The notes under the pieces were generated by a model, which was given only the letters and a program-made list of their open reading frames with translations, was not told where the DNA came from and did not search any database. Of a DNA stretch of 64,000 nucleotides, positions 1 through 64,000 are shown in pieces; within the stretch, counting starts at the first letter, position 1; each line of letters starts with the position of its first letter. The position numbers and the translations under genes are program-made. The DNA comes from an uncultured bacterium. Lineage in GTDB: Bacteria > Armatimonadota > UBA5829. The stretch spans positions 124,001 to 188,000 of the forward strand of contig CALJES010000006.1 in the NCBI GenBank assembly GCA_938074205.1, given 5' to 3'.

Positions 1-156
1 GGCCATTCCTAGTACTCATACGATACTGCCCTACATTGTGGTAGATATGTAGCCGAGGGCACTGTCAGTAGTTAGAGCACAACAGAAATCAGCCTAGGCC
101 GCGGTTCATGTAAGCCATAGTGCCCTAGTGTTTCTTTCTGAGCACAAGCGGAGGCA

Positions 157-1134
157 CTAAGTGTTTATGGTATAAGCTCTTATTCTCTTGACGCTGCGCG
201 GTATACCGTTCTGAACGGCAGGCTTGTATTTCATGCGCGACGCTGCACGAACAATGGCGTTGTCCAAAACCCTGTATCCGGAAGACTTTGCAACAGTAAT
301 GTCGACCACATCACCATCTTCAGTAACGGTGTACTGAATCTCCACGCGAAGTGTAAGGCCCTCAGGTATTGAGCTGGGCACATTGACAGGGTAGTCCTGT
401 AAAAGCTGCGGTTCCGCACGGTCTGCCAGACGCGATGTGTGAGGTGGCTGGCATAGGTCACACGTGCGACCAGGCTTGCGCTCCTCTGCAAAAGTTCGCA
501 CTTCAGTTGCTCTGCAATTTGGACCGGGCAGTAGCCCGGAGTGCGAGCAGACCCTGACATCTACGAACTCCGGCCTTGGCGGGTTAGGCGTAGGGCTAGG
601 CGACGAATTACCCGTTTGGGGTGGACCTTCTCTGCGAGGCGGCTCAGGAGTTCCCACACCAGGACTATGGCCTGAGCCCTGCCCAATCCCCTCTTTTGGA
701 TCGGGCACCCAGCCAACTGGAGTTTTTCCACCACTCCAGTTTCCAGGTATATCTCCTGAAGCACTGGTCGAACCTATATTCAATTTTCCTCCAGCAGTTT
801 CGACCGGTTCAGAAACTCGTTGAGAAGTTCGAGAACCAATATTTCCACTTGTAGGGGTTACTGCCCTTTGCCGAGATAAGTGTTCTGCGTGCGCTGACAC
901 AGCACTGCTGCGGACTGATGTCGGGTTTGGAAGCGACACTCTCGGTGCGTCTGTGAGTTTCGGAGCAGCTTTCGCTGGTAAATCCACCAGATCTACTCTT
1001 ATAAACCGCGGACGTTGAGGAGTATGACGAGGAGTAGAGAGCGCTCTTACTGAGACGTGCCCAATGAAGGCGATCACGAGCAAATGAATCGCCGCAGAGA
1101 TCCCGAGTGCCCTATTTAGAGCTTTGTCTCCCAT
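157..1134 (-). CDS. TonB-family energy transducer with embedded Cys motif
   Basis: Predicted inner-membrane-anchored periplasmic protein that couples the ExbB/ExbD proton channel to outer-membrane transporters. One N-terminal membrane segment lies at about residues 8-29, followed by a long Pro/Ser/Gly-rich periplasm-spanning linker (about 35-190). The C-terminal TonB fold at about 245-325 has the family ending in which conserved 'YKPAVQNGIP' precedes the last strand. Between linker and TonB fold is a four-cysteine segment (C196, C207, C225, C228; VCSHSGLLPGPNC, then TCDLC). It resembles the C-terminal Cys motif of class A penicillin-binding proteins and is not a usual TonB part. It is last in an exbB-exbD-tonB operon, 47 bp after exbD. 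Family assignment is secure; the transporter served is unknown. Confidence 0.88.
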   Translation of the reverse strand: MGDKALNRALGISAAIHLLVIAFIGHVSVRALSTPRHTPQRPRFIRVDLVDLPAKAAPKLTDAPRVSLPNPTSVRSSAVSAHAEHLSRQRAVTPTSGNIGSRTSQRVSEPVETAGGKLNIGSTSASGDIPGNWSGGKTPVGWVPDPKEGIGQGSGHSPGVGTPEPPRREGPPQTGNSSPSPTPNPPRPEFVDVRVCSHSGLLPGPNCRATEVRTFAEERKPGRTCDLCQPPHTSRLADRAEPQLLQDYPVNVPSSIPEGLTLRVEIQYTVTEDGDVVDITVAKSSGYRVLDNAIVRAASRMKYKPAVQNGIPRSVKRIRAYTINT

Positions 1135-1181
1135 CGCGCTTCAAATCACTACGGATTTGTGTTTGCGGCCTTGCGCCCGGC

Positions 1182-1604
1182 TCACATTGATGAGTTGGCA
1201 TTGGACCTCTGCTCTGTAGCAATAGTCAAGTAACGAGCCCCGGCTCGCTTAGCCTCGTCAGCCAGCTGGATGCCCTTATCCCACGACTGTAGCTTGTCGC
1301 AATTAATCACGACAACCGCTTTGGGATTGTCTTCAAGTCGGCTTTTCAGAATAGCGTACAAGCGATCAAAACGAACAGGTTGTTTGTCAACATAGTACTG
1401 CCCCGACTTTGTCAGCGTGAGAACTATTTTCACTAGAGGCCGTTGAGTCGACGTTGACGACCGAGGCAAGTTTACGGGCATCCCTTTAGCCGTTGTCATC
1501 GCCAACGACGCCATCATAAAGAACACCAGCAAGAAGAATATCGTGTCAATCATGGGCACGATTTCGATGCGAGCTTTTCTAGGCTGATAAGCGCTTATCC
1601 TCAT
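1182..1604 (-). CDS. exbD: ExbD/TolR biopolymer transport protein
   Basis: 140 aa, normal for ExbD/TolR. A short cytoplasmic start is followed by a single transmembrane helix at about residues 14-37 carrying the conserved Asp (VPMIDTIFFLLVFFMMAS) that moves protons in the ExbB-ExbD complex. The rest is the periplasmic domain, with the typical 'GQYYVDKQPV' and 'VVINCD' strands. It begins inside the end of exbB (26-bp overlap), implying translational coupling; AGAGGG lies about 7 nt before its ATG. Together with exbB and the TonB-like gene it forms a complete transduction unit. ExbD versus TolR cannot be decided from sequence, but the neighbouring TonB-like protein favours ExbD. Confidence 0.92.
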   Translation of the reverse strand: MRISAYQPRKARIEIVPMIDTIFFLLVFFMMASLAMTTAKGMPVNLPRSSTSTQRPLVKIVLTLTKSGQYYVDKQPVRFDRLYAILKSRLEDNPKAVVVINCDKLQSWDKGIQLADEAKRAGARYLTIATEQRSNANSSM

Positions 1605-2241
1605 GGCTTACCCTCTCACGAACATCGGCCAGCACGTTTACCATTGCGGTTCCGCGAGCCTCGATTTCAGCAACTATATGCTTTATACGCTCCTGAAGGT
1701 AGTTATATCCGACAAGGGTGAAGATCGCGATCGCGAGACCGGTAGCCGTAGCAATCAAAGCTTCTGCGACGCCGCCGGTTATTGCGGTAGGTGTACTTAT
1801 GCCTTCTTTTCTCGCTATCACGTGGAACGCTGAGATCATACCCGTTACAGTTCCAAACAAACCTAATAGAGGTGCAATAGTTATGATCGTGTCCAGCGCA
1901 CCAAGCCACTTGGTAAGCTGTCTTACCTCTATCGTGCCCTGCTCTTCCATTGCCCTCTCGGCTCCTCTTTCGCCGAGGTGCTTTGTTTGGATGCCAGCGA
2001 TAAGCACCCGCGTAACTGGGGAGTCCTGAGCAGATAGTATCCTCACAGCACGGTCGGTATCTCCTTCATAGAGAGCATCTTCTGCATTCTGAATGGCCTC
2101 CGATACATCAACCTGTGCACGCCGAATGGAAATAAAACGCTCGATCATAACAGCAACAGAGACCACGGAACATGCCATCAGGGGAATCATTGCATATCCC
2201 CCCTTGGACAGCAAAGTATACGCGTTGATCAGCCAAGACAT
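1579..2241 (-). CDS. exbB: MotA/TolQ/ExbB proton channel protein
   Basis: Inner-membrane channel subunit that uses the proton gradient to energise the TonB-like partner. The family signature is the last two membrane helices, with ITIAPLLGLFGTVTGMISAF and then ITGGVAEALIATATGLAIAI; an earlier helix lies near the N terminus (GGYAMIPLMACSVVSV). The start at 2241 (MSWLINAY) is preferred to an upstream in-frame start at 2334. GGAGG sits 7 nt before this ATG, and the extra 31 residues of the longer version look unlike an ExbB N terminus. The resulting 220 aa is normal for the family. First gene of the exbB-exbD-tonB operon. Confidence 0.93.
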   Translation of the reverse strand: MSWLINAYTLLSKGGYAMIPLMACSVVSVAVMIERFISIRRAQVDVSEAIQNAEDALYEGDTDRAVRILSAQDSPVTRVLIAGIQTKHLGERGAERAMEEQGTIEVRQLTKWLGALDTIITIAPLLGLFGTVTGMISAFHVIARKEGISTPTAITGGVAEALIATATGLAIAIFTLVGYNYLQERIKHIVAEIEARGTAMVNVLADVRERVSHEDKRLSA

Positions 2242-2427
2242 TACGTAACCTCCATCAGGCAAAGAACCTTCCCCCACTCCTATAGAGCCACAGATTGTGA
2301 GCGAGGCACCCACACGTTTGAAGGTTCTCCGCACCGTCTTTCCGAGCGAAGTGTTTACTGGTGTTCACTATATTCTTCTGCCATCAATAAGTTTTTTTGG
2401 CACAATTACATTTCTTCACGAGTCCAA

Positions 2428-3120
2428 TTACACCTCGTAATCTACAGGATCTTTCAAACCGGCCTGCTCAAATGCCGCTCGTCTAAGCTTGCAGGAATCA
2501 CACCTTCCACAAGCATTCTTTCCACCCAAGTAGCAACTCCAAGTTAGACCGAAATCCACGCCAAGTCGCACGCCGTGCCGGACTATTTCAGCCTTGCTCA
2601 TGTTTATGAGGGGTGCTCGGATTCTAAATTCCTTTCCTTCAATAGCTGCCCTTGTTCCAGTATTTGCCATTCGTTCGAACGACTCTATGAAAGCGAACCT
2701 ACAATCCGGGTAACCGCTGTAGTCTACCTGGCTAACGCCGACAAAGATATCTGTGGACCCGATTGTCTCTGCGTATGCAAGAGCTATTGAGAGGAAGATT
2801 ATATTCCGCGCGGGCACATATGTGGCCGGTATCTTTGAACCTATCTCAGCATTTGATCGATCGAGAGGAACTTGAGCGTGGCCCGTGAGCGCACTCCGAG
2901 TGATTTCCCGCAAATCGAGCGGAAAAACGATATGATCAGCGAAACCTAAGCTTCGGGCAATAGCTTTTGCGCTTTCTATCTCGCGCCGATGTCTTTGACC
3001 ATAGTCAAACGTTAGGCCGTAAAGGGTATAACCTTCGGACTTGGCAATTGCTGCAGCGGTGGAGCTGTCCAGACCTCCAGATAACAGCACGACCGCCTTC
3101 TTGAAATCACTCTCGTGCAA
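2428..3120 (-). CDS. queC: 7-cyano-7-deazaguanine synthase QueC
   Basis: Converts 7-carboxy-7-deazaguanine to preQ0 with ATP and ammonia, in the queuosine pathway. The PP-loop signature (VVLLSGGLDSSTAA) is at the N terminus, and the C-terminal zinc cluster (CYLGGKNACGRCDSC) is complete. 230 aa fits the family. The start is TTG at 3120 behind an AGGA-type ribosome site, with a consensus promoter about 55 bp further up. No other queuosine gene lies in the window, and no preQ1-riboswitch-like structure was found in the short leader. Confidence 0.95.
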   Translation of the reverse strand: MHESDFKKAVVLLSGGLDSSTAAAIAKSEGYTLYGLTFDYGQRHRREIESAKAIARSLGFADHIVFPLDLREITRSALTGHAQVPLDRSNAEIGSKIPATYVPARNIIFLSIALAYAETIGSTDIFVGVSQVDYSGYPDCRFAFIESFERMANTGTRAAIEGKEFRIRAPLINMSKAEIVRHGVRLGVDFGLTWSCYLGGKNACGRCDSCKLRRAAFEQAGLKDPVDYEV

Positions 3121-3177
3121 CTTTGTCCTGCTCTCCCACTATTTCCTGCACAGCAGACCTTCTCCTGAAGCAAACTC

Positions 3178-3206
3178 AGTTTATCCTGCACGGAGAAGTG
3201 TGTCAA
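3178..3206 (-). promoter_or_regulatory. Sigma-70 promoter of queC
   Basis: On the minus strand TTGACA (3206-3201), 17-bp spacer, TAAACT (3183-3178). The predicted transcript starts about 50 nt before the queC TTG codon. Confidence 0.75.
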
Positions 3207-3337
3207 TTTTAATTGTATATTCTTGGTCACGATTCCTCCGTCAAAACTGATGCCAAACATAGATATCAATTCTATTCGGCCCATTCTGACTAATGTATGT
3301 ACTCGGTTCGTTTTTCTATTAGTTCGGTTGGCGACTG

Positions 3338-3346
3338 TGTTATAAT
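3338..3346 (+). promoter_or_regulatory. Extended -10 promoter of the mannosidase gene
   Basis: TGTTATAAT: a perfect TATAAT with the TGn extension, 52 bp before the ATG. No good -35 element is visible at 16-18 bp. Confidence 0.6.
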
Positions 3347-3398
3347 GTCAGCCGATTTCGTTATCCAAACCACAACAACCTTGACCGCGAGGTAAGTA

Positions 3399-6038
3399 AT
3401 GCCTGGTTATACCCTGCATGTTGTTTCTCACACTCATTGGGATCGCGAGTGGTACCTGCCGTTTCAGCGTTTCAGAATACGGTTGGTTGACCTTATGGAT
3501 CACCTCTTGGAAATATTTCGGGAAGATCCAGATTACAAGCACTTTAATCTTGACGGTCAGACAATTATTCTCGAGGACTATTTGGAGATCAAACCCGAAA
3601 TGCACACTCTCATCCAGAGGCTTGTAAGAGAAGGTAAACTTCTTGTTGGCCCCTGGTACGTGCTTAATGACGAGTTTCTTGTCAGTGGAGAATCAACTAT
3701 TCGCAGCCTGTTGCTAGGCCATAGAACAGGATCGGAATTCGGACCTATAATGAAAGTTGGCTACTTGCCAGACCAGTTCGGAAATATATCTCAGATGCCT
3801 CAAATCCTGCAGGGATTCAGTATCGACAATGCTATTTTTGGACGTGGCCTTCAGATCGTAGGCGACCGCAAAATGGAGTTTTGGTGGGAATCACCTGACG
3901 GATCTAGAGTGCTAGCTTCTCTAATGGCTTTCTGGTACAACAATGCGCAGCGTTTTCCGGAAGATGCCAGAGAGTGCAAGAGATATGTGTTAGATATCAA
4001 GGATTCAATGAGCCGTGTCTCCCACGTCGATCAACTCTTGCTTATGAACGGAGTAGACCACTTGGAGCCGCAACCTAACCTCACTGCGATATTGAGACAA
4101 ACGAATGAGCTATTGGAGGAAGACGAGCTTGTACACTCGAGCTTACCGAACTACATAAATGCTGTTAAAGAATCCGTTCATAAGAACAACATACAGTTAG
4201 ACACGATCTCCGGTGAACTGCGCGAGGACCGCGGGGATAACATACTGGCCGGCACATTATCGAGCAGAATGTATCTCAAGCAGGCTAACGAACGCTGCCA
4301 AACAGCTCTTGAGAAGTATGCAGAGCCCGCAGCTAGCATGGCCTATCTGCTGGGCGAGGATTACCCCGCCGGTCTGCTTAGGTACGCCTGGAAACTCCTT
4401 TTGAAAAATCATCCTCACGACTCGATATGCGGTTGCAGTACTGATCAAGTTCATCGCGAAATGTTGACCAGATTTGAACAGGTACAACAAATTGCAGATG
4501 AAATTACTACCCGAGCACTTAGCAAAATAGCCGCACGTGTTAACACAGACTCTGACTCTTTGGTAATCTTTAATGTGCTCAACTGGCCTCGCACCGACAA
4601 GGTTCGTGCAGTTATTGATTTTGAAGTCGGATCACGCACGAGAGGCACACCGACTGTCGACGAAAAGCGGTTGTTCGAGTCGATCAGGATTCAGGATGAT
4701 ACTGGCAATGAAATTCCCGTTGCCATAATTTACTCAGGCATCTGCGCAAAACAAATTCTGGATCCCCACGATCTTCCCCATGTGGTAATGGTAAAGCGTT
4801 TTGTCGTGGAATTTGTGGCCGAAGACGTGCCTGCATTTGGATACCGAACGTACACGATCGAAAAGTCCAATGAAGGAACCAAACCTAATCATAACGTTGA
4901 CAGCAGCAGTATGCTCAGCATAAGCAACGAATTCTTTGTAGTGGATATTGTCTCTGGAGCGCTGCACATTAAGAAAAAGAACCTCGAGCAAAACATTGCC
5001 TTTTCGGGTCTAAACGTTTTCGAAGACGGTGGCGACTCAGGGGACGAATACCTATACGTAAAGCCCACTAATGACGTGATCCTACGAACCGATTCAACTG
5101 GGCACCACTGGGAAGCGTCCATTCACCGAAACGACGACGTTTCGTCAACAGTGGAAATTAAGACAAAATTAAATATCCCTGCCGCATTCGATGTATCAAC
5201 CGGCAGTAGGACAGTCGAGACCGTAGAGTGCGGGATAACATCCTACGTAACGGTAACTCGAGGGCTGCCAAGAATCGACGTCAAAACTGTTGTAGAAAAC
5301 AATGCAAAAGACCACAGACTGCGAGTGCTTTTCCCAACAGAATTGAACACTGAATGCTCCTGGGCTGAAGGACAGTTCGATGTGATCAAACGTTCTATTG
5401 ACTTACCTAAGGATTGGCATAACGCCTCAACGTTTCATCCCCAGCAGAGGTGGGTTGACGTTACCGACGGCAAGCGCGGCCTGTGTGTGGCGAACAAGGG
5501 ATTACCAGAGTACGAACTCTACAACGATTCGAAGCGCACGTTAGCCCTAACACTTCTCAGGTGTGTAGGCAGACTCAGCGGTGGACCAACTGCCCCTGGA
5601 GCTGAGGAAACACCAGAAGCGCAGTGCATAGGAACACACACGTTCGAGTATTCTATCATCCCACACGAGGGAGACTGGGAAGCAGCACGTGTTTGGAAAC
5701 AAGCCCACGCATTCTGTGTTCCGCTAGCGGCAATACAAACTGGGGCACATTCGGCGGGTCTACCCAAAACATACAGCTTTATGGACACTACGCATGATGA
5801 ATTGGTAGTTTCCGCAGTGAAGAAAGCTGAGGATTCCGAAATGGTCGTCGTAAGGTTCTACAACACTACAAACCATGCGCTGCAAGATGTGGGAATCCGC
5901 CTGCTCTATGCTAAGTCGGCAATCCTGTTGAATCTTAATGAGGAGCCAATCGAACCTATTCCGATCAAATCGGGCAGAGCTCAGCTGCCTCAGGTCGGAC
6001 CCAAGAAAATAGTTACAATCGGATTCGAGATTATATGA
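3399..6038 (+). CDS. GH38 alpha-mannosidase, MngB-like
   Basis: Retaining alpha-mannosidase predicted to act on alpha-mannosides such as mannosylglycerate or mannan fragments. The catalytic domain opens with the zinc-site motif HTHWDREW (residues 11-18). The nucleophile is Asp125 in GYLPDQFGNISQMP, and a further zinc-site stretch HPHDSICGCSTDQVH follows near residue 345. The C-terminal half is the beta-sandwich part of the family. 879 aa is close to E. coli MngB (877 aa). No signal peptide is seen, so it is probably cytoplasmic and acts on imported sugars. It has its own promoter and no operon partner. Substrate cannot be fixed from sequence. Confidence 0.92.
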   Translation: MPGYTLHVVSHTHWDREWYLPFQRFRIRLVDLMDHLLEIFREDPDYKHFNLDGQTIILEDYLEIKPEMHTLIQRLVREGKLLVGPWYVLNDEFLVSGESTIRSLLLGHRTGSEFGPIMKVGYLPDQFGNISQMPQILQGFSIDNAIFGRGLQIVGDRKMEFWWESPDGSRVLASLMAFWYNNAQRFPEDARECKRYVLDIKDSMSRVSHVDQLLLMNGVDHLEPQPNLTAILRQTNELLEEDELVHSSLPNYINAVKESVHKNNIQLDTISGELREDRGDNILAGTLSSRMYLKQANERCQTALEKYAEPAASMAYLLGEDYPAGLLRYAWKLLLKNHPHDSICGCSTDQVHREMLTRFEQVQQIADEITTRALSKIAARVNTDSDSLVIFNVLNWPRTDKVRAVIDFEVGSRTRGTPTVDEKRLFESIRIQDDTGNEIPVAIIYSGICAKQILDPHDLPHVVMVKRFVVEFVAEDVPAFGYRTYTIEKSNEGTKPNHNVDSSSMLSISNEFFVVDIVSGALHIKKKNLEQNIAFSGLNVFEDGGDSGDEYLYVKPTNDVILRTDSTGHHWEASIHRNDDVSSTVEIKTKLNIPAAFDVSTGSRTVETVECGITSYVTVTRGLPRIDVKTVVENNAKDHRLRVLFPTELNTECSWAEGQFDVIKRSIDLPKDWHNASTFHPQQRWVDVTDGKRGLCVANKGLPEYELYNDSKRTLALTLLRCVGRLSGGPTAPGAEETPEAQCIGTHTFEYSIIPHEGDWEAARVWKQAHAFCVPLAAIQTGAHSAGLPKTYSFMDTTHDELVVSAVKKAEDSEMVVVRFYNTTNHALQDVGIRLLYAKSAILLNLNEEPIEPIPIKSGRAQLPQVGPKKIVTIGFEII

Positions 6039-6064
6039 AAGCAATGGACGCCAACCAACAACGA

Positions 6065-6727
6065 TTAGCAGGGGCCTAATTGCTCCGACAATATGCACGG
6101 GCCAACTACGTCTTCGATGGCTTCTCTGCTGACCGCTCCCAACCGTAGAATCTGGGGCGGCTTGACGGTAATATCCAGTACGGTCGACGGCACGCCTAAT
6201 TGGCACATCCCAGCGTCCAGGACTACTGCTACGTAGTGTCTGAGCGATTCGACGGCTTGCTCTGCGGTGACGGCGGGCTTTTTTCTCGATACATTAGCGC
6301 TCGTCGCAACGATCGGACCTTCTAGATCTCTCAGCAGTGCCAACGCGACCGGATGATCGGGAATTCTCACGCCTATTTTGTCCTTTCCGGCGGTAACGAG
6401 GTTAGATATGTTCTCATTTTTGAACAAGACCAGCGTCAGCGGGCCTGGCCAGAATGTCTGGGCCAAAGCCAGAGCACAATCAGGGATCTCAGACGCTACA
6501 CGATGGAGTTCAGAGACGTCCGGAAGCTGTACAGGGAGGGGATTCTTTGTATCACGGCCCTTTGCTTCGAAAACTTTTTGTACAGCGCACTCGTCAAGCG
6601 CATCCGCGGCCAGTCCGTATACCGTTTCTGTCGGAAATACGACTAGCTCGCCGCGTCGAATCGCATTTGCAGCCGTTTTAATCGCCTGCATGTCAGGATT
6701 TTCCGAACTAACCCGCAGAATCAGCAC
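6065..6727 (-). CDS. tsaC: Threonylcarbamoyl-AMP synthase (TsaC/Sua5)
   Basis: Makes L-threonylcarbamoyladenylate from threonine, bicarbonate and ATP for the t6A37 modification of ANN-decoding tRNAs. YrdC fold hallmarks: GELVVFPTETVYGLAADA near residue 30, KGRDTKNPLP near residue 60, and SANVSRKKPA near residue 145. 220 aa; the extra Sua5 C-terminal domain is absent, so this is the short TsaC/YwlC type. GTG start, overlapping the end of prmC by 7 bp, so translation is coupled. It ends convergently with the mannosidase gene. Confidence 0.93.
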   Translation of the reverse strand: MLILRVSSENPDMQAIKTAANAIRRGELVVFPTETVYGLAADALDECAVQKVFEAKGRDTKNPLPVQLPDVSELHRVASEIPDCALALAQTFWPGPLTLVLFKNENISNLVTAGKDKIGVRIPDHPVALALLRDLEGPIVATSANVSRKKPAVTAEQAVESLRHYVAVVLDAGMCQLGVPSTVLDITVKPPQILRLGAVSREAIEDVVGPCILSEQLGPC

Positions 6728-7587
6728 TTGGTTCCAACCACGATGCGCTCAACACCCGATAGGTCTTCGCGCTTCTCAAAGTTAGCGTAACCTGACGACT
6801 CAAAGATCCGAATTACCTGCTCCGACTGGCCATATCCGACTTCGACTGCTAGAAAGCCTCCTTGCTTCAAGGCTTTCAAAGCAGCCGGTACCAGAGCCTT
6901 GTATACTTGCAAGCCATCAATTCCGCCATCCAAAGCTCGCCTAGGCTCGTATAAACTGATTTCAGGCGCCAGATAAGGAATCTCACCTGCAGGTACATAG
7001 GGTGGATTCGAAACCACCGCGTCCAACATCCCGCAGCAAAACGGCTCGAGCAAATCGGCCTCAACTATGTGCACGCGGTCGTGCAAGTTGTACATTCTAA
7101 CGTTGCCCTCCGCCGTCTTCAAAGCCTCAGAGCACACGTCAACTGCGTATACAGTAGCCTTCGGTAATGCCAAAGCTAACGCGATGGCGATGGCACCAGT
7201 TCCCGTTCCAATATCAGCGATCACACACTCGCAGTCGGATAGCCGGCTAACGCATTCATCAACCAGAAGTTCGGTTTCCGGACGTGGAATAAATACTCCG
7301 CGAGGCACAATGATTTTCAACCCGTAGAACTCTTTGACACCGAGGATGTAAGCCAGAGGCTCTCGCGCAACTCGCCGTGCCAGGAGTTCCTCGAAAAGCT
7401 GTTGCTGCCATTGGGAAACTTCCCATTGGGAATGGGCGATTATCTCGAGTCTAGAGCAGCCAAGCACGTGGGCCAGAATAAGCTGCGCGTCCGCAATAGG
7501 CGTATCTATCCCGGCTGAGGCCAATTTCTGAGCCCCACTTATGCAAAGCTGAGCAACGGTAGCCAATTGTCTATCAGCAACACGCAT
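6721..7587 (-). CDS. prmC: Release factor glutamine methyltransferase PrmC
   Basis: S-adenosylmethionine-dependent N5-methyltransferase that modifies the Gln of the GGQ motif of release factors. The SAM-binding loop is IADIGTGTGAIAIALA (about 123-138), and the catalytic NPPY is at 194-197 (VVSNPPYVPAGE). The N-terminal helical substrate-recognition domain includes the conserved PRPETELLVDE. 288 aa is normal. It lies 12 bp after prfA, the gene for its own substrate, an arrangement conserved in many bacteria. Confidence 0.95.
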   Translation of the reverse strand: MRVADRQLATVAQLCISGAQKLASAGIDTPIADAQLILAHVLGCSRLEIIAHSQWEVSQWQQQLFEELLARRVAREPLAYILGVKEFYGLKIIVPRGVFIPRPETELLVDECVSRLSDCECVIADIGTGTGAIAIALALALPKATVYAVDVCSEALKTAEGNVRMYNLHDRVHIVEADLLEPFCCGMLDAVVSNPPYVPAGEIPYLAPEISLYEPRRALDGGIDGLQVYKALVPAALKALKQGGFLAVEVGYGQSEQVIRIFESSGYANFEKREDLSGVERIVVGTKC

Positions 7588-7599
7588 TTTTGCGCAGCT

Positions 7600-8670
7600 C
7601 TATTGCGTGGACGCCTGCAATTTTTCTGCTTGATCTGCTGCAATCAATCTGTCGAGCATATCGTCGATATCGCCGTCGAGGAATGCCGACAAGTTGTAGA
7701 TTGTATAGTCAATACGGTGATCTGTCACGCGATTTTGAGGAAAGTTATACGTGCGAACCTTCTCGCTTCTGTCTCCCGAGCGAACCATTGAACGTCTAAT
7801 AGCGTCCATTTCCTCTTGGCGGGCTCTTAGCTCGCATTCGTAAAGCTGGGCTCGGAGTATTGCTAGAGCTCTCTCTTTGTTCTGGAGTTGGCTGCGCTCG
7901 TCCTGACAGGAAACTACAATACCTGTCGGTTTGTGCGTGATTCGTATCGCTGTCTCATTCTTTTGAACGTGTTGGCCCCCTGCGCTCCCAGCCCGGAAGG
8001 TATCGATCTCAATATCCTCAGGCGCTATGTGGACTTCTATTTCATCGGCCTCAGGCAGAACGCTTACTGTGGCTGCTGACGTGTGGATTCTCCCACTTGA
8101 CTCAGTCACCGGAACCCTCTGCACGCGATGCACGCCGCCCTCGTACTTAAGTCGCGAATAAGCCCCTTTGCCCTTAATCTCCAAAATTGCTTCTTTATAT
8201 CCGCCGATGCCTGTCTCTACTGAACTCATCAGTTCAGCTTTCCAACCTTTGCGCTCAGCGTAGCGCGTATACATTCGGAGAAGATCTCCCGCAAAGAGAG
8301 CAGCCTCCTCACCACCCGTCCCGGCGCGAATCTCGACAATGACATCTCTCTCGTCATTCGGATCTTTTGGCAGAAGCATTATTTTGAGTTCATTTTCCAA
8401 AGTCGGTATCTTAGCCTTGAGCTCGTCTAGCTCTATTTGCGCCAGTTCGCGGAGCTCATCATCCAACTTTTCCCTAAGTAGTTCCTCCGTATCTGCGATC
8501 TGCTTCTGCACGTGCTTATACTCGCGCCACTTCCCGACCAGATCGGACAGATCTGCGTGTGCTTTGGCAATCCGGTGATACTCCTCGGGATCCCTTACTA
8601 TTTCCGGATCTGCCAGTTTCTGCTCCAGTTCCACATACCTTTCTTCAACTTCTGCTAGCTTTTCGAACAT
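7600..8670 (-). CDS. prfA: Peptide chain release factor 1
   Basis: Recognises UAA and UAG and triggers peptide release. The GGQ catalytic motif is at 231-233 ([19 protein letters not shown]), and the codon-recognition tripeptide is PVT at 187-189 ([14 protein letters not shown]), the RF1 P-x-T type and not the SPF of RF2. 356 aa, full length and without the programmed frameshift seen in RF2 genes. The N-terminal coiled-coil region is present. It lies between the DUF1385 gene (6 bp upstream) and prmC. Confidence 0.97.
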
Positions 8671-8676
8671 TCGGAA

Positions 8677-9738
8677 TCACGCTGAGGTTTGTTCATTCTT
8701 AGATACAGACTCTGCTTCCAACACGCACTGCAGTGACTCGATAGCCACTTCTATCATTTCCGGCTCAGGTTCCCGGGTCGTAATCTTTTGCATTAATAAC
8801 CCGGGCCAAACAAGGAGCCCACTCAATCGGCAGTCTTTGTGTTTCCCCGCGAATCTGATCACTTCATATGCCACACCGGCTACAACCGGCAGCAGCAGCA
8901 GCTTGTATAGAAACCGCAAGAAGATGCTCTTCCAGCTTATGAACATGAAGACCACGATACTGGTAATCAGCACAACAAGAATGAAACTCGTTCCGCATCG
9001 GACGTGAACTTTGCTGTAACGCAGGACGTTTTCCACAGTCAGTTCTTCATTCGCCTCATATGCGTTTATAGTCTTGTGTTCCGCGCCATGGTATTGGAAG
9101 ACCCTGCGGATATCCTTGAGAAGAGAAATTGCTGTGACGTAGAGCACGAAGATCGCAATCTTCACAAGGCCTTCTGAAATTGCAGCTTGCCATCCAACCA
9201 GACCATAGGAAGCTTTCAGCGGTTTCACTATCAGGATTGGCAGCAGCATAAAAAGCGCTATTCCTAGTGCCAGACCAATTATCATCGTTGCCCCAACAGC
9301 AACATCGCCTACTCTGTTGGAGTTTTTAGCGTCATTTGTACCTGGCACATTAACTGCCGAACCCTGAGTTTCGTCCCCAGTCGCATCCTGCATCGCTATT
9401 TCCGCTGAGTACTTAAGCGCCTTTATACCCAATGCCAGCGCGTCTATCAGCGCTAAAGTGCCGCGTAGAAATGGCTTATCCAGCCACTTGAACCTCCCAA
9501 TTGTTGAATCTACCTTCTCACAGGTTGTAACGATCTCTCCTGAAGCCCTGCGAACTGCAACAGCAAAATCTTTGGGCCCGCGCATCATAACGCCTTCAAT
9601 TACCGCCTGGCCGCCGTAATGGTAGGTCTTGTCGCAGTTAGGTGTGTTTACTGAGGATGTCAATCTGTCAGTCATGTAAATAAATATAAAAGCAACGGAA
9701 GCGCCGCGGCTTTGATGAATTGCCAGGGTCGCTTCCAT
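8677..9738 (-). CDS. DUF1385 family membrane protein
   Basis: Multi-pass membrane protein of unknown function. It carries the DUF1385 signature YGGQAVIEGVMMRGPKDFAV near the N terminus, a hydrophobic core with about four membrane segments (about 150-175, 190-210, 255-275, 280-295), and the conserved block FQYHGAEHKTINAYE. The family is known as a neighbour of rpmE and prfA, as here, but no reaction is established. The start is uncertain: ATG at 9738 gives a tighter operon gap (22 bp after rpmE), while ATG at 9675 (MTDRLTSS) removes 21 residues. Neither has a good ribosome site. Confidence 0.85.
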   Translation of the reverse strand: MEATLAIHQSRGASVAFIFIYMTDRLTSSVNTPNCDKTYHYGGQAVIEGVMMRGPKDFAVAVRRASGEIVTTCEKVDSTIGRFKWLDKPFLRGTLALIDALALGIKALKYSAEIAMQDATGDETQGSAVNVPGTNDAKNSNRVGDVAVGATMIIGLALGIALFMLLPILIVKPLKASYGLVGWQAAISEGLVKIAIFVLYVTAISLLKDIRRVFQYHGAEHKTINAYEANEELTVENVLRYSKVHVRCGTSFILVVLITSIVVFMFISWKSIFLRFLYKLLLLPVVAGVAYEVIRFAGKHKDCRLSGLLVWPGLLMQKITTREPEPEMIEVAIESLQCVLEAESVSKNEQTSA

Positions 9739-9760
9739 ATCCCGTGCCGGTTCAAACGAG

Positions 9761-9976
9761 CTACTGCTCGTCCTGGTTCTTCATACCATACTTCGCCATA
9801 AACTTCTCCACGCGCCCTTCCGTATCCACTATCTTTTGCTTGCCAGTAAAAAACGGATGACACGCGGAGCAAATTTCCGTGCGTATCTCCTCTATCGTTG
9901 ACCGTGTTTCGAAGGTGTTTCCACACGCACAGGTTACTATGCACTTGACATACCTGGGATGAATGCCTGTCTTCAT
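9761..9976 (-). CDS. rpmE: 50S ribosomal protein L31, zinc-binding type
   Basis: 71 aa. The start at 9976 ([12 protein letters not shown]) matches the family N terminus; a longer in-frame extension upstream does not and would run across the promoter. Cysteines of the zinc form are present (CACG, then [13 protein letters not shown]), followed by GRVEKF. An AAAAGG ribosome site precedes the ATG. First gene of the operon rpmE-DUF1385-prfA-prmC-tsaC. Confidence 0.97.
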
Positions 9977-10031
9977 CGCACAACCTTTTCCCGAATCGTG
10001 ATGTTTTTGATGTTCTTGTTCATCAGTGCAA

Positions 10032-10061
10032 ATTATACCATATCTGAAACCGCTCAAACAA
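10032..10061 (-). promoter_or_regulatory. Promoter of the rpmE-prfA-prmC operon
   Basis: Minus strand TTGTTT (10061-10056), 18-bp spacer, perfect TATAAT (10037-10032) with a TGG extension directly before it (extended -10). The leader is about 50 nt. Confidence 0.75.
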
Positions 10062-10258
10062 GCAGTTGAACGTGGGTGATGGTATCGCACCTCAAACCAG
10101 TGAATTTACACTAGTTTCTATTGGCGGTACGCAGTTGAACTCTAGGAGCTATTTACTGATTTGCTCTCTGAGAGATATCTCGCTCTGTAGAATACAATTT
10201 CTCATCATGTTCTCCTCATGGCCAACGTGCAAGCTTCCAAAACCGCAGTTTGCCAACC

Positions 10259-10287
10259 TTGACAATTCGAAATAAGGAAAATACAAT
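10259..10287 (+). promoter_or_regulatory. Near-perfect sigma-70 promoter before the small basic ORF
   Basis: TTGACA (10259-10264), 17-bp spacer, TACAAT (10282-10287). About 25 nt downstream is a full AAAGGAGGTGA ribosome site at 10308-10318. No conventional gene follows, only the 32-codon ORF. Confidence 0.75.
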
Positions 10288-10324
10288 TTGAATTCGAGTC
10301 TCAAAGCAAAGGAGGTGAGGCAAA

Positions 10325-10423
10325 CTGAGAATACGCGCGAAAGAACTCCGACAGCGCCGGAAAAGAGCCGAGAAGCGCTATAAGCAGCGCCTGCGTGAAG
10401 AGCGAGAGCAAAGAAAGAGATAG
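10325..10423 (+). CDS. Small highly basic protein, 32 codons, CTG start
   Basis: Reading from CTG at 10325 gives a 32-residue peptide, almost all Arg, Lys, Glu and Gln (contains RAKELRQRRKRAEKRY), ending at TAG 10421-10423. A consensus promoter and an ideal ribosome site (GGAGG, 9 nt before CTG) precede it. An in-frame TGA inside the ribosome site rules out any upstream start, so initiation must be at CTG or at ATA 10331. Composition recalls short ribosome- or RNA-associated peptides such as the Arg-rich small proteins seen in Planctomycetes-type genomes; that is a resemblance only. The alternative GTG frame (10315) overlaps the ribosome site and is less convincing. Confidence 0.55.
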   Translation: MRIRAKELRQRRKRAEKRYKQRLREEREQRKR

Positions 10424-10436
10424 CGCACAGGACGTG

Positions 10437-12875
10437 TTAGATTATCGCCTCAACTAAGTCTTCGGCACGCCGTTCGACAATTCGACTGGTTTTGGTATGC
10501 TCGTCGAGCTCTACCCACAAGCAATTATCTACAGCTTCATGTATCGACTCGATGTGCGTGATTAGGATTATTTGCTCAAATCTGTTCTTCAAGTTTTGAA
10601 GCAAGCCTACAACGTTTTGTCGCCGAGCCTCATCGAGCGAGCCGAAGACTTCGTCCAGTATCAGTAGAGAAAACGATTGTCCAGCTCTATCAGCGATCAT
10701 TTGTGACACTGCCAGTCTCAATGCCAGGTTGACCACGTCGTCTTCGCCACCTGATATAACCGGCTTCTCCTCTCCATCGTCAACAATTACGGGCTTGTAA
10801 TCTTCATCAATGCGCAGCACGTTGTATCTTCCATCTGTCATCAGCGAAAGCAGTTGACTTGCCGTATACTCAAGCTCAGGTCTGATGCGATCGTTTAATT
10901 CTGCTCTAAGTTTGTCAAATGCCTCCGCTAAGGCACGCAAATGTGCAAGCTTGGTCCGCTTCAGACTCAACTCTTTAACTCGCAGCTCATAATCGCGCTG
11001 CTCACGTTCAACACTGTCGAGCAGAAGTCGTGCACTCTTGACGTCTCCTCTTCGCCGTTCAAGTTCCACGGCGGTAGTAGTCACAGCCTCGCTAGCTGCT
11101 TGGAAGTCTTGCGTGATGAGCTGGTGTTGTTCACTCGAAAACTGTAGATCTGCTACGGCTTGAGCCAGTGAGACGATCTCTTTCTTCAGTTGTTCAACGC
11201 GCGAAACTAAGCGAGCCTCCTCCTGACGCAATGCCGGCTCTCTGTCCAAGGCTGCCTTCAGCGCCACTGCTTTCTCGCGCACAGGTCGAAGCTCTTCACC
11301 AATTCTCTGCAGCAGCTGGAACCTGGATTGGTCAAATCCCTTGGGAAGCGAATCAAGACGCTTTCGGCATTCGACAAGTTCTGCTTTCCTGTGTTCAATG
11401 TCTCTGGCCAGCGTTTGGTGTTCTCGAACCTTGGCATCAACGTCTACCTTCTTTTTGCGGAGATTCTCAAGCTGATCCGCAAGTTCACTTCTCCGCGATG
11501 CAGACTCAGCAATCAATGAGTCATAACGCGACAAATCGGACAAACGCGTACTGAGACCATCCAGAGCTCGATCGATATCACTGATCTGCACATCAAATCG
11601 AGCGATTACTGCATCAAGCTCTTCTCCTAAAGGTCTCTCACAGGTTGGGCAAACGCCGTCGCGGCCTGCATCGGCAATTTGCGAGCGTTTGGACTGTACC
11701 TCGGCCCGGTGTTGCTTGAGCTGGTCTATCTGTGTATTAAGGGTGTGCTTCTTGGCAACGAACTCCTCACGAAGCCTCTGCGTCTCTTGTTCCGCGGACA
11801 AAAGAAGGGTCTGAGTCTCCGAAATTGCTGCCGCCAGTTTTGACTGTTCATCCCTTGCTGAGTTTAGCGCATTAACCCGACACTGAAGCCTATCTATTTC
11901 TGCCTCGAGGGTCTTTATCTGTCCAGAAAGCTGCTGCCGTTCAGCTTCGTGAACCTGCAACGCCTTCAGTTTTTTGTACTCAGCAGCCGCTTCATCGTAG
12001 CGCCGAAGATCGGGCTGAAGAGACTCCAGTTCACTGCGTTTTGCAGCCAGGTCTGCTAGTTCGGTGCGAAGCTGTTCCAAACGCTGTTCGGCGCTCTGCA
12101 AATCTGCTCTGAGCAGCTCGATGCGCCTATTGAGGCCTTCGTACTCCTTTGCCTTCCTATCGGAAGCATCTTTTACAGGAACAAGCTTGCTGAGCTTCTC
12201 TGCAGCCTCACGGTGATGAAGCTCCGCTTCATTAAGTGCCCCAGATGCCGCTGCTAGGTATTCCCGCGTCTCCTTGAGACGCCGCTTCAAATCTTCAGGA
12301 TCGGGTAGGCCCTTCTCCAAACCCTGAATTTCTCGCTCGAGTCCCAACCTATCCTGATTCGCCTGCTCACGTGCTTTGGTGAGACGATCGTACCCGAGCA
12401 TCCGGCTAATAGCCGCCTCACGCGCCCGTCCGTCCAGAGCAGCCATAAATTCAAGCTGCTTCTGTCCCGTGAAAAAGCTCGTGAAGAAAGCCCTATAATC
12501 CATTCCCAACAGGCGGGTTACGGTGTCTGTCACCTCCGACATACCAGAGCGAATAGGATGCCCATCTACTTCTAACACCGCTTGCCCTACTCTACCCGAC
12601 GGCTCAAGTGATCTCGTTATCTTGTAAATCTGGCCGTCTAGTTCGAAGGTAAGTGCAGCGCAAGGCCTAGCATTAGGTTCTGAAGTGTTAGATCTAATAG
12701 TCTCGTTTTTCCCTCGAACTGCAGGAGCACCATAGAGCGCCCAGGCAATTGCTTCAAGTATTGTCGTCTTGCCAGCGCCATTGGGGCCTATGATGCCTGT
12801 AACACCTGCAGGAAAGAAGACCAAGGCGTCTCTGTATTGTCGAAAGTTCTTGAGCTCGAGACTTATCAGCTTCAT
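10437..12875 (-). CDS. Rad50/SbcC-type SMC ATPase
   Basis: ATPase partner of the Mre11-like nuclease in processing DNA double-strand breaks. Walker A GPNGAGKTT is at 30-38. A long heptad coiled coil (about 165-700) is interrupted by the zinc hook CPTC (C409-C412). Near the C terminus the Walker B stretch LLILDEVFGSLDE lies after the region VVNLALRLAVSQMI, and a D-loop/H-loop region ends in LITHIESI. 812 aa is nearer archaeal Rad50 than the roughly 1050-aa E. coli SbcC. Last gene of the nurA-herA-mre11-rad50 operon, 27 bp after the nuclease gene. Confidence 0.93.
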   Translation of the reverse strand: MKLISLELKNFRQYRDALVFFPAGVTGIIGPNGAGKTTILEAIAWALYGAPAVRGKNETIRSNTSEPNARPCAALTFELDGQIYKITRSLEPSGRVGQAVLEVDGHPIRSGMSEVTDTVTRLLGMDYRAFFTSFFTGQKQLEFMAALDGRAREAAISRMLGYDRLTKAREQANQDRLGLEREIQGLEKGLPDPEDLKRRLKETREYLAAASGALNEAELHHREAAEKLSKLVPVKDASDRKAKEYEGLNRRIELLRADLQSAEQRLEQLRTELADLAAKRSELESLQPDLRRYDEAAAEYKKLKALQVHEAERQQLSGQIKTLEAEIDRLQCRVNALNSARDEQSKLAAAISETQTLLLSAEQETQRLREEFVAKKHTLNTQIDQLKQHRAEVQSKRSQIADAGRDGVCPTCERPLGEELDAVIARFDVQISDIDRALDGLSTRLSDLSRYDSLIAESASRRSELADQLENLRKKKVDVDAKVREHQTLARDIEHRKAELVECRKRLDSLPKGFDQSRFQLLQRIGEELRPVREKAVALKAALDREPALRQEEARLVSRVEQLKKEIVSLAQAVADLQFSSEQHQLITQDFQAASEAVTTTAVELERRRGDVKSARLLLDSVEREQRDYELRVKELSLKRTKLAHLRALAEAFDKLRAELNDRIRPELEYTASQLLSLMTDGRYNVLRIDEDYKPVIVDDGEEKPVISGGEDDVVNLALRLAVSQMIADRAGQSFSLLILDEVFGSLDEARRQNVVGLLQNLKNRFEQIILITHIESIHEAVDNCLWVELDEHTKTSRIVERRAEDLVEAII

Positions 12876-12902
12876 TGCATATCCGCACTTACAGCAAACG
12901 CT

Positions 12903-14042
12903 TTACTCAACAACATTCTGCTTCGCTAAGTATTCGCGACCCAAATCGATTAGATGTTCTCTGTCTATACCAGTAGCTACCTGGTAGGTCTTAGCGAACT
13001 CCTCCCATTCTGCCTCGAGAGGCTTGGTAGGACCGGTACCTCTCGAGAAGGCGTTATATTCACGAAGAGCTTGGGGTGGTCTGAAGTGTAGTTCAAAATG
13101 CAAAGCCTCAGCGCGAATACGTCGAATTGCTGCATAGTCCAAATCGGCCTGAACCAACCGCGGCACATTCTCAACTACGAGCCGAATAATTTTGTTTTGG
13201 AAACCACCTTCGATTGAGGCTACGCGCTGCTCGATTGCGCGGTCGAGTTCTTTGGCAGTAAGTCCCGACGCATCGATTCGACGTAGGTCGATGACTTCTC
13301 GAGTGTCAATCTCGTGAAACCGCACAAGACTGCGACTGTCTAGATCGTACTCGATGAAGCCCTTGGGTTTCGAAGTCTCGCTCCAAATCGATGTGCTTGT
13401 GTACTCAAGAGAACCTGCGTAAAACGCATTGTCACCCAGTTTCTCGAAAACGTGATAGTGGCCGAATGCCACATAATCCCAGTTGTTGGAAATTACTTGA
13501 GAACGCCTGATTTCATAGAGGTCGTATGGATGACGCAGAATGCCTTCCAGTGTTCCATGAGCAACTAGTATGTTGTAGTTGCTGGAGGGGTCGGGTTCGA
13601 TCTTCAAAGAAGACAACTGCGGCAACGCGCGATGACAAAGGCAAAATATTGATACACCCAAGTCTCGGAGAGGGATCTGGACATACTCCGTGTGTGCTAC
13701 GTACACGCCCTGCAAATTCGCATACAAGTCTAGTATGCAGCCGGTATCTACAGATCTTGGAGAGTCATGATTGCCTCCGATTATGACAATCGGCGCGTCC
13801 GTCTTTTGCCTGAGGAGGCAGAATTCTCGGAACGTGTGCTGAATAGTCAGGTTGCTAGGACGAACGACGTGAAAAAGATCGCCCGCAATGATTATAAGAT
13901 CGGGCGCAATCTCAGCAATCCGTCTCAGGGCAGTACGAAACGCATTGAATACGTCCGCCTCTCTCACGTTTATACCGGCTGGCGTCACGCGATTGTAGGC
14001 GCGGTAACCTAGATGCGGATCTGAAATGTGTACTATTCGCAT
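12903..14042 (-). CDS. Mre11/SbcD-type DNA double-strand break nuclease
   Basis: Calcineurin-like metallophosphoesterase acting as Mn-dependent 3'-5' exonuclease and endonuclease with the Rad50-like partner. Metal-site motifs in order: ISDPHLGY (D8, H10), IIAGDLFH, GGNHDSPRS, VAHGTLEG and FGHYHVFE. The C-terminal part (about 270-379) would hold the capping and Rad50-binding regions. 379 aa fits the family. It lies 27 bp upstream of the ATPase gene and 36 bp after herA, so all are probably on one message. Confidence 0.93.
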   Translation of the reverse strand: MRIVHISDPHLGYRAYNRVTPAGINVREADVFNAFRTALRRIAEIAPDLIIIAGDLFHVVRPSNLTIQHTFREFCLLRQKTDAPIVIIGGNHDSPRSVDTGCILDLYANLQGVYVAHTEYVQIPLRDLGVSIFCLCHRALPQLSSLKIEPDPSSNYNILVAHGTLEGILRHPYDLYEIRRSQVISNNWDYVAFGHYHVFEKLGDNAFYAGSLEYTSTSIWSETSKPKGFIEYDLDSRSLVRFHEIDTREVIDLRRIDASGLTAKELDRAIEQRVASIEGGFQNKIIRLVVENVPRLVQADLDYAAIRRIRAEALHFELHFRPPQALREYNAFSRGTGPTKPLEAEWEEFAKTYQVATGIDREHLIDLGREYLAKQNVVE

Positions 14043-14078
14043 GTTCGTGAGTATACTACCCAGCAGATTATCGCGTGT

Positions 14079-16067
14079 TCAGATCGTCTCAAACGGATCG
14101 GACCCGTCACTACCAGCATCTCTTATAACAATCTGGGGCCTGTCCTCGACGTTCGCAACCCCTGCCTTCTTGCGAATTGCGCTCCTGAAAAAAGAAGCCG
14201 GGTCCTGTGGATCGCGCTGTAAAGTAAGGTTCATGGCGCGGATTATTTCTTCAGGGTCGGAAGTTTGCGCGACGATATCCCTGACTTCGTTTCTACTAAT
14301 CGATGGATCCAAGCGAGATAGGTTCCGCCACACGGCCTCATCCAAAGGCAGATCTTCCTCAGGCGGGTATTTTCTGATGCCGTCGGGCCCGCGCATTATG
14401 TTAGGCCGCGGGAATTTGACAAATATGGGCTGTGTGAAATGCGGATGCCGAATCATCAATTGGCCTTTGGAAAGTGTTGCGAGTTTTTCTTTGGTAGCCG
14501 AAGTTAGAACTTGGTAACCAGGGGTAGCCAGCTCGTCCATGTCCATGCGCCCATAGATGCAAGTGCCCGAGTTTCCGACAATTCGCTTGTGGACTTGGCT
14601 ACGGAACTGTTGAGCAGAGAACAGAACCAGCCCCAAGTATCTACCGCGTTCCGAGATATCCAAAAGTGTTTGTCGCAGGTACGTATCTGGACCGTCGGAG
14701 GGTGCGTACTTGTTCAGCTCGTCGACAACAACAATGACGTGTTTCACACCCAGCTTTCCAGTTTCAAGATGGTGTCTAAGTTCTGAGACAATTCTTGTAA
14801 AAACCAGGTCTTGTGCCTGGGGCTCCAAATTTGCAACATCTACGACATATACAGTACGATCTTCAAATTGCCCCCACGGGAGATCAGATACAAATTCATC
14901 AGGACTGATGAGACCCTTGTACCTGGTGCTGAGATTCGACAGCCGGTTGTGAACCTTTCGTATGGTTGCGTAATGGTGTGTCTTCCATTCGGATCTATTA
15001 CTCTCTTCCATCTCGCGCATAACCAGATCGAACCACCGATTAAGTTCTTGAAAGTTGCGCACGGTTATCTGCTGACCATTGGCCTCGGTTGTTTGATTGA
15101 TGACACGCTGCCTAATGAACTCGATAAGCGCATCAGCTTTGGCATCTATATCGTCCCTGTTCAGAACAACCTCCGTGAACTCAAGCACCTCGTTCAAACC
15201 CCAAGACAAGGGTATCACTGACTGAATCAATTCCGGGTTAGTGCGAAGAGTATTCAAGTTCACACGATCAGGTTTGAACGGGGCGTAATACTTGACATTT
15301 CTAAACGGCTCGCAAGGCACACGTAATAGCCTGTGCATTTCGATGTCCTGCTCGTCGAGAATGTTCTCGTCCGCGGGATGATCCAGAAAAAGCAGGTCTG
15401 AACCTTTCACATTGAAGCAAACTACCGCGACGTCCTCCTTGAAATGCTCGAAGATGGAAAGCAAGATGAATTCGATCGCGCTGGTTTTTGTCGCCAACCC
15501 TGAAACTCCGGTTATGTTCAGATGGGCAGCTTCGGGACCGAGTAGGAACTCGCTGTCGATGTAGACAGGCGACAATTCGTCGCCGTTTTGGTAGAGACCC
15601 ACAGGGATGCCTGTAGTGTATTGAAACGAATCCATTCTTAGTGCTTTTGCAACCGAGGCATCGTCCGCGAGATATACGGGTGCAACAGGCACCGGCTGCA
15701 GCGGCTCTTCCGGCTCCACACGCAGTACCGCTGCCCTGTAGCACCTGACCTCAGGGCGAGACGTTTGAACCTCTAGGCGAGGATCACCATTTAGACCAAT
15801 GTACTCGTGCAGGGCTGATTCTAAATCTGTAAAGCTGAAACCCTCAACCACGACTCCATACGCGCGGGTTCTGGAGCCGATCGCTACAACCAAAGTACCA
15901 ATGCCGACTCTGACGTCATCGCAGCTTGTCCAGAAATAAAACTCGTACGCGGTGTTCGGCTTTTCTTTTGTCGCGATTACTCTGCCTATCTGACGATCGG
16001 CAGACAAGTCTGAGAAGACTAAAGATTCGTATTCAACACGCGAAGAGTCTTTCTGTTTATTGACCAT
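14079..16067 (-). CDS. HerA-like bidirectional DNA helicase/translocase
   Basis: Hexameric FtsK/HerA-type ATPase that in archaea pairs with the nuclease NurA and with Mre11-Rad50 to resect DNA ends. The N-terminal barrel covers about 1-170. The P-loop is at 187-196 (GVSGLATKTS, a GxxGxxxKT form) and Walker B at 446-450 (VIVVVDELNKYAP). The segment ISERGRYLGLVLFSAQQ holds the expected Arg and sensor residues, and VGNSGTCIYGRM follows. A C-terminal tail of about 90 aa ends the protein. Its start overlaps the end of nurA by 11 bp. The sirtuin upstream raises the Sir2-HerA defence idea, but the NurA/Mre11/Rad50 company fits repair. Confidence 0.88.
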   Translation of the reverse strand: MVNKQKDSSRVEYESLVFSDLSADRQIGRVIATKEKPNTAYEFYFWTSCDDVRVGIGTLVVAIGSRTRAYGVVVEGFSFTDLESALHEYIGLNGDPRLEVQTSRPEVRCYRAAVLRVEPEEPLQPVPVAPVYLADDASVAKALRMDSFQYTTGIPVGLYQNGDELSPVYIDSEFLLGPEAAHLNITGVSGLATKTSAIEFILLSIFEHFKEDVAVVCFNVKGSDLLFLDHPADENILDEQDIEMHRLLRVPCEPFRNVKYYAPFKPDRVNLNTLRTNPELIQSVIPLSWGLNEVLEFTEVVLNRDDIDAKADALIEFIRQRVINQTTEANGQQITVRNFQELNRWFDLVMREMEESNRSEWKTHHYATIRKVHNRLSNLSTRYKGLISPDEFVSDLPWGQFEDRTVYVVDVANLEPQAQDLVFTRIVSELRHHLETGKLGVKHVIVVVDELNKYAPSDGPDTYLRQTLLDISERGRYLGLVLFSAQQFRSQVHKRIVGNSGTCIYGRMDMDELATPGYQVLTSATKEKLATLSKGQLMIRHPHFTQPIFVKFPRPNIMRGPDGIRKYPPEEDLPLDEAVWRNLSRLDPSISRNEVRDIVAQTSDPEEIIRAMNLTLQRDPQDPASFFRSAIRKKAGVANVEDRPQIVIRDAGSDGSDPFETI

Positions 16068-17094
16068 TCGTTATATCCTCCCGGCCAAGGGCAAATCGTA
16101 TCAGCACTGCATCAAGAACCGTTTTGCTAGGAGCGCGCGACCTAAGAAACTGTTCACAATCATATATCGGGTAAAGCATCCTATCCCATCGAGAATCCGG
16201 CAGGCTAATCGGCACGCGTTCTGCGAGCAACCACCTAGAAATTTCGTCCACCATCTCTATCGTTCGATCACACTTTGCTGCTTCTACTCTGACAAGACCA
16301 AAGTGCAAATCTTGGCCCTCACTCGGCCACAGCCTCAAGTACCAGCTGTAGACGTCGGGTCGGTTCCTACCTTTGGGTATAAAAAGACCGCTTCTTTCGC
16401 CGACCCGTAGCGCATGTATCTTCCGCTGGTCATCGATCGAAAAGTATTGTGTCTGGTGACTTTTTATGACACCAACAACGTTCGGCGCCGAATAGCGATC
16501 GTATCCTCCTGAAATAGACCCGTCGACCAGAAGCCATTCGTCCAAGCCGTCAAAGTCCGCGAGCCACTGGGAAGTCATTTGAGCCTCAAGCTTGGAACGG
16601 ACATCCGAAACTTTCTTTCTCGCCGCTTGCAGTAAGACCATCGGATGATCTTCAAGGGTGTTAGCACCCTCTTCGATTTCGACCACATCAAGGTCTTTGC
16701 CGAGTAAACTCAAGTCTACCAACCTTCCTGGGCAGAACAGTGCCTCTCGCTCAACAGGATTACCGTGTGCATACATCCGCTTATTGGGAGCACGGTAACG
16801 GATCCCAGCTGCCGCATATCCGTACAGAATAGGTATACCGGAGATGTACATCACGAGGCGCCTACGCTCTATGCCGTCTAGAAAATATGAGAACCTGCTA
16901 GGGCGAGGTTCGCCGACTGATACCGCGTCTATTCTGCCGGACGGTTCAACGATTTCGGCAGATGCAATTTGCGGGACAGCAAGCGTCACAGCGGACGATT
17001 CTTCCTCGGTAAAATCTCCATTGGTTACAACGTGTACTCGCGGGTCCGCTAGATGTACAATGCTTGAGGCCAATTTGCGCAGGAGTTCGCTCAT
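16057..17094 (-). CDS. NurA-domain 5'-3' nuclease
   Basis: Candidate end-resection nuclease working with HerA. Two acidic metal-site motifs typical of NurA are visible, counted from the GTG at 17103: FSYFLDGIER (D76) and LLVDGSISGG (D194). The usual C-terminal strand/helix block ends in MLYPIYDCEQFLRSR. About 345 aa is normal. The ATG at 17094 is chosen because the -10 element ends at 17109, which puts the upstream in-frame GTG (17103) at or before the transcription start. First gene of the four-gene operon; overlaps herA by 11 bp. NurA proteins diverge strongly, so the call leans on both motifs and context. Confidence 0.82.
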   Translation of the reverse strand: MSELLRKLASSIVHLADPRVHVVTNGDFTEEESSAVTLAVPQIASAEIVEPSGRIDAVSVGEPRPSRFSYFLDGIERRRLVMYISGIPILYGYAAAGIRYRAPNKRMYAHGNPVEREALFCPGRLVDLSLLGKDLDVVEIEEGANTLEDHPMVLLQAARKKVSDVRSKLEAQMTSQWLADFDGLDEWLLVDGSISGGYDRYSAPNVVGVIKSHQTQYFSIDDQRKIHALRVGERSGLFIPKGRNRPDVYSWYLRLWPSEGQDLHFGLVRVEAAKCDRTIEMVDEISRWLLAERVPISLPDSRWDRMLYPIYDCEQFLRSRAPSKTVLDAVLIRFALGREDITNGQ

Positions 17095-17108
17095 TGCAGC
17101 CACTGTAG

Positions 17109-17137
17109 AATGTACTACTGGCAGAGGGAAATGTCAA
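17109..17137 (-). promoter_or_regulatory. Sigma-70 promoter of the nurA-herA-mre11-rad50 operon
   Basis: Minus strand TTGACA (17137-17132), 17-bp spacer, TACATT (17114-17109). The predicted start point lies within about 10 nt of the nurA ATG, giving an almost leaderless mRNA. It separates this operon from the sirtuin gene. Confidence 0.72.
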
Positions 17138-17228
17138 TGCGACAGGGATATTTTAGCCTATCTAAAACGCCAAGCCAATTCCTAACTACATAAGAAGAGT
17201 GAGCAAGTGCAGACTAAATTCAACAAGA

Positions 17229-17999
17229 CTACTTACCCTGGCCTTTCGTCACGGATTCCCATATCCGTGGCAGAGCGACACCTGCGGGTTCGGAAATCCA
17301 AAAGTGTGCGTACTGAGTCAGCATGCCCTCTGAAGGATTTATCTCTACCACCGTGGCCCCGTTTGACCTAGCTTGCTGGGCAAAGCCGTAACCACCAGAG
17401 ACTTCCCCGGATGTTCCTACTACGAGCATTAGCTCGCACCTGTAAACCGCGTCCAACGCTGCAGCTATCGCCTCTTGCGGAACGTATTCTCCGAACCAGA
17501 CTATATTCGGTCTGCACAAGCTGCCGCAGCCGGGACATTTCGGCAGACTTTCCTTGGTAAACTCATCTGGTAGGTTATAATCGCGTATGTCAAAAATTCT
17601 ACCGCACTCCAAACACCTCATCTGCCACGCGTCACCGTGCAGTTTCACTATCTTACGGCTCCCAGCCCTTTCGTGCAGGTCATCGACGTTCTGCGTGCAA
17701 AGTAAAAAGTCCGGGTAGTACTGTTCCATCTGGGCAATTGTTACGTGCGCCAGGTTTGGCTGCGCTGATGCTATCTGACGCTGTCTCAGCCTGTACAAGT
17801 TCCAGACCTTGACTGGCTCAGAAATGAACCCCTCGAAGGTAGCGAAAGTCATTGGGTCGTGCTTGCTCCACTCGCCGTCGATTTCGCGGAATGTAGGCAG
17901 CCCGGATTCTTTACTTGCACCTGCGCCGGTAAACACGAAGACGCGCTTTGCATTTCGCATTATCTCAATTAGGTTCTTGTGCTGTTCCACCTTACTCAT
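17229..17999 (-). CDS. Sir2-family NAD-dependent protein deacylase
   Basis: Removes acyl groups from protein lysines using NAD. NAD-binding GAGASKESGLPTFR is at about 25-38, with TQNVDDLHERAG following. The catalytic His is H121 (KLHGDAW), and the zinc cysteines are C129, C132, C155 and C158. Y69-x-x-R72 (WNLYRLRQ) matches the Tyr/Arg pair that recognises negatively charged acyl groups in class III sirtuins such as SIRT5 and CobB, so desuccinylase-type activity is possible. 256 aa. AGGAG precedes the ATG, with a TATAAT at 18020-18025. Same strand as the nurA operon but probably a separate transcript. Confidence 0.92.
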   Translation of the reverse strand: MSKVEQHKNLIEIMRNAKRVFVFTGAGASKESGLPTFREIDGEWSKHDPMTFATFEGFISEPVKVWNLYRLRQRQIASAQPNLAHVTIAQMEQYYPDFLLCTQNVDDLHERAGSRKIVKLHGDAWQMRCLECGRIFDIRDYNLPDEFTKESLPKCPGCGSLCRPNIVWFGEYVPQEAIAAALDAVYRCELMLVVGTSGEVSGGYGFAQQARSNGATVVEINPSEGMLTQYAHFWISEPAGVALPRIWESVTKGQGK

Positions 18000-18019
18000 A
18001 GGTCTTACGCTCCTGGAAG

Positions 18020-18073
18020 ATTATACCGCATTGAAGACTTGTTCCGACGAAGCAGACACTCCTGAGCTATAAT
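18020..18073. promoter_or_regulatory. Divergent -10 elements for the sirtuin and subtilase genes
   Basis: Minus strand TATAAT at 18025-18020 (toward the sirtuin) and plus strand TATAAT at 18068-18073 (toward the protease). Neither has a convincing -35 element. The subtilase gene then has AAAGGAG before its ATG. Confidence 0.5.
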
Positions 18074-18102
18074 GAAAATGTAAGCGCAAAGGAGAAAAAA
18101 TT

Positions 18103-19959
18103 ATGAGCACTGCTTACCACAAAGTTCGCGGCCTTCTAATCGTTTCCACACTGATTGCTTTTCTTTTAGACACGGCAAATGCTGCACACAAGCCTGACGA
18201 GATCATAGTCAAGTACAAGGTTGGAAACCAATTACAGGTTGCGTCGTCTGCAAACACAATCGGCGCTAAGTGCGTTCGAGCTATTAATCAGATAAGATGC
18301 TTAGTCTTCAAACTGCCAGCCGGCGCATCGTTGGATGACGCAATCAAAACATTCAAAAAAGATCCGAGTGTTGACTACGCCGGACCAAATCACATTGTGT
18401 CTATATGCAGGACCCCAAACGACGATTGGTATCAATTTATGGGGATTTACTTGCAATGGGGGTTATACGACCCAGACAACCCTAATGTGAGCATTGATGC
18501 AGAAAGGGCCTGGGATCTGACAACGGGCAGCCAGAACCTGATAATAGCAGTAGTCGACACAGGAGTAATGACTGATCACGAAGACCTGTGGGCAAAAATT
18601 GTTCCAGGCCGGAACGTAATCACCGGAGCGCCAAATCCGAATAACTACTACGACGACCACGGGCACGGAACCTTTGTTGCAGGCGTTGCAGCCGCGATGA
18701 CAAACAATATTCTCGGAATTGCAGGTGTCACGTGGAGTTCCAAAATTATGCCCATAAAGGCGCTGGACGCAGACGGATACGGTACAGAAGCAGACGCGGC
18801 TGCTGGAATCATATGGGCGGCTGACAACGGCGCTAAGATTATAAACATGAGCTTCGGAGGATACGACGACGCGCCGGTTGAACACGATGCAATTAACTAT
18901 GCTGCCGCTAAAGGATGCGTGTTAGTTGGAGCCAGCGGCAATGATGATTCACAGGCCCCGTTCTTCCCTGCAGCGTACGAAGAGGTCATAGCCGTCGGAG
19001 CTTCGAATGAATACGGTCAGCGCTGCACTGCTTACGACTGGGGTGAGGGCGGATCCAACTACGGAAGCTATCTAGACGTGGTCGCGCCGGGGAATTTCAT
19101 TCTCGGAACTTGGAACGACGGATCATATAATTTTTCCAGCGGCACATCGGCAGCAGCTCCTTTCGTTTCAGGTATTGCAGCTTTGGTGTGGAGTTATTAT
19201 CCCCAGTGGACAAGCATTCAAGTAGCAGAGCAGATCAAAAGTACTTGCACAGACATTCCTCCAGCCGGTTGGGACTACTACACGGGTTGGGGAATCGCCA
19301 ATGCATACCGAGCGCTCACAAGCGCACCGATACGTACGATAACACTTTCAGAGCTGAACGAAGTACCGAACGGTACTAGGGTACGAGTTGGAAACCTGGT
19401 TGTGACAAGCGGCTCAAACGAGATTCCGGGACGTATATATGTCGAGCAGCTCAACCGAGCGCGTGGAATTGCACTGCTTTTCGCTGAAAACCCTGCGGGA
19501 ATAGCAGAAGGAGATTTAGTTAATGCTACCGGTGTGGTTCAGACGATCAATGGCGAGCGGGTAATCTCGGGGGCGACCATATCGAAGATTGGCAACACTA
19601 CGCGCATAAGACCTTTGGCACTTGCACAGAAGTGGATCGGCGGCGCCGAGAATTTGCTCTTTCCAGGCGTTAGTAACGGAGTCGGTGCAAACAATGTTGG
19701 GCTTCTTGTGACTCTTTATGGGCGAGTGGTATCAACATCTGCATTCGACTATTTCTATATAGACGACGGATCAAATAGAGACGACGGCACTGGCCTTGTT
19801 GGTTTGAAGGTCAACTGCCGAAACCTGAGCAAACCGCCCAAGAACTCATTTGTACGAGTTACGGGGATTTCTAGTGTCGAACAGCCGTTCGGACCTAACT
19901 ATATGCTTCCGGTGCTTCGGGTGCGACGCCAAACCGATATTGAAGTAGTGCACCCTTAG
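18103..19959 (+). CDS. Secreted subtilisin-like serine protease with C-terminal OB module
   Basis: Exported peptidase of family S8. Signal peptide about 1-27, then an I9-like propeptide (about 28-100). The catalytic triad is Asp152 (VVDTGVM), His188 (HGHGTFVAG) and Ser349 (SSGTSAAAPFVSG), with oxyanion Asn in GASGN. After the protease (to about 405) comes a roughly 210-residue tandem OB-like module, with YVEQLNRARGIAL, INGERVISGA, GVGANNVGLLV and YFYIDDGS. The same module ends at least five other secreted proteins 30-45 kb away. 618 aa. The module may anchor the enzyme to a shared ligand; that is inference. Confidence 0.93.
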   Translation: MSTAYHKVRGLLIVSTLIAFLLDTANAAHKPDEIIVKYKVGNQLQVASSANTIGAKCVRAINQIRCLVFKLPAGASLDDAIKTFKKDPSVDYAGPNHIVSICRTPNDDWYQFMGIYLQWGLYDPDNPNVSIDAERAWDLTTGSQNLIIAVVDTGVMTDHEDLWAKIVPGRNVITGAPNPNNYYDDHGHGTFVAGVAAAMTNNILGIAGVTWSSKIMPIKALDADGYGTEADAAAGIIWAADNGAKIINMSFGGYDDAPVEHDAINYAAAKGCVLVGASGNDDSQAPFFPAAYEEVIAVGASNEYGQRCTAYDWGEGGSNYGSYLDVVAPGNFILGTWNDGSYNFSSGTSAAAPFVSGIAALVWSYYPQWTSIQVAEQIKSTCTDIPPAGWDYYTGWGIANAYRALTSAPIRTITLSELNEVPNGTRVRVGNLVVTSGSNEIPGRIYVEQLNRARGIALLFAENPAGIAEGDLVNATGVVQTINGERVISGATISKIGNTTRIRPLALAQKWIGGAENLLFPGVSNGVGANNVGLLVTLYGRVVSTSAFDYFYIDDGSNRDDGTGLVGLKVNCRNLSKPPKNSFVRVTGISSVEQPFGPNYMLPVLRVRRQTDIEVVHP

Positions 19960-19968
19960 TTCGCCTAG

Positions 19969-21447
19969 CTAATCAGGCCAGCCGTCATCTATCGCCGTGT
20001 TGATATCGGCAGGCAGGTATGAATAGAGATCAGCGTTTCGGATCCGAAATCTGATCTTCTTGTCTTTGTCGATAAGGGCCTCCGGAAACTCTTTTGTTTT
20101 CCACGTTAGTTCGCCACATACGGAATCGCCCGTGAATGCGTTCGAGTAATACCACTCAAACCCGGGGATTACATTGTTGTGTCTATCTAACAATTCGGCT
20201 GCTACGTATCCGTCAGGCTTACATCTAGCGTTTATGTACACCTTCGGCGTGTTGAAAACCTCGCGCCTGGAAATTAGCCAACCTTCTTGATCACCGGCTC
20301 GCATGGAGCAAAAACCGTCCAACCGCAGCTTCGCAAGAGCAACTGAGCAAGTTATCCCCGTGTAGTCTTCGTGTATCTGGTCTGCAGCGCTGTAATAAAA
20401 CCATAGCTCGTCCCCCATTACAACAGGCGCACGTGAAACCAACAGCATTCCGCTGTCGTACGCGTGGTACGGCGAATTGGCAATAAAAGGTTCACGAGTG
20501 GGGGTTCTAGTCCAATTAATAAAGTCCCACGTCCAGGCAAGTTGGGCATCTATGGTACGCGGACTGCCTTCTTGTGCTTCATACATCACTTGTGGAGACG
20601 TATACTTGCCGTATTTGATCCATCGAGCGTGGTAGATTGCCGGTATACCGATGTACATACCTTGGTAAGCGAAGACCGGCATACCATATATCTGGGTTGC
20701 ATCCGGGTCCAGATCATCAGCGGTAAAAACGGGGCCATCGACTGGTTTAACCCACGTCTTCAGGTCTTCCGTCCAAACAATACCGCAAGATCTGTGGCGG
20801 CGACTTGAACACTTCCACGTACACGCAATTCGGTTGTTATATGGATCGTAGAAGTAGTTTTGCACATCTGAGGACGAGAATAGCACCTTACCGTCACTTG
20901 GCTCCTTTTCCGACCAGTGCAGTCCGTCGGCAGAAAACTGTAAGCCGGTGTTGTGGAGGCTTACCCAAGTACTTTCAGGAGATTCGGGATTCGCGAGCTT
21001 TATTACTTGAGTTCCGCCGGTAATGATGTTGTTCTCCCTAGAACCTCGCCACTCGACATCGCCAACAACAGGGCGAGTCCAGTGCAAACCATCTTCGGAT
21101 TCGGCAACACAACACTTCGTATTTTCGTCGTCCGCAATGCAGTAGTAATACATGCGCAGTTTCTCGCCGTTCCTTATGACGGTGCCACCGCACAGGGGAC
21201 CCCACCCTTCCCACGGTCGCTCCTTGACAAAGACAGGGTTTTTCTCGTACTTCTCAGCCGCGTGAAAAACACGCTCTAACCCAGAGGATTCCTCTACAAC
21301 CATCGCATCCAAGAACAACCGCCGAAAAGGAGGTCCTGCCACCAATACGGGATCGAGGTCCACCATCCTTGGGATACCAGGGTCCGCCCCTGCGGGCATA
21401 GCGCCGACTAATTGGCCAGCGATAAATTGAATCATCTTTTCACTCAC
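19969..21447 (-). CDS. Five-bladed beta-propeller glycosidase-like protein (GH32/43/130 type)
   Basis: 492 aa protein with repeated propeller blades, each of the 'SEDGLHWTRP' / 'SADGLHWSEK' / 'TEDLKTWVKP' kind. This is typical of GH32, GH43 and GH130-like folds acting on plant or microbial glycans. Candidate acidic residues lie in LDPVLVAG, DAMVVEE and YDSGMLLVSRAP, but the family cannot be fixed by eye. No signal peptide is evident. It follows the esterase gene by 35 bp on the same strand, so the two probably form a carbohydrate-degradation operon. It ends convergently 9 bp from the subtilase stop. Confidence 0.75.
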   Translation of the reverse strand: MSEKMIQFIAGQLVGAMPAGADPGIPRMVDLDPVLVAGPPFRRLFLDAMVVEESSGLERVFHAAEKYEKNPVFVKERPWEGWGPLCGGTVIRNGEKLRMYYYCIADDENTKCCVAESEDGLHWTRPVVGDVEWRGSRENNIITGGTQVIKLANPESPESTWVSLHNTGLQFSADGLHWSEKEPSDGKVLFSSSDVQNYFYDPYNNRIACTWKCSSRRHRSCGIVWTEDLKTWVKPVDGPVFTADDLDPDATQIYGMPVFAYQGMYIGIPAIYHARWIKYGKYTSPQVMYEAQEGSPRTIDAQLAWTWDFINWTRTPTREPFIANSPYHAYDSGMLLVSRAPVVMGDELWFYYSAADQIHEDYTGITCSVALAKLRLDGFCSMRAGDQEGWLISRREVFNTPKVYINARCKPDGYVAAELLDRHNNVIPGFEWYYSNAFTGDSVCGELTWKTKEFPEALIDKDKKIRFRIRNADLYSYLPADINTAIDDGWPD

Positions 21448-21482
21448 CTAGCACTGCTAAAAGTTGGAAGCTAAGTAGCAAA

Positions 21483-23579
21483 CTAGTGACCTGTTTGAGA
21501 CAACCAAATTGCGATTTGTTTTTCCGTAAGCTTGTGTTGCGACACAAGAAGCTTGTGGTAGCAGTTTGCTGCCTTGTATGCTGCATCAGCCCAATAGGTG
21601 TCAAATCTGCCCTGGGTATTGTGGATAAGAGCCCGCACGGGTGTAGTCAAAGCCATAGCCGTCCGAAAATCTCCGGCCCTGCGCAGACAAGGCACGTAGA
21701 AATCCGCGAGCAGCACATCGTCACTGGATATATCTATGCCTGCGACATCGACAACCAGCTTGTCGGGTCGCGCAAACGGCGCCGCCAGCAGGCACCACAA
21801 ACCTGCCTTGCCTGAGCCGACAAGAGCTACTTCGTCGAGCTCTTTGATTTTCAGAATCTCGCCTATACCGTTTTTGTAGATGGATCTTAGAGTGAGCATG
21901 ATGTCGTATACACGCTCTGCGGTGTCGGTGCGGTTATAGGTGTCAAAGAAATCCTTGTCAAAGTCGCGCTCCGGCGCGTTTTTGGGTGCAATGTGCTCCC
22001 CCGTATTGAAAGCGTCAATGGCAATTACAACCCACCCTTTTTCAAGTAGCTCGCCAACAAGTGTACTGGCCGTTTCGCCGTCGGACGAAAAGAAGCCGTT
22101 TTTGCCCTGCTCGTGAACGAGAACTGCGACGCGCGCACGCATTTTTTTCGTGTTGGCTCGCTGAGCTTGCCAGAGTAACGCCGGCACTTGGGCCCCACGC
22201 GAACTATCTTGGATGACTAGCTTGCGAACAATCGTTTTATCGGAATCCAACTCGCCACGAAGTTCAACTGCAGGCGCAAGCTGCGACGGCACCGAAAGGG
22301 CACTTTTCAAAGCCGGTTCGTACAATTCCCGAAATTTCGCTAGTGTTGCTGAGTCACGCGGTAGATTCTCAGCAAGTTGTTCTTCGGAATTCCTAATCAA
22401 TTGATCAACTATGGCGTCTGAAGCAAGCGAACCCTCTGGCAATTTTCCGTCTGGGAAGCAAAGAAGATCAGCTCTATTGTCTAGCTTTATCTGTTCTTCT
22501 TTGACATGTATTAGCTTTGAGTTTTTCAGTCGTCTTGCGAAAAACGTGTAAACTGCTTCGCGGCTGTCTTTGTTGTAGTTGTGCCCTGCTTCAAATCGCA
22601 CGCACTCAAGTTTGTCCGCTGCTCCGAATAACTCGTATATGTGCTTGATTGCTGGACACTCCACCTCCAACGTATTCTTCGTCCAATCTCCCGTAGCAGC
22701 GACTAGAATCAAAGGTCTTGGGGCCGCAAGCGCTGTAATCTCTACGTTGTTTGTGTCGATGCGCAGATTGGGCAAATTCTCGCATCGGCACCCACCCTGC
22801 ATATGGGCGGATACCATACACACCGGCGCAGCAACAGCTATTCGATCGTCAACTGCCGTCACCAAGAAAGTCTGCGTTCCTCCACCTGACGAGCCGGTTA
22901 CTGCTATGCGAGTAGGATCCACGTCGGGCAAAGATTGCAAAAAATCTATAGCCCTGATTGAGTTCCAGGTCTGGAGTCCACCAAGACTGATACCCCAAAG
23001 TCTATTGCGGCGTTCGCCGAAAGCATCGTGTCGTTCGAGTATTGTTACTTGCCTGCTGTCATTGAAGCCGATCATATCGTATGAGAATACAACGTAACCT
23101 TGTCTAGCGAGATTCGCCGCTCGAGTAGGTATCGAGCTGCTCTCGTTATCGACAAAGCGCCCGTCAGCCCAGTGACCGTGGGTGTTCAATACTCCAGGAA
23201 AAGGGCCCTTACCCTTTGGACGATAGAGATTCCCAGTACAGTAGAAACCTGGGTAGCTCTCGAAATAAGCCTTTTCAACTGTATAATCACCGTGGTCTAT
23301 CTTACCGAAAATGCGGGCATTAAGAGGACACTTCTTCGGCTGTGGAAGCAATCCAGCAGCTCCCAATACCTGTTCGCGAATCTCCAAGGCACGTTTTTCC
23401 CAGTCTTCACGGGTCTTGTACCGTGAAACTATGTCTGACACGTCGTACTGCATATTAAGATGCCTAACGACAGAAAAACGCCGGTCATCGATAGGACCCA
23501 CATGTAGGTTCATGTCCTCAGTGTTCCGCGCCAATCCTACGAGTGTCAGAATTAGAAATCCCAACAATATTGTTTTCAA
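21483..23579 (-). CDS. Secreted acetyl-xylan-esterase-like alpha/beta hydrolase, two-domain
   Basis: 698 aa with an N-terminal signal-like helix (1-17). The first alpha/beta-hydrolase domain (about 95-375) has the nucleophile elbow TGSSGGGTQ (Ser231), an acid-loop region, and a His in EAGHNYNKD; it resembles carbohydrate esterases of the acetyl-xylan esterase group. The second half (about 450-698) repeats a hydrolase-like core with VAVLVHEQG and an elbow-like LVGSGKAG. TTG start behind GGGGAGG. It is upstream partner of the propeller glycosidase, consistent with deacetylation before glycan cleavage. Whether the second domain is active is unknown. Confidence 0.8.
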   Translation of the reverse strand: MKTILLGFLILTLVGLARNTEDMNLHVGPIDDRRFSVVRHLNMQYDVSDIVSRYKTREDWEKRALEIREQVLGAAGLLPQPKKCPLNARIFGKIDHGDYTVEKAYFESYPGFYCTGNLYRPKGKGPFPGVLNTHGHWADGRFVDNESSSIPTRAANLARQGYVVFSYDMIGFNDSRQVTILERHDAFGERRNRLWGISLGGLQTWNSIRAIDFLQSLPDVDPTRIAVTGSSGGGTQTFLVTAVDDRIAVAAPVCMVSAHMQGGCRCENLPNLRIDTNNVEITALAAPRPLILVAATGDWTKNTLEVECPAIKHIYELFGAADKLECVRFEAGHNYNKDSREAVYTFFARRLKNSKLIHVKEEQIKLDNRADLLCFPDGKLPEGSLASDAIVDQLIRNSEEQLAENLPRDSATLAKFRELYEPALKSALSVPSQLAPAVELRGELDSDKTIVRKLVIQDSSRGAQVPALLWQAQRANTKKMRARVAVLVHEQGKNGFFSSDGETASTLVGELLEKGWVVIAIDAFNTGEHIAPKNAPERDFDKDFFDTYNRTDTAERVYDIMLTLRSIYKNGIGEILKIKELDEVALVGSGKAGLWCLLAAPFARPDKLVVDVAGIDISSDDVLLADFYVPCLRRAGDFRTAMALTTPVRALIHNTQGRFDTYWADAAYKAANCYHKLLVSQHKLTEKQIAIWLSQTGH

Positions 23580-23637
23580 AAGCGCGGCCTCCCCTCAAGT
23601 CTAAGATTAGTCTGGAAAGTCAGCAGGTCCTTCCTCC

Positions 23638-23666
23638 TTGACGTAGCGCATACTCTAGGTCATAAT
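23638..23666 (+). promoter_or_regulatory. Promoter of the NPCBM glycosidase gene, leaderless
   Basis: TTGACG (23638-23643), 17-bp spacer, CATAAT (23661-23666). The ATG at 23675 lies 8 nt after the -10 element, where transcription should start, and no ribosome site is present. Confidence 0.68.
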
Positions 23667-23674
23667 TGCACGCA

Positions 23675-26600
23675 ATGAGAACTAGAGACCTGTGGCTTAA
23701 TACAGCAGGTGTAATCGCGGCAATCGGAGGAATAGCCTTAGCTATGAGCGCGGCACTTGGATGGAGCGATCAAACACGAGAAGTTTACCTGAGCGATATC
23801 CCGAATCGGATTCTTTATGTAAAGCAAGGATGGGGAGAGCTAGGCATTGACGCTGCGGCGCACGCCGCGGACCAGACGCCCGCCAAACTGAAAATTGGAA
23901 ACAAGGAATACGACAAGGGTATTGGACACCACGCACCGGGTGAGATAATCGTCGACCTCGGCGGCGAATACGACTACTTCGAAGCCGAACTTGGGGTTCA
24001 ACAGCAAGGTGGAAAGGTGGGTAGTGTGGTGTTTCAGGTCTTTGTTGACGACGAAAAGCGATACGATTCGGGCATAGTTCGCGAAGCAGACGAGGCAAAG
24101 TATGTGAAGATTGGCATCTCTGGGGCTGCAGAACTACGGTTGGTCGTGACCGACGCCGGTGACGGCATAACGTGCGATTGTGCCAACTGGGCTGATGCCA
24201 AACTGATCAAGAGTAAGAGCATGCAATTTGAAACACCACCAATCAAGAAACTCGATGTTGCGCAGTTTGCCACAGTTGTAACATCCAATCCACGCAGAAA
24301 ACACGGTACGCTTGTCTCGCGCGTACAGGAGTTCCCAGCCGAAGACCTTTTTCTCGATAAGCAGTTGGGCGCAAATTCTGACGGGACATGGACCGCCCCA
24401 AGCTACTCCGGAAAAGCATGTATAGGCTTACTATGGGTTGAAGACAGGAGAATCAGAGAGATCGGCATTGAGTTCTCTCAGAAGATACCTGCCAAGAACG
24501 TGTCGGTCGAATACTGGTTGGGACAATCAACGTGGCAAGGCGAATGGAAGCCTCTTGCGAGTACGGTAACAGCTGATCAGCACAACGTGTTACGCGCTCA
24601 GATAGACTACAGTGTAGATCCCGCCCTGCGAAATGGCACACGGAAGCTGAGATGGTTAATTAAGGATGCACCGGAAAACCTGCGTGCTAAACGATTGTGG
24701 GCGTTCACAAGCTCCCGCTGGGAAGACGTGGATATTCTTGTTATGCTCGACAGATCCGTGCAAGGAGAAACTGCCAGCATCAAAGCTTACAATGGAGCGT
24801 TTGTCTCGACCGAAGGTATATTTACCACCAATCTTATGTGGTACACAGGTGCGCCATTGCAAGCACGAGTTCGCTACTCTAAGCCCAGGCCGTGGAAGTC
24901 GGATCGGACCGTTCTTAGATTCAGCATGCCGAATTGTGCATTCGGAATCGCTGTAGACGATTTAATTGAGAATGAGTGCATCTACGTGAAAAATGCAGGG
25001 GTTTTCGTATCCCTTGGAACCGCCGCTCGCACCTTAGAAGAACATAAGAAAAGGATGGAGGGCCGAAAAACCATCCTGCAGCGCGTTCGCGAAATGCCAG
25101 ATCAAACGCTATCCCAAGCCTTGGCTAGGGTCCGGAACTCCGTTCAAAGTGCAGGACCAACGATGGTTTCGTTAGCATGCGACAACGTAAAGTTCGTCGT
25201 AACCAGAGAAGGAGCAATTCAATTTCCCGTTGATCTTAACCAACCCGCAGACAGACCGCCGGATAGAGCTATCTACAGAGGGCAGATTGCCCCTATATTT
25301 GGTTCAAAGGGCAATGTAGTCCTGAAAAGGTATCTTTACGGCGGATGGTTACCCGCTCCAGTAATCGAAATTACAGACGGAAGCATAACGTGTACGCAGA
25401 TAACCTTCGTTGTCCCATTCAATCGGAAGAATCAGTCCGCGTACCTTGATTGGCTCTCAGAAAATCCTTTGTGCGTAAGCGAACTTACAATCGAAAACCC
25501 GTCGCCCGAGCCAGTTGACGCATCCTTCAAGTTTGACTTCCTTGCCGATCGAGTAGAACTCCAACCTATGAACCTAATAAAGCAGATGCACGGCGTGAGT
25601 GCGGAAGTAGACGGGCGACTGGTCGCATTTCTTGAAAAGCCGTCGATCGAAGGTCTACAGCTTGACGTCAGTGGTTCTGCTGCTAGGATAAGTGGGAAGA
25701 TAGGGGCAAAATCAAGAACGACGTTCAGGCTCTTCGTTCCAGGCTGGCGTGTCGGACTAAACGACTACACCAGGTTCACTAATTCACACGGTTTCATCGA
25801 TCGCTTAGAAAGCTATTGGACCCGTGTGATCTCTTCCGGGATGCATTTCGAGATCCCGGACGAGTTCCTCGCGAATTTGATCCGAGCATCCGTTGTGTAC
25901 TGCCTCATTGCAGCGCGTAGCGAAGAAAACGGCCGCAGAATTGCCCCTTGGATTGCTTCGATGTCATACGGCCCTTTGGAAAGCGAATCCAACTCGATAA
26001 TAATGGGCATGTGCCTGATGGGATTCGAAGAGTTTACCAGGCGGTCGCTTGACTTCTTCATCCATAGGTACGCTCCAGAGGGATATCTGACCACGGGGTA
26101 CACGTTGGTCGGCACAGGATGGCACCTTTGGTCGCTGGGGAAGTTCTTTGAGCTTTACAGGGATGAAAGTTGGATGAAAGGTATAGCTTCTGAAGTTGCT
26201 AAAGTGTGCAATTGGATAGTGGCACAACGCAACAAAACCAAGCGACTTGACCCGTCAGGCCAAAAGGTTCCGGAATACGGGCTCCTGCCACCTGGTGTTC
26301 TCGCAGACTGGGGACTGTACGCATATCATTACTGTCTTGAGGGTTACTACTATGCGGGCCTTAAGTGGGCTGCCAAAGCGCTTGCAGACATAGGACACAC
26401 CAAGGCTGCAGATTTCGCAGCCAGTGCCGCTGAGTTCCGCGATGAGATTCTCCGAGCATACTACTGGACGCGATCAGCAACGCCTGTGGTTCAGCTACGG
26501 GACGGCACGTGGGTTCCGAGTTATCCCGCACAAGTGTACACGTTCGGCCCGACGGCTGACTACTACCCTGGCCAGGACGCGAATAGGTCATGGGCTTACG

Positions 26601-27319
26601 ACGTCGAGCTAGGAGCGCATCAGTTAGTTCCCCAAGGTATTCTAGATCCGACAAGCCGCGAGGTAGAACAAATGATGGATCATATGGAGGATGTCCAGTT
26701 CCTGCGAGACGGATGGCATGACTACCCATCCGGAAAGTCAGAGGCCGATTGGTTCAACTTGGGTGGTTTTGCGAAGATGCAGCCTTACTATTGCCGCAAT
26801 GCTGAGATCTATGCACTGCGCAACGACGTCAAGCCTTTTGTACGGTCATACTTCAATACGCTTGCCAGCTTAGTAAACACTGAAACTATGTGGTTCTGGG
26901 AACACTTTAATAACATCGGCGCCTGGAACAAAACCCACGAGACCGGTTATTTCCTCCAACAGACAAGGTTCATGTTGGTTATGGAGCACGAGGATGAGCT
27001 CTGGCTGGCGCCCCTTGTTACAAACAACTGGATGAAGAATGGGAAGGTTGTAGCCATAACCGATGCTCCGACAAAGTTTGGGAATGTAAACTATCGGATA
27101 GTATCGCACGTTGAAGACGGCTATATAGAGGCAATCGTTGACCCACCAAAACGAACCACCCCTCAAGCGATAGTGCTTCGGTTGCGACACCCTGAAGGAA
27201 AGCAAATGAAATCAGTATTAGTAAACAACACCGAGCATACCGATTTCGATGTCGTTAGCGAGACAGTGCGAATCATCAATCCAGGCAATAACTTGATAAC
27301 GATCAGGGCTTGCTACTAG
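23675..27319 (+). CDS. Secreted NPCBM-domain six-hairpin glycosidase
   Basis: About 1214 aa. A signal peptide (about 1-28) is followed by an NPCBM/NEW2-type carbohydrate-binding domain (about 35-185, with KGIGHHAPGEIIVDL and FQVFVDDEKRYDSG). Long beta-rich middle regions run to about 720, and then a C-terminal (alpha/alpha)6 barrel covers about 730-1150 (GLLPPGVLADWG, GRRIAPWIASMSYGP, SEADWFNLGGF). The fold suggests an exo-glycosidase on complex polysaccharide; the GH family is not recognised. A TTG at 23666 extends the frame by three codons but lies within the -10 element, so ATG 23675 is used. Divergent from the esterase/propeller operon, probably one polysaccharide-use locus. Confidence 0.8.
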   Translation: MRTRDLWLNTAGVIAAIGGIALAMSAALGWSDQTREVYLSDIPNRILYVKQGWGELGIDAAAHAADQTPAKLKIGNKEYDKGIGHHAPGEIIVDLGGEYDYFEAELGVQQQGGKVGSVVFQVFVDDEKRYDSGIVREADEAKYVKIGISGAAELRLVVTDAGDGITCDCANWADAKLIKSKSMQFETPPIKKLDVAQFATVVTSNPRRKHGTLVSRVQEFPAEDLFLDKQLGANSDGTWTAPSYSGKACIGLLWVEDRRIREIGIEFSQKIPAKNVSVEYWLGQSTWQGEWKPLASTVTADQHNVLRAQIDYSVDPALRNGTRKLRWLIKDAPENLRAKRLWAFTSSRWEDVDILVMLDRSVQGETASIKAYNGAFVSTEGIFTTNLMWYTGAPLQARVRYSKPRPWKSDRTVLRFSMPNCAFGIAVDDLIENECIYVKNAGVFVSLGTAARTLEEHKKRMEGRKTILQRVREMPDQTLSQALARVRNSVQSAGPTMVSLACDNVKFVVTREGAIQFPVDLNQPADRPPDRAIYRGQIAPIFGSKGNVVLKRYLYGGWLPAPVIEITDGSITCTQITFVVPFNRKNQSAYLDWLSENPLCVSELTIENPSPEPVDASFKFDFLADRVELQPMNLIKQMHGVSAEVDGRLVAFLEKPSIEGLQLDVSGSAARISGKIGAKSRTTFRLFVPGWRVGLNDYTRFTNSHGFIDRLESYWTRVISSGMHFEIPDEFLANLIRASVVYCLIAARSEENGRRIAPWIASMSYGPLESESNSIIMGMCLMGFEEFTRRSLDFFIHRYAPEGYLTTGYTLVGTGWHLWSLGKFFELYRDESWMKGIASEVAKVCNWIVAQRNKTKRLDPSGQKVPEYGLLPPGVLADWGLYAYHYCLEGYYYAGLKWAAKALADIGHTKAADFAASAAEFRDEILRAYYWTRSATPVVQLRDGTWVPSYPAQVYTFGPTADYYPGQDANRSWAYDVELGAHQLVPQGILDPTSREVEQMMDHMEDVQFLRDGWHDYPSGKSEADWFNLGGFAKMQPYYCRNAEIYALRNDVKPFVRSYFNTLASLVNTETMWFWEHFNNIGAWNKTHETGYFLQQTRFMLVMEHEDELWLAPLVTNNWMKNGKVVAITDAPTKFGNVNYRIVSHVEDGYIEAIVDPPKRTTPQAIVLRLRHPEGKQMKSVLVNNTEHTDFDVVSETVRIINPGNNLITIRACY

Positions 27320-27334
27320 GCAACAGCAGGGGAT

Positions 27335-27369
27335 GCACAAAGCACGCTCGCTTTTGCTGAGCATTGTGC
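27335..27369. terminator. Possible bidirectional hairpin between convergent genes
   Basis: Nine-base arms GCACAAAGC and GCATTGTGC pair with one mismatch around a 17-nt loop, between the stops of the NPCBM glycosidase and the LptD-like gene. No T-run. Confidence 0.35.
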
Positions 27370-27400
27370 TGCCGAAGAGAACTGGGTATATAGTCACCCA

Positions 27401-29404
27401 TTAGAATGAAGCAGCAGCAAATTCGAACCTGAACCGCTTGCGGGACTGAGACCAGGCCAGCACTGCCTCCTGGCGGCCGAGTGCGCGCCTAAGCGCGATC
27501 TGGAAGTCGGAGAACATCCCGTATTGCAGTTCTTGACGCACAGCCAAGATGCTGAATCGCCAGTCTTTGCTGAGCAGACAGCTGATCTGGCCAAAAACAC
27601 CTATCGTTTTATCATCGAGTCCGCAGACAGCATATAGGTTGGCATTCCACCCAGGGCTCGGCATGACGGCAAGAGCGGCACTCACGCGCTGAGAATTGTA
27701 TCCGTAATGCGTATTTGTCCAAGAATAGCTATAGTTGAGTGCAAGCGAACCGAGAGCCACAAAATTGTGAAAGATTGACACATTAGCGAATACGGTCGAG
27801 CCCGGATTTGGTCCACCCCAATCTCTGAAGACACTTGCCGACGTATTGACGGATCCACGCCGGCCAACGGTTATCTGTTTCCCGTACAACTGAATGCCTA
27901 GTCCCTGCCCAAACTTCTCTTCGCCGCTGAGCCCGCTATCGTAAGAAAGCCTCGTAGTTAAGGAGTAACTAACCGCGTCGCCGACAAGCGCTCTAGACCG
28001 CGACTGTAAATAAGTGTAAGTTGTGTATTTTCCATTTACACCCTGGAGCTTAGTACCGCGCACGCTGGTTGTCCAGGTGCAATCTCGCATCCGACGGGTA
28101 TAATCGATAGTGGTATACAAGTTTCTACGTGCCGGAAAATCAAAATAAGTGTAGAGATAACCGTCTGTTCCGACGTCAGCACGTTGGCTCCACCGAATGC
28201 CCCAGTCTGCGGAGGTCACACGGTTTATCGAAAAGCGTCCTTCAGCTGAACTGGCCCAGTTGTAGTCGTGGTCAATGTCTACTTCCCAGCCTTCGCGATC
28301 CGAATAATAGCCCCAACCGGTAGACTCGGAATGTTTCACCCTGATTGCGCCCGTTGATGTAGGGGTAAGCAAATAATATATGGGCAAATTCAGACGAACG
28401 CCTTCAGTACCATAGGCGAGCATCTGATCTAGATCGCCTGTATCTCCACTCAGTGACACAACGTGCAGCGGCACGTTGACCAATTTGTCACCATCCACGT
28501 AGTAGCTCGCCCGCTTGAACTTGATATCCACACCGGGCCGAATAACCATGCTGCGACACCGGATGAAAAGCTTGCTGTCGAGGACAGGTTGGAAATCAAA
28601 GCTGAGCTTGTCAGTAGCTGGTCCTTCCCGAACATTGGGAGAGTCAGACTCAGCAAACAGGTCCCGACCGCGAAAGCGAAAGCGCCGCGATCCCTCTGCC
28701 GGAGAAGCGATAAACAAACCGTGCATGGAATCAATCTCGTAGCACAGCGCCACCGCCGACAACTTCTTGCTTCCATGTTCGACCGTTATAGGCTCACCAC
28801 CTACACGTGCTCTCGCACGGATGACGTTGTTTTTGAGATCAATCTGCGCATCCTCGGCTTTGATTTTCAGTCCTCGGTGGTATATGGTCACCCCCCCAGC
28901 GGCATCGATAAGCCTGCGATCGACGTCGTAACCCAGAAAAGTGGGGGACGACACGGTTATGAACGACTCCTCTACAGTCTCGGCTCCTGGTTCTAGGAAG
29001 TCAACCCAAGTTTGAGCTACAGCACCACCGCTTACTAGCACGGCGGAAACTATGGCCGTGCCAGGCGTGGTTCCGCTTTCAAGTTTGGCTCGAGCTACGC
29101 CCGCACTGGTGCGAGCGTGCGTTTCGATAACTCCCAGGCTAGTTGTAAACTCAACAATAGTTCCGTCGGGAACGATTCTGCCGGATGGGTCCCTAGCTTC
29201 TGCGGTGATTGTTGCGTAGGTATTGCCGTTTGCAACAATAGCTCGTGGCTGAGAAGACAGCCATATCGAGTAGCCGCCGGCACTGTTCACATTAGCGCTG
29301 CTCGATAGCACGAAGATAGTTATTGTGAGGATCAAACGCATTGAGATTCTGGTACCGACAGCTCGCCTGAATAGCCAGGAGCACTGTACCCTAAACCAAT
29401 TCAT
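27401..29404 (-). CDS. Invasin-like Ig plus OstA/LptD-like outer-membrane protein
   Basis: 667 aa predicted outer-membrane protein. An N-terminal signal helix (about 22-40) precedes an invasin/Big_1-type Ig domain (about 45-135; PRAIVANGNTYATITAEARD, then TTPGTAIVSAVL). Next is an OstA/LptA-like segment (about 145-300; IDAAGGVTIYHRGLKIKAED) and finally a long run of amphipathic strands ending in Phe (FRFEFAAASF), typical of a beta-barrel. The order suggests an LptD-related barrel with an added Ig domain. The ATG overlaps the crp stop (ATGA), so it is translationally coupled to the regulator. LPS transport is not proven; an export barrel or adhesin is possible. Confidence 0.7.
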   Translation of the reverse strand: MNWFRVQCSWLFRRAVGTRISMRLILTITIFVLSSSANVNSAGGYSIWLSSQPRAIVANGNTYATITAEARDPSGRIVPDGTIVEFTTSLGVIETHARTSAGVARAKLESGTTPGTAIVSAVLVSGGAVAQTWVDFLEPGAETVEESFITVSSPTFLGYDVDRRLIDAAGGVTIYHRGLKIKAEDAQIDLKNNVIRARARVGGEPITVEHGSKKLSAVALCYEIDSMHGLFIASPAEGSRRFRFRGRDLFAESDSPNVREGPATDKLSFDFQPVLDSKLFIRCRSMVIRPGVDIKFKRASYYVDGDKLVNVPLHVVSLSGDTGDLDQMLAYGTEGVRLNLPIYYLLTPTSTGAIRVKHSESTGWGYYSDREGWEVDIDHDYNWASSAEGRFSINRVTSADWGIRWSQRADVGTDGYLYTYFDFPARRNLYTTIDYTRRMRDCTWTTSVRGTKLQGVNGKYTTYTYLQSRSRALVGDAVSYSLTTRLSYDSGLSGEEKFGQGLGIQLYGKQITVGRRGSVNTSASVFRDWGGPNPGSTVFANVSIFHNFVALGSLALNYSYSWTNTHYGYNSQRVSAALAVMPSPGWNANLYAVCGLDDKTIGVFGQISCLLSKDWRFSILAVRQELQYGMFSDFQIALRRALGRQEAVLAWSQSRKRFRFEFAAASF

Positions 29405-30132
29405 AGACCCGCGTCGTCAAAAGGCTGTTCCTCGAGATGACAGAGACCGGCGGCAATTGTGCGCAGGCTTTCGATCGAGAGCAGCCTGATTGTCCTGCCC
29501 GAGACTTCAATAATGCCATCAGCCTCAAATCTCGCAAGCAGACGCGAAAGTGTTTCGCCGGCTATACCAAGATGGGATGCAATCATTTGCTTAGTAACCT
29601 CGAGCTGTACAACTTGGGAGTGGGTCTCGCCCGCACAACGTGACAGCAAATAATCAGCAAGTCGCTGACCCGCATCCTTCAAAGTGAGTCGCTCTATGCT
29701 AGTTACAAGCCTATGAGCCCAAAGTGCCATGGAGCCCATGAGTGCCAAACTTATTCGAGGGTTTCGGCTTAGTGTATCGAGAAACTCGCGTTTTCGAAGC
29801 AGGACTAGAGACGAATCCTTTACAACTGCCGCCGATGCTGGATAGCCGGTATTCAAGAACAACGCAGCTTCGCCGAAGCAGTCGCCTGGCACAGCGATAT
29901 GCAGAACGTGCTGCCTGGCATCTGCTGACTCTTTGTAGATCTTTACGGCGCCTTCTTCCACGATGTAAAAACCGTGGCACTGGTCGTTCTCGTGAAAAAC
30001 GACCGTGCCCCTGGGCAAGAACAGACGCTTGGCGGCCGGCAAGAGAGTGACTAGATCTTCCTCCACAAGATGCTCAAGGAAACCGCACCTTCGTAAAGCC
30101 GACAACATACTGCCAAACTGCCGCGTCTCCAT
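29401..30132 (-). CDS. Crp/Fnr-family transcriptional regulator
   Basis: Cyclic-nucleotide-type sensor domain (first ~130 residues: GTVVFHENDQCHGFYIVEEG, then GDCFGEAALF) and a C-terminal winged helix with recognition segment IASHLGIAGETLSRLLARFE. No FNR-type N-terminal cysteine cluster is seen. The frame stays open to 30267, but start ATG 30132 (METRQFGSML) is chosen. TTGACT-N17-TAGAAT ends 7 nt before it, so transcription starts at the ATG (leaderless), and this start matches the family N terminus. 243 aa. It is divergent from the chemotaxis operon and coupled to the downstream outer-membrane gene. Confidence 0.88.
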   Translation of the reverse strand: METRQFGSMLSALRRCGFLEHLVEEDLVTLLPAAKRLFLPRGTVVFHENDQCHGFYIVEEGAVKIYKESADARQHVLHIAVPGDCFGEAALFLNTGYPASAAVVKDSSLVLLRKREFLDTLSRNPRISLALMGSMALWAHRLVTSIERLTLKDAGQRLADYLLSRCAGETHSQVVQLEVTKQMIASHLGIAGETLSRLLARFEADGIIEVSGRTIRLLSIESLRTIAAGLCHLEEQPFDDAGL

Positions 30133-30139
30133 CCAGTAG

Positions 30140-30168
30140 ATTCTAACCCCGCCTCGGCCAGCAGTCAA
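30140..30168 (-). promoter_or_regulatory. Leaderless sigma-70 promoter of the Crp/Fnr regulator
   Basis: Minus strand TTGACT (30168-30163), 17-bp spacer, TAGAAT (30145-30140). The expected start point coincides with the A of ATG at 30132. Confidence 0.7.
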
Positions 30169-30177
30169 TGTGTATAT

Positions 30178-30191
30178 GCTTGTCGACAAGC
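30178..30191. promoter_or_regulatory. 14-bp perfect palindrome, candidate operator
   Basis: GCTTGTCGACAAGC, a perfect palindrome between the divergent crp promoter (its -35 is 10 bp away) and the sigma-28-like chemotaxis promoter. The TTG...CAA ends recall Crp/Fnr-family sites, although the spacing is shorter than the FNR consensus. Autoregulation is inference. Confidence 0.5.
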
Positions 30192-30225
30192 TGGGAATTC
30201 GAAGAAGATTCAACACTCTAAACTC

Positions 30226-30253
30226 TAAAGGGGCGAAATCCAACTGCCGATTT
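30226..30253 (+). promoter_or_regulatory. Sigma-28 (FliA/SigD-type) promoter of the chemotaxis operon
   Basis: TAAA (30226-30229), 16-bp spacer, GCCGATTT (30246-30253), one base off the SigD -10 consensus GCCGATAT and at the right spacing. It lies 35 bp before the first chemotaxis gene, whose ribosome site AAGGAGG is at 30274-30280. Confidence 0.72.
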
Positions 30254-30287
30254 TTACCAATGAGCATTTATTCAAGGAGGTGCGCAG

Positions 30288-30725
30288 TTGAAGGCGGTAG
30301 CGCTAGTTATCGATGACTCAAGAGTTATGCGCAACATTGTTATGAAGGAGCTTCGCGCCTCAGGACTCGCCGAATTCGAATTCATTGAAGCCGAAGATGG
30401 AGCCGACGCCCTTAAGAAATTCAATCCCTCAAAAATAGATATCGCGTTTGTCGACTGGAACATGCCCAACATGAGCGGGATAGAGTTCGTGCGAAAAGTT
30501 CGCAAAATGAGCCAAGCGAAGAATATTCCTCTGGTTATGGTAACTTCAGAGAAAACCGTCGGCAAAATCGAAGAAGCCTTGGACCACGCCGGTGCCAACG
30601 CATACATAAGTAAACCTTTCACGGCTGAAACACTGCAGCGCAAGTTGGCACCACTAATGAAACAAATAGAAGAAAATCAGGCATCGCGTTCAGGAGGAGG
30701 ATTCTTCTCCAAGCTGATGCGTTGA
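30288..30725 (+). CDS. CheY-like response regulator (first copy)
   Basis: Single receiver domain of 145 aa with the acidic pair in VIDDSRVMR, phospho-acceptor Asp in FVDWNMPNMSG, the Thr/Ser switch in VMVTSEKT and Lys in YISKPF. A short C-terminal tail (about 125-145) ends FFSKLMR, an amphipathic end not usual in CheY. TTG start with AAGGAGG 7 nt upstream. First gene of the chemotaxis operon. Likely carries the CheA phosphoryl signal to the motor or a pilus machine; the second receiver gene at 38375 may act as phosphate sink or adaptor. Confidence 0.92.
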   Translation: MKAVALVIDDSRVMRNIVMKELRASGLAEFEFIEAEDGADALKKFNPSKIDIAFVDWNMPNMSGIEFVRKVRKMSQAKNIPLVMVTSEKTVGKIEEALDHAGANAYISKPFTAETLQRKLAPLMKQIEENQASRSGGGFFSKLMR

Positions 30726-30747
30726 GTAGATTTAAGGGAGGAAGACA

Positions 30748-31233
30748 GTGAGCAAAGCAATTCATTCGCCTGAAACAGACCAAGTGCTTATAGGCTGCCT
30801 TGACAAGGCTGTGGAATCGACTTTCGGGATGATATTGGGCGAATCCCCAAAATTCAGTGAGGATGGCCAGGACACTACTGAGCACTCTGGATTAGTTGGC
30901 ATAATTGCCGTTGTGGGCGACGTCTCTTGGTCCCTGAGTGTCGGTTTTTCGCCCCAATCGGCTACAAGTATAGCTCAACAGTTCGCAGGATGCGAATTCG
31001 ATTATGACAGCGACGACATGTGTGATGTGATTGGCGAATTAGCTAACGTTTTGGCAGGTGACGTGGTGGCAGCACTGGACGAATTGGGAATTAAGGTCCA
31101 GATGTCTCTGCCGTCCGTAGCACGCGCATCGAACTTGCAGTTGACACAGCCCGGAGCAGTACATTCTCTGCGGAGAAGATACACTACCTCGTTTGGAGAC
31201 ATCGTCGTGGGATTGGCAATAGGAAAACCGTAG
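30748..31233 (+). CDS. CheX-like chemotaxis phosphatase (first copy)
   Basis: 161 aa of the CheC/CheX/FliY phosphatase family that dephosphorylates CheY-P. The catalytic E-x2-N helix is visible as ELAN (E97, N100) in VIGELANVLAGDVVAAL. The central beta-sheet pattern (GLVGIIAVVGDVSWSLSVGF) and the final strand GDIVVGLAIG fit CheX. Only one E-x2-N motif is present, so CheX is more likely than two-motif CheC. GTG start with GGGAGG. It lies between cheY and cheA. Confidence 0.8.
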   Translation: MSKAIHSPETDQVLIGCLDKAVESTFGMILGESPKFSEDGQDTTEHSGLVGIIAVVGDVSWSLSVGFSPQSATSIAQQFAGCEFDYDSDDMCDVIGELANVLAGDVVAALDELGIKVQMSLPSVARASNLQLTQPGAVHSLRRRYTTSFGDIVVGLAIGKP

Positions 31234-31273
31234 TTATCACGTAAACTGCTTTGGACCTATTGGATAAGTTGCT

Positions 31274-33862
31274 ATGGATATGAAAGCGGATATCAACGAT
31301 GTTATAAAATCAATCGATCAAGCGCTGGCCTGCTTAAGTACCACTCAATTCGACGACAAGGCTGCTATAGTTGAAGCTGGAGCAACACTTGAGCAAATCA
31401 CCGCTTCTCTATCCGATGAAGTTGAACCCCTAGATGAAGCACTCCAGATTTGCTTGCAAGCACTTCAAGCCGTATATGAAGACTCAACTAGTGCGCCGGA
31501 GTTATTCACGACAACAATAGAAACCCTCAACCTTATACGAAATCTATTAGCCCAAGGAAGCAACGCGGACGAAGGTCTCGCAGACAAAGTGCAGGCGCTG
31601 CAGCGCATTCTTGGTAGTGCCGAAAACTTGTCGCAGCAGTACGACTATGAAAACGCACAAATACAAGCCGACTGCCTGGATGACGTGGCAGCACTTCTAA
31701 TACAGGCAAATTCAGGAGATAAAGAAGATCTTCGCCAGATATATACAGCGCTTAGACAAGTCTCTTCAAAGGTAGAACTCTCTTCCAACGCAAATGAGCT
31801 CGTATCGAGTGCGATCCACAAATTGGAAGAAGCGATTGAGTCGTCTAGCGTATCCGAAGACTTGCTAACTGAAATAGCCGGCATAATAGAGGCGGCAATG
31901 GAGATTGATACGGACGCAAGCAACTCAATACAAAGTCCGGCTAACGAATTGGAGTCCTCGCCAGGTTCTGGTGATGAGCATTCCCAAATGGAAGAAACGA
32001 ACATCCCGGCTGTATCTTCTCTGCTGCCAGAAGATTACGACGCTTCTCTGGTTGCAGACTTCGTGAGCGAATGCGGAGAATACATTGAGGAAGCAGAAGC
32101 TGGACTTCTTTCTTTGGAGACAGACCCAACCGATGCAGAAGCAGTAAACAAAGTCTTCCGTGCGTTCCACACCATAAAGGGGACCTCCGCATTTCTCGGA
32201 TTGTCCGCAATTTCCGACCTGGCCCACAAAGCGGAGTCGTTGTTGAGTCGGGTGCGCGACGGAGAAATCCAATATGAAGGAGTATTTGCAGATTTAACTC
32301 TTCGCGCAGCTGACATGCTAAAAGCGCTCCTCCAGGGTGTTCAGGTTGCCTTGTCGGGTCAAGAAGTGCGGCTGCCGGAAGAATATGCGCAGCTGTGCCA
32401 ACTACTCGCAAATCCCGAAGCAGCTGAGTTGTCAGATGATTCGCTGAGCGATGCTACACCGCCCAGAGTCGGCGACATCCTCGTAGCAGAGGGGGCGGTG
32501 AGTCGAGAAGAAGTTGAAGCAGCTGCGTCTGAAAAGGGCACGCAGCCTATCGGCGAAGCTTTAGTCAAACGGCAAGCCGCCTCAGTTACCGACGTTGCAA
32601 AAGCAATTAGAACCCAAAAACGGCTTTCTCAGGACACTCAAGCCAAAGAGTCGTTTATTCGCGTGCGAACCGATCGGCTGGACAGACTCATCGACACAGT
32701 GGGCGAGATCGTCATAGCTCACTCCATGGTCGCTCAAGACGAAACCGTTGTCCAGGGAAGGCACCACGAACTTTCTAAGAAGGTTGCACACTTGGGCAAG
32801 ATCGTGCGAGATCTCCAGCAGCAAAGTATGTCGATGCGGATGGTACCGCTGAAATCCACTTTTCAGAAAATGGCTCGCGTAGTCCGCGATTTGGCACACA
32901 AAAGTGGAAAGCTGGTGGACTTCATTACCGAAGGCGAGGACACCGAACTTGACCGATATATGGTTGAGCTCATAAACGACCCTTTAATCCACATGGTGCG
33001 TAACGCTGTAGATCACGGCATCGAACCACCAGATGTTCGAGCCGCAAACGGTAAGCTCCCCAAAGGCATGGTGCGCCTAGCAGCATACCACGCGGGCGGT
33101 AATGTCGTTATCGAAATTCAGGACGACGGCAAGGGCCTAAACCGAGATAAGATACTCGAGAAAGCCCTCGCAAAAGGTTTGGTCCCGACCGACAAAGCAC
33201 TTTCCGACTCGGAAGTTTACAACCTCATCTTCGAACCGGGATTCTCGACTGCTGAAAAGGTGACCGATGTTTCAGGTCGTGGAGTCGGCTTAGATGTTGT
33301 TAAGCGAAACATCGAGGCAATGCGCGGTCGCATAGAGATAACCTCCCAACTCGGGAATGGAACCACGTTTGTTCTGCGTTTGCCTCTGACAATGGCTGTT
33401 ACCGAAGGAATGCTTGTAAAGGTCGGTCGTGAGCAATTCATAATGCCGACGATCAATATCCGGCTGAGCTTCAGGCCTGAGCCGGAGAGCATAGCTACAG
33501 TGAGTGGCAAGGGAGAAATGGTAGTAGTACAAGGTCAGTGTCTACCAATGTTCAGACTTCACCGGCTGTTTGAGATAGACGGTGCTGTAGAAGATCCAAC
33601 CCAAGGACTGTTGATAGTCGTGGATGACGGAGACAAGGGTTATGCGCTGCTGGTTGACGAGATATTAGGTCAACAAAGTGTTGTGGCAAAATCGCTTGGA
33701 TATGGCATACGGCATATAAAAGGCATATCGGGAGGTGCGATTCTGGGCGACGGTCGCGTGGGATTGATTCTTGATCCTGTTGAAATCTCCGTGGCTGCTA
33801 GGAAATCATTCAAAGAAGCAACCGAAGGTTTAACCGTCGCCGAACAAAAACGAGCAGCATAA
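31274..33862 (+). CDS. cheA: Chemotaxis histidine kinase CheA with extra N-terminal and MshEN-like regions
   Basis: 862 aa. An unusual acidic helical N-terminal region (about 1-245) precedes the Hpt domain, whose phospho-accepting His is H299 (FHTIKGTSAFLGL). A segment at about 398-450 (GDILVAEGAVSREE, then PIGEALVKRQAAS) resembles the MshEN-type fold. The P3 dimerisation domain, HATPase (HMVRNAVDHGIE, DDGKGL, GRGVGLDVV) and C-terminal CheW-like domain follow. All kinase boxes are intact. It phosphorylates CheY and CheB in response to the chemoreceptor. Class II CheA usually has P1-P2-P3-P4-P5; here P2 is replaced by the extra segment. Confidence 0.95.
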   Translation: MDMKADINDVIKSIDQALACLSTTQFDDKAAIVEAGATLEQITASLSDEVEPLDEALQICLQALQAVYEDSTSAPELFTTTIETLNLIRNLLAQGSNADEGLADKVQALQRILGSAENLSQQYDYENAQIQADCLDDVAALLIQANSGDKEDLRQIYTALRQVSSKVELSSNANELVSSAIHKLEEAIESSSVSEDLLTEIAGIIEAAMEIDTDASNSIQSPANELESSPGSGDEHSQMEETNIPAVSSLLPEDYDASLVADFVSECGEYIEEAEAGLLSLETDPTDAEAVNKVFRAFHTIKGTSAFLGLSAISDLAHKAESLLSRVRDGEIQYEGVFADLTLRAADMLKALLQGVQVALSGQEVRLPEEYAQLCQLLANPEAAELSDDSLSDATPPRVGDILVAEGAVSREEVEAAASEKGTQPIGEALVKRQAASVTDVAKAIRTQKRLSQDTQAKESFIRVRTDRLDRLIDTVGEIVIAHSMVAQDETVVQGRHHELSKKVAHLGKIVRDLQQQSMSMRMVPLKSTFQKMARVVRDLAHKSGKLVDFITEGEDTELDRYMVELINDPLIHMVRNAVDHGIEPPDVRAANGKLPKGMVRLAAYHAGGNVVIEIQDDGKGLNRDKILEKALAKGLVPTDKALSDSEVYNLIFEPGFSTAEKVTDVSGRGVGLDVVKRNIEAMRGRIEITSQLGNGTTFVLRLPLTMAVTEGMLVKVGREQFIMPTINIRLSFRPEPESIATVSGKGEMVVVQGQCLPMFRLHRLFEIDGAVEDPTQGLLIVVDDGDKGYALLVDEILGQQSVVAKSLGYGIRHIKGISGGAILGDGRVGLILDPVEISVAARKSFKEATEGLTVAEQKRAA

Positions 33863-33924
33863 ACGAACCAGGTCGACAGACATTACCAAAAAGCATTCAA
33901 TGAAAAAATTTAGGAGGTTCCGTA

Positions 33925-34539
33925 ATGAACACCTCGACTCAATCTACAGATGATCTGACACAGCGATCTAGCAGTTCGGGTTCAAGCTGTTCTCAAGACA
34001 GAGGCGGTAAATATCTCACGTTTTTCCTAGGTGGCGAAGAGTACGGTCTGGAGATCCTCAAAGTACAGGAAATCATCGGTATGATGCCCATAACTGCCAT
34101 ACCGCGCTCTCCAAAGTTTGTCAGGGGAGTAATTAACCTGAGGGGCAAGATCATACCGGTCGTAGACCTCCGACTAAAGCTGGAGATGGAAGCTAAGGAA
34201 CAAACCGACCAGACCTGCATGATCGTCGTCCAAAGCACAAGCGGACAAATAGCGATAATTGTCGACAGTGTTTCCGAAGTCCTTGACATTGCAAGTGAGG
34301 ACATTGAAGATTCGCCCACTCTCGGAGACCGCGTGCGGTCTGATTACATATTGGGAATCGGTAAGTCCGAGGGCAAGGTCAAGCTCCTACTTGACATCGA
34401 CAAAGCTCTCGCGATGGGAGATACCGAATATGAGTCAATCGCCGCGGTAGCCGAGGCAGCTGAACTTCAAGGCTCAAGCGTTAATGTCGGCAATTCTCAG
34501 ACTGACCAAGACAGCATCGATATGGAAGCTGCTGCATAG
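33925..34539 (+). CDS. cheW: Chemotaxis coupling protein CheW
   Basis: 204 aa; CheW/SH3-like beta fold at about 25-170 with EYGLEILKVQEIIG, the signature FVRGVINLRGKIIPVVDLR, and QIAIIVDSVSEVLDI. It links CheA to the chemoreceptor. A low-complexity Ser-rich N terminus and an acidic C-terminal tail extend it beyond the usual ~160 aa. Perfect TAGGAGGT ribosome site. It lies between cheA and the receptor gene. Confidence 0.95.
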   Translation: MNTSTQSTDDLTQRSSSSGSSCSQDRGGKYLTFFLGGEEYGLEILKVQEIIGMMPITAIPRSPKFVRGVINLRGKIIPVVDLRLKLEMEAKEQTDQTCMIVVQSTSGQIAIIVDSVSEVLDIASEDIEDSPTLGDRVRSDYILGIGKSEGKVKLLLDIDKALAMGDTEYESIAAVAEAAELQGSSVNVGNSQTDQDSIDMEAAA

Positions 34540-34681
34540 AGGAAACAGCACCCGCGTTTTACAGCCGAGGGGGTGTATCTCCATGAGAGGATAAGTTTCA
34601 AACCCGATTCATTACAACAATGCGTAGTAGGCAGCAAATGAGCGTAGGTAAGAACGTTTCACGAAAAGGAGGGTCAGAACA

Positions 34682-36832
34682 GTGAAAGTGATGATGTGGT
34701 GGCGCAATTTGAGGATCGCAAGGCAAATTCAGCTTGTGGGACTGGCGATCGTTATCCTATTTTGTCTTCAGTACGCGTGGATCTTCCCGCGGATCAAAGC
34801 CAACTTAATGGAAGTGGATAAGTTGGCGATAAAAGACTCAGTTGAAACTGCTAGCGGAGTTATAGACTATTACCGCGAGCTGGTCCAAAAAGGCGAGTTG
34901 CGAAGCTCCGAAGCAAAGGAGCTTGCAGCGAAAGTGATTTCGTCAATTCGCTATGACAAGACTAACTACTTCTGGATCCAAGACACATCTCCCCGCATGA
35001 TAATGCACCCGATCAAGCCGGAAATGAACGGCAAAGATGTCTCGCAAGAAGCGGATCCAACGGGCAAAAAGTTGTTCGTAGAGTTTGCCAATATGGCTAG
35101 GTCTCAGGGCGAAGGATTCGTAGACTATCAATGGCCCAAGCCTAACGAAACCAAGCCGTCTCCCAAAGTATCGTATATAAAGTACTTCCCTGAGTGGGAT
35201 TGGGTAATAGGATCAGGAATCTACGTTGATGACGTCAACGCTATGACTTGGGCCCTGTTCAAACCTATACTTTTGATAACTTTGTTCGTTGCGATCGCTG
35301 GCTTCCTGCTGGCGCACTTTGCTGCTGCAGCAATCGCTAAGCCGGTTAATCAACTCGCTGATACAGCTAATGAGCTCGCTCTTGGGAACATCGATGTAAC
35401 CGTGAGCTTTGAATCCACTAATGAAATTGGAAATTTGGCAACCGCATTTAGAAGACTGGCAGGCTACATGCAGGAACTGTCTAACAACGTTCTGCAGATT
35501 AGCAAGGGCGACACGCAAGTGGAAGTGCAACCAAAGTCCAATAAGGACATAATTACTCGTTCGGTAGGGAGATTGATCAATACACTCCGCGACCTTCTGT
35601 CTGAAGGAAAATTGCTGATTTCTGCGGCTATCGAGGGACAACTCAATATCAGAGCGGATGCAAGCAAATTCGAGGGCGGCTACAAAGAATTGATTGAAGG
35701 TATAAATCAAACCCTCGACGCTGTTACACGACCGATTGATGACGCCTCGCTAACGCTTGAAAAGATATCTGCCCGCGACCTGACTGCACGCATTATGACC
35801 GACTACAAAGGGGAGTATGCCAAAATAAGGGAATCCTTAAACTCAGCCGCTGATAATCTGCAGACCGGACTACTTCAAGTCAATGTTGCGTCAGAACAGG
35901 TGGCTTCTGCTGCTGAGCAAATTGCGTCGTCAAGCCAGTCTCTCGCACAAGGGGCTTCTGAACAGGCTAGCTCGCTGGAAGAAATATCGAGCAATATGCA
36001 GGAAATCGGATCTATGGCAAAGCAAAATGCCGCAAGTGTGGAAGAAGGCAAAAAGATTGCTGAAGTGGCAAGAGAGCAGACTGAAGCTGGTGCGAAAGCT
36101 ATGGAAAAGATGTCCAACACCATAAACAAGATAAAGGCATCTTCAGATGAGACAGCAAAAATTGTCAAGACGATAGACGAGATTGCGTTCCAGACAAACT
36201 TGCTCGCGCTGAACGCCGCAGTCGAGGCTGCAAGGGCAGGAGATGCCGGTAAAGGTTTTGCTGTGGTTGCTGAGGAAGTGCGCAATCTTGCGATGAGATC
36301 CGCTGAAGCAGCTAAACAAACCGCCGACATGATAGCGGAATCTGTAAAGAACTCCGAAGAAGGAGTTCTCGTAAACCAGGAAGTATCAGCAAATCTTCAG
36401 AAAATCTACGAGCAAGTCAACAGAGTGAACGAAGTAATGGCTGAGATCACCGCCGCTTCTAAACAGCAGACCCAAGGAATTGAGCAAGCGAGCGAAGCCC
36501 TGAGCCAGCTCGAAAAGATCACTCAGCAAAATGCGGCAACTTCCGAAGAAATGGCAAGTACTGCGCAAGAAATGACTAGCCAGGCAGCTGAGTTGAAGCG
36601 TTTGACCTCTAGCTTCAAGCTTGATGAAAACGGAAACGGCAACGGTCAAGGGACACCAACCGGTGGAGCAAAACCGATGACGGCCAAACCCAACGAGCAC
36701 GTCTCAGACCGTGCAAGCGTGGGCAAGACTAAGAAGGAAAAAGTCGGCGCAGCGACAAGAAAACCATCAAGCCCGGATCCGGCATCCGTTATTCCGCTCG
36801 ATGAAGACACATCTACATTAGAAAGTTTCTAA
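34682..36832 (+). CDS. Methyl-accepting chemotaxis protein with sCache_2-type sensor
   Basis: 716 aa receptor: TM1 about 16-34, extracytoplasmic single-Cache sensor about 40-190 ([31 protein letters not shown]), TM2 about 193-217, HAMP about 218-270 and a further linker to about 395. The cytoplasmic signalling hairpin tip is [20 protein letters not shown] with [13 protein letters not shown]. sCache_2 domains commonly sense small organic acids, but the ligand here is unknown. The C-terminal tail is Lys/Pro-rich and ends TLESF, loosely like the NWETF CheR/CheB tether. GTG start with AAGGAGGG. A terminator hairpin follows. Confidence 0.95.
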
Positions 36833-36856
36833 CTTTCGATAGTTTCGCCACTCAAA

Positions 36857-36887
36857 CCGGGGTGCCTTTATATACACGGCACCCCGG
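36857..36887 (+). terminator. Terminator-like hairpin after the receptor gene
   Basis: Perfect 10-bp stem CCGGGGTGCC / GGCACCCCGG around an 11-nt loop. Followed by AAAATCC, not a T-run, so it may be partial or act in RNA stability, splitting the cluster into two transcripts. Confidence 0.6.
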
Positions 36888-36945
36888 AAAATCCTTTAAC
36901 CAACTCCCTTTGCAATTATATAGAAGCAGCTTCGATATCAGATTG

Positions 36946-36975
36946 TTGACGGTCAAATATGTAAATGCAGATTAT
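36946..36975 (+). promoter_or_regulatory. Weak promoter candidate before cheR
   Basis: TTGACG (36946-36951), 18-bp spacer, GATTAT (36970-36975), 20 bp before the cheR ATG. The -35 sits in a small inverted repeat TTGACGGTCAA. Confidence 0.4.
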
Positions 36976-36995
36976 CTAGGGACATAGAGAAAACG

Positions 36996-37841
36996 ATGCG
37001 CGCAGAACTCTCGACACCAAAACATGTACAACTCGACAGCGCATCCTTCAACTGGATAAGCCGCGTCGTGTACGAGCGCACAGGTATTGTACTGGGCCAA
37101 GGCAAACAAGAGCTGGTTAAGGCTCGCCTTGCAAAAAGGATGAGAGCTACGAGAATAGACAGCGTCAAAGATTATATAAAGTACATCAAAGAAGACCCCA
37201 CTGGGTCGGAGATGCGCGAACTGCTGGATGCTATAACCACTAACAAGACCTCATTCTTTCGCGAACCGGACCACTTTGACTACCTTCGCGACGCTATATT
37301 ACCGGAGCTGAAATCGCGATATAAAGCCATACGCATATGGAGTGCAGGATGCTCTACAGGGGAAGAACCATACACCATCTCAATGGTCCTCCACGAAGCA
37401 TTCCCCGATATCCACAGTGCGGATGTAAAGATTCTAGCCACGGATATTGCGAATACGGTTCTGGCAGAAGCCCGTTCTGGGGAGTATACGTTCGACAAAG
37501 TGAAAGAGGTACCGAAGCCTTATTTGACAAAGTACTTCACTACCATCCAAGGCGTTAACGAGACGATTTGGAGAATCGCTCCGAGCGTGAGAAAAATCGT
37601 CTATTTTGCGAGGCTCAATCTGATGGAAGAATGGCCTATGAAGGGACCGTTCCAAGTAATTTTCTGCCGGAACGTGATGATTTACTTCGACAGGCCCACA
37701 CGAGAAAGGTTGGTTAACCGTTTTTACGATTACCTTTGTCCGGGCGGATACTTGTTAGTTGGTCACTCAGAGTGCTTGTCTTTGTCTACTTCACACAATA
37801 ACTATGTATACGTGCGACCTGGTATCTACAGAAAGTCCTAG
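36996..37841 (+). CDS. cheR: Chemoreceptor methyltransferase CheR
   Basis: 281 aa. Transfers methyl from S-adenosylmethionine to receptor glutamates. The N-terminal helical domain (about 10-75) includes TTNKTSFFRE. The SAM domain holds IWSAGCSTGEEPYTISM, ILATDIANTVL and FQVIFCRNVMIYFD, and ends with LLVGHSECL. No TPR extension. First gene of the second half of the cluster, followed at 18 bp by cheD. Confidence 0.95.
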   Translation: MRAELSTPKHVQLDSASFNWISRVVYERTGIVLGQGKQELVKARLAKRMRATRIDSVKDYIKYIKEDPTGSEMRELLDAITTNKTSFFREPDHFDYLRDAILPELKSRYKAIRIWSAGCSTGEEPYTISMVLHEAFPDIHSADVKILATDIANTVLAEARSGEYTFDKVKEVPKPYLTKYFTTIQGVNETIWRIAPSVRKIVYFARLNLMEEWPMKGPFQVIFCRNVMIYFDRPTRERLVNRFYDYLCPGGYLLVGHSECLSLSTSHNNYVYVRPGIYRKS

Positions 37842-37859
37842 CTCAAGAGAGTTGCGTTG

Positions 37860-38342
37860 ATGAAGAGGATAATTGGTATTGGAGAAATGTTTGTTTCCGA
37901 CGACCCAGCAGACGTGATAACAACTTACGCGTTAGGAAGTTGTCTAGGCATAGCAATATATGATCCCGCGGCCCGAGTTGGCGGGTTATTGCATGCGATG
38001 CTTCCTGATTCTACGGTGGATCCCGAAAAAGCTAGAGAAAAACCCCTAATGTTCGTCGACACCGGGGTTCCAATGTTGTTTCGTGCTTGCTATGCCCTAG
38101 GTGCAATGAAGCCGAGAATCGAAGTAAAAGTTGCCGGTGGTGCTAGCGTAAACAACTTAAGTTCGTCGGATATGTTTCAGATCGGCAAGAGAAATTTTCT
38201 CATGTTAAGAAAACTGCTATGGAAAAATGGCGTATTGATAACGTCGCAGGATGTAGGAGGTAACGCTTCTAGAACTATGTCGATCAACATTTCGGACGGC
38301 GTGGTTATTGTAAGGAGCAATGGTAAGGAAAAATTCCTATAA
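37860..38342 (+). CDS. cheD: Chemoreceptor glutamine deamidase CheD
   Basis: 160 aa from ATG 37860; a TTG codon directly before it is less likely as start. CheD deamidates receptor glutamines to give methylatable glutamates and can be retuned by CheC/CheX-type proteins. Active residues: Cys28 in YALGSCLGIAIYD and His45 in GGLLHAMLPDS, with VKVAGGASV and the nucleoside-like core downstream. Presence of both cheD and cheX genes fits the Bacillus/Thermotoga style of adaptation. Confidence 0.95.
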   Translation: MKRIIGIGEMFVSDDPADVITTYALGSCLGIAIYDPAARVGGLLHAMLPDSTVDPEKAREKPLMFVDTGVPMLFRACYALGAMKPRIEVKVAGGASVNNLSSSDMFQIGKRNFLMLRKLLWKNGVLITSQDVGGNASRTMSINISDGVVIVRSNGKEKFL

Positions 38343-38753
38343 ATTAGAGATTGCACCCCGCGTGGAGGACTCGTATGTCACTAAACGTGTTGGTTGTGGA
38401 TGACAGCGCGGTCATGCGCGCAATCATAACTAAAACCCTTAGAATCAGCGGTCTACCGATAGGCGAAGTATATCAAGCATCCAACGGGCTAGAAGGTTTG
38501 AGTATGCTGAAAGATCAATGGATTGATTTAGCTCTGATAGACATCAATATGCCCGAAATGAACGGTATCGAGATGATTGAGGCTATGAGACAAAATGAAG
38601 ATACAGCCTCACTTCCTATACTTGTGGTCTCGACTGAAAGCAGCGAAACCACAATAAAAGAACTCTGGAAAAAGGGTGTGGAATTTGTGCATAAGCCATT
38701 CGCGCCAGAGGTTTTGCGAGAAGCGGTAATCAGAGCTACCGGAGTTACAATCG

Positions 38754-40267
<1,514 letters not shown>

Positions 40268-40343
40268 AAAGATAACGTTATCAGGCGAAACACACTTTAG
40301 ACGCACCAAACACGCTCCGTATCCCCAAAATTATTAACGAGAA

Positions 40344-40374
40344 GCCGCGGGCTTTGTCTAGAAAGACCCGCGGC
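40344..40374. terminator. Bidirectional hairpin between cheB and the PPIase gene
   Basis: Arms GCCGCGGG and CCCGCGGC (8 bp), extended by TTT/AAA across a mismatch, with a short loop, between convergent stops. No long T-run on either side. Confidence 0.55.
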
Positions 40375-40406
40375 CCTGTAAGTCCTACATAACTCTTCTA
40401 ATCTAG

Positions 40407-41561
40407 CTACGGCACCGGAGGCGGAGGCGGTGTTTCAGGTTTCTCGCTTGCCGGTGGCTCCACTGCCTTATCGGTTTTGGCAGGTTGAGTCGGTGTCGTC
40501 TTAGGTGCTTCCGTCTTTGGCGTCTGCGTCTTCGGAGTTGTTGCCGGTTTAGGCGGCTGTGCAGCTGGCGTGGTAGGCTTAGGAGGCGGAGGCATTAGCT
40601 TGTTTTCGACTTTGCTCTTGGACTGCAAATCTTGGAACCATTTACCCATCTCCATCGGGATCTTACGCTCAAGTATGAGCTTGTTTAGTTCCGCCTTCTC
40701 CTCAGCCGACGCGTCCCTGCCCAACTTGTCAACCTTGATTATGTGGTAACCGTAGAATGTCTTAACAGGCTCGCTTACTTCACCGGCTTTAAGTTCGAAA
40801 GCCTTCTTTTCGAACTCCTGAACCATGCGGCCGCGGCTAAACCATCCCAGGTCGCCACCTTTCTTCTTGCCAGTCTTGGGATCAGTGTTGCTCGGATCTT
40901 CAGAGTATTCATCGGCGAGCTTGGCAAAGTCCTCGCCGTTCTTGATCTTCTCGTAAATCTCGTCGGCTTTACTCTTGGCTATTTCCTCCTTCTTGGCCTG
41001 ATCTTTTTCTTCGGCGGGGAACCTAACCAAGATGTGCCTCGCCTTTATCCACTCCGCGTACTCAGCATCCGAAACCTTGACCTGTTTCTGGACTGTCTTT
41101 TCGGCAAGCGCGGACATCTTAGTGCCGGCAAGGAAGCGGTCACGAGTTATGCGAAACTGCGTCAGGAGCTCGTCCACGCTAGACATTCCCATACGTTTTA
41201 CGGATTCATTGATCTTATCCTGTAACTCCTGCCAGGTAAGACTAACTCCAGCATTCTTAGCCGCCTGCTCAATCATTTTCTGATTCAGGATATCCTGAAG
41301 CGTAGACGGAGCCTGCCAGAACCAAAGGGTTTTGAGGAGTTCACCCTTTGTCACCTTAATCCCGTTTACGGTGCCCACAACAGTATTGTCGGGAGCTTTC
41401 CAAAGCTCCATAAGCACTTTCTGCTGGTCGAATTTAGCTTCGGTTTTCGCGGCCGCAGCAGATGACGGTTTTGCCACCGACTTAGCCTGTGCAAATCCGC
41501 TCAACGCAAGCGCTAAAAGCATCAGCATTGCAAACACAAACGTGATAGTTCGGTTGCGCAT
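40407..41561 (-). CDS. Exported peptidyl-prolyl isomerase (PpiC/SurA/PrsA type)
   Basis: 384 aa. Signal peptide (MRNRTITFVFAMLMLLALAL), N-terminal SurA-like helical domain (about 50-180; GIKVTKGELLKTLWFW), parvulin domain about 185-300 (IKARHILVRF, GDLGWFSRGRMVQEFE, YGYHIIKVD), then a low-complexity Pro/Thr/Lys tail. It folds exported proteins in the periplasm. Start 41561 is set by AAAGGAG 8 nt upstream; a longer reading upstream would bury the signal peptide. A TATAAT lies at 41604-41609. Confidence 0.9.
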   Translation of the reverse strand: MRNRTITFVFAMLMLLALALSGFAQAKSVAKPSSAAAAKTEAKFDQQKVLMELWKAPDNTVVGTVNGIKVTKGELLKTLWFWQAPSTLQDILNQKMIEQAAKNAGVSLTWQELQDKINESVKRMGMSSVDELLTQFRITRDRFLAGTKMSALAEKTVQKQVKVSDAEYAEWIKARHILVRFPAEEKDQAKKEEIAKSKADEIYEKIKNGEDFAKLADEYSEDPSNTDPKTGKKKGGDLGWFSRGRMVQEFEKKAFELKAGEVSEPVKTFYGYHIIKVDKLGRDASAEEKAELNKLILERKIPMEMGKWFQDLQSKSKVENKLMPPPPKPTTPAAQPPKPATTPKTQTPKTEAPKTTPTQPAKTDKAVEPPASEKPETPPPPPVP

Positions 41562-41603
41562 ACAAAACTTCTCCTTTCTTCGGTTTTGCATATCCACCAG
41601 CTT

Positions 41604-41609
41604 ATTATA
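41604..41609 (-). promoter_or_regulatory. -10 element of the PPIase gene
   Basis: Minus strand TATAAT about 43 bp before the ATG; no clear -35. Confidence 0.45.
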
Positions 41610-41689
41610 CTCCCTCAAGGCCAGAAATTTCCTTCTTGGCCGACAAATGTGAGTCGGCGTGAGTGAAATGGTTGGAACTCGCGTCACAT

Positions 41690-42604
41690 TCAGAAATTCC
41701 AGGCGTTCACCTCCTCCCTAGAAGGCATTGAACTTTGAGCTCCCATACGAGTTACGGATATGGCAGCTACCTTTGCGGCGAATCGTGCTGCGTCCACTAT
41801 TCTTGAACCCTCTGCTATCGCGCAAGCCAGCGCTCCAGTAAACGCGTCCCCCGCTGCAGTGGTGTCGACAGGTTGCACCCTGAAAGCCTCGATGAACATT
41901 TCCTCCGATCCCGCCAGGACGAATGCCCCTGCTGCACCAAGTGTTATTATGACGTTGCGCACTCCCAAATCGCGAAGTAGACGTGCAGCCTGCTGCGGAT
42001 CAAGACGCTCAGAGCTTTCTTCGCCGACCAGGTGCGCTGCCTCGTGCTGGTTCGGAACTAGCACATCCACTTGCTCCAATAGCTCCTTAGACAGCGGACG
42101 AATGGGCGCAGGATTAAGGATAACTTGGGTGCCGAGTAATTTCGCAAGCTCGATCGCTCTACGCACTGTTTCCGAGGGGATCTCAAGCTGCACAACTAAT
42201 ACATCTGACTCAGCAATGACAGACCCAGCATTTTCCACATCTTCCGGAGCAAGCGCGTGATTGGCACCCGGCGCCACAACAATAGAGTTTTCCCCTTTTG
42301 AGTCTACGGCAATCAAAGCTATACCACTTGGGTGTTCTGAATCGATGATGACATAATCGGTTCTCACTCCAGATTTCTCAAAGTTCTCAAGCGACATTCG
42401 ACCGAAAGCGTCGTCTCCTACTCTGGCAACCAAGGTAACGTCTGCTCCGAGCTTTGCCGCGCACACAGCTTGGTTTGCCCCTTTACCGCCTGGAACCATT
42501 ACAAAATCGCCACCGATTATCGTTTCTCCAGGTCTTGGAATGCGCTCGACTTTGACAACAATATCTATATTCGAGCTTCCGACAACAGTGATACGCGGTG
42601 CCAA
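41690..42604 (-). CDS. rbsK: Ribokinase
   Basis: 304 aa PfkB-family sugar kinase that phosphorylates ribose. N-terminal GSSNIDIVVKVERIPRPGE, first signature GGKGANQAVCAAKLG, and the second signature with catalytic Asp in VDTTAAGDAFTGALACAI. Closest to RbsK by the GGKGANQA block. TTG start behind AAGGGGGG. A single gene with its own promoter and a candidate operator; no ribose transporter is nearby. Confidence 0.9.
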   Translation of the reverse strand: MAPRITVVGSSNIDIVVKVERIPRPGETIIGGDFVMVPGGKGANQAVCAAKLGADVTLVARVGDDAFGRMSLENFEKSGVRTDYVIIDSEHPSGIALIAVDSKGENSIVVAPGANHALAPEDVENAGSVIAESDVLVVQLEIPSETVRRAIELAKLLGTQVILNPAPIRPLSKELLEQVDVLVPNQHEAAHLVGEESSERLDPQQAARLLRDLGVRNVIITLGAAGAFVLAGSEEMFIEAFRVQPVDTTAAGDAFTGALACAIAEGSRIVDAARFAAKVAAISVTRMGAQSSMPSREEVNAWNF

Positions 42605-42632
42605 AAATCGATCAACCCCCCTTGTGATATCC

Positions 42633-42659
42633 AGGACTTAGTGTATTTTGCAAAGTCCT
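42633..42659. promoter_or_regulatory. Inverted repeat overlapping the ribokinase -10, candidate operator
   Basis: AGGACTT and AAGTCCT as exact 7-bp arms separated by 13 bp, covering the -10 element at 42640-42645. The position suits a repressor; the regulator is unknown. Confidence 0.45.
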
Positions 42660-42669
42660 ATGTAGTCAA
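42640..42669 (-). promoter_or_regulatory. Promoter of the ribokinase gene
   Basis: Minus strand TTGACT (42669-42664), 18-bp spacer, TACACT (42645-42640), about 36 bp before the TTG start. Confidence 0.5.
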
Positions 42670-42914
42670 TCGGTTTCCAATCACCCTTTGGTAAGGTTCC
42701 TGTAACTTGAACAGCCAGCCTACCAAGCTGCAAATTGTGATTTGCCAGCATGGGGATACGATACATAGGATCAAAACCATTGACTATGTTGTATCACTTA
42801 CAAGTCGAATTACAAACACCAAGCTATTCATTCTACTGCAACCGCTGAACCGATTCTCAATACAGTCAAAAGTTGAGAGGTCTCCACTTCTACACGCTGC
42901 AACTCATTCGCTAG

Positions 42915-43907
42915 TTACCCGCCGTAAACAAGCCTAACTAAAACGAGTGCTACTGTGTTGTTAACACAGTGGCACACCACGGCAGGCACCAAGGAAGCGG
43001 TTGATTCGCGCAGAATAGCAAGAACAAGCCCAAGCACGAAGAGCGGAAGAAAACCAATCGGCATAGTAGGGTGTACTGCCGCGAATATCGCGGCGGAAGT
43101 CGCAGCTGCACCCCAGAAACCCATCACTCCACGCAGAGCCGTATGCAAGAATCCTCGAAAGAAAGTTTCCTCAACCAGTGGGGCAATAATCGCCGCAAGA
43201 ACAACAGCGGCAACGAACGCAATCCTACCCTCCAAGAGCTGACTAACTATAGGATGTTCGGGTAAAACCGCTTTCCCAAAGACGATACGATTTACGTACT
43301 GTGCAATCGCAACCGACAGAATAACGAATGGCACAGCCCCACAGTATCCCGCAACACCCCAAATTACGTCTCTGGATATTTTCTCCGAACTCAAACCGAT
43401 TTCTCGCGGATCCTCGTGCGTATATGACGTAAGGAACAGTAAGACCAGTAGCGCTACACACAGGCCCAAAAGGGCAGCAACACACTGCGCACCAAGGTGG
43501 ATGGCTGTGCCCACATCACACAGCGGCTCGATTCCGCCCGCAATCAGCAGACCCGCCGTAACTCCACCGATAACAATGTTCGACAAAACTCCGGCTATGA
43601 AACTCAAAAGTAGAACTTGGGGTTGTATCCGAGGGCGAGGCTTACACAGGTAATGGAGTCCTTTGTAGAGAAAGTGTGCAGCAATGATGATTCCGACTAG
43701 GATTAAGAAAGCGAAAAACGAAGCGAAGACTCGAAGCGACGAACCTGCACGGCCAAAATGAGCAGTCTCAGCGCCTTCGGGCATGGAAAGATCAACCAAG
43801 AAACTGCTTGCGATATTAACACCGAGTATTCCGCCGACAAAAATCCCCAGAACAAAAAAATACCAGCGCGGCACGCGAAAGTGGGCGTTTGGGCTGCCTG
43901 TTTCCAT
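42915..43907 (-). CDS. CPBP-family intramembrane protease
   Basis: 330 aa multi-pass membrane protein of the CAAX-protease/bacteriocin-processing family. Catalytic motif PLVEETFFRGFLHTALRG (the EExxxR) is followed by a His in FAAVHPTMPIG and the last motif VVCHCVNNTVALV. About eight membrane segments. The substrate is unknown in most bacteria. It follows divIVA by 8 bp, so it is at the end of the yggS-sepF-proC-divIVA operon. Confidence 0.87.
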   Translation of the reverse strand: METGSPNAHFRVPRWYFFVLGIFVGGILGVNIASSFLVDLSMPEGAETAHFGRAGSSLRVFASFFAFLILVGIIIAAHFLYKGLHYLCKPRPRIQPQVLLLSFIAGVLSNIVIGGVTAGLLIAGGIEPLCDVGTAIHLGAQCVAALLGLCVALLVLLFLTSYTHEDPREIGLSSEKISRDVIWGVAGYCGAVPFVILSVAIAQYVNRIVFGKAVLPEHPIVSQLLEGRIAFVAAVVLAAIIAPLVEETFFRGFLHTALRGVMGFWGAAATSAAIFAAVHPTMPIGFLPLFVLGLVLAILRESTASLVPAVVCHCVNNTVALVLVRLVYGG

Positions 43908-43915
43908 GCTCGGCT

Positions 43916-44527
43916 CTAAGTAACCTCCGTCGACTTTGAGCCGCCGTCAGACAGATCATTGGACAGGCTTTTCACTTTGTCATCGTCCGACGGAGGAACA
44001 CCTGGAGCGCATTTGGCGGATTGTGGGATGCCGGAATCACCAGTACCGGATGTGATATCGATACTGTCCGGTTCATGAGAGGCGATAACGCGCTTTTCGA
44101 GCAGTTCCCTAAAAGCTTCCAGTGTCGCTGACAATTCAGCAGCTAAGCGATCCCGAACGCTCTCTAGCCTGCCTATCTCTACGCGAAGCCTTTCTACTTC
44201 CTTTTGAGCTTCGATAGTCATCCGAACCCTAGCCTGTTCCGCTTCCTGAAGTATCATCTCGGCCTGGCGCCGAGCATTAGCTCGAATATCGTCCGCTGTC
44301 CTTTGCGCAAGCGTCAGCGCGCTGGACATCGTTGCTTCGATCTTCTTGATCCTGTCCAGCTCCTCATGAAGCGCTTCCAATTTTCTCTGAAGCTCAGACT
44401 TTTCCGTCAGTACTTGCTCCAGCGATTCCTTGACGGTTCGCACGAATTCATCCACTTCCTGCTTGTTGTAACCTCTAAAGGACGTTCTGAACTGCGTATG
44501 TGTTATGTCTACAGGGGTTATAGGCAT
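43916..44527 (-). CDS. divIVA: DivIVA-domain cell division/polarity protein
   Basis: 203 aa from ATG 44527 (MPITPVDITHTQFRTSFRGY), a textbook DivIVA N terminus with the membrane-binding GYNKQEVDEFV region. A coiled coil covers about 30-150 and a variable acidic tail ends the protein. The GTG 24 bp upstream is inside proC and less likely. GGGG precedes the ATG, which lies 4 bp after the proC stop. Recognises curved membrane at septum or pole. Neighbours sepF and yggS are the common division-cluster partners. Confidence 0.9.
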   Translation of the reverse strand: MPITPVDITHTQFRTSFRGYNKQEVDEFVRTVKESLEQVLTEKSELQRKLEALHEELDRIKKIEATMSSALTLAQRTADDIRANARRQAEMILQEAEQARVRMTIEAQKEVERLRVEIGRLESVRDRLAAELSATLEAFRELLEKRVIASHEPDSIDITSGTGDSGIPQSAKCAPGVPPSDDDKVKSLSNDLSDGGSKSTEVT

Positions 44528-44531
44528 AGTT

Positions 44532-45344
44532 TTACCCCAATTCTTCGGCACGTGCTGCAGCTGCCTTTACGGCGTCTATTAACGCCGATCGAAAGCCTCC
44601 ATGCTCAAGCGCGTCCAAACCAGCGATGGTTGTACCGCCCGGACTGGTTACCAAATCCTTCAATCTCGCCGGATGTTCTTTTTCCAAAATAACCATATGC
44701 GCTGCTCCTAACACAGTCTGAGCAGCCAGAGTAAACGCCGCCTCCCGGGGCAATCCCACGCGAACCCCAGCATCCGCAAGCGACTCTATCATGACGAACA
44801 CATACGCCGGCCCGCTTCCGCTGAGACCGGTTACAGCGTTCATCAGGCTTTCGGGTAGTTCTATGCCGACGCCCACTGCGTCAAAAACGGCGTTTGCGAG
44901 CTGCACATCTCGATCATCTACCGCACTCCCTCGAGCATATGCTGTTGCGCCCTGCCCGACTCTGCACGCTATGTTTGGCATAGCACGAATGACTTTTGTC
45001 TGAGGCGGCAAACGCGATTCAATTGCGGAAAGTCGGACCCCAGCAGCGATCGAAATCACCAATTGGTCACACCTCAAGCCGTCTCGAATCTGATCCAGCA
45101 CTACGGGTACTACGGAAGGCTTAACGGCAATCAGAACAACGCGAGCATCCTTTATTGCCTCCCTGCTGTCCGTAGTCACAGACACACCCAGACTGCTTGC
45201 GGCCGTCGATAACCTATTCCGGTCAATATCCGCCATGATTACGTCGCACGACCGGCACACGCCTCGCTTGATGACCCCTTGGGCAAAAGCACAGCCCATT
45301 GCACCAGCGCCTATTATGGAAAGTTTTCCAATCTCTTCACCCAT
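44532..45344 (-). CDS. proC: Pyrroline-5-carboxylate reductase
   Basis: 270 aa. Last step of proline synthesis (P5C to proline with NAD(P)H). Rossmann motif SIIGAGAMGCAFAQGV at the N terminus; C-terminal signature ALDALEHGGFRSALIDAV preceded by VTSPGGTTIAG, and the active-site stretch TGLSGSGPAYVF. AGGGG precedes the ATG. It sits between sepF and divIVA, a conserved arrangement. Confidence 0.95.
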   Translation of the reverse strand: MGEEIGKLSIIGAGAMGCAFAQGVIKRGVCRSCDVIMADIDRNRLSTAASSLGVSVTTDSREAIKDARVVLIAVKPSVVPVVLDQIRDGLRCDQLVISIAAGVRLSAIESRLPPQTKVIRAMPNIACRVGQGATAYARGSAVDDRDVQLANAVFDAVGVGIELPESLMNAVTGLSGSGPAYVFVMIESLADAGVRVGLPREAAFTLAAQTVLGAAHMVILEKEHPARLKDLVTSPGGTTIAGLDALEHGGFRSALIDAVKAAAARAEELG

Positions 45345-45396
45345 TGCAGTTAACCCCTGCCTAGCGAACGCTGTGGTTGGTCAAGCGAGACTGACA

Positions 45397-45849
45397 TTAA
45401 TTCTCGCGAAATGGTCCCTGAACCCGCCGTCCCTTTTCGCCGTTTTCTACCTCTATGACGTAGTTGGCAGGCGTAAACATATACACCCTTTCGCCAACCT
45501 TTTCGACAAATCCGTCTAGGGCATATGTAACACCGCTCAGAAAATCTATTACGCGAGTGCACATATCTGGTGTTGCCTTCTCGAGGTTGACGATCTGCTG
45601 ATGACCCAACTTTAGCCCGTCAGCCGCCTGCTGGGCATTGTCAAAGGACTGCACCGTCAACCAAACCGAGACATAGTTAATGCGAGACGAACCTAGCTTA
45701 ATGGAGGATCTTCGGTGTCTGCCACCAACCTCGTTCACCAGCTCTATTTCTTCGTCCTCGTAGTAGTCACCGAAACCCAGTTTCTCCTTGAATTTAGACC
45801 AGAAACCCTTTGGTTGATCATCGTGATCCTCAAGCGGCGCAGCTCTCAA
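45397..45849 (-). CDS. sepF: Cell division protein SepF
   Basis: About 150 aa. Binds membrane and FtsZ filaments at the septum. Short amphipathic N terminus (GFWSKFKEKLGFGDYYEDEE), linker, then the conserved SepF core with SFDNAQQAADGLKLGHQQIVNLEK and RVIDFLSGVTYALDG, ending VYMFTPANYVIEV. The first in-frame GTG (45858) abuts the GGAGG ribosome site directly, so TTG at 45849, 9 nt after GGAGG, is preferred. In line with yggS and proC. Confidence 0.92.
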   Translation of the reverse strand: MRAAPLEDHDDQPKGFWSKFKEKLGFGDYYEDEEIELVNEVGGRHRRSSIKLGSSRINYVSVWLTVQSFDNAQQAADGLKLGHQQIVNLEKATPDMCTRVIDFLSGVTYALDGFVEKVGERVYMFTPANYVIEVENGEKGRRVQGPFREN

Positions 45850-45920
45850 AGTCTTCACCCTCCTATCTAAGTGCTCTCTGACAACTGTGGAGATGGCGAT
45901 TGCTTATTCCCGTATCCCTA

Positions 45921-46604
45921 TCAAGTTAATGACTCCCTGCTGCCGAAAATCGCAGTTCCTATGCGCACCATGTTCGAACCTTCCTCGATTGCTACTTCGA
46001 AATCTTGAGTCATCCCCATTGAAAGGAAGATTCGATTCTCATCAGGAAGCTTATCCCAAAGCTTTTTAAGTTTCGCGAAATAAGGCCGGGTTTCCTCCGG
46101 CTGATTCACAATCGGTGCCATACCCATTAGCCCGCAAAGGCGAATACCAGGGATATCTCGGATTGATCCAGCTAGATCTAGCGCATTATCAGGTTTTACT
46201 CCGAACTTGGATTGCTCTCCTGAAATGTTCACCTCCACCATAACATCAATACATCTGTTTGCTGCTTGAGCTCTGCGTCCGAGCTCTCGTGCGAGTTGTT
46301 CGCTGTCAATGCTATGGACGAAGTCGAATATCTCGACTGCGTGCTTTGCTTTGTTACGCTGCAGATGACCTATCATGTGCCAGCACACTGCTGTGCCTAT
46401 CTCAACGAACTTCTTCTCTGCTTCCTGCACGTAATTCTCACCGATGTGCTTTACTCCGTGCGCCATTGCTTCCTTAATCTCCTCGACGGATCTGGTCTTA
46501 GTTACCGCAACCAGAACGATCTCTTCGGAACTGCGACCTGCCCGTCGAGCTGCGATCTCTATACGCTCCCGAACCGATTTGAGGTTCTCTGCTATGTGCG
46601 ACAT
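45921..46604 (-). CDS. YggS-family PLP homeostasis protein
   Basis: 227 aa. Single-domain TIM-barrel pyridoxal-phosphate-binding protein (YggS/PROSC/YlmE). The PLP lysine is in VLVAVTKTRSVEEI, with GENYVQEAEKKF, CWHMIGHLQRNKAK, VNISGEQSKFG and LSMGMTQDFEVAIEEGSNMVRIGTA-type C-terminal phosphate loop. ATG 46604 is chosen for its AGGA site. A longer frame would start within the -35 element at 46670. First gene of the division operon. Confidence 0.94.
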   Translation of the reverse strand: MSHIAENLKSVRERIEIAARRAGRSSEEIVLVAVTKTRSVEEIKEAMAHGVKHIGENYVQEAEKKFVEIGTAVCWHMIGHLQRNKAKHAVEIFDFVHSIDSEQLARELGRRAQAANRCIDVMVEVNISGEQSKFGVKPDNALDLAGSIRDIPGIRLCGLMGMAPIVNQPEETRPYFAKLKKLWDKLPDENRIFLSMGMTQDFEVAIEEGSNMVRIGTAIFGSRESLT

Positions 46605-46990
46605 TGTCTGTCCTGCGAATGCCAACCTGGTCGACTGGAATAGTATTACACCAAGTTCCGCTTGAGTCAATAGGGAAAGCGATGATCAATATTTCGTCAT
46701 TAAGGGTCTACTAGGCAATACCTAGAGAGTGGTTAAACTGCGCTTCATTCCGAACCCGTCTATGCGATGCCGTTTTATTTTACAGCGGATCTAACAAACA
46801 CAACTTCTAGCCAGGCAAAAGGCAAAACAGAGAAAGCGCTGATTTACCAAAGTTAAATAACTCGATGCAGGACCAACAGAGCGCCACCCAAGTGAGATCT
46901 GGTTGAGGACCGGTCAATTCGCAGCCAAGTTCGAAGACCAATGAAGCAGTCAATGGATTAAGACTACTTTTATATGCGCCAAGCTCAGTC
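46605..46990. other. Non-coding spacer upstream of yggS
   Basis: About 385 bp. Holds the yggS promoter near one end and a small hairpin (CTAGG-CAATA-CCTAG at 46711-46725). No remnant of the missing C-terminal domain of the neighbouring glycosidase could be read in any frame. Confidence 0.6.
46642..46670 (-). promoter_or_regulatory. Promoter of the yggS-sepF-proC-divIVA operon
   Basis: Minus strand TTGACT (46670-46665), 17-bp spacer, AATACT (46647-46642). A TAATAC reading at 16-bp spacing is equally possible. Confidence 0.6.
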
Positions 46991-49435
46991 TCAATGGGAT
47001 TGCATTCCAGATGAAATAGAAATGTTACTCATACCTAACGGCACAGGAGGTGGTCCTGATGAGAGCTTTACCACTACAGCCTTTTCGATGAAAGGTTCCC
47101 CTGATATAATCTGCTTAATTCCTGCCACCAACACTCTATCGCCTTCCGAAAGACCGTGTGGTGAGGGTGTCTGGACACGAACACCCGCGTATCGCCCGGG
47201 CTCTTGAATGTAAAACGTGTTTGCATCAATAATTGAACTAACTATCTTCTCGCCGTCTGCAGCGACGGCGTCACCGTCGGAGCATGACTTCATCCCATCT
47301 ATCGAAGATCTGGTACACGGCGCCACTACTATTCCATCAAAGTGACCTGCCACAATGTCAACGGCCCACCACTGGCTCACGCGGGTCGCAACTGTCAGCT
47401 TGCCCGTAGTGATCTCCATTGTATCTGCACACCATCGCCAATCCGTAGTAGTTGTAAAACTGGCAACAGCTTTTCCTGCCGGCATTCCGCCCGCAAAAGC
47501 CCCATCGATCACCCTAAGCTCCACCCTTTCATCTCCACCATCACAGCCTGCATGCACCCACCCGCCCACGAAATACGTTCCGTTCGGCACGTTAATTGTT
47601 TGATATACCCCACCAATCGCACTCGCCCATCCCACGTCGTGTCCCAGCGCACACCTACCGTCCTTGGATACAGGTGATGGAACATAGGCTCCCCCGCCAT
47701 CAGTTCTGACTGAAATATGGCCCGGATAATCAACAACCCCATCTCCGTTGCCGTCGTTACCCCAGGGATAGATCTCCCAGAAGCTCCAGCCCTGGAGCCC
47801 GTACTCAAAACTGCCATTTTCCAGAATAGCTGAACCCGGACTTTGAGTAGTAAATGGTCTTCCCTCAGCCGCAGCCGCCGCGTAGCCTGGTGCAGCAGAG
47901 ATCACACGGAACTGGTAGTTCCGTCCAGGCTGCAAACCCGTAAGACGCACCGTGTGTCTAGTAGTCGACTCTTGCGATGCGACAGTACTACCGTAGCTGA
48001 ATGTTTCGCCATATTCCACGGTGGAGTCTGAGGGCACGTCCGTAGTCCAGGTGATTGTTGCACTGGTTTGCGTTACCTCACTCACAGTGGGACCGTCGAT
48101 TACGCGCACAGCTTGGCCGACGGGCGTAGTAAACGTCCTGTCGGCGGAGAATGCGTCGCCGTCCTCCACTCCGTCTTTAGCGGTACGTATGCGAAAATGA
48201 TAAGTGGTGGCGGGCGCAAGTCCGATTAACACGTGCTGATGTGAAGTTGAAGCCGTCGATTCTCGCGCTGTTATGGACCCGTAGGTCTTGTCACGACCAT
48301 ACATCACCAACCCTTTCGCGGGAACATCTGTGTTGTAGTTTATGCGAACGCTAGTTGCAGAAAGAACTGTCACAGTTACGTTGGAGACTACAGGTCTGGA
48401 CGGTTTCGAGTAGTTCTTAAAAGTCGTGTACGGCGGCTTAGGACTGAGATCTTTCTTCATCAGTCCGTAGCCTTGTTCCCAGGGAAAGTCTGCTGCAGTA
48501 TGCCATGTGGCAATTCGGACATAGTCATATTTGTCCTGGGTTAGCGTGTTGAAGTAATCTGTCATATATTGCTGATAAGTTGCGTACTTCGTCGGGTCCA
48601 TAGAATAGCCGAATTCCGTAATCCAAACCTTGATGTGCGTATCACCATTGGCGTCCAGAACTGACCGTATATTGTCAAGTTTCCACGGCTGGAACGGTCC
48701 ACCATTTGCCGGATACGGATGATCTGCCACTGCGTCAAAATAGCCTTTTGCGCCGTGTTGATACATCAACTGCAGGAAATAGGCAGCGTGTCCCTCGCCA
48801 CCATCGTCGATGCCTGTCGTCGACACCATAGCTGTTGGATCCGCTAGCTTGACTGCCTTGTAGCAACGAATCAACCAAGGGGTATAAAGGTCAGCGCGGC
48901 TGAATCGCTTCGCCGGATCTGGGTCCCAAGGGGTATACCAGCCATAGCCGTTCGCCTCATTCCAGAACTCGTAGTATCTTGCCCTACCTCGAAACCGGCG
49001 TGCAAGGTCATAACACCAGTTTTTAAAATCCTCTATGTGGGATTCGCCTGCAGGATACCTAGCGTTCGGCGACGGCACATTTGGGTCTATATTGTCTGGC
49101 AGAGCCCAAGTCGGAGTGCTGTTAATTAGTATTACCGGCTCTATGTTGTTGTCAAGACAATAGTTTACCCAGGCGTCTACTGAAGACCAATCGCGTTGCC
49201 CCTCAATGGGCTCGATCTGATCCCAGTTGACACCAATTCGAGCTGAGGCGCATCCAGCTTCAGCCATCTTCTGAAATTCCAGAGGATTCCAGACAGCTGC
49301 GTCATAGCCCCACCATTCCATCGGCACAGGGTTCATACCGAAAATCAGCGGCCTATTGTTCGCTGCGGAACACGCATAAGGCAAAATAAGAACCCCAAAT
49401 ACAGTGGCAAACCCCCAAACCGTGCTTAATTTCAT
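46991..49435 (-). CDS. Secreted clan-A glycosidase with FnIII and carbohydrate-binding modules, shortened C terminus
   Basis: 814 aa. Signal peptide about 1-24. The TIM barrel (about 30-335) is like GH39/GH5, with acid/base Glu160 (YYEFWNEANG) and nucleophile Glu274 (WITEFGYS). Two FnIII-like domains follow (about 340-425 and 430-520; each with a TDVP strand and GLxPxxxYxFR). Next come a jelly-roll carbohydrate-binding-like module (about 525-690; NGSFEYGLQGW) and the first OB-like unit (about 720-805), which stops where the second unit begins in relatives. Start 49435 has GGAGG 7-8 nt upstream. Divergent from another secreted glycosidase. Substrate unknown. Confidence 0.85.
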   Translation of the reverse strand: MKLSTVWGFATVFGVLILPYACSAANNRPLIFGMNPVPMEWWGYDAAVWNPLEFQKMAEAGCASARIGVNWDQIEPIEGQRDWSSVDAWVNYCLDNNIEPVILINSTPTWALPDNIDPNVPSPNARYPAGESHIEDFKNWCYDLARRFRGRARYYEFWNEANGYGWYTPWDPDPAKRFSRADLYTPWLIRCYKAVKLADPTAMVSTTGIDDGGEGHAAYFLQLMYQHGAKGYFDAVADHPYPANGGPFQPWKLDNIRSVLDANGDTHIKVWITEFGYSMDPTKYATYQQYMTDYFNTLTQDKYDYVRIATWHTAADFPWEQGYGLMKKDLSPKPPYTTFKNYSKPSRPVVSNVTVTVLSATSVRINYNTDVPAKGLVMYGRDKTYGSITARESTASTSHQHVLIGLAPATTYHFRIRTAKDGVEDGDAFSADRTFTTPVGQAVRVIDGPTVSEVTQTSATITWTTDVPSDSTVEYGETFSYGSTVASQESTTRHTVRLTGLQPGRNYQFRVISAAPGYAAAAAEGRPFTTQSPGSAILENGSFEYGLQGWSFWEIYPWGNDGNGDGVVDYPGHISVRTDGGGAYVPSPVSKDGRCALGHDVGWASAIGGVYQTINVPNGTYFVGGWVHAGCDGGDERVELRVIDGAFAGGMPAGKAVASFTTTTDWRWCADTMEITTGKLTVATRVSQWWAVDIVAGHFDGIVVAPCTRSSIDGMKSCSDGDAVAADGEKIVSSIIDANTFYIQEPGRYAGVRVQTPSPHGLSEGDRVLVAGIKQIISGEPFIEKAVVVKLSSGPPPVPLGMSNISISSGMQSH

Positions 49436-49477
49436 AAGTTCGCCTCCATAATCGCTTTCGTGCACCTTGTACACGGC

Positions 49478-49506
49478 AGTATATCACGCACGTCGACGAC
49501 CTTCAA
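49478..49506 (-). promoter_or_regulatory. Promoter of the 46991-49435 glycosidase gene
   Basis: Minus strand TTGAAG (49506-49501), 17-bp spacer, TATACT (49483-49478). Confidence 0.65.
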
Positions 49507-49741
49507 TCAGTACGCCTTCGGCGTGTTTGCCTGGGTCTTATGCGAATGGAGGCACGAGTAACAAAATGCCAGACAACTGTCGGGGCAACTGTCAGCGTCT
49601 GCAAGCACAGTTGCGGCTTTGTGCCGGAATCGAACATCGTTTTAACGACGCCCCAGCAAATCGCGACTTGAATAGCCACGGTTTACTTTCGCTTGATATT
49701 TTCACAACCGATAATTCGGCATGTGAAGCTCCGCCTTGCAG

Positions 49742-49774
49742 GTTGAAAGGAGTACTAAGACGAAGTTAGAAACT
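49742..49774 (+). repeat. 33-bp direct repeat, copy 1
   Basis: Starts GTTGAAAGGAGTACTAAGAC and ends GTTAGAAACT; identical to the copy at 49810-49842. The copies are 35 bp apart (68-bp period) and flanking bases differ at both ends. The repeat contains the palindrome AGTACT and the inverted repeat AGTT-AGA-AACT. Confidence 0.95.
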
Positions 49775-49779
49775 CCTCC

Positions 49780-49808
49780 TTGACAATATTTTGTTTGTGC
49801 GTTATCAT
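49780..49808 (+). promoter_or_regulatory. Consensus promoter between the two direct repeats
   Basis: TTGACA (49780-49785), 17-bp spacer, TATCAT (49803-49808). Transcription would begin inside repeat copy 2, about 73 nt before the glycosidase start. Confidence 0.75.
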
Positions 49809-49809
49809 A

Positions 49810-49842
49810 GTTGAAAGGAGTACTAAGACGAAGTTAGAAACT
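49810..49842 (+). repeat. 33-bp direct repeat, copy 2
   Basis: Exact match to copy 1 at 49742-49774; lies at the start of the predicted transcript of the downstream glycosidase gene. Confidence 0.95.
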
Positions 49843-49887
49843 AGGAGACTGCGTAAAATCGTGCGCATTACTGGAGGGGTGGTGAAT

Positions 49888-52164
49888 GTGAGGTCTTGGT
49901 CCTGCGCAGTAATCATCCTTGTCGTGGTCAACGTCTTGGGCACCTCAGCACCCGCAGCGAACCCACCTATATGCCCTTACATAATCGATTGGAGTACGGA
50001 AATAGGCAACTGGGCGCGCGGCGCGCCCTGGATAAAGGTCCATTATGCCTGGAATATAGCTCCTGCAAAAGCCGCAGGCGCGAAGGTGTTCTATAGGCCT
50101 TGGGATGCGGACGAGCAGTATCACGACGACGGTTGCCTTCCTTCGAACCGAACTGGCGCTCAATATGCCGATATGGTTTGGGCAAAGATCTCGAACTTGC
50201 AGGAGAAGCCGGACGCTGTTGGATACCGAAATGAGTTCAACTGGGACAATCCTGCTGCAAGCAAGAGAACCTGCGCTGAGTTCGTAAATTACGCAAATAG
50301 GCTACGACAACTGGGTTACAATGGCAAGATCATCTTCGGGTCCTTTGGAGTCGGATGGGTAGACGCCAACATTTGGAGCGACGCCGATCTAATGGCAGCC
50401 GTCAACGCCGCAGACGGTGTAGAGACCCACGAGTACTTCGACCTGCAAGTTGAGTGCTGCGCGCCGTGGCTTGCATTTAGACACAGAGACATTGCTCTTG
50501 CAAACCATGCTTATCTAAGAACTAAGGAATGGTATATTGGCGAATTCGGTAGTGACAGGGTATGTGGGCACTGCACGTGGTGCGACGACTATCCACGTTG
50601 CAGACGCGGTTGGCGTGATCAGAACAAGTTGTCGGAAGAAGCTTACATCCAGCAAATGTCGATATACCGTGCAGGCTGCGCCGATCAAGTCGTCGTGGTA
50701 TTTGTGTTTCAGATTGGTTCTCCAGGTTGGGCTGACTTCGAGGTTTTTGGCACGTCGGTCGCGAGTTGGATGAAGACAACTTGGAGCGCTGCGCCAGGCA
50801 AAATTTCCGGCACGGTAAAGAACACAGCAGGTACGCCTCTTATCGGAGCAATAGTGACCGCTGAACCCGGACCCTATACGGCCACTGCGGGTACTGGGGG
50901 CGCATACACTATTGAAAACGTACCGCCAGGGGTTTACCGCGTCACGGCGAGATTTACTGGTTATGCACAGGTTACGCATACTGGAATTGCAGTGAACAGT
51001 GGTCAGACAACTATTGTGAGTTTTATCTTGCAACCTCTGATCTCCATAAGCGCTGCAAAATATTTGCCGGATGGAATCTCCGTCACTATAAGCGGTATTG
51101 TCACAGCGCAATTTCCTATAACTGGAACTCAGGAGCGAATATACGTGGAGAACCCGGACAGATCAGCCGGCATTGCTGTTCTGACAACGACCCCTGTGTC
51201 CGTAGGTGATTATGTGCAATGTACCGGCACGTTGACCAATGTCAGCGGCGAGCGAGTTCTCAACGCTGTAAGCGTGGTCCAAACAGGCACAGGAACAGCG
51301 TTAAAACCGATAGGTCTTAACAATCGCCAGGTAGGGGGCGGGCCTTTCGGCAAGCAGAGTGCCGTGCTGAACACCCATCCCGATTCCTATGCGGTTGGCC
51401 TGAACAACGTTGGCTTACTAATACGGTCTTGGGGTAGAGTCACGTATGTCGATCCTGGTGGTGGTTTCTTTTATTTGGACGATGGGTCAGGGATTCAGGA
51501 TGGCTCAGGGTATGAGGGAATGCGCATTGCTTGCTCTAGTCTGCCACTACCGGAGATAGGAATGTACGTTACAGTTACAGGTATATCCGGAGTCACTAAA
51601 GTAAACGGCAAGCCAGTTAGGCTTTTGAGACCTCGTTCGGAAGCAGACCTGTCTTATCGAACCGGGGTAAACTATCTTTTGAACGCGGGTTTCGAATCTG
51701 GAAACCTGGCAAACTGGATGGTCTATGGAACCGTCGACGGCGTGCAGTCGGGAACATGGTTTGGAGGCATTTCAGCTCACTCAGGCAGTAGGTTTCTCGG
51801 CAATGCCGCCGACGGGGGAACAAAGAGCGGTGGCGTCTATCAGCGGGTAACAGTAGATCCTGGCAAATACCAAGCTCGCGCTTGGAGTCGTGTGTTCCAC
51901 GGGGACAATCCTGAAAACTCAGCCGTAAACAGGGTTGGCATTGATCCGTACGGCGGAACAAATCCCTTCATAGACACGGTGATATGGTCACCGACAGATA
52001 CTCAATCTCAAGCGTGGCACAGCGAATGGCGCGAGCTTGCGACGCCTATCGTTAATTGTCAGGGTGGTTATGTAACTGTCTTTCTTGATATGAGGCAAAA
52101 CAACAATTCGAGCTGGCACATAAATTGCTTTGACGACGCTGGTTTATATTCCGTACTTGACTAG
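49888..52164 (+). CDS. Secreted glycosidase (Asl1/GH128-like barrel) with CarboxypepD-like, OB and carbohydrate-binding modules
   Basis: 758 aa from GTG 49888, set by GGAGGGG 9 nt upstream; longer readings pass through the promoter. Signal peptide about 1-24. The barrel (about 28-300) has candidate catalytic Glu116 (GYRNEFNWD) and Glu219 (YIGEFGSD). A Cys-rich insert follows the latter (CGHCTWC, then C238). Next are a carboxypeptidase-regulatory-like domain (304-382; GTPLIGAIVTAEPG), the tandem OB-like module (about 386-592; YVENPDRSAGIAV, GLNNVGLLIRSWGRV) and a terminal jelly-roll module (595-758; NAGFESGNLANW, GIDPYGGTNP). Exact GH family not recognised. Confidence 0.82.
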   Translation: MRSWSCAVIILVVVNVLGTSAPAANPPICPYIIDWSTEIGNWARGAPWIKVHYAWNIAPAKAAGAKVFYRPWDADEQYHDDGCLPSNRTGAQYADMVWAKISNLQEKPDAVGYRNEFNWDNPAASKRTCAEFVNYANRLRQLGYNGKIIFGSFGVGWVDANIWSDADLMAAVNAADGVETHEYFDLQVECCAPWLAFRHRDIALANHAYLRTKEWYIGEFGSDRVCGHCTWCDDYPRCRRGWRDQNKLSEEAYIQQMSIYRAGCADQVVVVFVFQIGSPGWADFEVFGTSVASWMKTTWSAAPGKISGTVKNTAGTPLIGAIVTAEPGPYTATAGTGGAYTIENVPPGVYRVTARFTGYAQVTHTGIAVNSGQTTIVSFILQPLISISAAKYLPDGISVTISGIVTAQFPITGTQERIYVENPDRSAGIAVLTTTPVSVGDYVQCTGTLTNVSGERVLNAVSVVQTGTGTALKPIGLNNRQVGGGPFGKQSAVLNTHPDSYAVGLNNVGLLIRSWGRVTYVDPGGGFFYLDDGSGIQDGSGYEGMRIACSSLPLPEIGMYVTVTGISGVTKVNGKPVRLLRPRSEADLSYRTGVNYLLNAGFESGNLANWMVYGTVDGVQSGTWFGGISAHSGSRFLGNAADGGTKSGGVYQRVTVDPGKYQARAWSRVFHGDNPENSAVNRVGIDPYGGTNPFIDTVIWSPTDTQSQAWHSEWRELATPIVNCQGGYVTVFLDMRQNNNSSWHINCFDDAGLYSVLD

Positions 52165-52260
52165 TGCCAAAAAAATGTCAAAGATAGCTGACAATCACAT
52201 TGCTCACCCAAAGTGCTAAAAACGGGGCGAAAATCAGGTAATAATACCTAATCCACTCCC

Positions 52261-52289
52261 TTGACAATTGTTCACTCTTGGGCAATACT
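52261..52289 (+). promoter_or_regulatory. Promoter of the first PEP-CTERM locus
   Basis: TTGACA (52261-52266), 17-bp spacer, AATACT (52284-52289); leader about 120 nt, ending in GGAAAGGAGGG. An inverted repeat AGGTA/TACCT lies just upstream at 52237-52250. Confidence 0.6.
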
Positions 52290-52413
52290 CTGACTGGGAT
52301 AAGACGTGCATTGCAGCGTCTCGGATCCGAAGCAAGTGAAAGCCCATCATTACTGATTCGCGAGACGGGGTGGATGCACGTCAATTATAAATAACGGAAA
52401 GGAGGGAAGAGAG

Positions 52414-53004
52414 ATGCAGAGAATCCTAGCAATCTTTGCGCTGCTGGCTATTGCTGTAGGAGCGCAAGCCAATGTCGTGAACGGGACGTTCGACGCTGGC
52501 CTGACTGGTTGGACTGCAACCGGCGCCACAAGCATCAAGAATCCGGGCGATTTCGGTATGCCAGCTTCTCCGTCGGGGGGCCCGTTTGCAGCCGTCATCA
52601 GTTCCTGGGGCGGCGACTGGGGTGGACCACTTGGTACCATCAGCCAAATTGTCAACTTCACGGGAGCGGGTCTACTGACAGGCGAGATTTATGCCGCAGC
52701 CCATTCTGGAGATCCTTGGAGGAACGTTGCTACCCAAGTTCTTTGGAATGGTACTGTGGTTGCATCCGTGGCACGCGATGCAGACCCGAATCTCTGGGCG
52801 GATGCATTCCCGTGGGTTTCATTCAGTGTCCCGGTAACAGGCATTGGCGCAAACGAGCTGAAGGTTAACTTCATCGTCCACTTCGCCGAGTGGAGCTGGA
52901 CAGCGGCAGACAACCTTCAGGTCATTCCCGAGCCAGGCAGCCTGGTCGCTCTCGGAACTGGCCTCGCGAGCCTCGCCGGCTTCGCACTCCGGCGTCGAAG
53001 GTAA
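52414..53004 (+). CDS. Small secreted PEP-CTERM protein
   Basis: 196 aa. Signal peptide about 1-19, a compact beta-sandwich (about 20-165; NGTFDAGLTGWTATG, later DNLQV) similar to the jelly-roll modules of its neighbours, and a C-terminal sorting tag: PEP at 172-174, hydrophobic helix, RRRR end. PEP-CTERM proteins are cut and sorted by exosortases to the cell surface or exopolysaccharide; no exosortase gene is in the window. Good ribosome site (GGAGGG). A strong hairpin and then the giant mosaic gene follow on the same strand. Confidence 0.9.
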   Translation: MQRILAIFALLAIAVGAQANVVNGTFDAGLTGWTATGATSIKNPGDFGMPASPSGGPFAAVISSWGGDWGGPLGTISQIVNFTGAGLLTGEIYAAAHSGDPWRNVATQVLWNGTVVASVARDADPNLWADAFPWVSFSVPVTGIGANELKVNFIVHFAEWSWTAADNLQVIPEPGSLVALGTGLASLAGFALRRRR

Positions 53005-53022
53005 GGCATTCTCTTTAGGACG

Positions 53023-53052
53023 GCAGCCCGGATCTAATGTGATCCGGGCTGC
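53023..53052 (+). terminator. 12-bp perfect hairpin between PEP-CTERM and mosaic genes
   Basis: Arms GCAGCCCGGATC and GATCCGGGCTGC around a 6-nt loop, in a 71-bp spacer between co-oriented genes. There is no T-run, so it more likely acts as a partial terminator or mRNA-stabilising hairpin that sets unequal expression. Confidence 0.6.
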
Positions 53053-53075
53053 AGCTATAAAGGAGGGGTAAAGAA

Positions 53076-55412
53076 ATGGTCAAGGCAAAACAACTGTTAC
53101 TGTGCGTCTTGGCAGTTTTGTTTTTGGCCACTATGGCCTTAGGCCAGATTATTAATCCAAGTTTCGAGGCCTCACTGCAAGTAACCGACGAACCCGTTGT
53201 ACTTACGGGCACAAATGCAGTCAATCTGGCGAATCCGCCAGTGATTCCAAACAGTGTGGTCGTTACTAACCAGGACAAAACAATAACGTACGTGCGTGGG
53301 ATAGATTACACGATAGGCAGTGGTATCAGAATTGCCCGAACTTCCAATAGCAGCATACCCAGCGGCGCCACAGTGCTCGTTAGCTACCGATATGCTACCC
53401 TCGAGGGATGGACCCGCTACGGGTTCACTGTTCCTGGCGAAGGCGGACAAGCTGTTCTGCCATCCTTTGGGTGCCCTGGCGGTTCAGGCACGTTTGATGT
53501 ACTCTTCCCTGACCAGGGTGCCGCAGACGGTGAGGTAGTAGTCGGTTACCAAGGTTGGGGCGACCCCAAAAATGGCGGCGTATATCAAACATTTGAAGTC
53601 ACGTCTGGTGCTGGAGTCCTGATTATTAGCTCTCGAGCGTTCTCTCTGAACTGGAGCTTTCAGCCGACAGATATAGGTAATAGAGTCCGTGCGGGTTTGG
53701 TAAGCGGTGTGGCAACTGATCGCTCCGCAGTCACAGAGTGGTATGGCGACAGGGGCTCCCAGAACTATTGGGGACCTGGTTGGTCGGACATAAGTATACC
53801 GGTGCCAGGCCCTGGCACATACACACTGTTTATTGAGAACCACATTGCATGGGGAAGTGGTATCTGGAGCAGCCTGTGGGACAATGTTCGATTGGAACTG
53901 TGCCAGGTTGCTATTACAAGTGGTCCGACAGTAACAGCAACAGGTCCAGACTTTGCAACAATAGAATGGGAAACTGATCAGCCTGCCACCACCATCCTGT
54001 ATTGGGACACGGACGGTCCTCCTTATGTCAACACAACTACCGGGGAAATCGGTACGCACCACAGCATCACGCTGACAGGCCTTACTGAGTGTGCTACATA
54101 TCACTTTGCGGTGAAGTCTGAAGCGCCGCCTTGCGCACCGGCAATATCACCGGATATGACCTTCATGACGACCTGTCTCCCCTGTGGTCCAACACTTTGC
54201 AACGGGGACTTCGAAGCCAAGGATGAAGGCGGGAATCCCACCCTTGCACCGTGGAGAAAAATCGGCAGGTTTGACGGGCTGATCGAGGGGCCTTGGTTCT
54301 TTGGCCTGACTGCTCACAGCCCGACCCACTTCGCCGGCACCGCTGCCAGCTACGACAAGAAAGACGGTGCAGCAATCTTCCAAACGGTCTACACCGTTCC
54401 CGGCAAGCGCTATATGGCTCAGGCCTATATATGGACCCAAAATGCAGGCGGAGTGCCGCAGAACACATCAGTCAGAATAGGAATTGACCCATTGGGCGGC
54501 ACTGATCCGAATTCACCGTCAGTGCAATGGAACATCACCGGGGACACGTGGTCCTATACGCAGCACTGGGAAACAGGCGAGCAACTCGGGTGGCAGCCGA
54601 TATTCGTATTCGCAGATGCCCAGAAGGACATTGCGACGGTCTTCCTGCAGGTTAAGCACAAGTTCGCAGATGCTTGGAACGTGACTGCGTTCGACGACGT
54701 GAGCTTTGGCGAAGCCGTGGTCGCTTCCTCTGCTGCCCTTTGCAAGCAGCTTCCAGTCGGTTGGCCAGTAGACATGAAGGACAAGGCGGTCACATATGTC
54801 TATACGCTCAACCCGCCGTTCTGCTATATCGAAGACGACGACCGGGTTTCAGGCATTAAGGTCAGGCTTCCTGACGAAGCCCCTCTGCCGAGCGTTGGCG
54901 ATCGGATAGACGTCGTCGGGTATACCCAGGTGGTTGACAACGAGGCACAGGTGACAGCGACGAGCATTACCATAAACTCCATGGGTTCAGTGCCAGATCC
55001 TGTGGGAGTGCCAAATAAAGGAGTCGGTGGCGGACAGTCCGGTATTCAGCCGCCTGTTCCTGGTGGTGTAGGACTCTCCACAACTGGGCTTCTGGTTAGG
55101 ACATTCGGTAGATGTGTGGCGGTCGACTGGGTGCCCAACCCATTCAATTGGCTGTGTCCCTTCTGGATTGATGACGGATCCGGTGTTGACGGCGGCACAA
55201 GATATGATACTGGCCAACACGTAACAGGTCTGAAGGTCTACTACGGCCTAGCAACCGCGCCTTACAGCGTAGGCAACTATCTCCTGGTTACCGGTGTTGC
55301 AGGCGTTGAAATACACGACCCAACCCCTCTTGAGCCGAACAGCGGAGACGAATACCCTGTGCGGGTTATCTACGTGCGCGACAGCGCGGACATTGTGGAC
55401 CTTGGACCATAG
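53076..55412 (+). CDS. Secreted mosaic protein: jelly-roll, FnIII, jelly-roll, tandem OB
   Basis: 778 aa, no catalytic domain recognised. Signal peptide about 1-24. The first jelly-roll starts with INPSFEASL but is split by a beta-rich insert (about 33-105; NSVVVTNQDKTITYVRGIDY) before LEGWTRYG. An FnIII-like domain (about 285-370; WETDQPATTILYWD) and a second jelly-roll (about 375-545; GDFEAKDEGG, GIDPLGGTDP) follow. The C-terminal OB-like module covers about 550-778 (YIEDDDRVSGIKV, GLLVRTFGRCV, WIDDGSGVDGG). Ribosome site AAAGGAGGGG. Likely cell-surface or matrix binding; function unknown. Followed by a classic terminator. Confidence 0.82.
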   Translation: MVKAKQLLLCVLAVLFLATMALGQIINPSFEASLQVTDEPVVLTGTNAVNLANPPVIPNSVVVTNQDKTITYVRGIDYTIGSGIRIARTSNSSIPSGATVLVSYRYATLEGWTRYGFTVPGEGGQAVLPSFGCPGGSGTFDVLFPDQGAADGEVVVGYQGWGDPKNGGVYQTFEVTSGAGVLIISSRAFSLNWSFQPTDIGNRVRAGLVSGVATDRSAVTEWYGDRGSQNYWGPGWSDISIPVPGPGTYTLFIENHIAWGSGIWSSLWDNVRLELCQVAITSGPTVTATGPDFATIEWETDQPATTILYWDTDGPPYVNTTTGEIGTHHSITLTGLTECATYHFAVKSEAPPCAPAISPDMTFMTTCLPCGPTLCNGDFEAKDEGGNPTLAPWRKIGRFDGLIEGPWFFGLTAHSPTHFAGTAASYDKKDGAAIFQTVYTVPGKRYMAQAYIWTQNAGGVPQNTSVRIGIDPLGGTDPNSPSVQWNITGDTWSYTQHWETGEQLGWQPIFVFADAQKDIATVFLQVKHKFADAWNVTAFDDVSFGEAVVASSAALCKQLPVGWPVDMKDKAVTYVYTLNPPFCYIEDDDRVSGIKVRLPDEAPLPSVGDRIDVVGYTQVVDNEAQVTATSITINSMGSVPDPVGVPNKGVGGGQSGIQPPVPGGVGLSTTGLLVRTFGRCVAVDWVPNPFNWLCPFWIDDGSGVDGGTRYDTGQHVTGLKVYYGLATAPYSVGNYLLVTGVAGVEIHDPTPLEPNSGDEYPVRVIYVRDSADIVDLGP

Positions 55413-55447
55413 AGACCGAACCTAAAGATCCCCTAAACCAGAAAGTT

Positions 55448-55479
55448 GCCCCAGAAGCATCAGCTTCTGGGGCCTTTTT
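55448..55479. terminator. Rho-independent terminator shared by two convergent loci
   Basis: Perfect 11-bp stem GCCCCAGAAGC / GCTTCTGGGGC with loop ATCA and CTTTTT on the plus strand. It ends the 53076 gene and could serve the opposite locus too. Confidence 0.9.
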
Positions 55480-55505
55480 ACCACTGCAGGAGTTACAGCC
55501 AGTTT

Positions 55506-58184
55506 CTAGAATATCTGGAGGTCCATTTGGCTCCTTGGCCTCAACAATCTGGTTAGCCCGCTGCCTGATACCTCACAGGTCGAGATGCCTGTTATAAGTG
55601 CGAAGCTGTTGTTGTATGGTGGGATCAAGTTACTAAGATCTAACTTGAGACCTGGTTCAGGTAAGGAACCATCGTTCACGTAATAGGTGGTTCTTCCGAA
55701 CGCGTCCTGAAATGCACGCACCCTACCCCACACGCGAACCAGTAAACCGATGTTGTTAGGTCCAAACCCACCAACCACGCCTCGCTGTCCAATGTTATAC
55801 ACTCCCAGATAGTCCGATCCGCCTACTGAAGCACAGGTCATCCCGATAGGATAAAGAGGATTACTTGAAACAGCGGACAGGATGCGAGCGTTCTTGACAA
55901 CACGCTCACCATTTGGGTTGGTTGCAATGCCGCCTATGACTGTCACCTTACTACCTACAGCGACTGTGTCAGCAGACTCTACTCTAATACCGCAGGTGCG
56001 GTTCTGTTTTTCAACGTAGTAAGCACCGACTTGAGCTGGCACAGCGGTTACTATAGCATCAGATATCAATACTTCTGAAGCATCGCGAGCCAGCTTGGCA
56101 GACGCAAGATCTATAGATGCTATCTCAGCCAACACAAAGTCATCCACGCTCCAGCAGTTCCAGGAAAGTGACTCGCCTGCATCCACCGCGGTAAACAGTG
56201 TCATGTACTCGCTCGTTGCCTTCGCCATGGTCGATAAGCATATGTAATGATAGTTAGCCGCAGTGTTGCCCTGAAATATATTCGGGTTTGGAAATGAATA
56301 AGCGTTTCGACTCCAGACTATCGTAGGCGCGGTACCAGTAGTGCCGCCGGCTGGATCCAAGCCTATTCTGGCCTGCATCAAACGCGAAAAGCTGTCGCCG
56401 AACACGTCATATTTCAAATAATCTATGCCGTTGATTCTCTCCGTGGGAAACAGTGCAAACCAGCCTGTAGCTCGATACCACTTTCCGGGCGTAACTCTCA
56501 CACGCTGATAAATACCAGTGGTTGGGTATGGTCCCCCATTCTGGGCAAACTGTGCGGCGTACATGCTGGGCGCGCGCGGAGGCATATTCCAGAACCACTC
56601 GCCGCGATGAACCTGTATGTTTCCCGACCAAGGCGCCCACGGAGAAAGATTCCCAGTTTCAAAACCCGGGTTAGATAGCAAATTGACACCAGCTGGAGCA
56701 GTTGCAGCAACCATGTCTCGGGATACGGCGCTTCTGTAATTTGGCCTGGCTGAGCTTACGCGAAAATGATATATAGTATTAGGCGAGAGCCCAACTAGCA
56801 CCGCAGTGTGAGAAGTAGTCATGGCAGACGAATAGTACGTGTGGGCGTACGGCGGGCGGCCTATTGCATACTCCACTTTGGTATCTGATGCTACATCGGT
56901 AATCCAATAAATTGTAATACTGTCTGAAGACTGACTTAGGATCTGAGGGTAGCCATCTATAATTTTCACCTGGCGCATAGGCGCCTCTTCAGGTTCCGAC
57001 TCCACATATATGGTTGTCGCCAAATCATAAGCAGGTTGTGCTATTCGATTTACAAATAGCATGCCGCCTGAGTATAAGTCGTTATTCGTTCTGTAAGCAC
57101 CAAATGCAGCTAAATCTTGCCTTTTGATCTCTATGTAGTAGGTCTTTCCTGGTACCAAAGGGGGGAACTCACCGGGGCTCCAAACTACACCATTTGATTC
57201 GCGATAAGCCTGGGCAGCCAGTACTTTGGATGTTCCAACCTGAGAACCGATGGTTCCGTCATAGTTGTAAAGCGAAACAATATAGTTGCCAGATGTATCA
57301 ACTGTAAATGACGCCGAGACCAAACCGGTACCGCGAGCGACGAAAGTTTGACCGAATGTGCTCGCGCTTGCTACACGCGTTCCCCATTTACCCCACTTGC
57401 CAGCATTTAGATTGCAGAGAAAACCAGAGCCGTCAGAAACCACTATTATCCCAGTATCCCAATCCCAGACTGGCGTCCAAGATGTACCGTCAAACCACCA
57501 TAGACAGCCGTCGGGACAAGCATCCCCGTTATCAACAAGCGGTTCTACCAGAAATATGGAGAAGCTTTGACCATCGGATCTGACTACTTTTACACAATAA
57601 GTTTCCCCCGGATTGGTCGGCACCTCTCCTGGCTGCCACACGGCAGTCTGCGAACTGCTATATCCTGCAGATATTGTACGGCTGGGGCCAATTTGGGGTC
57701 CATTGGGTCCACCTTTGTGCACTGAAACAACAAAGTTCGCGTTTGGAGATGCAACCCTAACCGTAACCTTCAATATACAACTGCCGTCAGCGACGAAACT
57801 TTGTGCTACACCTTTATGCCAGGTCGTATCCCAGGTAGGCGCATACTGGAAGTGTGTAGCTCGCGCGAAAACCTTATGAGTGAATACGCTGTCCGCCAGC
57901 CCTAAACCGTGTGTTGTACCCCAAGCCAGATGATCATCTGCAATAACGCTATGCGTAGTTCCGGGCGTGCCATAGAATGAGAACTGTCCCGAAGGCGGCG
58001 TCCAGTAAGCGCCGCCCCACGTCGAATTGCCTGCATCATTGCAATTCACTGCCATCTCATATAATCCGACACCCATTGGATCAAGTATGTATCCTCCGAA
58101 ATTTCCGCCATAGATTGCGTTTCCGCACGAGAAAATGATCAAGGCAATTGCGTTTATGAACAATTTTGCGCGACTTCGATGCAT
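55506..58184 (-). CDS. Secreted mosaic protein: paired beta-sandwich repeats, FnIII, jelly-roll, tandem OB
   Basis: 892 aa from ATG 58184, which has GGGGGAA 6 nt upstream; the ATG at 58199 lies in that site and next to a terminator T-run. After the signal peptide come two related ~90-aa beta-sandwich repeats (about 95-185 and 230-345; AQSFVADGS / GQTFVARGT, each ending 'PGETYCVKV' / 'PGKTYYIEI'). Then an FnIII-like domain (about 375-465; WITDVASDTKVEY), a jelly-roll (about 470-675; NPGFETGNLSPW, GLDPAGGT) and the tandem OB-like module (about 680-892; YVEKQNRTCGIRV, GPNNIGLLVRVWGRV, LLRPRSQMDL). No catalytic motif. Second gene of the minus-strand PEP-CTERM locus. Confidence 0.82.
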   Translation of the reverse strand: MHRSRAKLFINAIALIIFSCGNAIYGGNFGGYILDPMGVGLYEMAVNCNDAGNSTWGGAYWTPPSGQFSFYGTPGTTHSVIADDHLAWGTTHGLGLADSVFTHKVFARATHFQYAPTWDTTWHKGVAQSFVADGSCILKVTVRVASPNANFVVSVHKGGPNGPQIGPSRTISAGYSSSQTAVWQPGEVPTNPGETYCVKVVRSDGQSFSIFLVEPLVDNGDACPDGCLWWFDGTSWTPVWDWDTGIIVVSDGSGFLCNLNAGKWGKWGTRVASASTFGQTFVARGTGLVSASFTVDTSGNYIVSLYNYDGTIGSQVGTSKVLAAQAYRESNGVVWSPGEFPPLVPGKTYYIEIKRQDLAAFGAYRTNNDLYSGGMLFVNRIAQPAYDLATTIYVESEPEEAPMRQVKIIDGYPQILSQSSDSITIYWITDVASDTKVEYAIGRPPYAHTYYSSAMTTSHTAVLVGLSPNTIYHFRVSSARPNYRSAVSRDMVAATAPAGVNLLSNPGFETGNLSPWAPWSGNIQVHRGEWFWNMPPRAPSMYAAQFAQNGGPYPTTGIYQRVRVTPGKWYRATGWFALFPTERINGIDYLKYDVFGDSFSRLMQARIGLDPAGGTTGTAPTIVWSRNAYSFPNPNIFQGNTAANYHYICLSTMAKATSEYMTLFTAVDAGESLSWNCWSVDDFVLAEIASIDLASAKLARDASEVLISDAIVTAVPAQVGAYYVEKQNRTCGIRVESADTVAVGSKVTVIGGIATNPNGERVVKNARILSAVSSNPLYPIGMTCASVGGSDYLGVYNIGQRGVVGGFGPNNIGLLVRVWGRVRAFQDAFGRTTYYVNDGSLPEPGLKLDLSNLIPPYNNSFALITGISTCEVSGSGLTRLLRPRSQMDLQIF

Positions 58185-58203
58185 AGCTGATTCCCCCATT
58201 CCG

Positions 58204-58234
58204 AAAAAAGCGGGGCTGTGTGGAAAAGCCCCGC
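58204..58234 (-). terminator. Rho-independent terminator after the 58259-60916 gene
   Basis: Minus strand 8-bp stem GCGGGGCT / AGCCCCGC followed by TTTTTT. The T-run ends only 20 nt before the next start codon, so downstream expression may depend on read-through. Confidence 0.85.
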
Positions 58235-58258
58235 CTAACGACTTACCTTGCTCACCCG

Positions 58259-60916
58259 CTATTCCTCTTCGAGAACGGTGATAGCTAGTTCACCGGTCTG
58301 TGTGACAGCAGGCTTGATCATTCTAACGTTTTTCATGGCTTCAGGCGTTATTTGATAACTGGGATCATCAAAGTCGTAGTCCGTCTTGACAGCGCTGATT
58401 CCGATGACTTCGACAAACTTTCCGACTTCGCCAAAGTAGCTGTAGGGACCGGTGAAAACATACAGCCCCGTCAAGCTGGGATTCGGAGGATATTCCGAGT
58501 ACCCCGGAACCTTGGAACCGTCGTCGATCACTATGAAGTTATTACCGTTGTTATCGAATCCAGCACGCAGGATTCTACCCCAAGTTTTAACAAGGAGCCC
58601 AACAGTATTAAGACCAGTTCCCGAAGCCGCTCCCGCATTGGTAAACCACGGGTCACTTGAGCTACCAGCTGCTACATCCTTGTTGGAAACTCCCAGCGGT
58701 TCGATTGTGCCGCTCTGACCGGTGTCGGCAATCTCAATTGCGCGAATCACCCTCTCACCTGCAGGTTTGTCCAATCTCAACTGTTGGTTCATTTCCATAC
58801 TCGAAAGGGTTCTATTGCGCATCCTGCCCCATGTTATACAGCCCTTGATGTTAACTCTCTTGCCGACCTCCAGCCAGCTCGGCCAATCAGTACCAGGGGC
58901 TAATGTGACCTTTATTCCCGCTTTGCGATCCGGATCTTGAACGTAGAAGTAAGGCTCACCGCCGTTGTCATCCGGATCATAGTTCGTATTGGCTATGTAG
59001 GTCACAATTGGACTGCCCAGCGGCTCTGAACCGACCAGATCAATCGGCGTATCATTCGGCAACTGCTTTGCTTCGGCAACGCTGGAAACTCGTGTCAGCG
59101 GTTCTTCCTTTACATTGTCCCAACACACAAAGTTCCATCCGATTGCATACCATATCCGCGTCTTCAGGAATATGGTCGCGACGTTGCCTTGCGCTATTGC
59201 TACCACGCCGACCTTCTGCCACTCCGCAGCACTTGAGCATGGACCTTGCTGCTGATACCTGCGCCAGTCCTGGGTCTGTCGGTCCGAACTCCAGATGATG
59301 TTAGAGCTGTAAGGGTCAGTTCCACCTGTCGGGTCTATGCCTATAAGGCCGCAGGTCTCACCGAACCTATGCGGGTAGCCTGCACACGGGTTACCCGCGC
59401 CGTAGGCCTGTGCCCATATGTAAGCCGAATACGAGAGCACCTCTCCCGGGGTCGTAAGCACTCTTTGATACAAGGCACAGTTATTAAGTCCGTAGTTAGA
59501 TACGCTTCCCGTGTAAAGCATCCCACTCTGAGAGGGTATCGACCACTCTCCCGTTCGGAACCACTGCGGCATGCCCGCTGCTTTCTGCCATCCTGGAATG
59601 TCACTGTTAGGTGTACGATTAGGCACCGTTACTTCAAAGTCACCGTTGAAAAGTTCAACACCGGGCTTGGTAACAAAGCTTGCGAGCGTTGGCGGCTTGG
59701 GATAACGCTGGGCGTTGTACCCAGGACCAATCGATGCTACTCGGTAGTAGTATTTGGTGCTGGGGTAAAGCCCATTAACAGTGATTGCATGGTGGCTAAC
59801 TAAAGTGGGATCATACACACTTTGCCCATAGCCAGAGGTTAACCCGTAATCGACACGACTGTCTGAGAGAACAGGGGTTGAATCGGTTGAACTTTTGACA
59901 GTGTCCCACTCTATGAGGCAGCTCGTACCCCCATCTAAGGGCGTCGCTTTCACGTTTTTGATGTAAAGTGAAGGTTGCGCAACAAACGTCAAGTCGACGG
60001 TCGCAGCATCTTCGTAATCTGTCGCCGTCGCTCGTATCCTATAGTGGTAAGTAGCACCTGCCGTGAGCCCAGTGAGGGTAATCTCGTGATTTGCCCTGGG
60101 ATTTGACGGGTCTGCTTTTGTCGTACCGTATGACTGCGTTGGACCATAGTCCACGTATCCATAGGTACTCAGGGGGTTTTGACCATCAAACGTATCAAAT
60201 GTGATTTGCACAATGTTTGCCGACACGCCAATCACGTCTATATTCTGAATCTCCATACTATGTGTGTCAGCCAAACGGACGTCGTCCACCTGAACGATCT
60301 GAGGTTCTGTCACAGTGTTTTCGGTAGTGGTATATTGTAGCCACACGGCAACTGAGCCCGAGTCGCCAACGGTTGCAGCTGCCTCCAGTTTTCGATAGGT
60401 AGCTTCGCTGTAAGCAAACACGTCACCCCAGATCGGATCCCGAGGCGGAGCCCAGACAGTCTGAGGAGACGGATTTGTACCCGGATTGGGATCTATCCCC
60501 AGTCGAAATCCCGCCCCACCACCGTGAGGGTGATGAGTGGCGAACCAAGCTTGAGCGTAGTATGTTTTTCCGAGGGTTAATCCTTCGACAATCTGATACA
60601 GGGCTCCACGCTTGCCCCCGCTCTTTCCTATGCACGTGTAAGGCTTGAAATATTTGCCTAAGAAGTATGATCCGCCGTGGGGACCATAATTAGAGGGATC
60701 TGTGGGGCTACATGGTGGTGGCACGTTCCAACTACTGTCGAACACACCGTCGAACAGGTCTTCAGCACTGGCTCCCCAATAGTTCCAACCCGGAACAACT
60801 ACACTGCCGTAAGGAGGCGTTTCGAAATCGCCGTTTACAAGGAGGTTGACCCCCCAGCAAGGCCCCGCAGCAATTGCTAGTACAAGGCACAACCGCACCG
60901 CAAATTTAGAACTCAT
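58259..60916 (-). CDS. Secreted mosaic protein: jelly-roll, two FnIII, jelly-roll, tandem OB
   Basis: 885 aa. Signal peptide about 1-22 (VRLCLVLAIAAGPCWG). First jelly-roll about 24-205 (NGDFETPPYG, GIDPNPGTNP), two FnIII-like domains (about 215-305 and 310-410; GLTAGATYHYRIRA, GLYPSTKYYYRVAS), and a second jelly-roll about 415-600 (NGDFEVTVPN, GIDPTGGTDP). A long version of the tandem OB-like module covers about 605-870 (YVQDPDRKAGIKV, GLNTVGLLVKTWGRI, VIDDGSKVPG), with an acidic tail. Ribosome site AAGGAGGG. Downstream partner of a PEP-CTERM gene. No enzyme motif; likely glycan-binding surface protein. Confidence 0.82.
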   Translation of the reverse strand: MSSKFAVRLCLVLAIAAGPCWGVNLLVNGDFETPPYGSVVVPGWNYWGASAEDLFDGVFDSSWNVPPPCSPTDPSNYGPHGGSYFLGKYFKPYTCIGKSGGKRGALYQIVEGLTLGKTYYAQAWFATHHPHGGGAGFRLGIDPNPGTNPSPQTVWAPPRDPIWGDVFAYSEATYRKLEAAATVGDSGSVAVWLQYTTTENTVTEPQIVQVDDVRLADTHSMEIQNIDVIGVSANIVQITFDTFDGQNPLSTYGYVDYGPTQSYGTTKADPSNPRANHEITLTGLTAGATYHYRIRATATDYEDAATVDLTFVAQPSLYIKNVKATPLDGGTSCLIEWDTVKSSTDSTPVLSDSRVDYGLTSGYGQSVYDPTLVSHHAITVNGLYPSTKYYYRVASIGPGYNAQRYPKPPTLASFVTKPGVELFNGDFEVTVPNRTPNSDIPGWQKAAGMPQWFRTGEWSIPSQSGMLYTGSVSNYGLNNCALYQRVLTTPGEVLSYSAYIWAQAYGAGNPCAGYPHRFGETCGLIGIDPTGGTDPYSSNIIWSSDRQTQDWRRYQQQGPCSSAAEWQKVGVVAIAQGNVATIFLKTRIWYAIGWNFVCWDNVKEEPLTRVSSVAEAKQLPNDTPIDLVGSEPLGSPIVTYIANTNYDPDDNGGEPYFYVQDPDRKAGIKVTLAPGTDWPSWLEVGKRVNIKGCITWGRMRNRTLSSMEMNQQLRLDKPAGERVIRAIEIADTGQSGTIEPLGVSNKDVAAGSSSDPWFTNAGAASGTGLNTVGLLVKTWGRILRAGFDNNGNNFIVIDDGSKVPGYSEYPPNPSLTGLYVFTGPYSYFGEVGKFVEVIGISAVKTDYDFDDPSYQITPEAMKNVRMIKPAVTQTGELAITVLEEE

Positions 60917-60982
60917 TTACTTTCCCTCCTTTCTAACCAGTAATGTCCGCCGCAAGCATTTCGCCATATACCAAACTGAAAG

Positions 60983-61010
60983 GCCGCCGAGCCGAGCTCG
61001 GCCCGACGGC
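60983..61010 (-). terminator. 14-bp near-perfect hairpin after the second PEP-CTERM gene
   Basis: A 28-nt self-complementary stretch centred on GCCGAGCTCGGC, with 14 pairs including two G-T, followed on the minus strand by CTTTCAGTTT. It occupies the same place as the hairpin at 53023-53052 in the mirror locus. Confidence 0.65.
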
Positions 61011-61040
61011 AACAAGTATGCTCTATAAGATTTTCCTAGC

Positions 61041-61703
61041 TTACTTCCGGCGGCGGACTGCAAATCCGGCAAGTCCGATGAGCCCTGTTCCGAGAGCTAG
61101 CACGCTGCCAGGCTCCGGAACGCAGCACAGACAGAGATTGTCCCACGAAGCCCACACGGGATTACCGGATACGGAACCCACCTTCAGAGCCACGACTACA
61201 TAACCCTGGCTAACAACCATGCCGTAATTGCCGTTGGGATGTGGGGACCTTATAATCGGCTCCCAATTCCAAGCGGTCGGCGGGTTCATCCCCCACGAGT
61301 CCTTCTTGAAGGCAATGTCAGCTGGGTTGCCGATGTCAGCTCTGTTGGCGTGGTTCTCGTTTGGATCGTTGGTGGTCCACAACATTACTTCAGCCCAGCC
61401 CAGACCATCTATGTCGCCTGCCCAAGTGCCACTGACGAAGCACAACACGCCAACTGGACAAGCTACCACCTGGTACCACCCAAAGCTTCCAGACTGGCCC
61501 TGATTGAGCCAGGCAGTACCCTCGGGCGCGGTTGGACCATTGAACGTTACAGCCCAGTTTGCGGCTCCCCACGGGGCCCACCATCTGGTCCACCCGGTCT
61601 CGTCGCCTGTAGACCAGTCACAATTCACAAGCCTGTTTGCACTTGCCGATACAGCCAGGCTGAGCACCGTCAGGACCGCCATTAGTGCGTACGCTTTTCT
61701 CAT
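61041..61703 (-). CDS. Small secreted PEP-CTERM protein (second copy)
   Basis: 220 aa. Start ATG 61703 (MRKAYALMAVL) lies after GGAGGTGA; an upstream TTG at 61727 lies before that site. Signal peptide about 1-22, beta-sandwich (NRLVNCDWSTGDETGW, later ASWDNLCLCC) and the sorting tag with PEP at 196-198, hydrophobic helix and RRRK end. It is homologous in plan, and nearly identical in the tag, to the protein at 52414. It heads the minus-strand locus with two mosaic proteins. Confidence 0.9.
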   Translation of the reverse strand: MRKAYALMAVLTVLSLAVSASANRLVNCDWSTGDETGWTRWWAPWGAANWAVTFNGPTAPEGTAWLNQGQSGSFGWYQVVACPVGVLCFVSGTWAGDIDGLGWAEVMLWTTNDPNENHANRADIGNPADIAFKKDSWGMNPPTAWNWEPIIRSPHPNGNYGMVVSQGYVVVALKVGSVSGNPVWASWDNLCLCCVPEPGSVLALGTGLIGLAGFAVRRRK

Positions 61704-61810
61704 CTCTTCTTTCACCTCCCTCCTCAATTTGAACTTGTCTGTTTGGGAAGCGCAGTTTAACTGCTTTGCTTGCCCTCCTTTGTGTGATGCACTCGCACAT
61801 CACTAGCTGC

Positions 61811-61839
61811 AGTATATCCGCCTTATAGGCACCTGTCAA
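61811..61839 (-). promoter_or_regulatory. Consensus promoter of the second PEP-CTERM locus
   Basis: Minus strand TTGACA (61839-61834), 17-bp spacer, TATACT (61816-61811). The spacer contains the inverted repeat GCCT-ATA-AGGC. The leader is about 100 nt. Confidence 0.78.
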
Positions 61840-61885
61840 GATAACAGTAAAAATCAGGTATTTTTGCGTACATTCCCCCAAAATG

Positions 61886-62785
61886 CTAGAAAAGCGGTGA
61901 CCCCACGTCTGGCATACCGGGAACCCAGCCGCGCTCCATAAGCGACCAATCTTTATCCCAAAGTCCTAGCGTCTTTACCGATCTGCCGCCGACAACCTCT
62001 TCGTGATCGGGAGTCATCAACACATATTTAACATGCCCGTCGCAGAAAACTACTGGCGACCTAGGTGCGTCTTTATCGTGGTTTGCAAATCTATGCTTGG
62101 CAGCTTCTTGTTCGCTTTCTCCTGGATATGCACCCCATATCGTATGAGGATCGGCAAAATACGCGTGCATACAGCGGTCGCCCAGCAGGATCATACGACG
62201 CGTAGACTTCACCGTAGAGGTCTTCCTTCCGGGCCTAACCTTAATGCCTGACCCAGTTGCCTCGTTGTAGCCTCCGAGCGTAGCAACTACCATACCATTG
62301 ACCATCCAGGCCGCATTCATTGGGTAGCTGGTTCCCCACCACTCAAAGTCGGTCTTCCGAAGTGACGGATCAACATTCATGCTCGGATTTATCTTAGGTT
62401 CGCTTGGGCACCGCCACATGTTGAAATTCTTGGTGTAAGCGTACAAAGGTCTCTCCTGAGCTTTTGGCTGGCCTGGATCCGGACTTTGACCGGTTTGTCC
62501 TCCCACACCCTGTCCAACTGGATAAGGAAGCAAATATTGTGGGGTATGTACAGGACCGGAAAACCAAGGAGCCCAGGGAAAGCAATCATCATAATCGGAT
62601 TGGTACCTATGAATGGCAGCTCCCACCTGACGCATATTGGCTATACAAGACGCTAAAACGGCACTCTCTCTGGCACGGACAAATACAGGAAAAAGTATCG
62701 CTGCCAAGATTGCGATTATGGCTATGACGACTAGCAGTTCGATCAGGGTAAAGCCAATTCGTGTTTTATGTAGCCTCGCTTTCAT
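61886..62785 (-). CDS. Prepilin-type N-terminal domain protein with H-X-DG-type C terminus
   Basis: 299 aa. Type IV pilin-like leader with cleavage after Gly11 ([20 protein letters not shown]) and Glu5 of the mature form. A long globular domain ends with [11 protein letters not shown] and [11 protein letters not shown], the DG-H signature common in DUF1559-like pseudopilins of Planctomycetes, Verrucomicrobia and Armatimonadota. It needs a prepilin peptidase and secretion machine not present here. Start 62785 has GGGAGG 7 nt upstream. Single gene with its own promoter; it may be a secretion-system pseudopilin or surface protein. Confidence 0.9.
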
Positions 62786-62875
62786 CTCGTTCCCTCCCGT
62801 TCTCTCCAGTCTTGCGCCCACCAAATCCTGTTATCAACACACTGAAGGGGTTAGCAAGTCTGTTGCCTTACTAAC

Positions 62876-62904
62876 TTTATATTGCTCTTCAAAACTCTTG
62901 TCAA
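62876..62904 (-). promoter_or_regulatory. Consensus promoter of the prepilin-like gene
   Basis: Minus strand TTGACA (62904-62899), 17-bp spacer, TATAAA (62881-62876). Confidence 0.78.
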
Positions 62905-62983
62905 GCACCGTCCCACAGCCGTTTTCAAGTTATTCTAATTATCGGCCTAATTTGTTAACTCTAAGAGGAATTTATAAAACACG

Positions 62984-64000
62984 TTACCTGATTACAACAA
63001 TATCTGACTCAGATCTTGCCACAACTATTGGCAATACCTTTCCGTTCTCCAGTTCGGTCACGCTCCAACCAGTTACTATGACAAAACTGCCCGCTGCCGG
63101 TTTTGCGAAGGAACCGCATCTTACCTTGAGCTTCGTGACCGTTCCAACATCGACCGCTAGAGATCCGTCCTCAACATAGAAGTAATCGGATCCACCAGCA
63201 GACACCTTGCCAGCTACGGTCACCAGAACACCAACATTATAGGCACCCGTTCCTAAGTACACCCCTGGTGTAACGCTATTCAGACTGCCGCCGCCTACGC
63301 TGCGTATAGTCATAAAGAACGGCTTCACAGACGCCACTGCATCATAGAGAGACATCGACGTGCAACTTAGATAACGGCTGCCATTGCTGGAAGCAATGGT
63401 GCCCTGCAAGAAAAGTCTTTGTCCTGAAGACAGCAAAGGTAAGTTGGAACCGTAATTGACGCGTATCGCTGGCAGTCCGCGCTCAGAGCTAACAAAGAAC
63501 ACATTGCTTCCGAGCACGCCTGCAGTGCCTGTATACACAACTGGTCCCATAGCAACCGCTGTGCCGTTGGTCAGCTTCAAAGCGGCGCCAATGGGATCAC
63601 TTCTGTGCAGAATTATGTTGCGGGATATGCTGGTTTCGTTGAGCATACGGTCGTAGATTGTGTAAGTAATAGTGTGCGGTCCGTCCACCTCGTGCGTAGG
63701 TATCCAAATAGTGCTGTAATCAGTGTTGTTAGAATCTACCAGCACTCCGTCCACTCGAAGCTCTGCTTTGCAAACTCCGGATCCAGTATCCGTAGGAGTA
63801 CTTGTAGGCTTCACTACCAGGCCTCCGCACACGTAAGTACCATTCGGCACGTTAATGTTCGCAAGCGTTGGCCCTGTTCTATCGGGGTCGGGTTGGGCAC
63901 ACCCCCACTGGACAAACGTTCGTCTGAGGCTTGCCACGTGCACGCCACGGACCTCGATCTGTCCAGGGTCATTCGTTCCTAATCCTGCGTCCCTGGCAAT
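62984..64000 (-). CDS. 5'-truncated secreted protein with Ig-like domain and tandem OB module
   Basis: The frame is open to the window edge (339 codons), so the gene continues beyond it; the GTG at 63943 is only an internal codon. Visible parts: INVPNGTYVCGG (as in the jelly-roll of the 46991 glycosidase), an Ig-like domain (AELRVDGVLVDSNNTDY, VDGPHTITYTIYDRMLNE) and the complete tandem OB-like module (FFVSSERGLPAIRV, GAYNVGVLVTVAGKV, YFYVEDGS, VIVTGWSV). Probably another exported surface protein or enzyme whose catalytic part lies outside. Confidence 0.8.
   Translation of the reverse strand: MARDAGLGTNDPGQIEVRGVHVASLRRTFVQWGCAQPDPDRTGPTLANINVPNGTYVCGGLVVKPTSTPTDTGSGVCKAELRVDGVLVDSNNTDYSTIWIPTHEVDGPHTITYTIYDRMLNETSISRNIILHRSDPIGAALKLTNGTAVAMGPVVYTGTAGVLGSNVFFVSSERGLPAIRVNYGSNLPLLSSGQRLFLQGTIASSNGSRYLSCTSMSLYDAVASVKPFFMTIRSVGGGSLNSVTPGVYLGTGAYNVGVLVTVAGKVSAGGSDYFYVEDGSLAVDVGTVTKLKVRCGSFAKPAAGSFVIVTGWSVTELENGKVLPIVVARSESDIVVIR

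Follow-up and report, generated by a model that had tools for sequence, protein, structure and literature searches.

The nurA-herA-mre11-rad50 operon and its surroundings

The window that we analysed, a 64,000-nucleotide stretch of DNA from an Armatimonadota bacterium (genome 3.02 Mb, 97.9% complete), carries an operon of four intact open genes, nurA-herA-mre11-rad50, running on the minus strand from position 17094 to 10437. The first gene, nurA (16057..17094, minus strand), encodes a 345-residue NurA-type nuclease, assigned on its family profile, AlphaFold model and invariant residues. It overlaps by 11 bp with herA (14079..16067, minus strand), whose 662-residue product is, by its match to PDB entry 7f6d and its motif residues, a hexameric DNA translocase like Deinococcus HerA. 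After a gap of 36 bp comes mre11 (12903..14042, minus strand), encoding a 379-residue Mre11-type nuclease (Pfam Metallophos, archaeal Mre11 match, motifs and tree), and after a further 27 bp rad50 (10437..12875, minus strand), encoding a short Rad50 ATPase of 812 residues with a CPTC zinc hook (archaeal Rad50 head match, motifs and tree). An earlier note on this DNA, made from the sequence alone, had described four same-strand genes with overlaps or short gaps for a NurA, a HerA, an Mre11 and a short Rad50 with zinc hook; the layout stands, and profiles, motifs and fold agree on the identities. The nurA start is taken as the ATG at 17094, and the open reading frame listing also offers a GTG upstream, at 17103.

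A sigma-70-like promoter, TTGACA-17-TACATT (17109..17137, minus strand), scores 10/12 against the consensus and lies 14 nt before the nurA ATG, a near-leaderless arrangement. The raw promoter scan of the region is at chance level, with 7 sites against 7.3 expected. The TTGACA-17-TACATT site is kept in a sister species in which the flanking sequence has diverged, and nearly all of the order-level relatives examined have a site scoring 9-11/12 ahead of nurA, against a background expectation, estimated from the region scan, of about 0.1 site per sequence. Because of this conservation, the claim that the cluster has its own consensus promoter holds despite the chance-level raw count. We do not claim SOS control: a LexA-like box adjoins the nurA promoter in relatives of one genus (g3) and is missing in the window.

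The operon is flanked by rpmE, a DUF1385 gene, prfA, prmC, Sua5 and a gene for a Sir2-family deacylase. Translation genes (prfA, prmC, rpmE and Sua5) are thus among its genomic neighbours, which form no defence island.

NurA and HerA

Searched as a single sequence, the window NurA gave no match in Pfam, NCBIfam or PADLOC; a PF09376 search of its own genome found nothing, and that family was weakly matched by 3/19 NurA relatives, with the window NurA scoring below it. Profile and fold searches were therefore needed. A 19-member NurA profile matched both bacterial NurA structures, TM1739 (E 2.2e-5) and the Deinococcus radiodurans protein, drNurA (E 8e-5). The AlphaFold model (pLDDT 88.3) has the RNase H-like NurA fold and compares best with drNurA (Foldseek E 5e-14, Z 20.8) and TM1739 (Z 19.9), ahead of a NurA-like TdpAB subunit (Z 14.4) and three archaeal NurAs (Z 13.8 for Sso NurA, 12.6 and 11.9). 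As modelled, then, the window NurA is of the bacterial (Deinococcus/Thermotoga) type, nearer to bacterial than to archaeal NurAs. The earlier note had named loss of the NurA metal residues as a finding that would speak against its reading; in the alignment they are kept, and D73, E170, D191 and K211 (the metal carboxylates and the assisting lysine) are invariant in 19 relatives. Judged by the fold, D73 probably corresponds to drNurA D53, and K211 would be drNurA K201 in the profile alignment if the drNurA chain has a 20-residue tag.

The HerA sequence matches D. radiodurans HerA (drHerA, 7f6d) with E 9.6e-46. When a 16-member HerA profile was compared with the PDB, drHerA was the only match (E 6e-61), and no archaeal HerA appeared at E<=0.01. 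Walker A K194/T195, Walker B D449/E450 and D224 map to drHerA K175/T176, D487/E488 and D220, and all are invariant among relatives. By these alignments the window HerA, like its partner, is assigned to the bacterial (Deinococcus/Thermotoga) type. It differs from drHerA in having neither of the pore/translocation arginines R495 and R552, a feature described for drHerA and not defining for the HerA family; these align to S457 and T515, and a lysine nearby, K453, is kept. In a HerA tree the sequences group by phylum, and the deep order is not settled (drHerA sits on a branch of length 10). Since drHerA is far too distant to root the tree, we do not infer from it which way any transfer between the two operon-bearing phyla may have gone.

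The window pair therefore has the same bacterial-type folds, Walker residues and metal residues as D. radiodurans NurA-HerA (PDB 7F6D; PMC9960219). The D. radiodurans genome, like that of the window's host, is without AddAB/RecBCD. It is also without Mre11-Rad50 (stated in PMC12977600), whereas in the window operon mre11-rad50 follows herA.

Mre11 and Rad50

The window Mre11 matches Pfam Metallophos (E 4e-16) and falls below the TIGR00619 SbcD cut-off; its best PDB matches are archaeal Mre11 proteins (E 8e-18), and its phosphoesterase motif residues (D8, H10, D55, N91, H92, H162, H195 and H197) are invariant in relatives. The best PDB matches of Rad50 are likewise archaeal, to Rad50 heads (E 7e-28). 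Walker A, the CPTC hook (residues 409-412), the SGGE signature, the DE Walker B and the H-loop are all invariant in 10 relatives.

In the Mre11 tree the operon proteins form one clade (support 95/88), apart from SbcD (94/90) and also outside M. jannaschii and P. furiosus Mre11. The operon Rad50 proteins form a clade of their own (100/98), outside SbcC and the archaeal sequences, the archaeal sample in both trees coming from PDB alignments, with two sequences for each protein. In both trees the operon pair is a separate bacterial lineage. With canonical SbcCD, as in E. coli and other Armatimonadota, it shares the Mre11/Rad50 superfamily and the adjacent D-C pair; it differs in its separate clade in both trees, its score below the TIGR00619 cut-off and its linkage to nurA-herA. 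Placement inside ordinary SbcCD, which the earlier note had named as evidence against its reading, was not found for either protein. An archaeal affinity found no support within a comparison of two archaeal sequences per protein. Unlinked Mre11-Rad50 pairs from three families (f2, f6 and f8) fall inside the operon clade, so either the Mre11-Rad50 lineage predates the linkage in this class or the linkage has been lost in some members.

Distribution, linkage and relation to AddAB

The earlier note had asked whether AddAB/RecBCD and any other sbcCD are missing from this genome, and at the sensitivity of our family searches both are: no AddAB/RecBCD was found in the 97.9%-complete genome, nor any SbcD above the cut-off or second Rad50. 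There are only two PDDEXK_1 matches, one in a frame of 387 aa and one in a frame of 198 aa, and the only UvrD_C helicase has 721 aa; elsewhere in the phylum AddA, AddB and RecB are seen as frames of some 1000-1400 aa. The genome does have RecJ and RecO.

NurA occurs in 27/61 Armatimonadota genomes, the window's own included. It is found throughout the window's order, the exceptions being the three genomes of a single genus in the window's own family and a genome that is 67% complete; outside that order it is patchy in the phylum. Strong NurA matches were also recovered from 61/121 Gemmatimonadota genomes. A scan of genome contigs for HerA gave 80 loci, mainly in Gemmatimonadota, and 45 of the 50 with enough flank on both sides have nurA-herA-mre11-rad50 in the same order and on the same strand. 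Most of the 45 are from Gemmatimonadota, and in 21 of them herA and mre11 are less than 300 bp apart. The same four-gene order recurs in Armatimonadota relatives of the window, so the operon is kept in one gene order across two bacterial phyla. On an rpoB tree of 115 genomes the nurA state changes only about 9 times, amounting to near-vertical retention over a class-level clade. The order-wide presence of NurA and the common gene order across Gemmatimonadota suggest that the operon is old, and that in these bacterial groups it has been kept mainly by vertical descent.

AddAB has nearly the opposite distribution. AddAB-type PDDEXK proteins are present in 54/121 Gemmatimonadota genomes, namely in 9/61 with NurA and 45/60 without it (2x2 table 9/52/45/15, Fisher p 1e-11), leaving nine genomes in which the two occur together. 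On the rpoB tree this signal is mostly one deep split, between a 71-row NurA clade and a 44-row AddAB remainder. Two switches within the NurA clade (G101 and G102) go in the same direction, and there are several losses of NurA without AddAB. Phylogenetically independent pairs always show NurA and AddAB going in opposite directions and are too few for significance (p 0.5). Among Armatimonadota, AddAB is found in 2/12 genomes with the four-gene operon versus 32/49 of the others (p 0.003); across that phylum as a whole no exclusion between NurA and AddAB is seen (p 0.12). In view of the single deep split, the few independent pairs and the Armatimonadota-wide p of 0.12, we treat functional replacement of AddAB by the operon as no more than likely.

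Proposed function

We read the operon as encoding a four-protein bacterial machine for the resection of double-strand-break ends, which in its own genome would replace both AddAB/RecBCD and canonical SbcCD, and we give this reading a probability of about 0.7. Mre11-Rad50 would bind a broken or blocked DNA end and be the first to clean and open it. The HerA hexamer would then feed duplex DNA into a dimer of NurA. This dimer may cut the 5' strand repeatedly and so leave a 3' tail onto which RecA could be loaded by the RecF/RecO route, with the host RecJ and RecO completing and using the tail. The reaction, the choice of strand and the way in which one sub-complex hands over to the other are proposed here by analogy: translocation-coupled 5' resection has been demonstrated for drNurA-HerA (PMC9960219), and an Mre11-HerA interaction has been reported in Sulfolobus (PMC2288612). 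It is this Sulfolobus work, together with the genetic linkage, that suggests joint action of NurA-HerA with Mre11-Rad50. The absence from the window HerA of the drHerA translocation arginines weighs against the resection reading, as do the limits of the AddAB comparison given above and the Thermococcus findings given below.

It is conceivable, though unlikely, that the operon holds two independent modules sharing only a promoter, with NurA-HerA resecting or degrading DNA and Mre11-Rad50 cleaving hairpins or protein-blocked ends as SbcCD does. Mre11-Rad50 pairs of the same type do stand apart from nurA-herA in two Armatimonadota families (f6 and f8; loci L172 and L174) and lie on another contig in two genomes (G015 and G017; loci L168 and L169), and in many Gemmatimonadota a spacer of about 0.8 kb parts herA from mre11. 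The single order and strand in 45/50 loci argue against so loose an association.

Less probable again is a role in anti-phage defence, in which HerA-NurA would degrade foreign linear DNA at ends marked by Mre11-Rad50. A 2026 study of Thermococcus found that HerA-NurA degrades both strands, questioned a role in resection and argued for an antiviral one (PMC12977600). HerA-nuclease pairs are defence modules elsewhere (HerA-SIR2, HerA-DUF4297 and TdpAB, cited in PMC12977600); the window HerA has a PADLOC mad8 match (E 6.5e-14), the NurA model matches the TdpAB subunit as given above, and a Sir2 gene is next upstream of the operon. That gene, however, is for an ordinary NAD-dependent deacylase (259.8 bits versus a cut-off of 243), and drNurA and TM1739 are clearly nearer to the NurA model than TdpAB is. 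The near-exclusion of AddAB suggests a common core role, although RecBCD-like enzymes degrade phage DNA too. Taken with the near-vertical retention and the housekeeping neighbours, this exclusion favours repair over an antiviral role, and both together are possible.

Recent acquisition of an archaeal operon by lateral transfer is very improbable; the earlier note had raised transfer as a question. In favour of it, the four genes match the archaeal set, and archaeal models give Mre11 and Rad50 better scores than SbcCD models do. Against it, HerA and NurA are of bacterial type, the Mre11 and Rad50 clades are separate from the two archaeal sequences sampled, and the set is spread through the order and over two phyla. 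An ancient archaeal source would be possible, given the two archaeal sequences per protein. The archaeal operons of Sulfolobus, Pyrococcus and Thermococcus carry the same four functions, and their Mre11 and Rad50 are of similar length and give the best profile scores; the window operon differs from them in its bacterial-type NurA and HerA and its separate Mre11/Rad50 clade. The archaeal operon is described as herA-mre11-rad50-nurA, an order that would differ from that in the window.

According to PMC9960219 and PMC12977600, NurA-HerA is confined among bacteria to a small number, Deinococcus-Thermus being an example, and likely came to them from archaea. One published case, the nurA-hepA-sbcD-sbcC cluster of Oceanithermus profundus, was explained by bacterial SbcD and SbcC having been recruited (PMC5448004). 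Like the window operon, that cluster places Mre11/Rad50 homologues after herA in a bacterium; the window Mre11-Rad50 would differ from the O. profundus pair, as that pair is described, in being a separate lineage kept across two phyla. In the literature searched, no paper mentioned NurA and HerA together with Gemmatimonadetes, and for Armatimonadetes there was a single, unrelated one. The breadth of the distribution, the constant linkage with a distinct Mre11-Rad50 lineage and the near-exclusion of AddAB appear to be new, in that they are unreported in the literature searched, with earlier bacterial distribution data outside its scope.

The operon occurs widely in a large soil phylum and in part of a second one, where AddAB is nearly excluded. 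It may be, and here we are more tentative, at a little short of even odds, that in Gemmatimonadota and much of Armatimonadota a fixed bacterial NurA-HerA-Mre11-Rad50 set replaces AddAB as a third major resection pathway, native to Bacteria, beside RecBCD/AddAB and RecQ-RecJ. The distribution raises the possibility that NurA-HerA is old in Bacteria, and it offers mesophilic bacteria in which to examine the disputed role of HerA-NurA, either in resecting breaks for recombination or in the destruction of foreign DNA.

The roughly 0.8 kb spacer seen between herA and mre11 in Gemmatimonadota often encodes a predicted exported protein.

Organization of the nurA upstream region

The nurA gene appears to have a near-leaderless start in both the window and the sister species (locus L031). 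Only 14 nt separate the -10 element from the nurA ATG (window 17094-17114), no obvious ribosome-binding site precedes the ATG, and a comparable spacing between the -10 element and the ATG is retained at nurA of the sister species. A CobB-type Sir2 deacylase is encoded immediately upstream of nurA in the window (17229-17999, - strand), and its synteny with nurA is seen in several family members.

The nurA upstream regions of four relatives' loci (L032, L033, L036 and L037), from four genomes that all belong to one genus (g3), carry a LexA-like box, CTAACGTATGTTCG or CTAACACATGTTCG, scoring 12/13 against the Gram-positive consensus. This motif suggests that nurA may be under SOS control in genus g3. 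Compared with these relatives' nurA upstream regions, that of the window has no LexA-like box.

Variation among relatives and additional nucleases

In many Gemmatimonadota, a gene for a predicted exported protein of about 280 aa is inserted between herA and mre11 (e.g. loci L093, L096, L102 and L130). One Gemmatimonadetes NurA (L126:6982-7971) has alanine at the position of the first metal aspartate, D73, and asparagine at that of K211; it is possible, judging from these substitutions, that the protein is inactive, yet the operon is retained despite the losses. A distant NurA-like match (39-66 bits) occurs in 12 Gemmatimonadota genomes (e.g. G100, G134 and G146), all 12 of which also encode AddAB.

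Three NurA-bearing genomes encode a UvrD helicase-PDDEXK nuclease fusion (contigs G016:C37, G005:C50 and G017:C39), which is 1097 aa long in G016 and lies in truncated frames in G005 and G017. A second Mre11-like phosphoesterase shares each of these contigs, and the two proteins are predicted to form a separate end-processing or defence pair.
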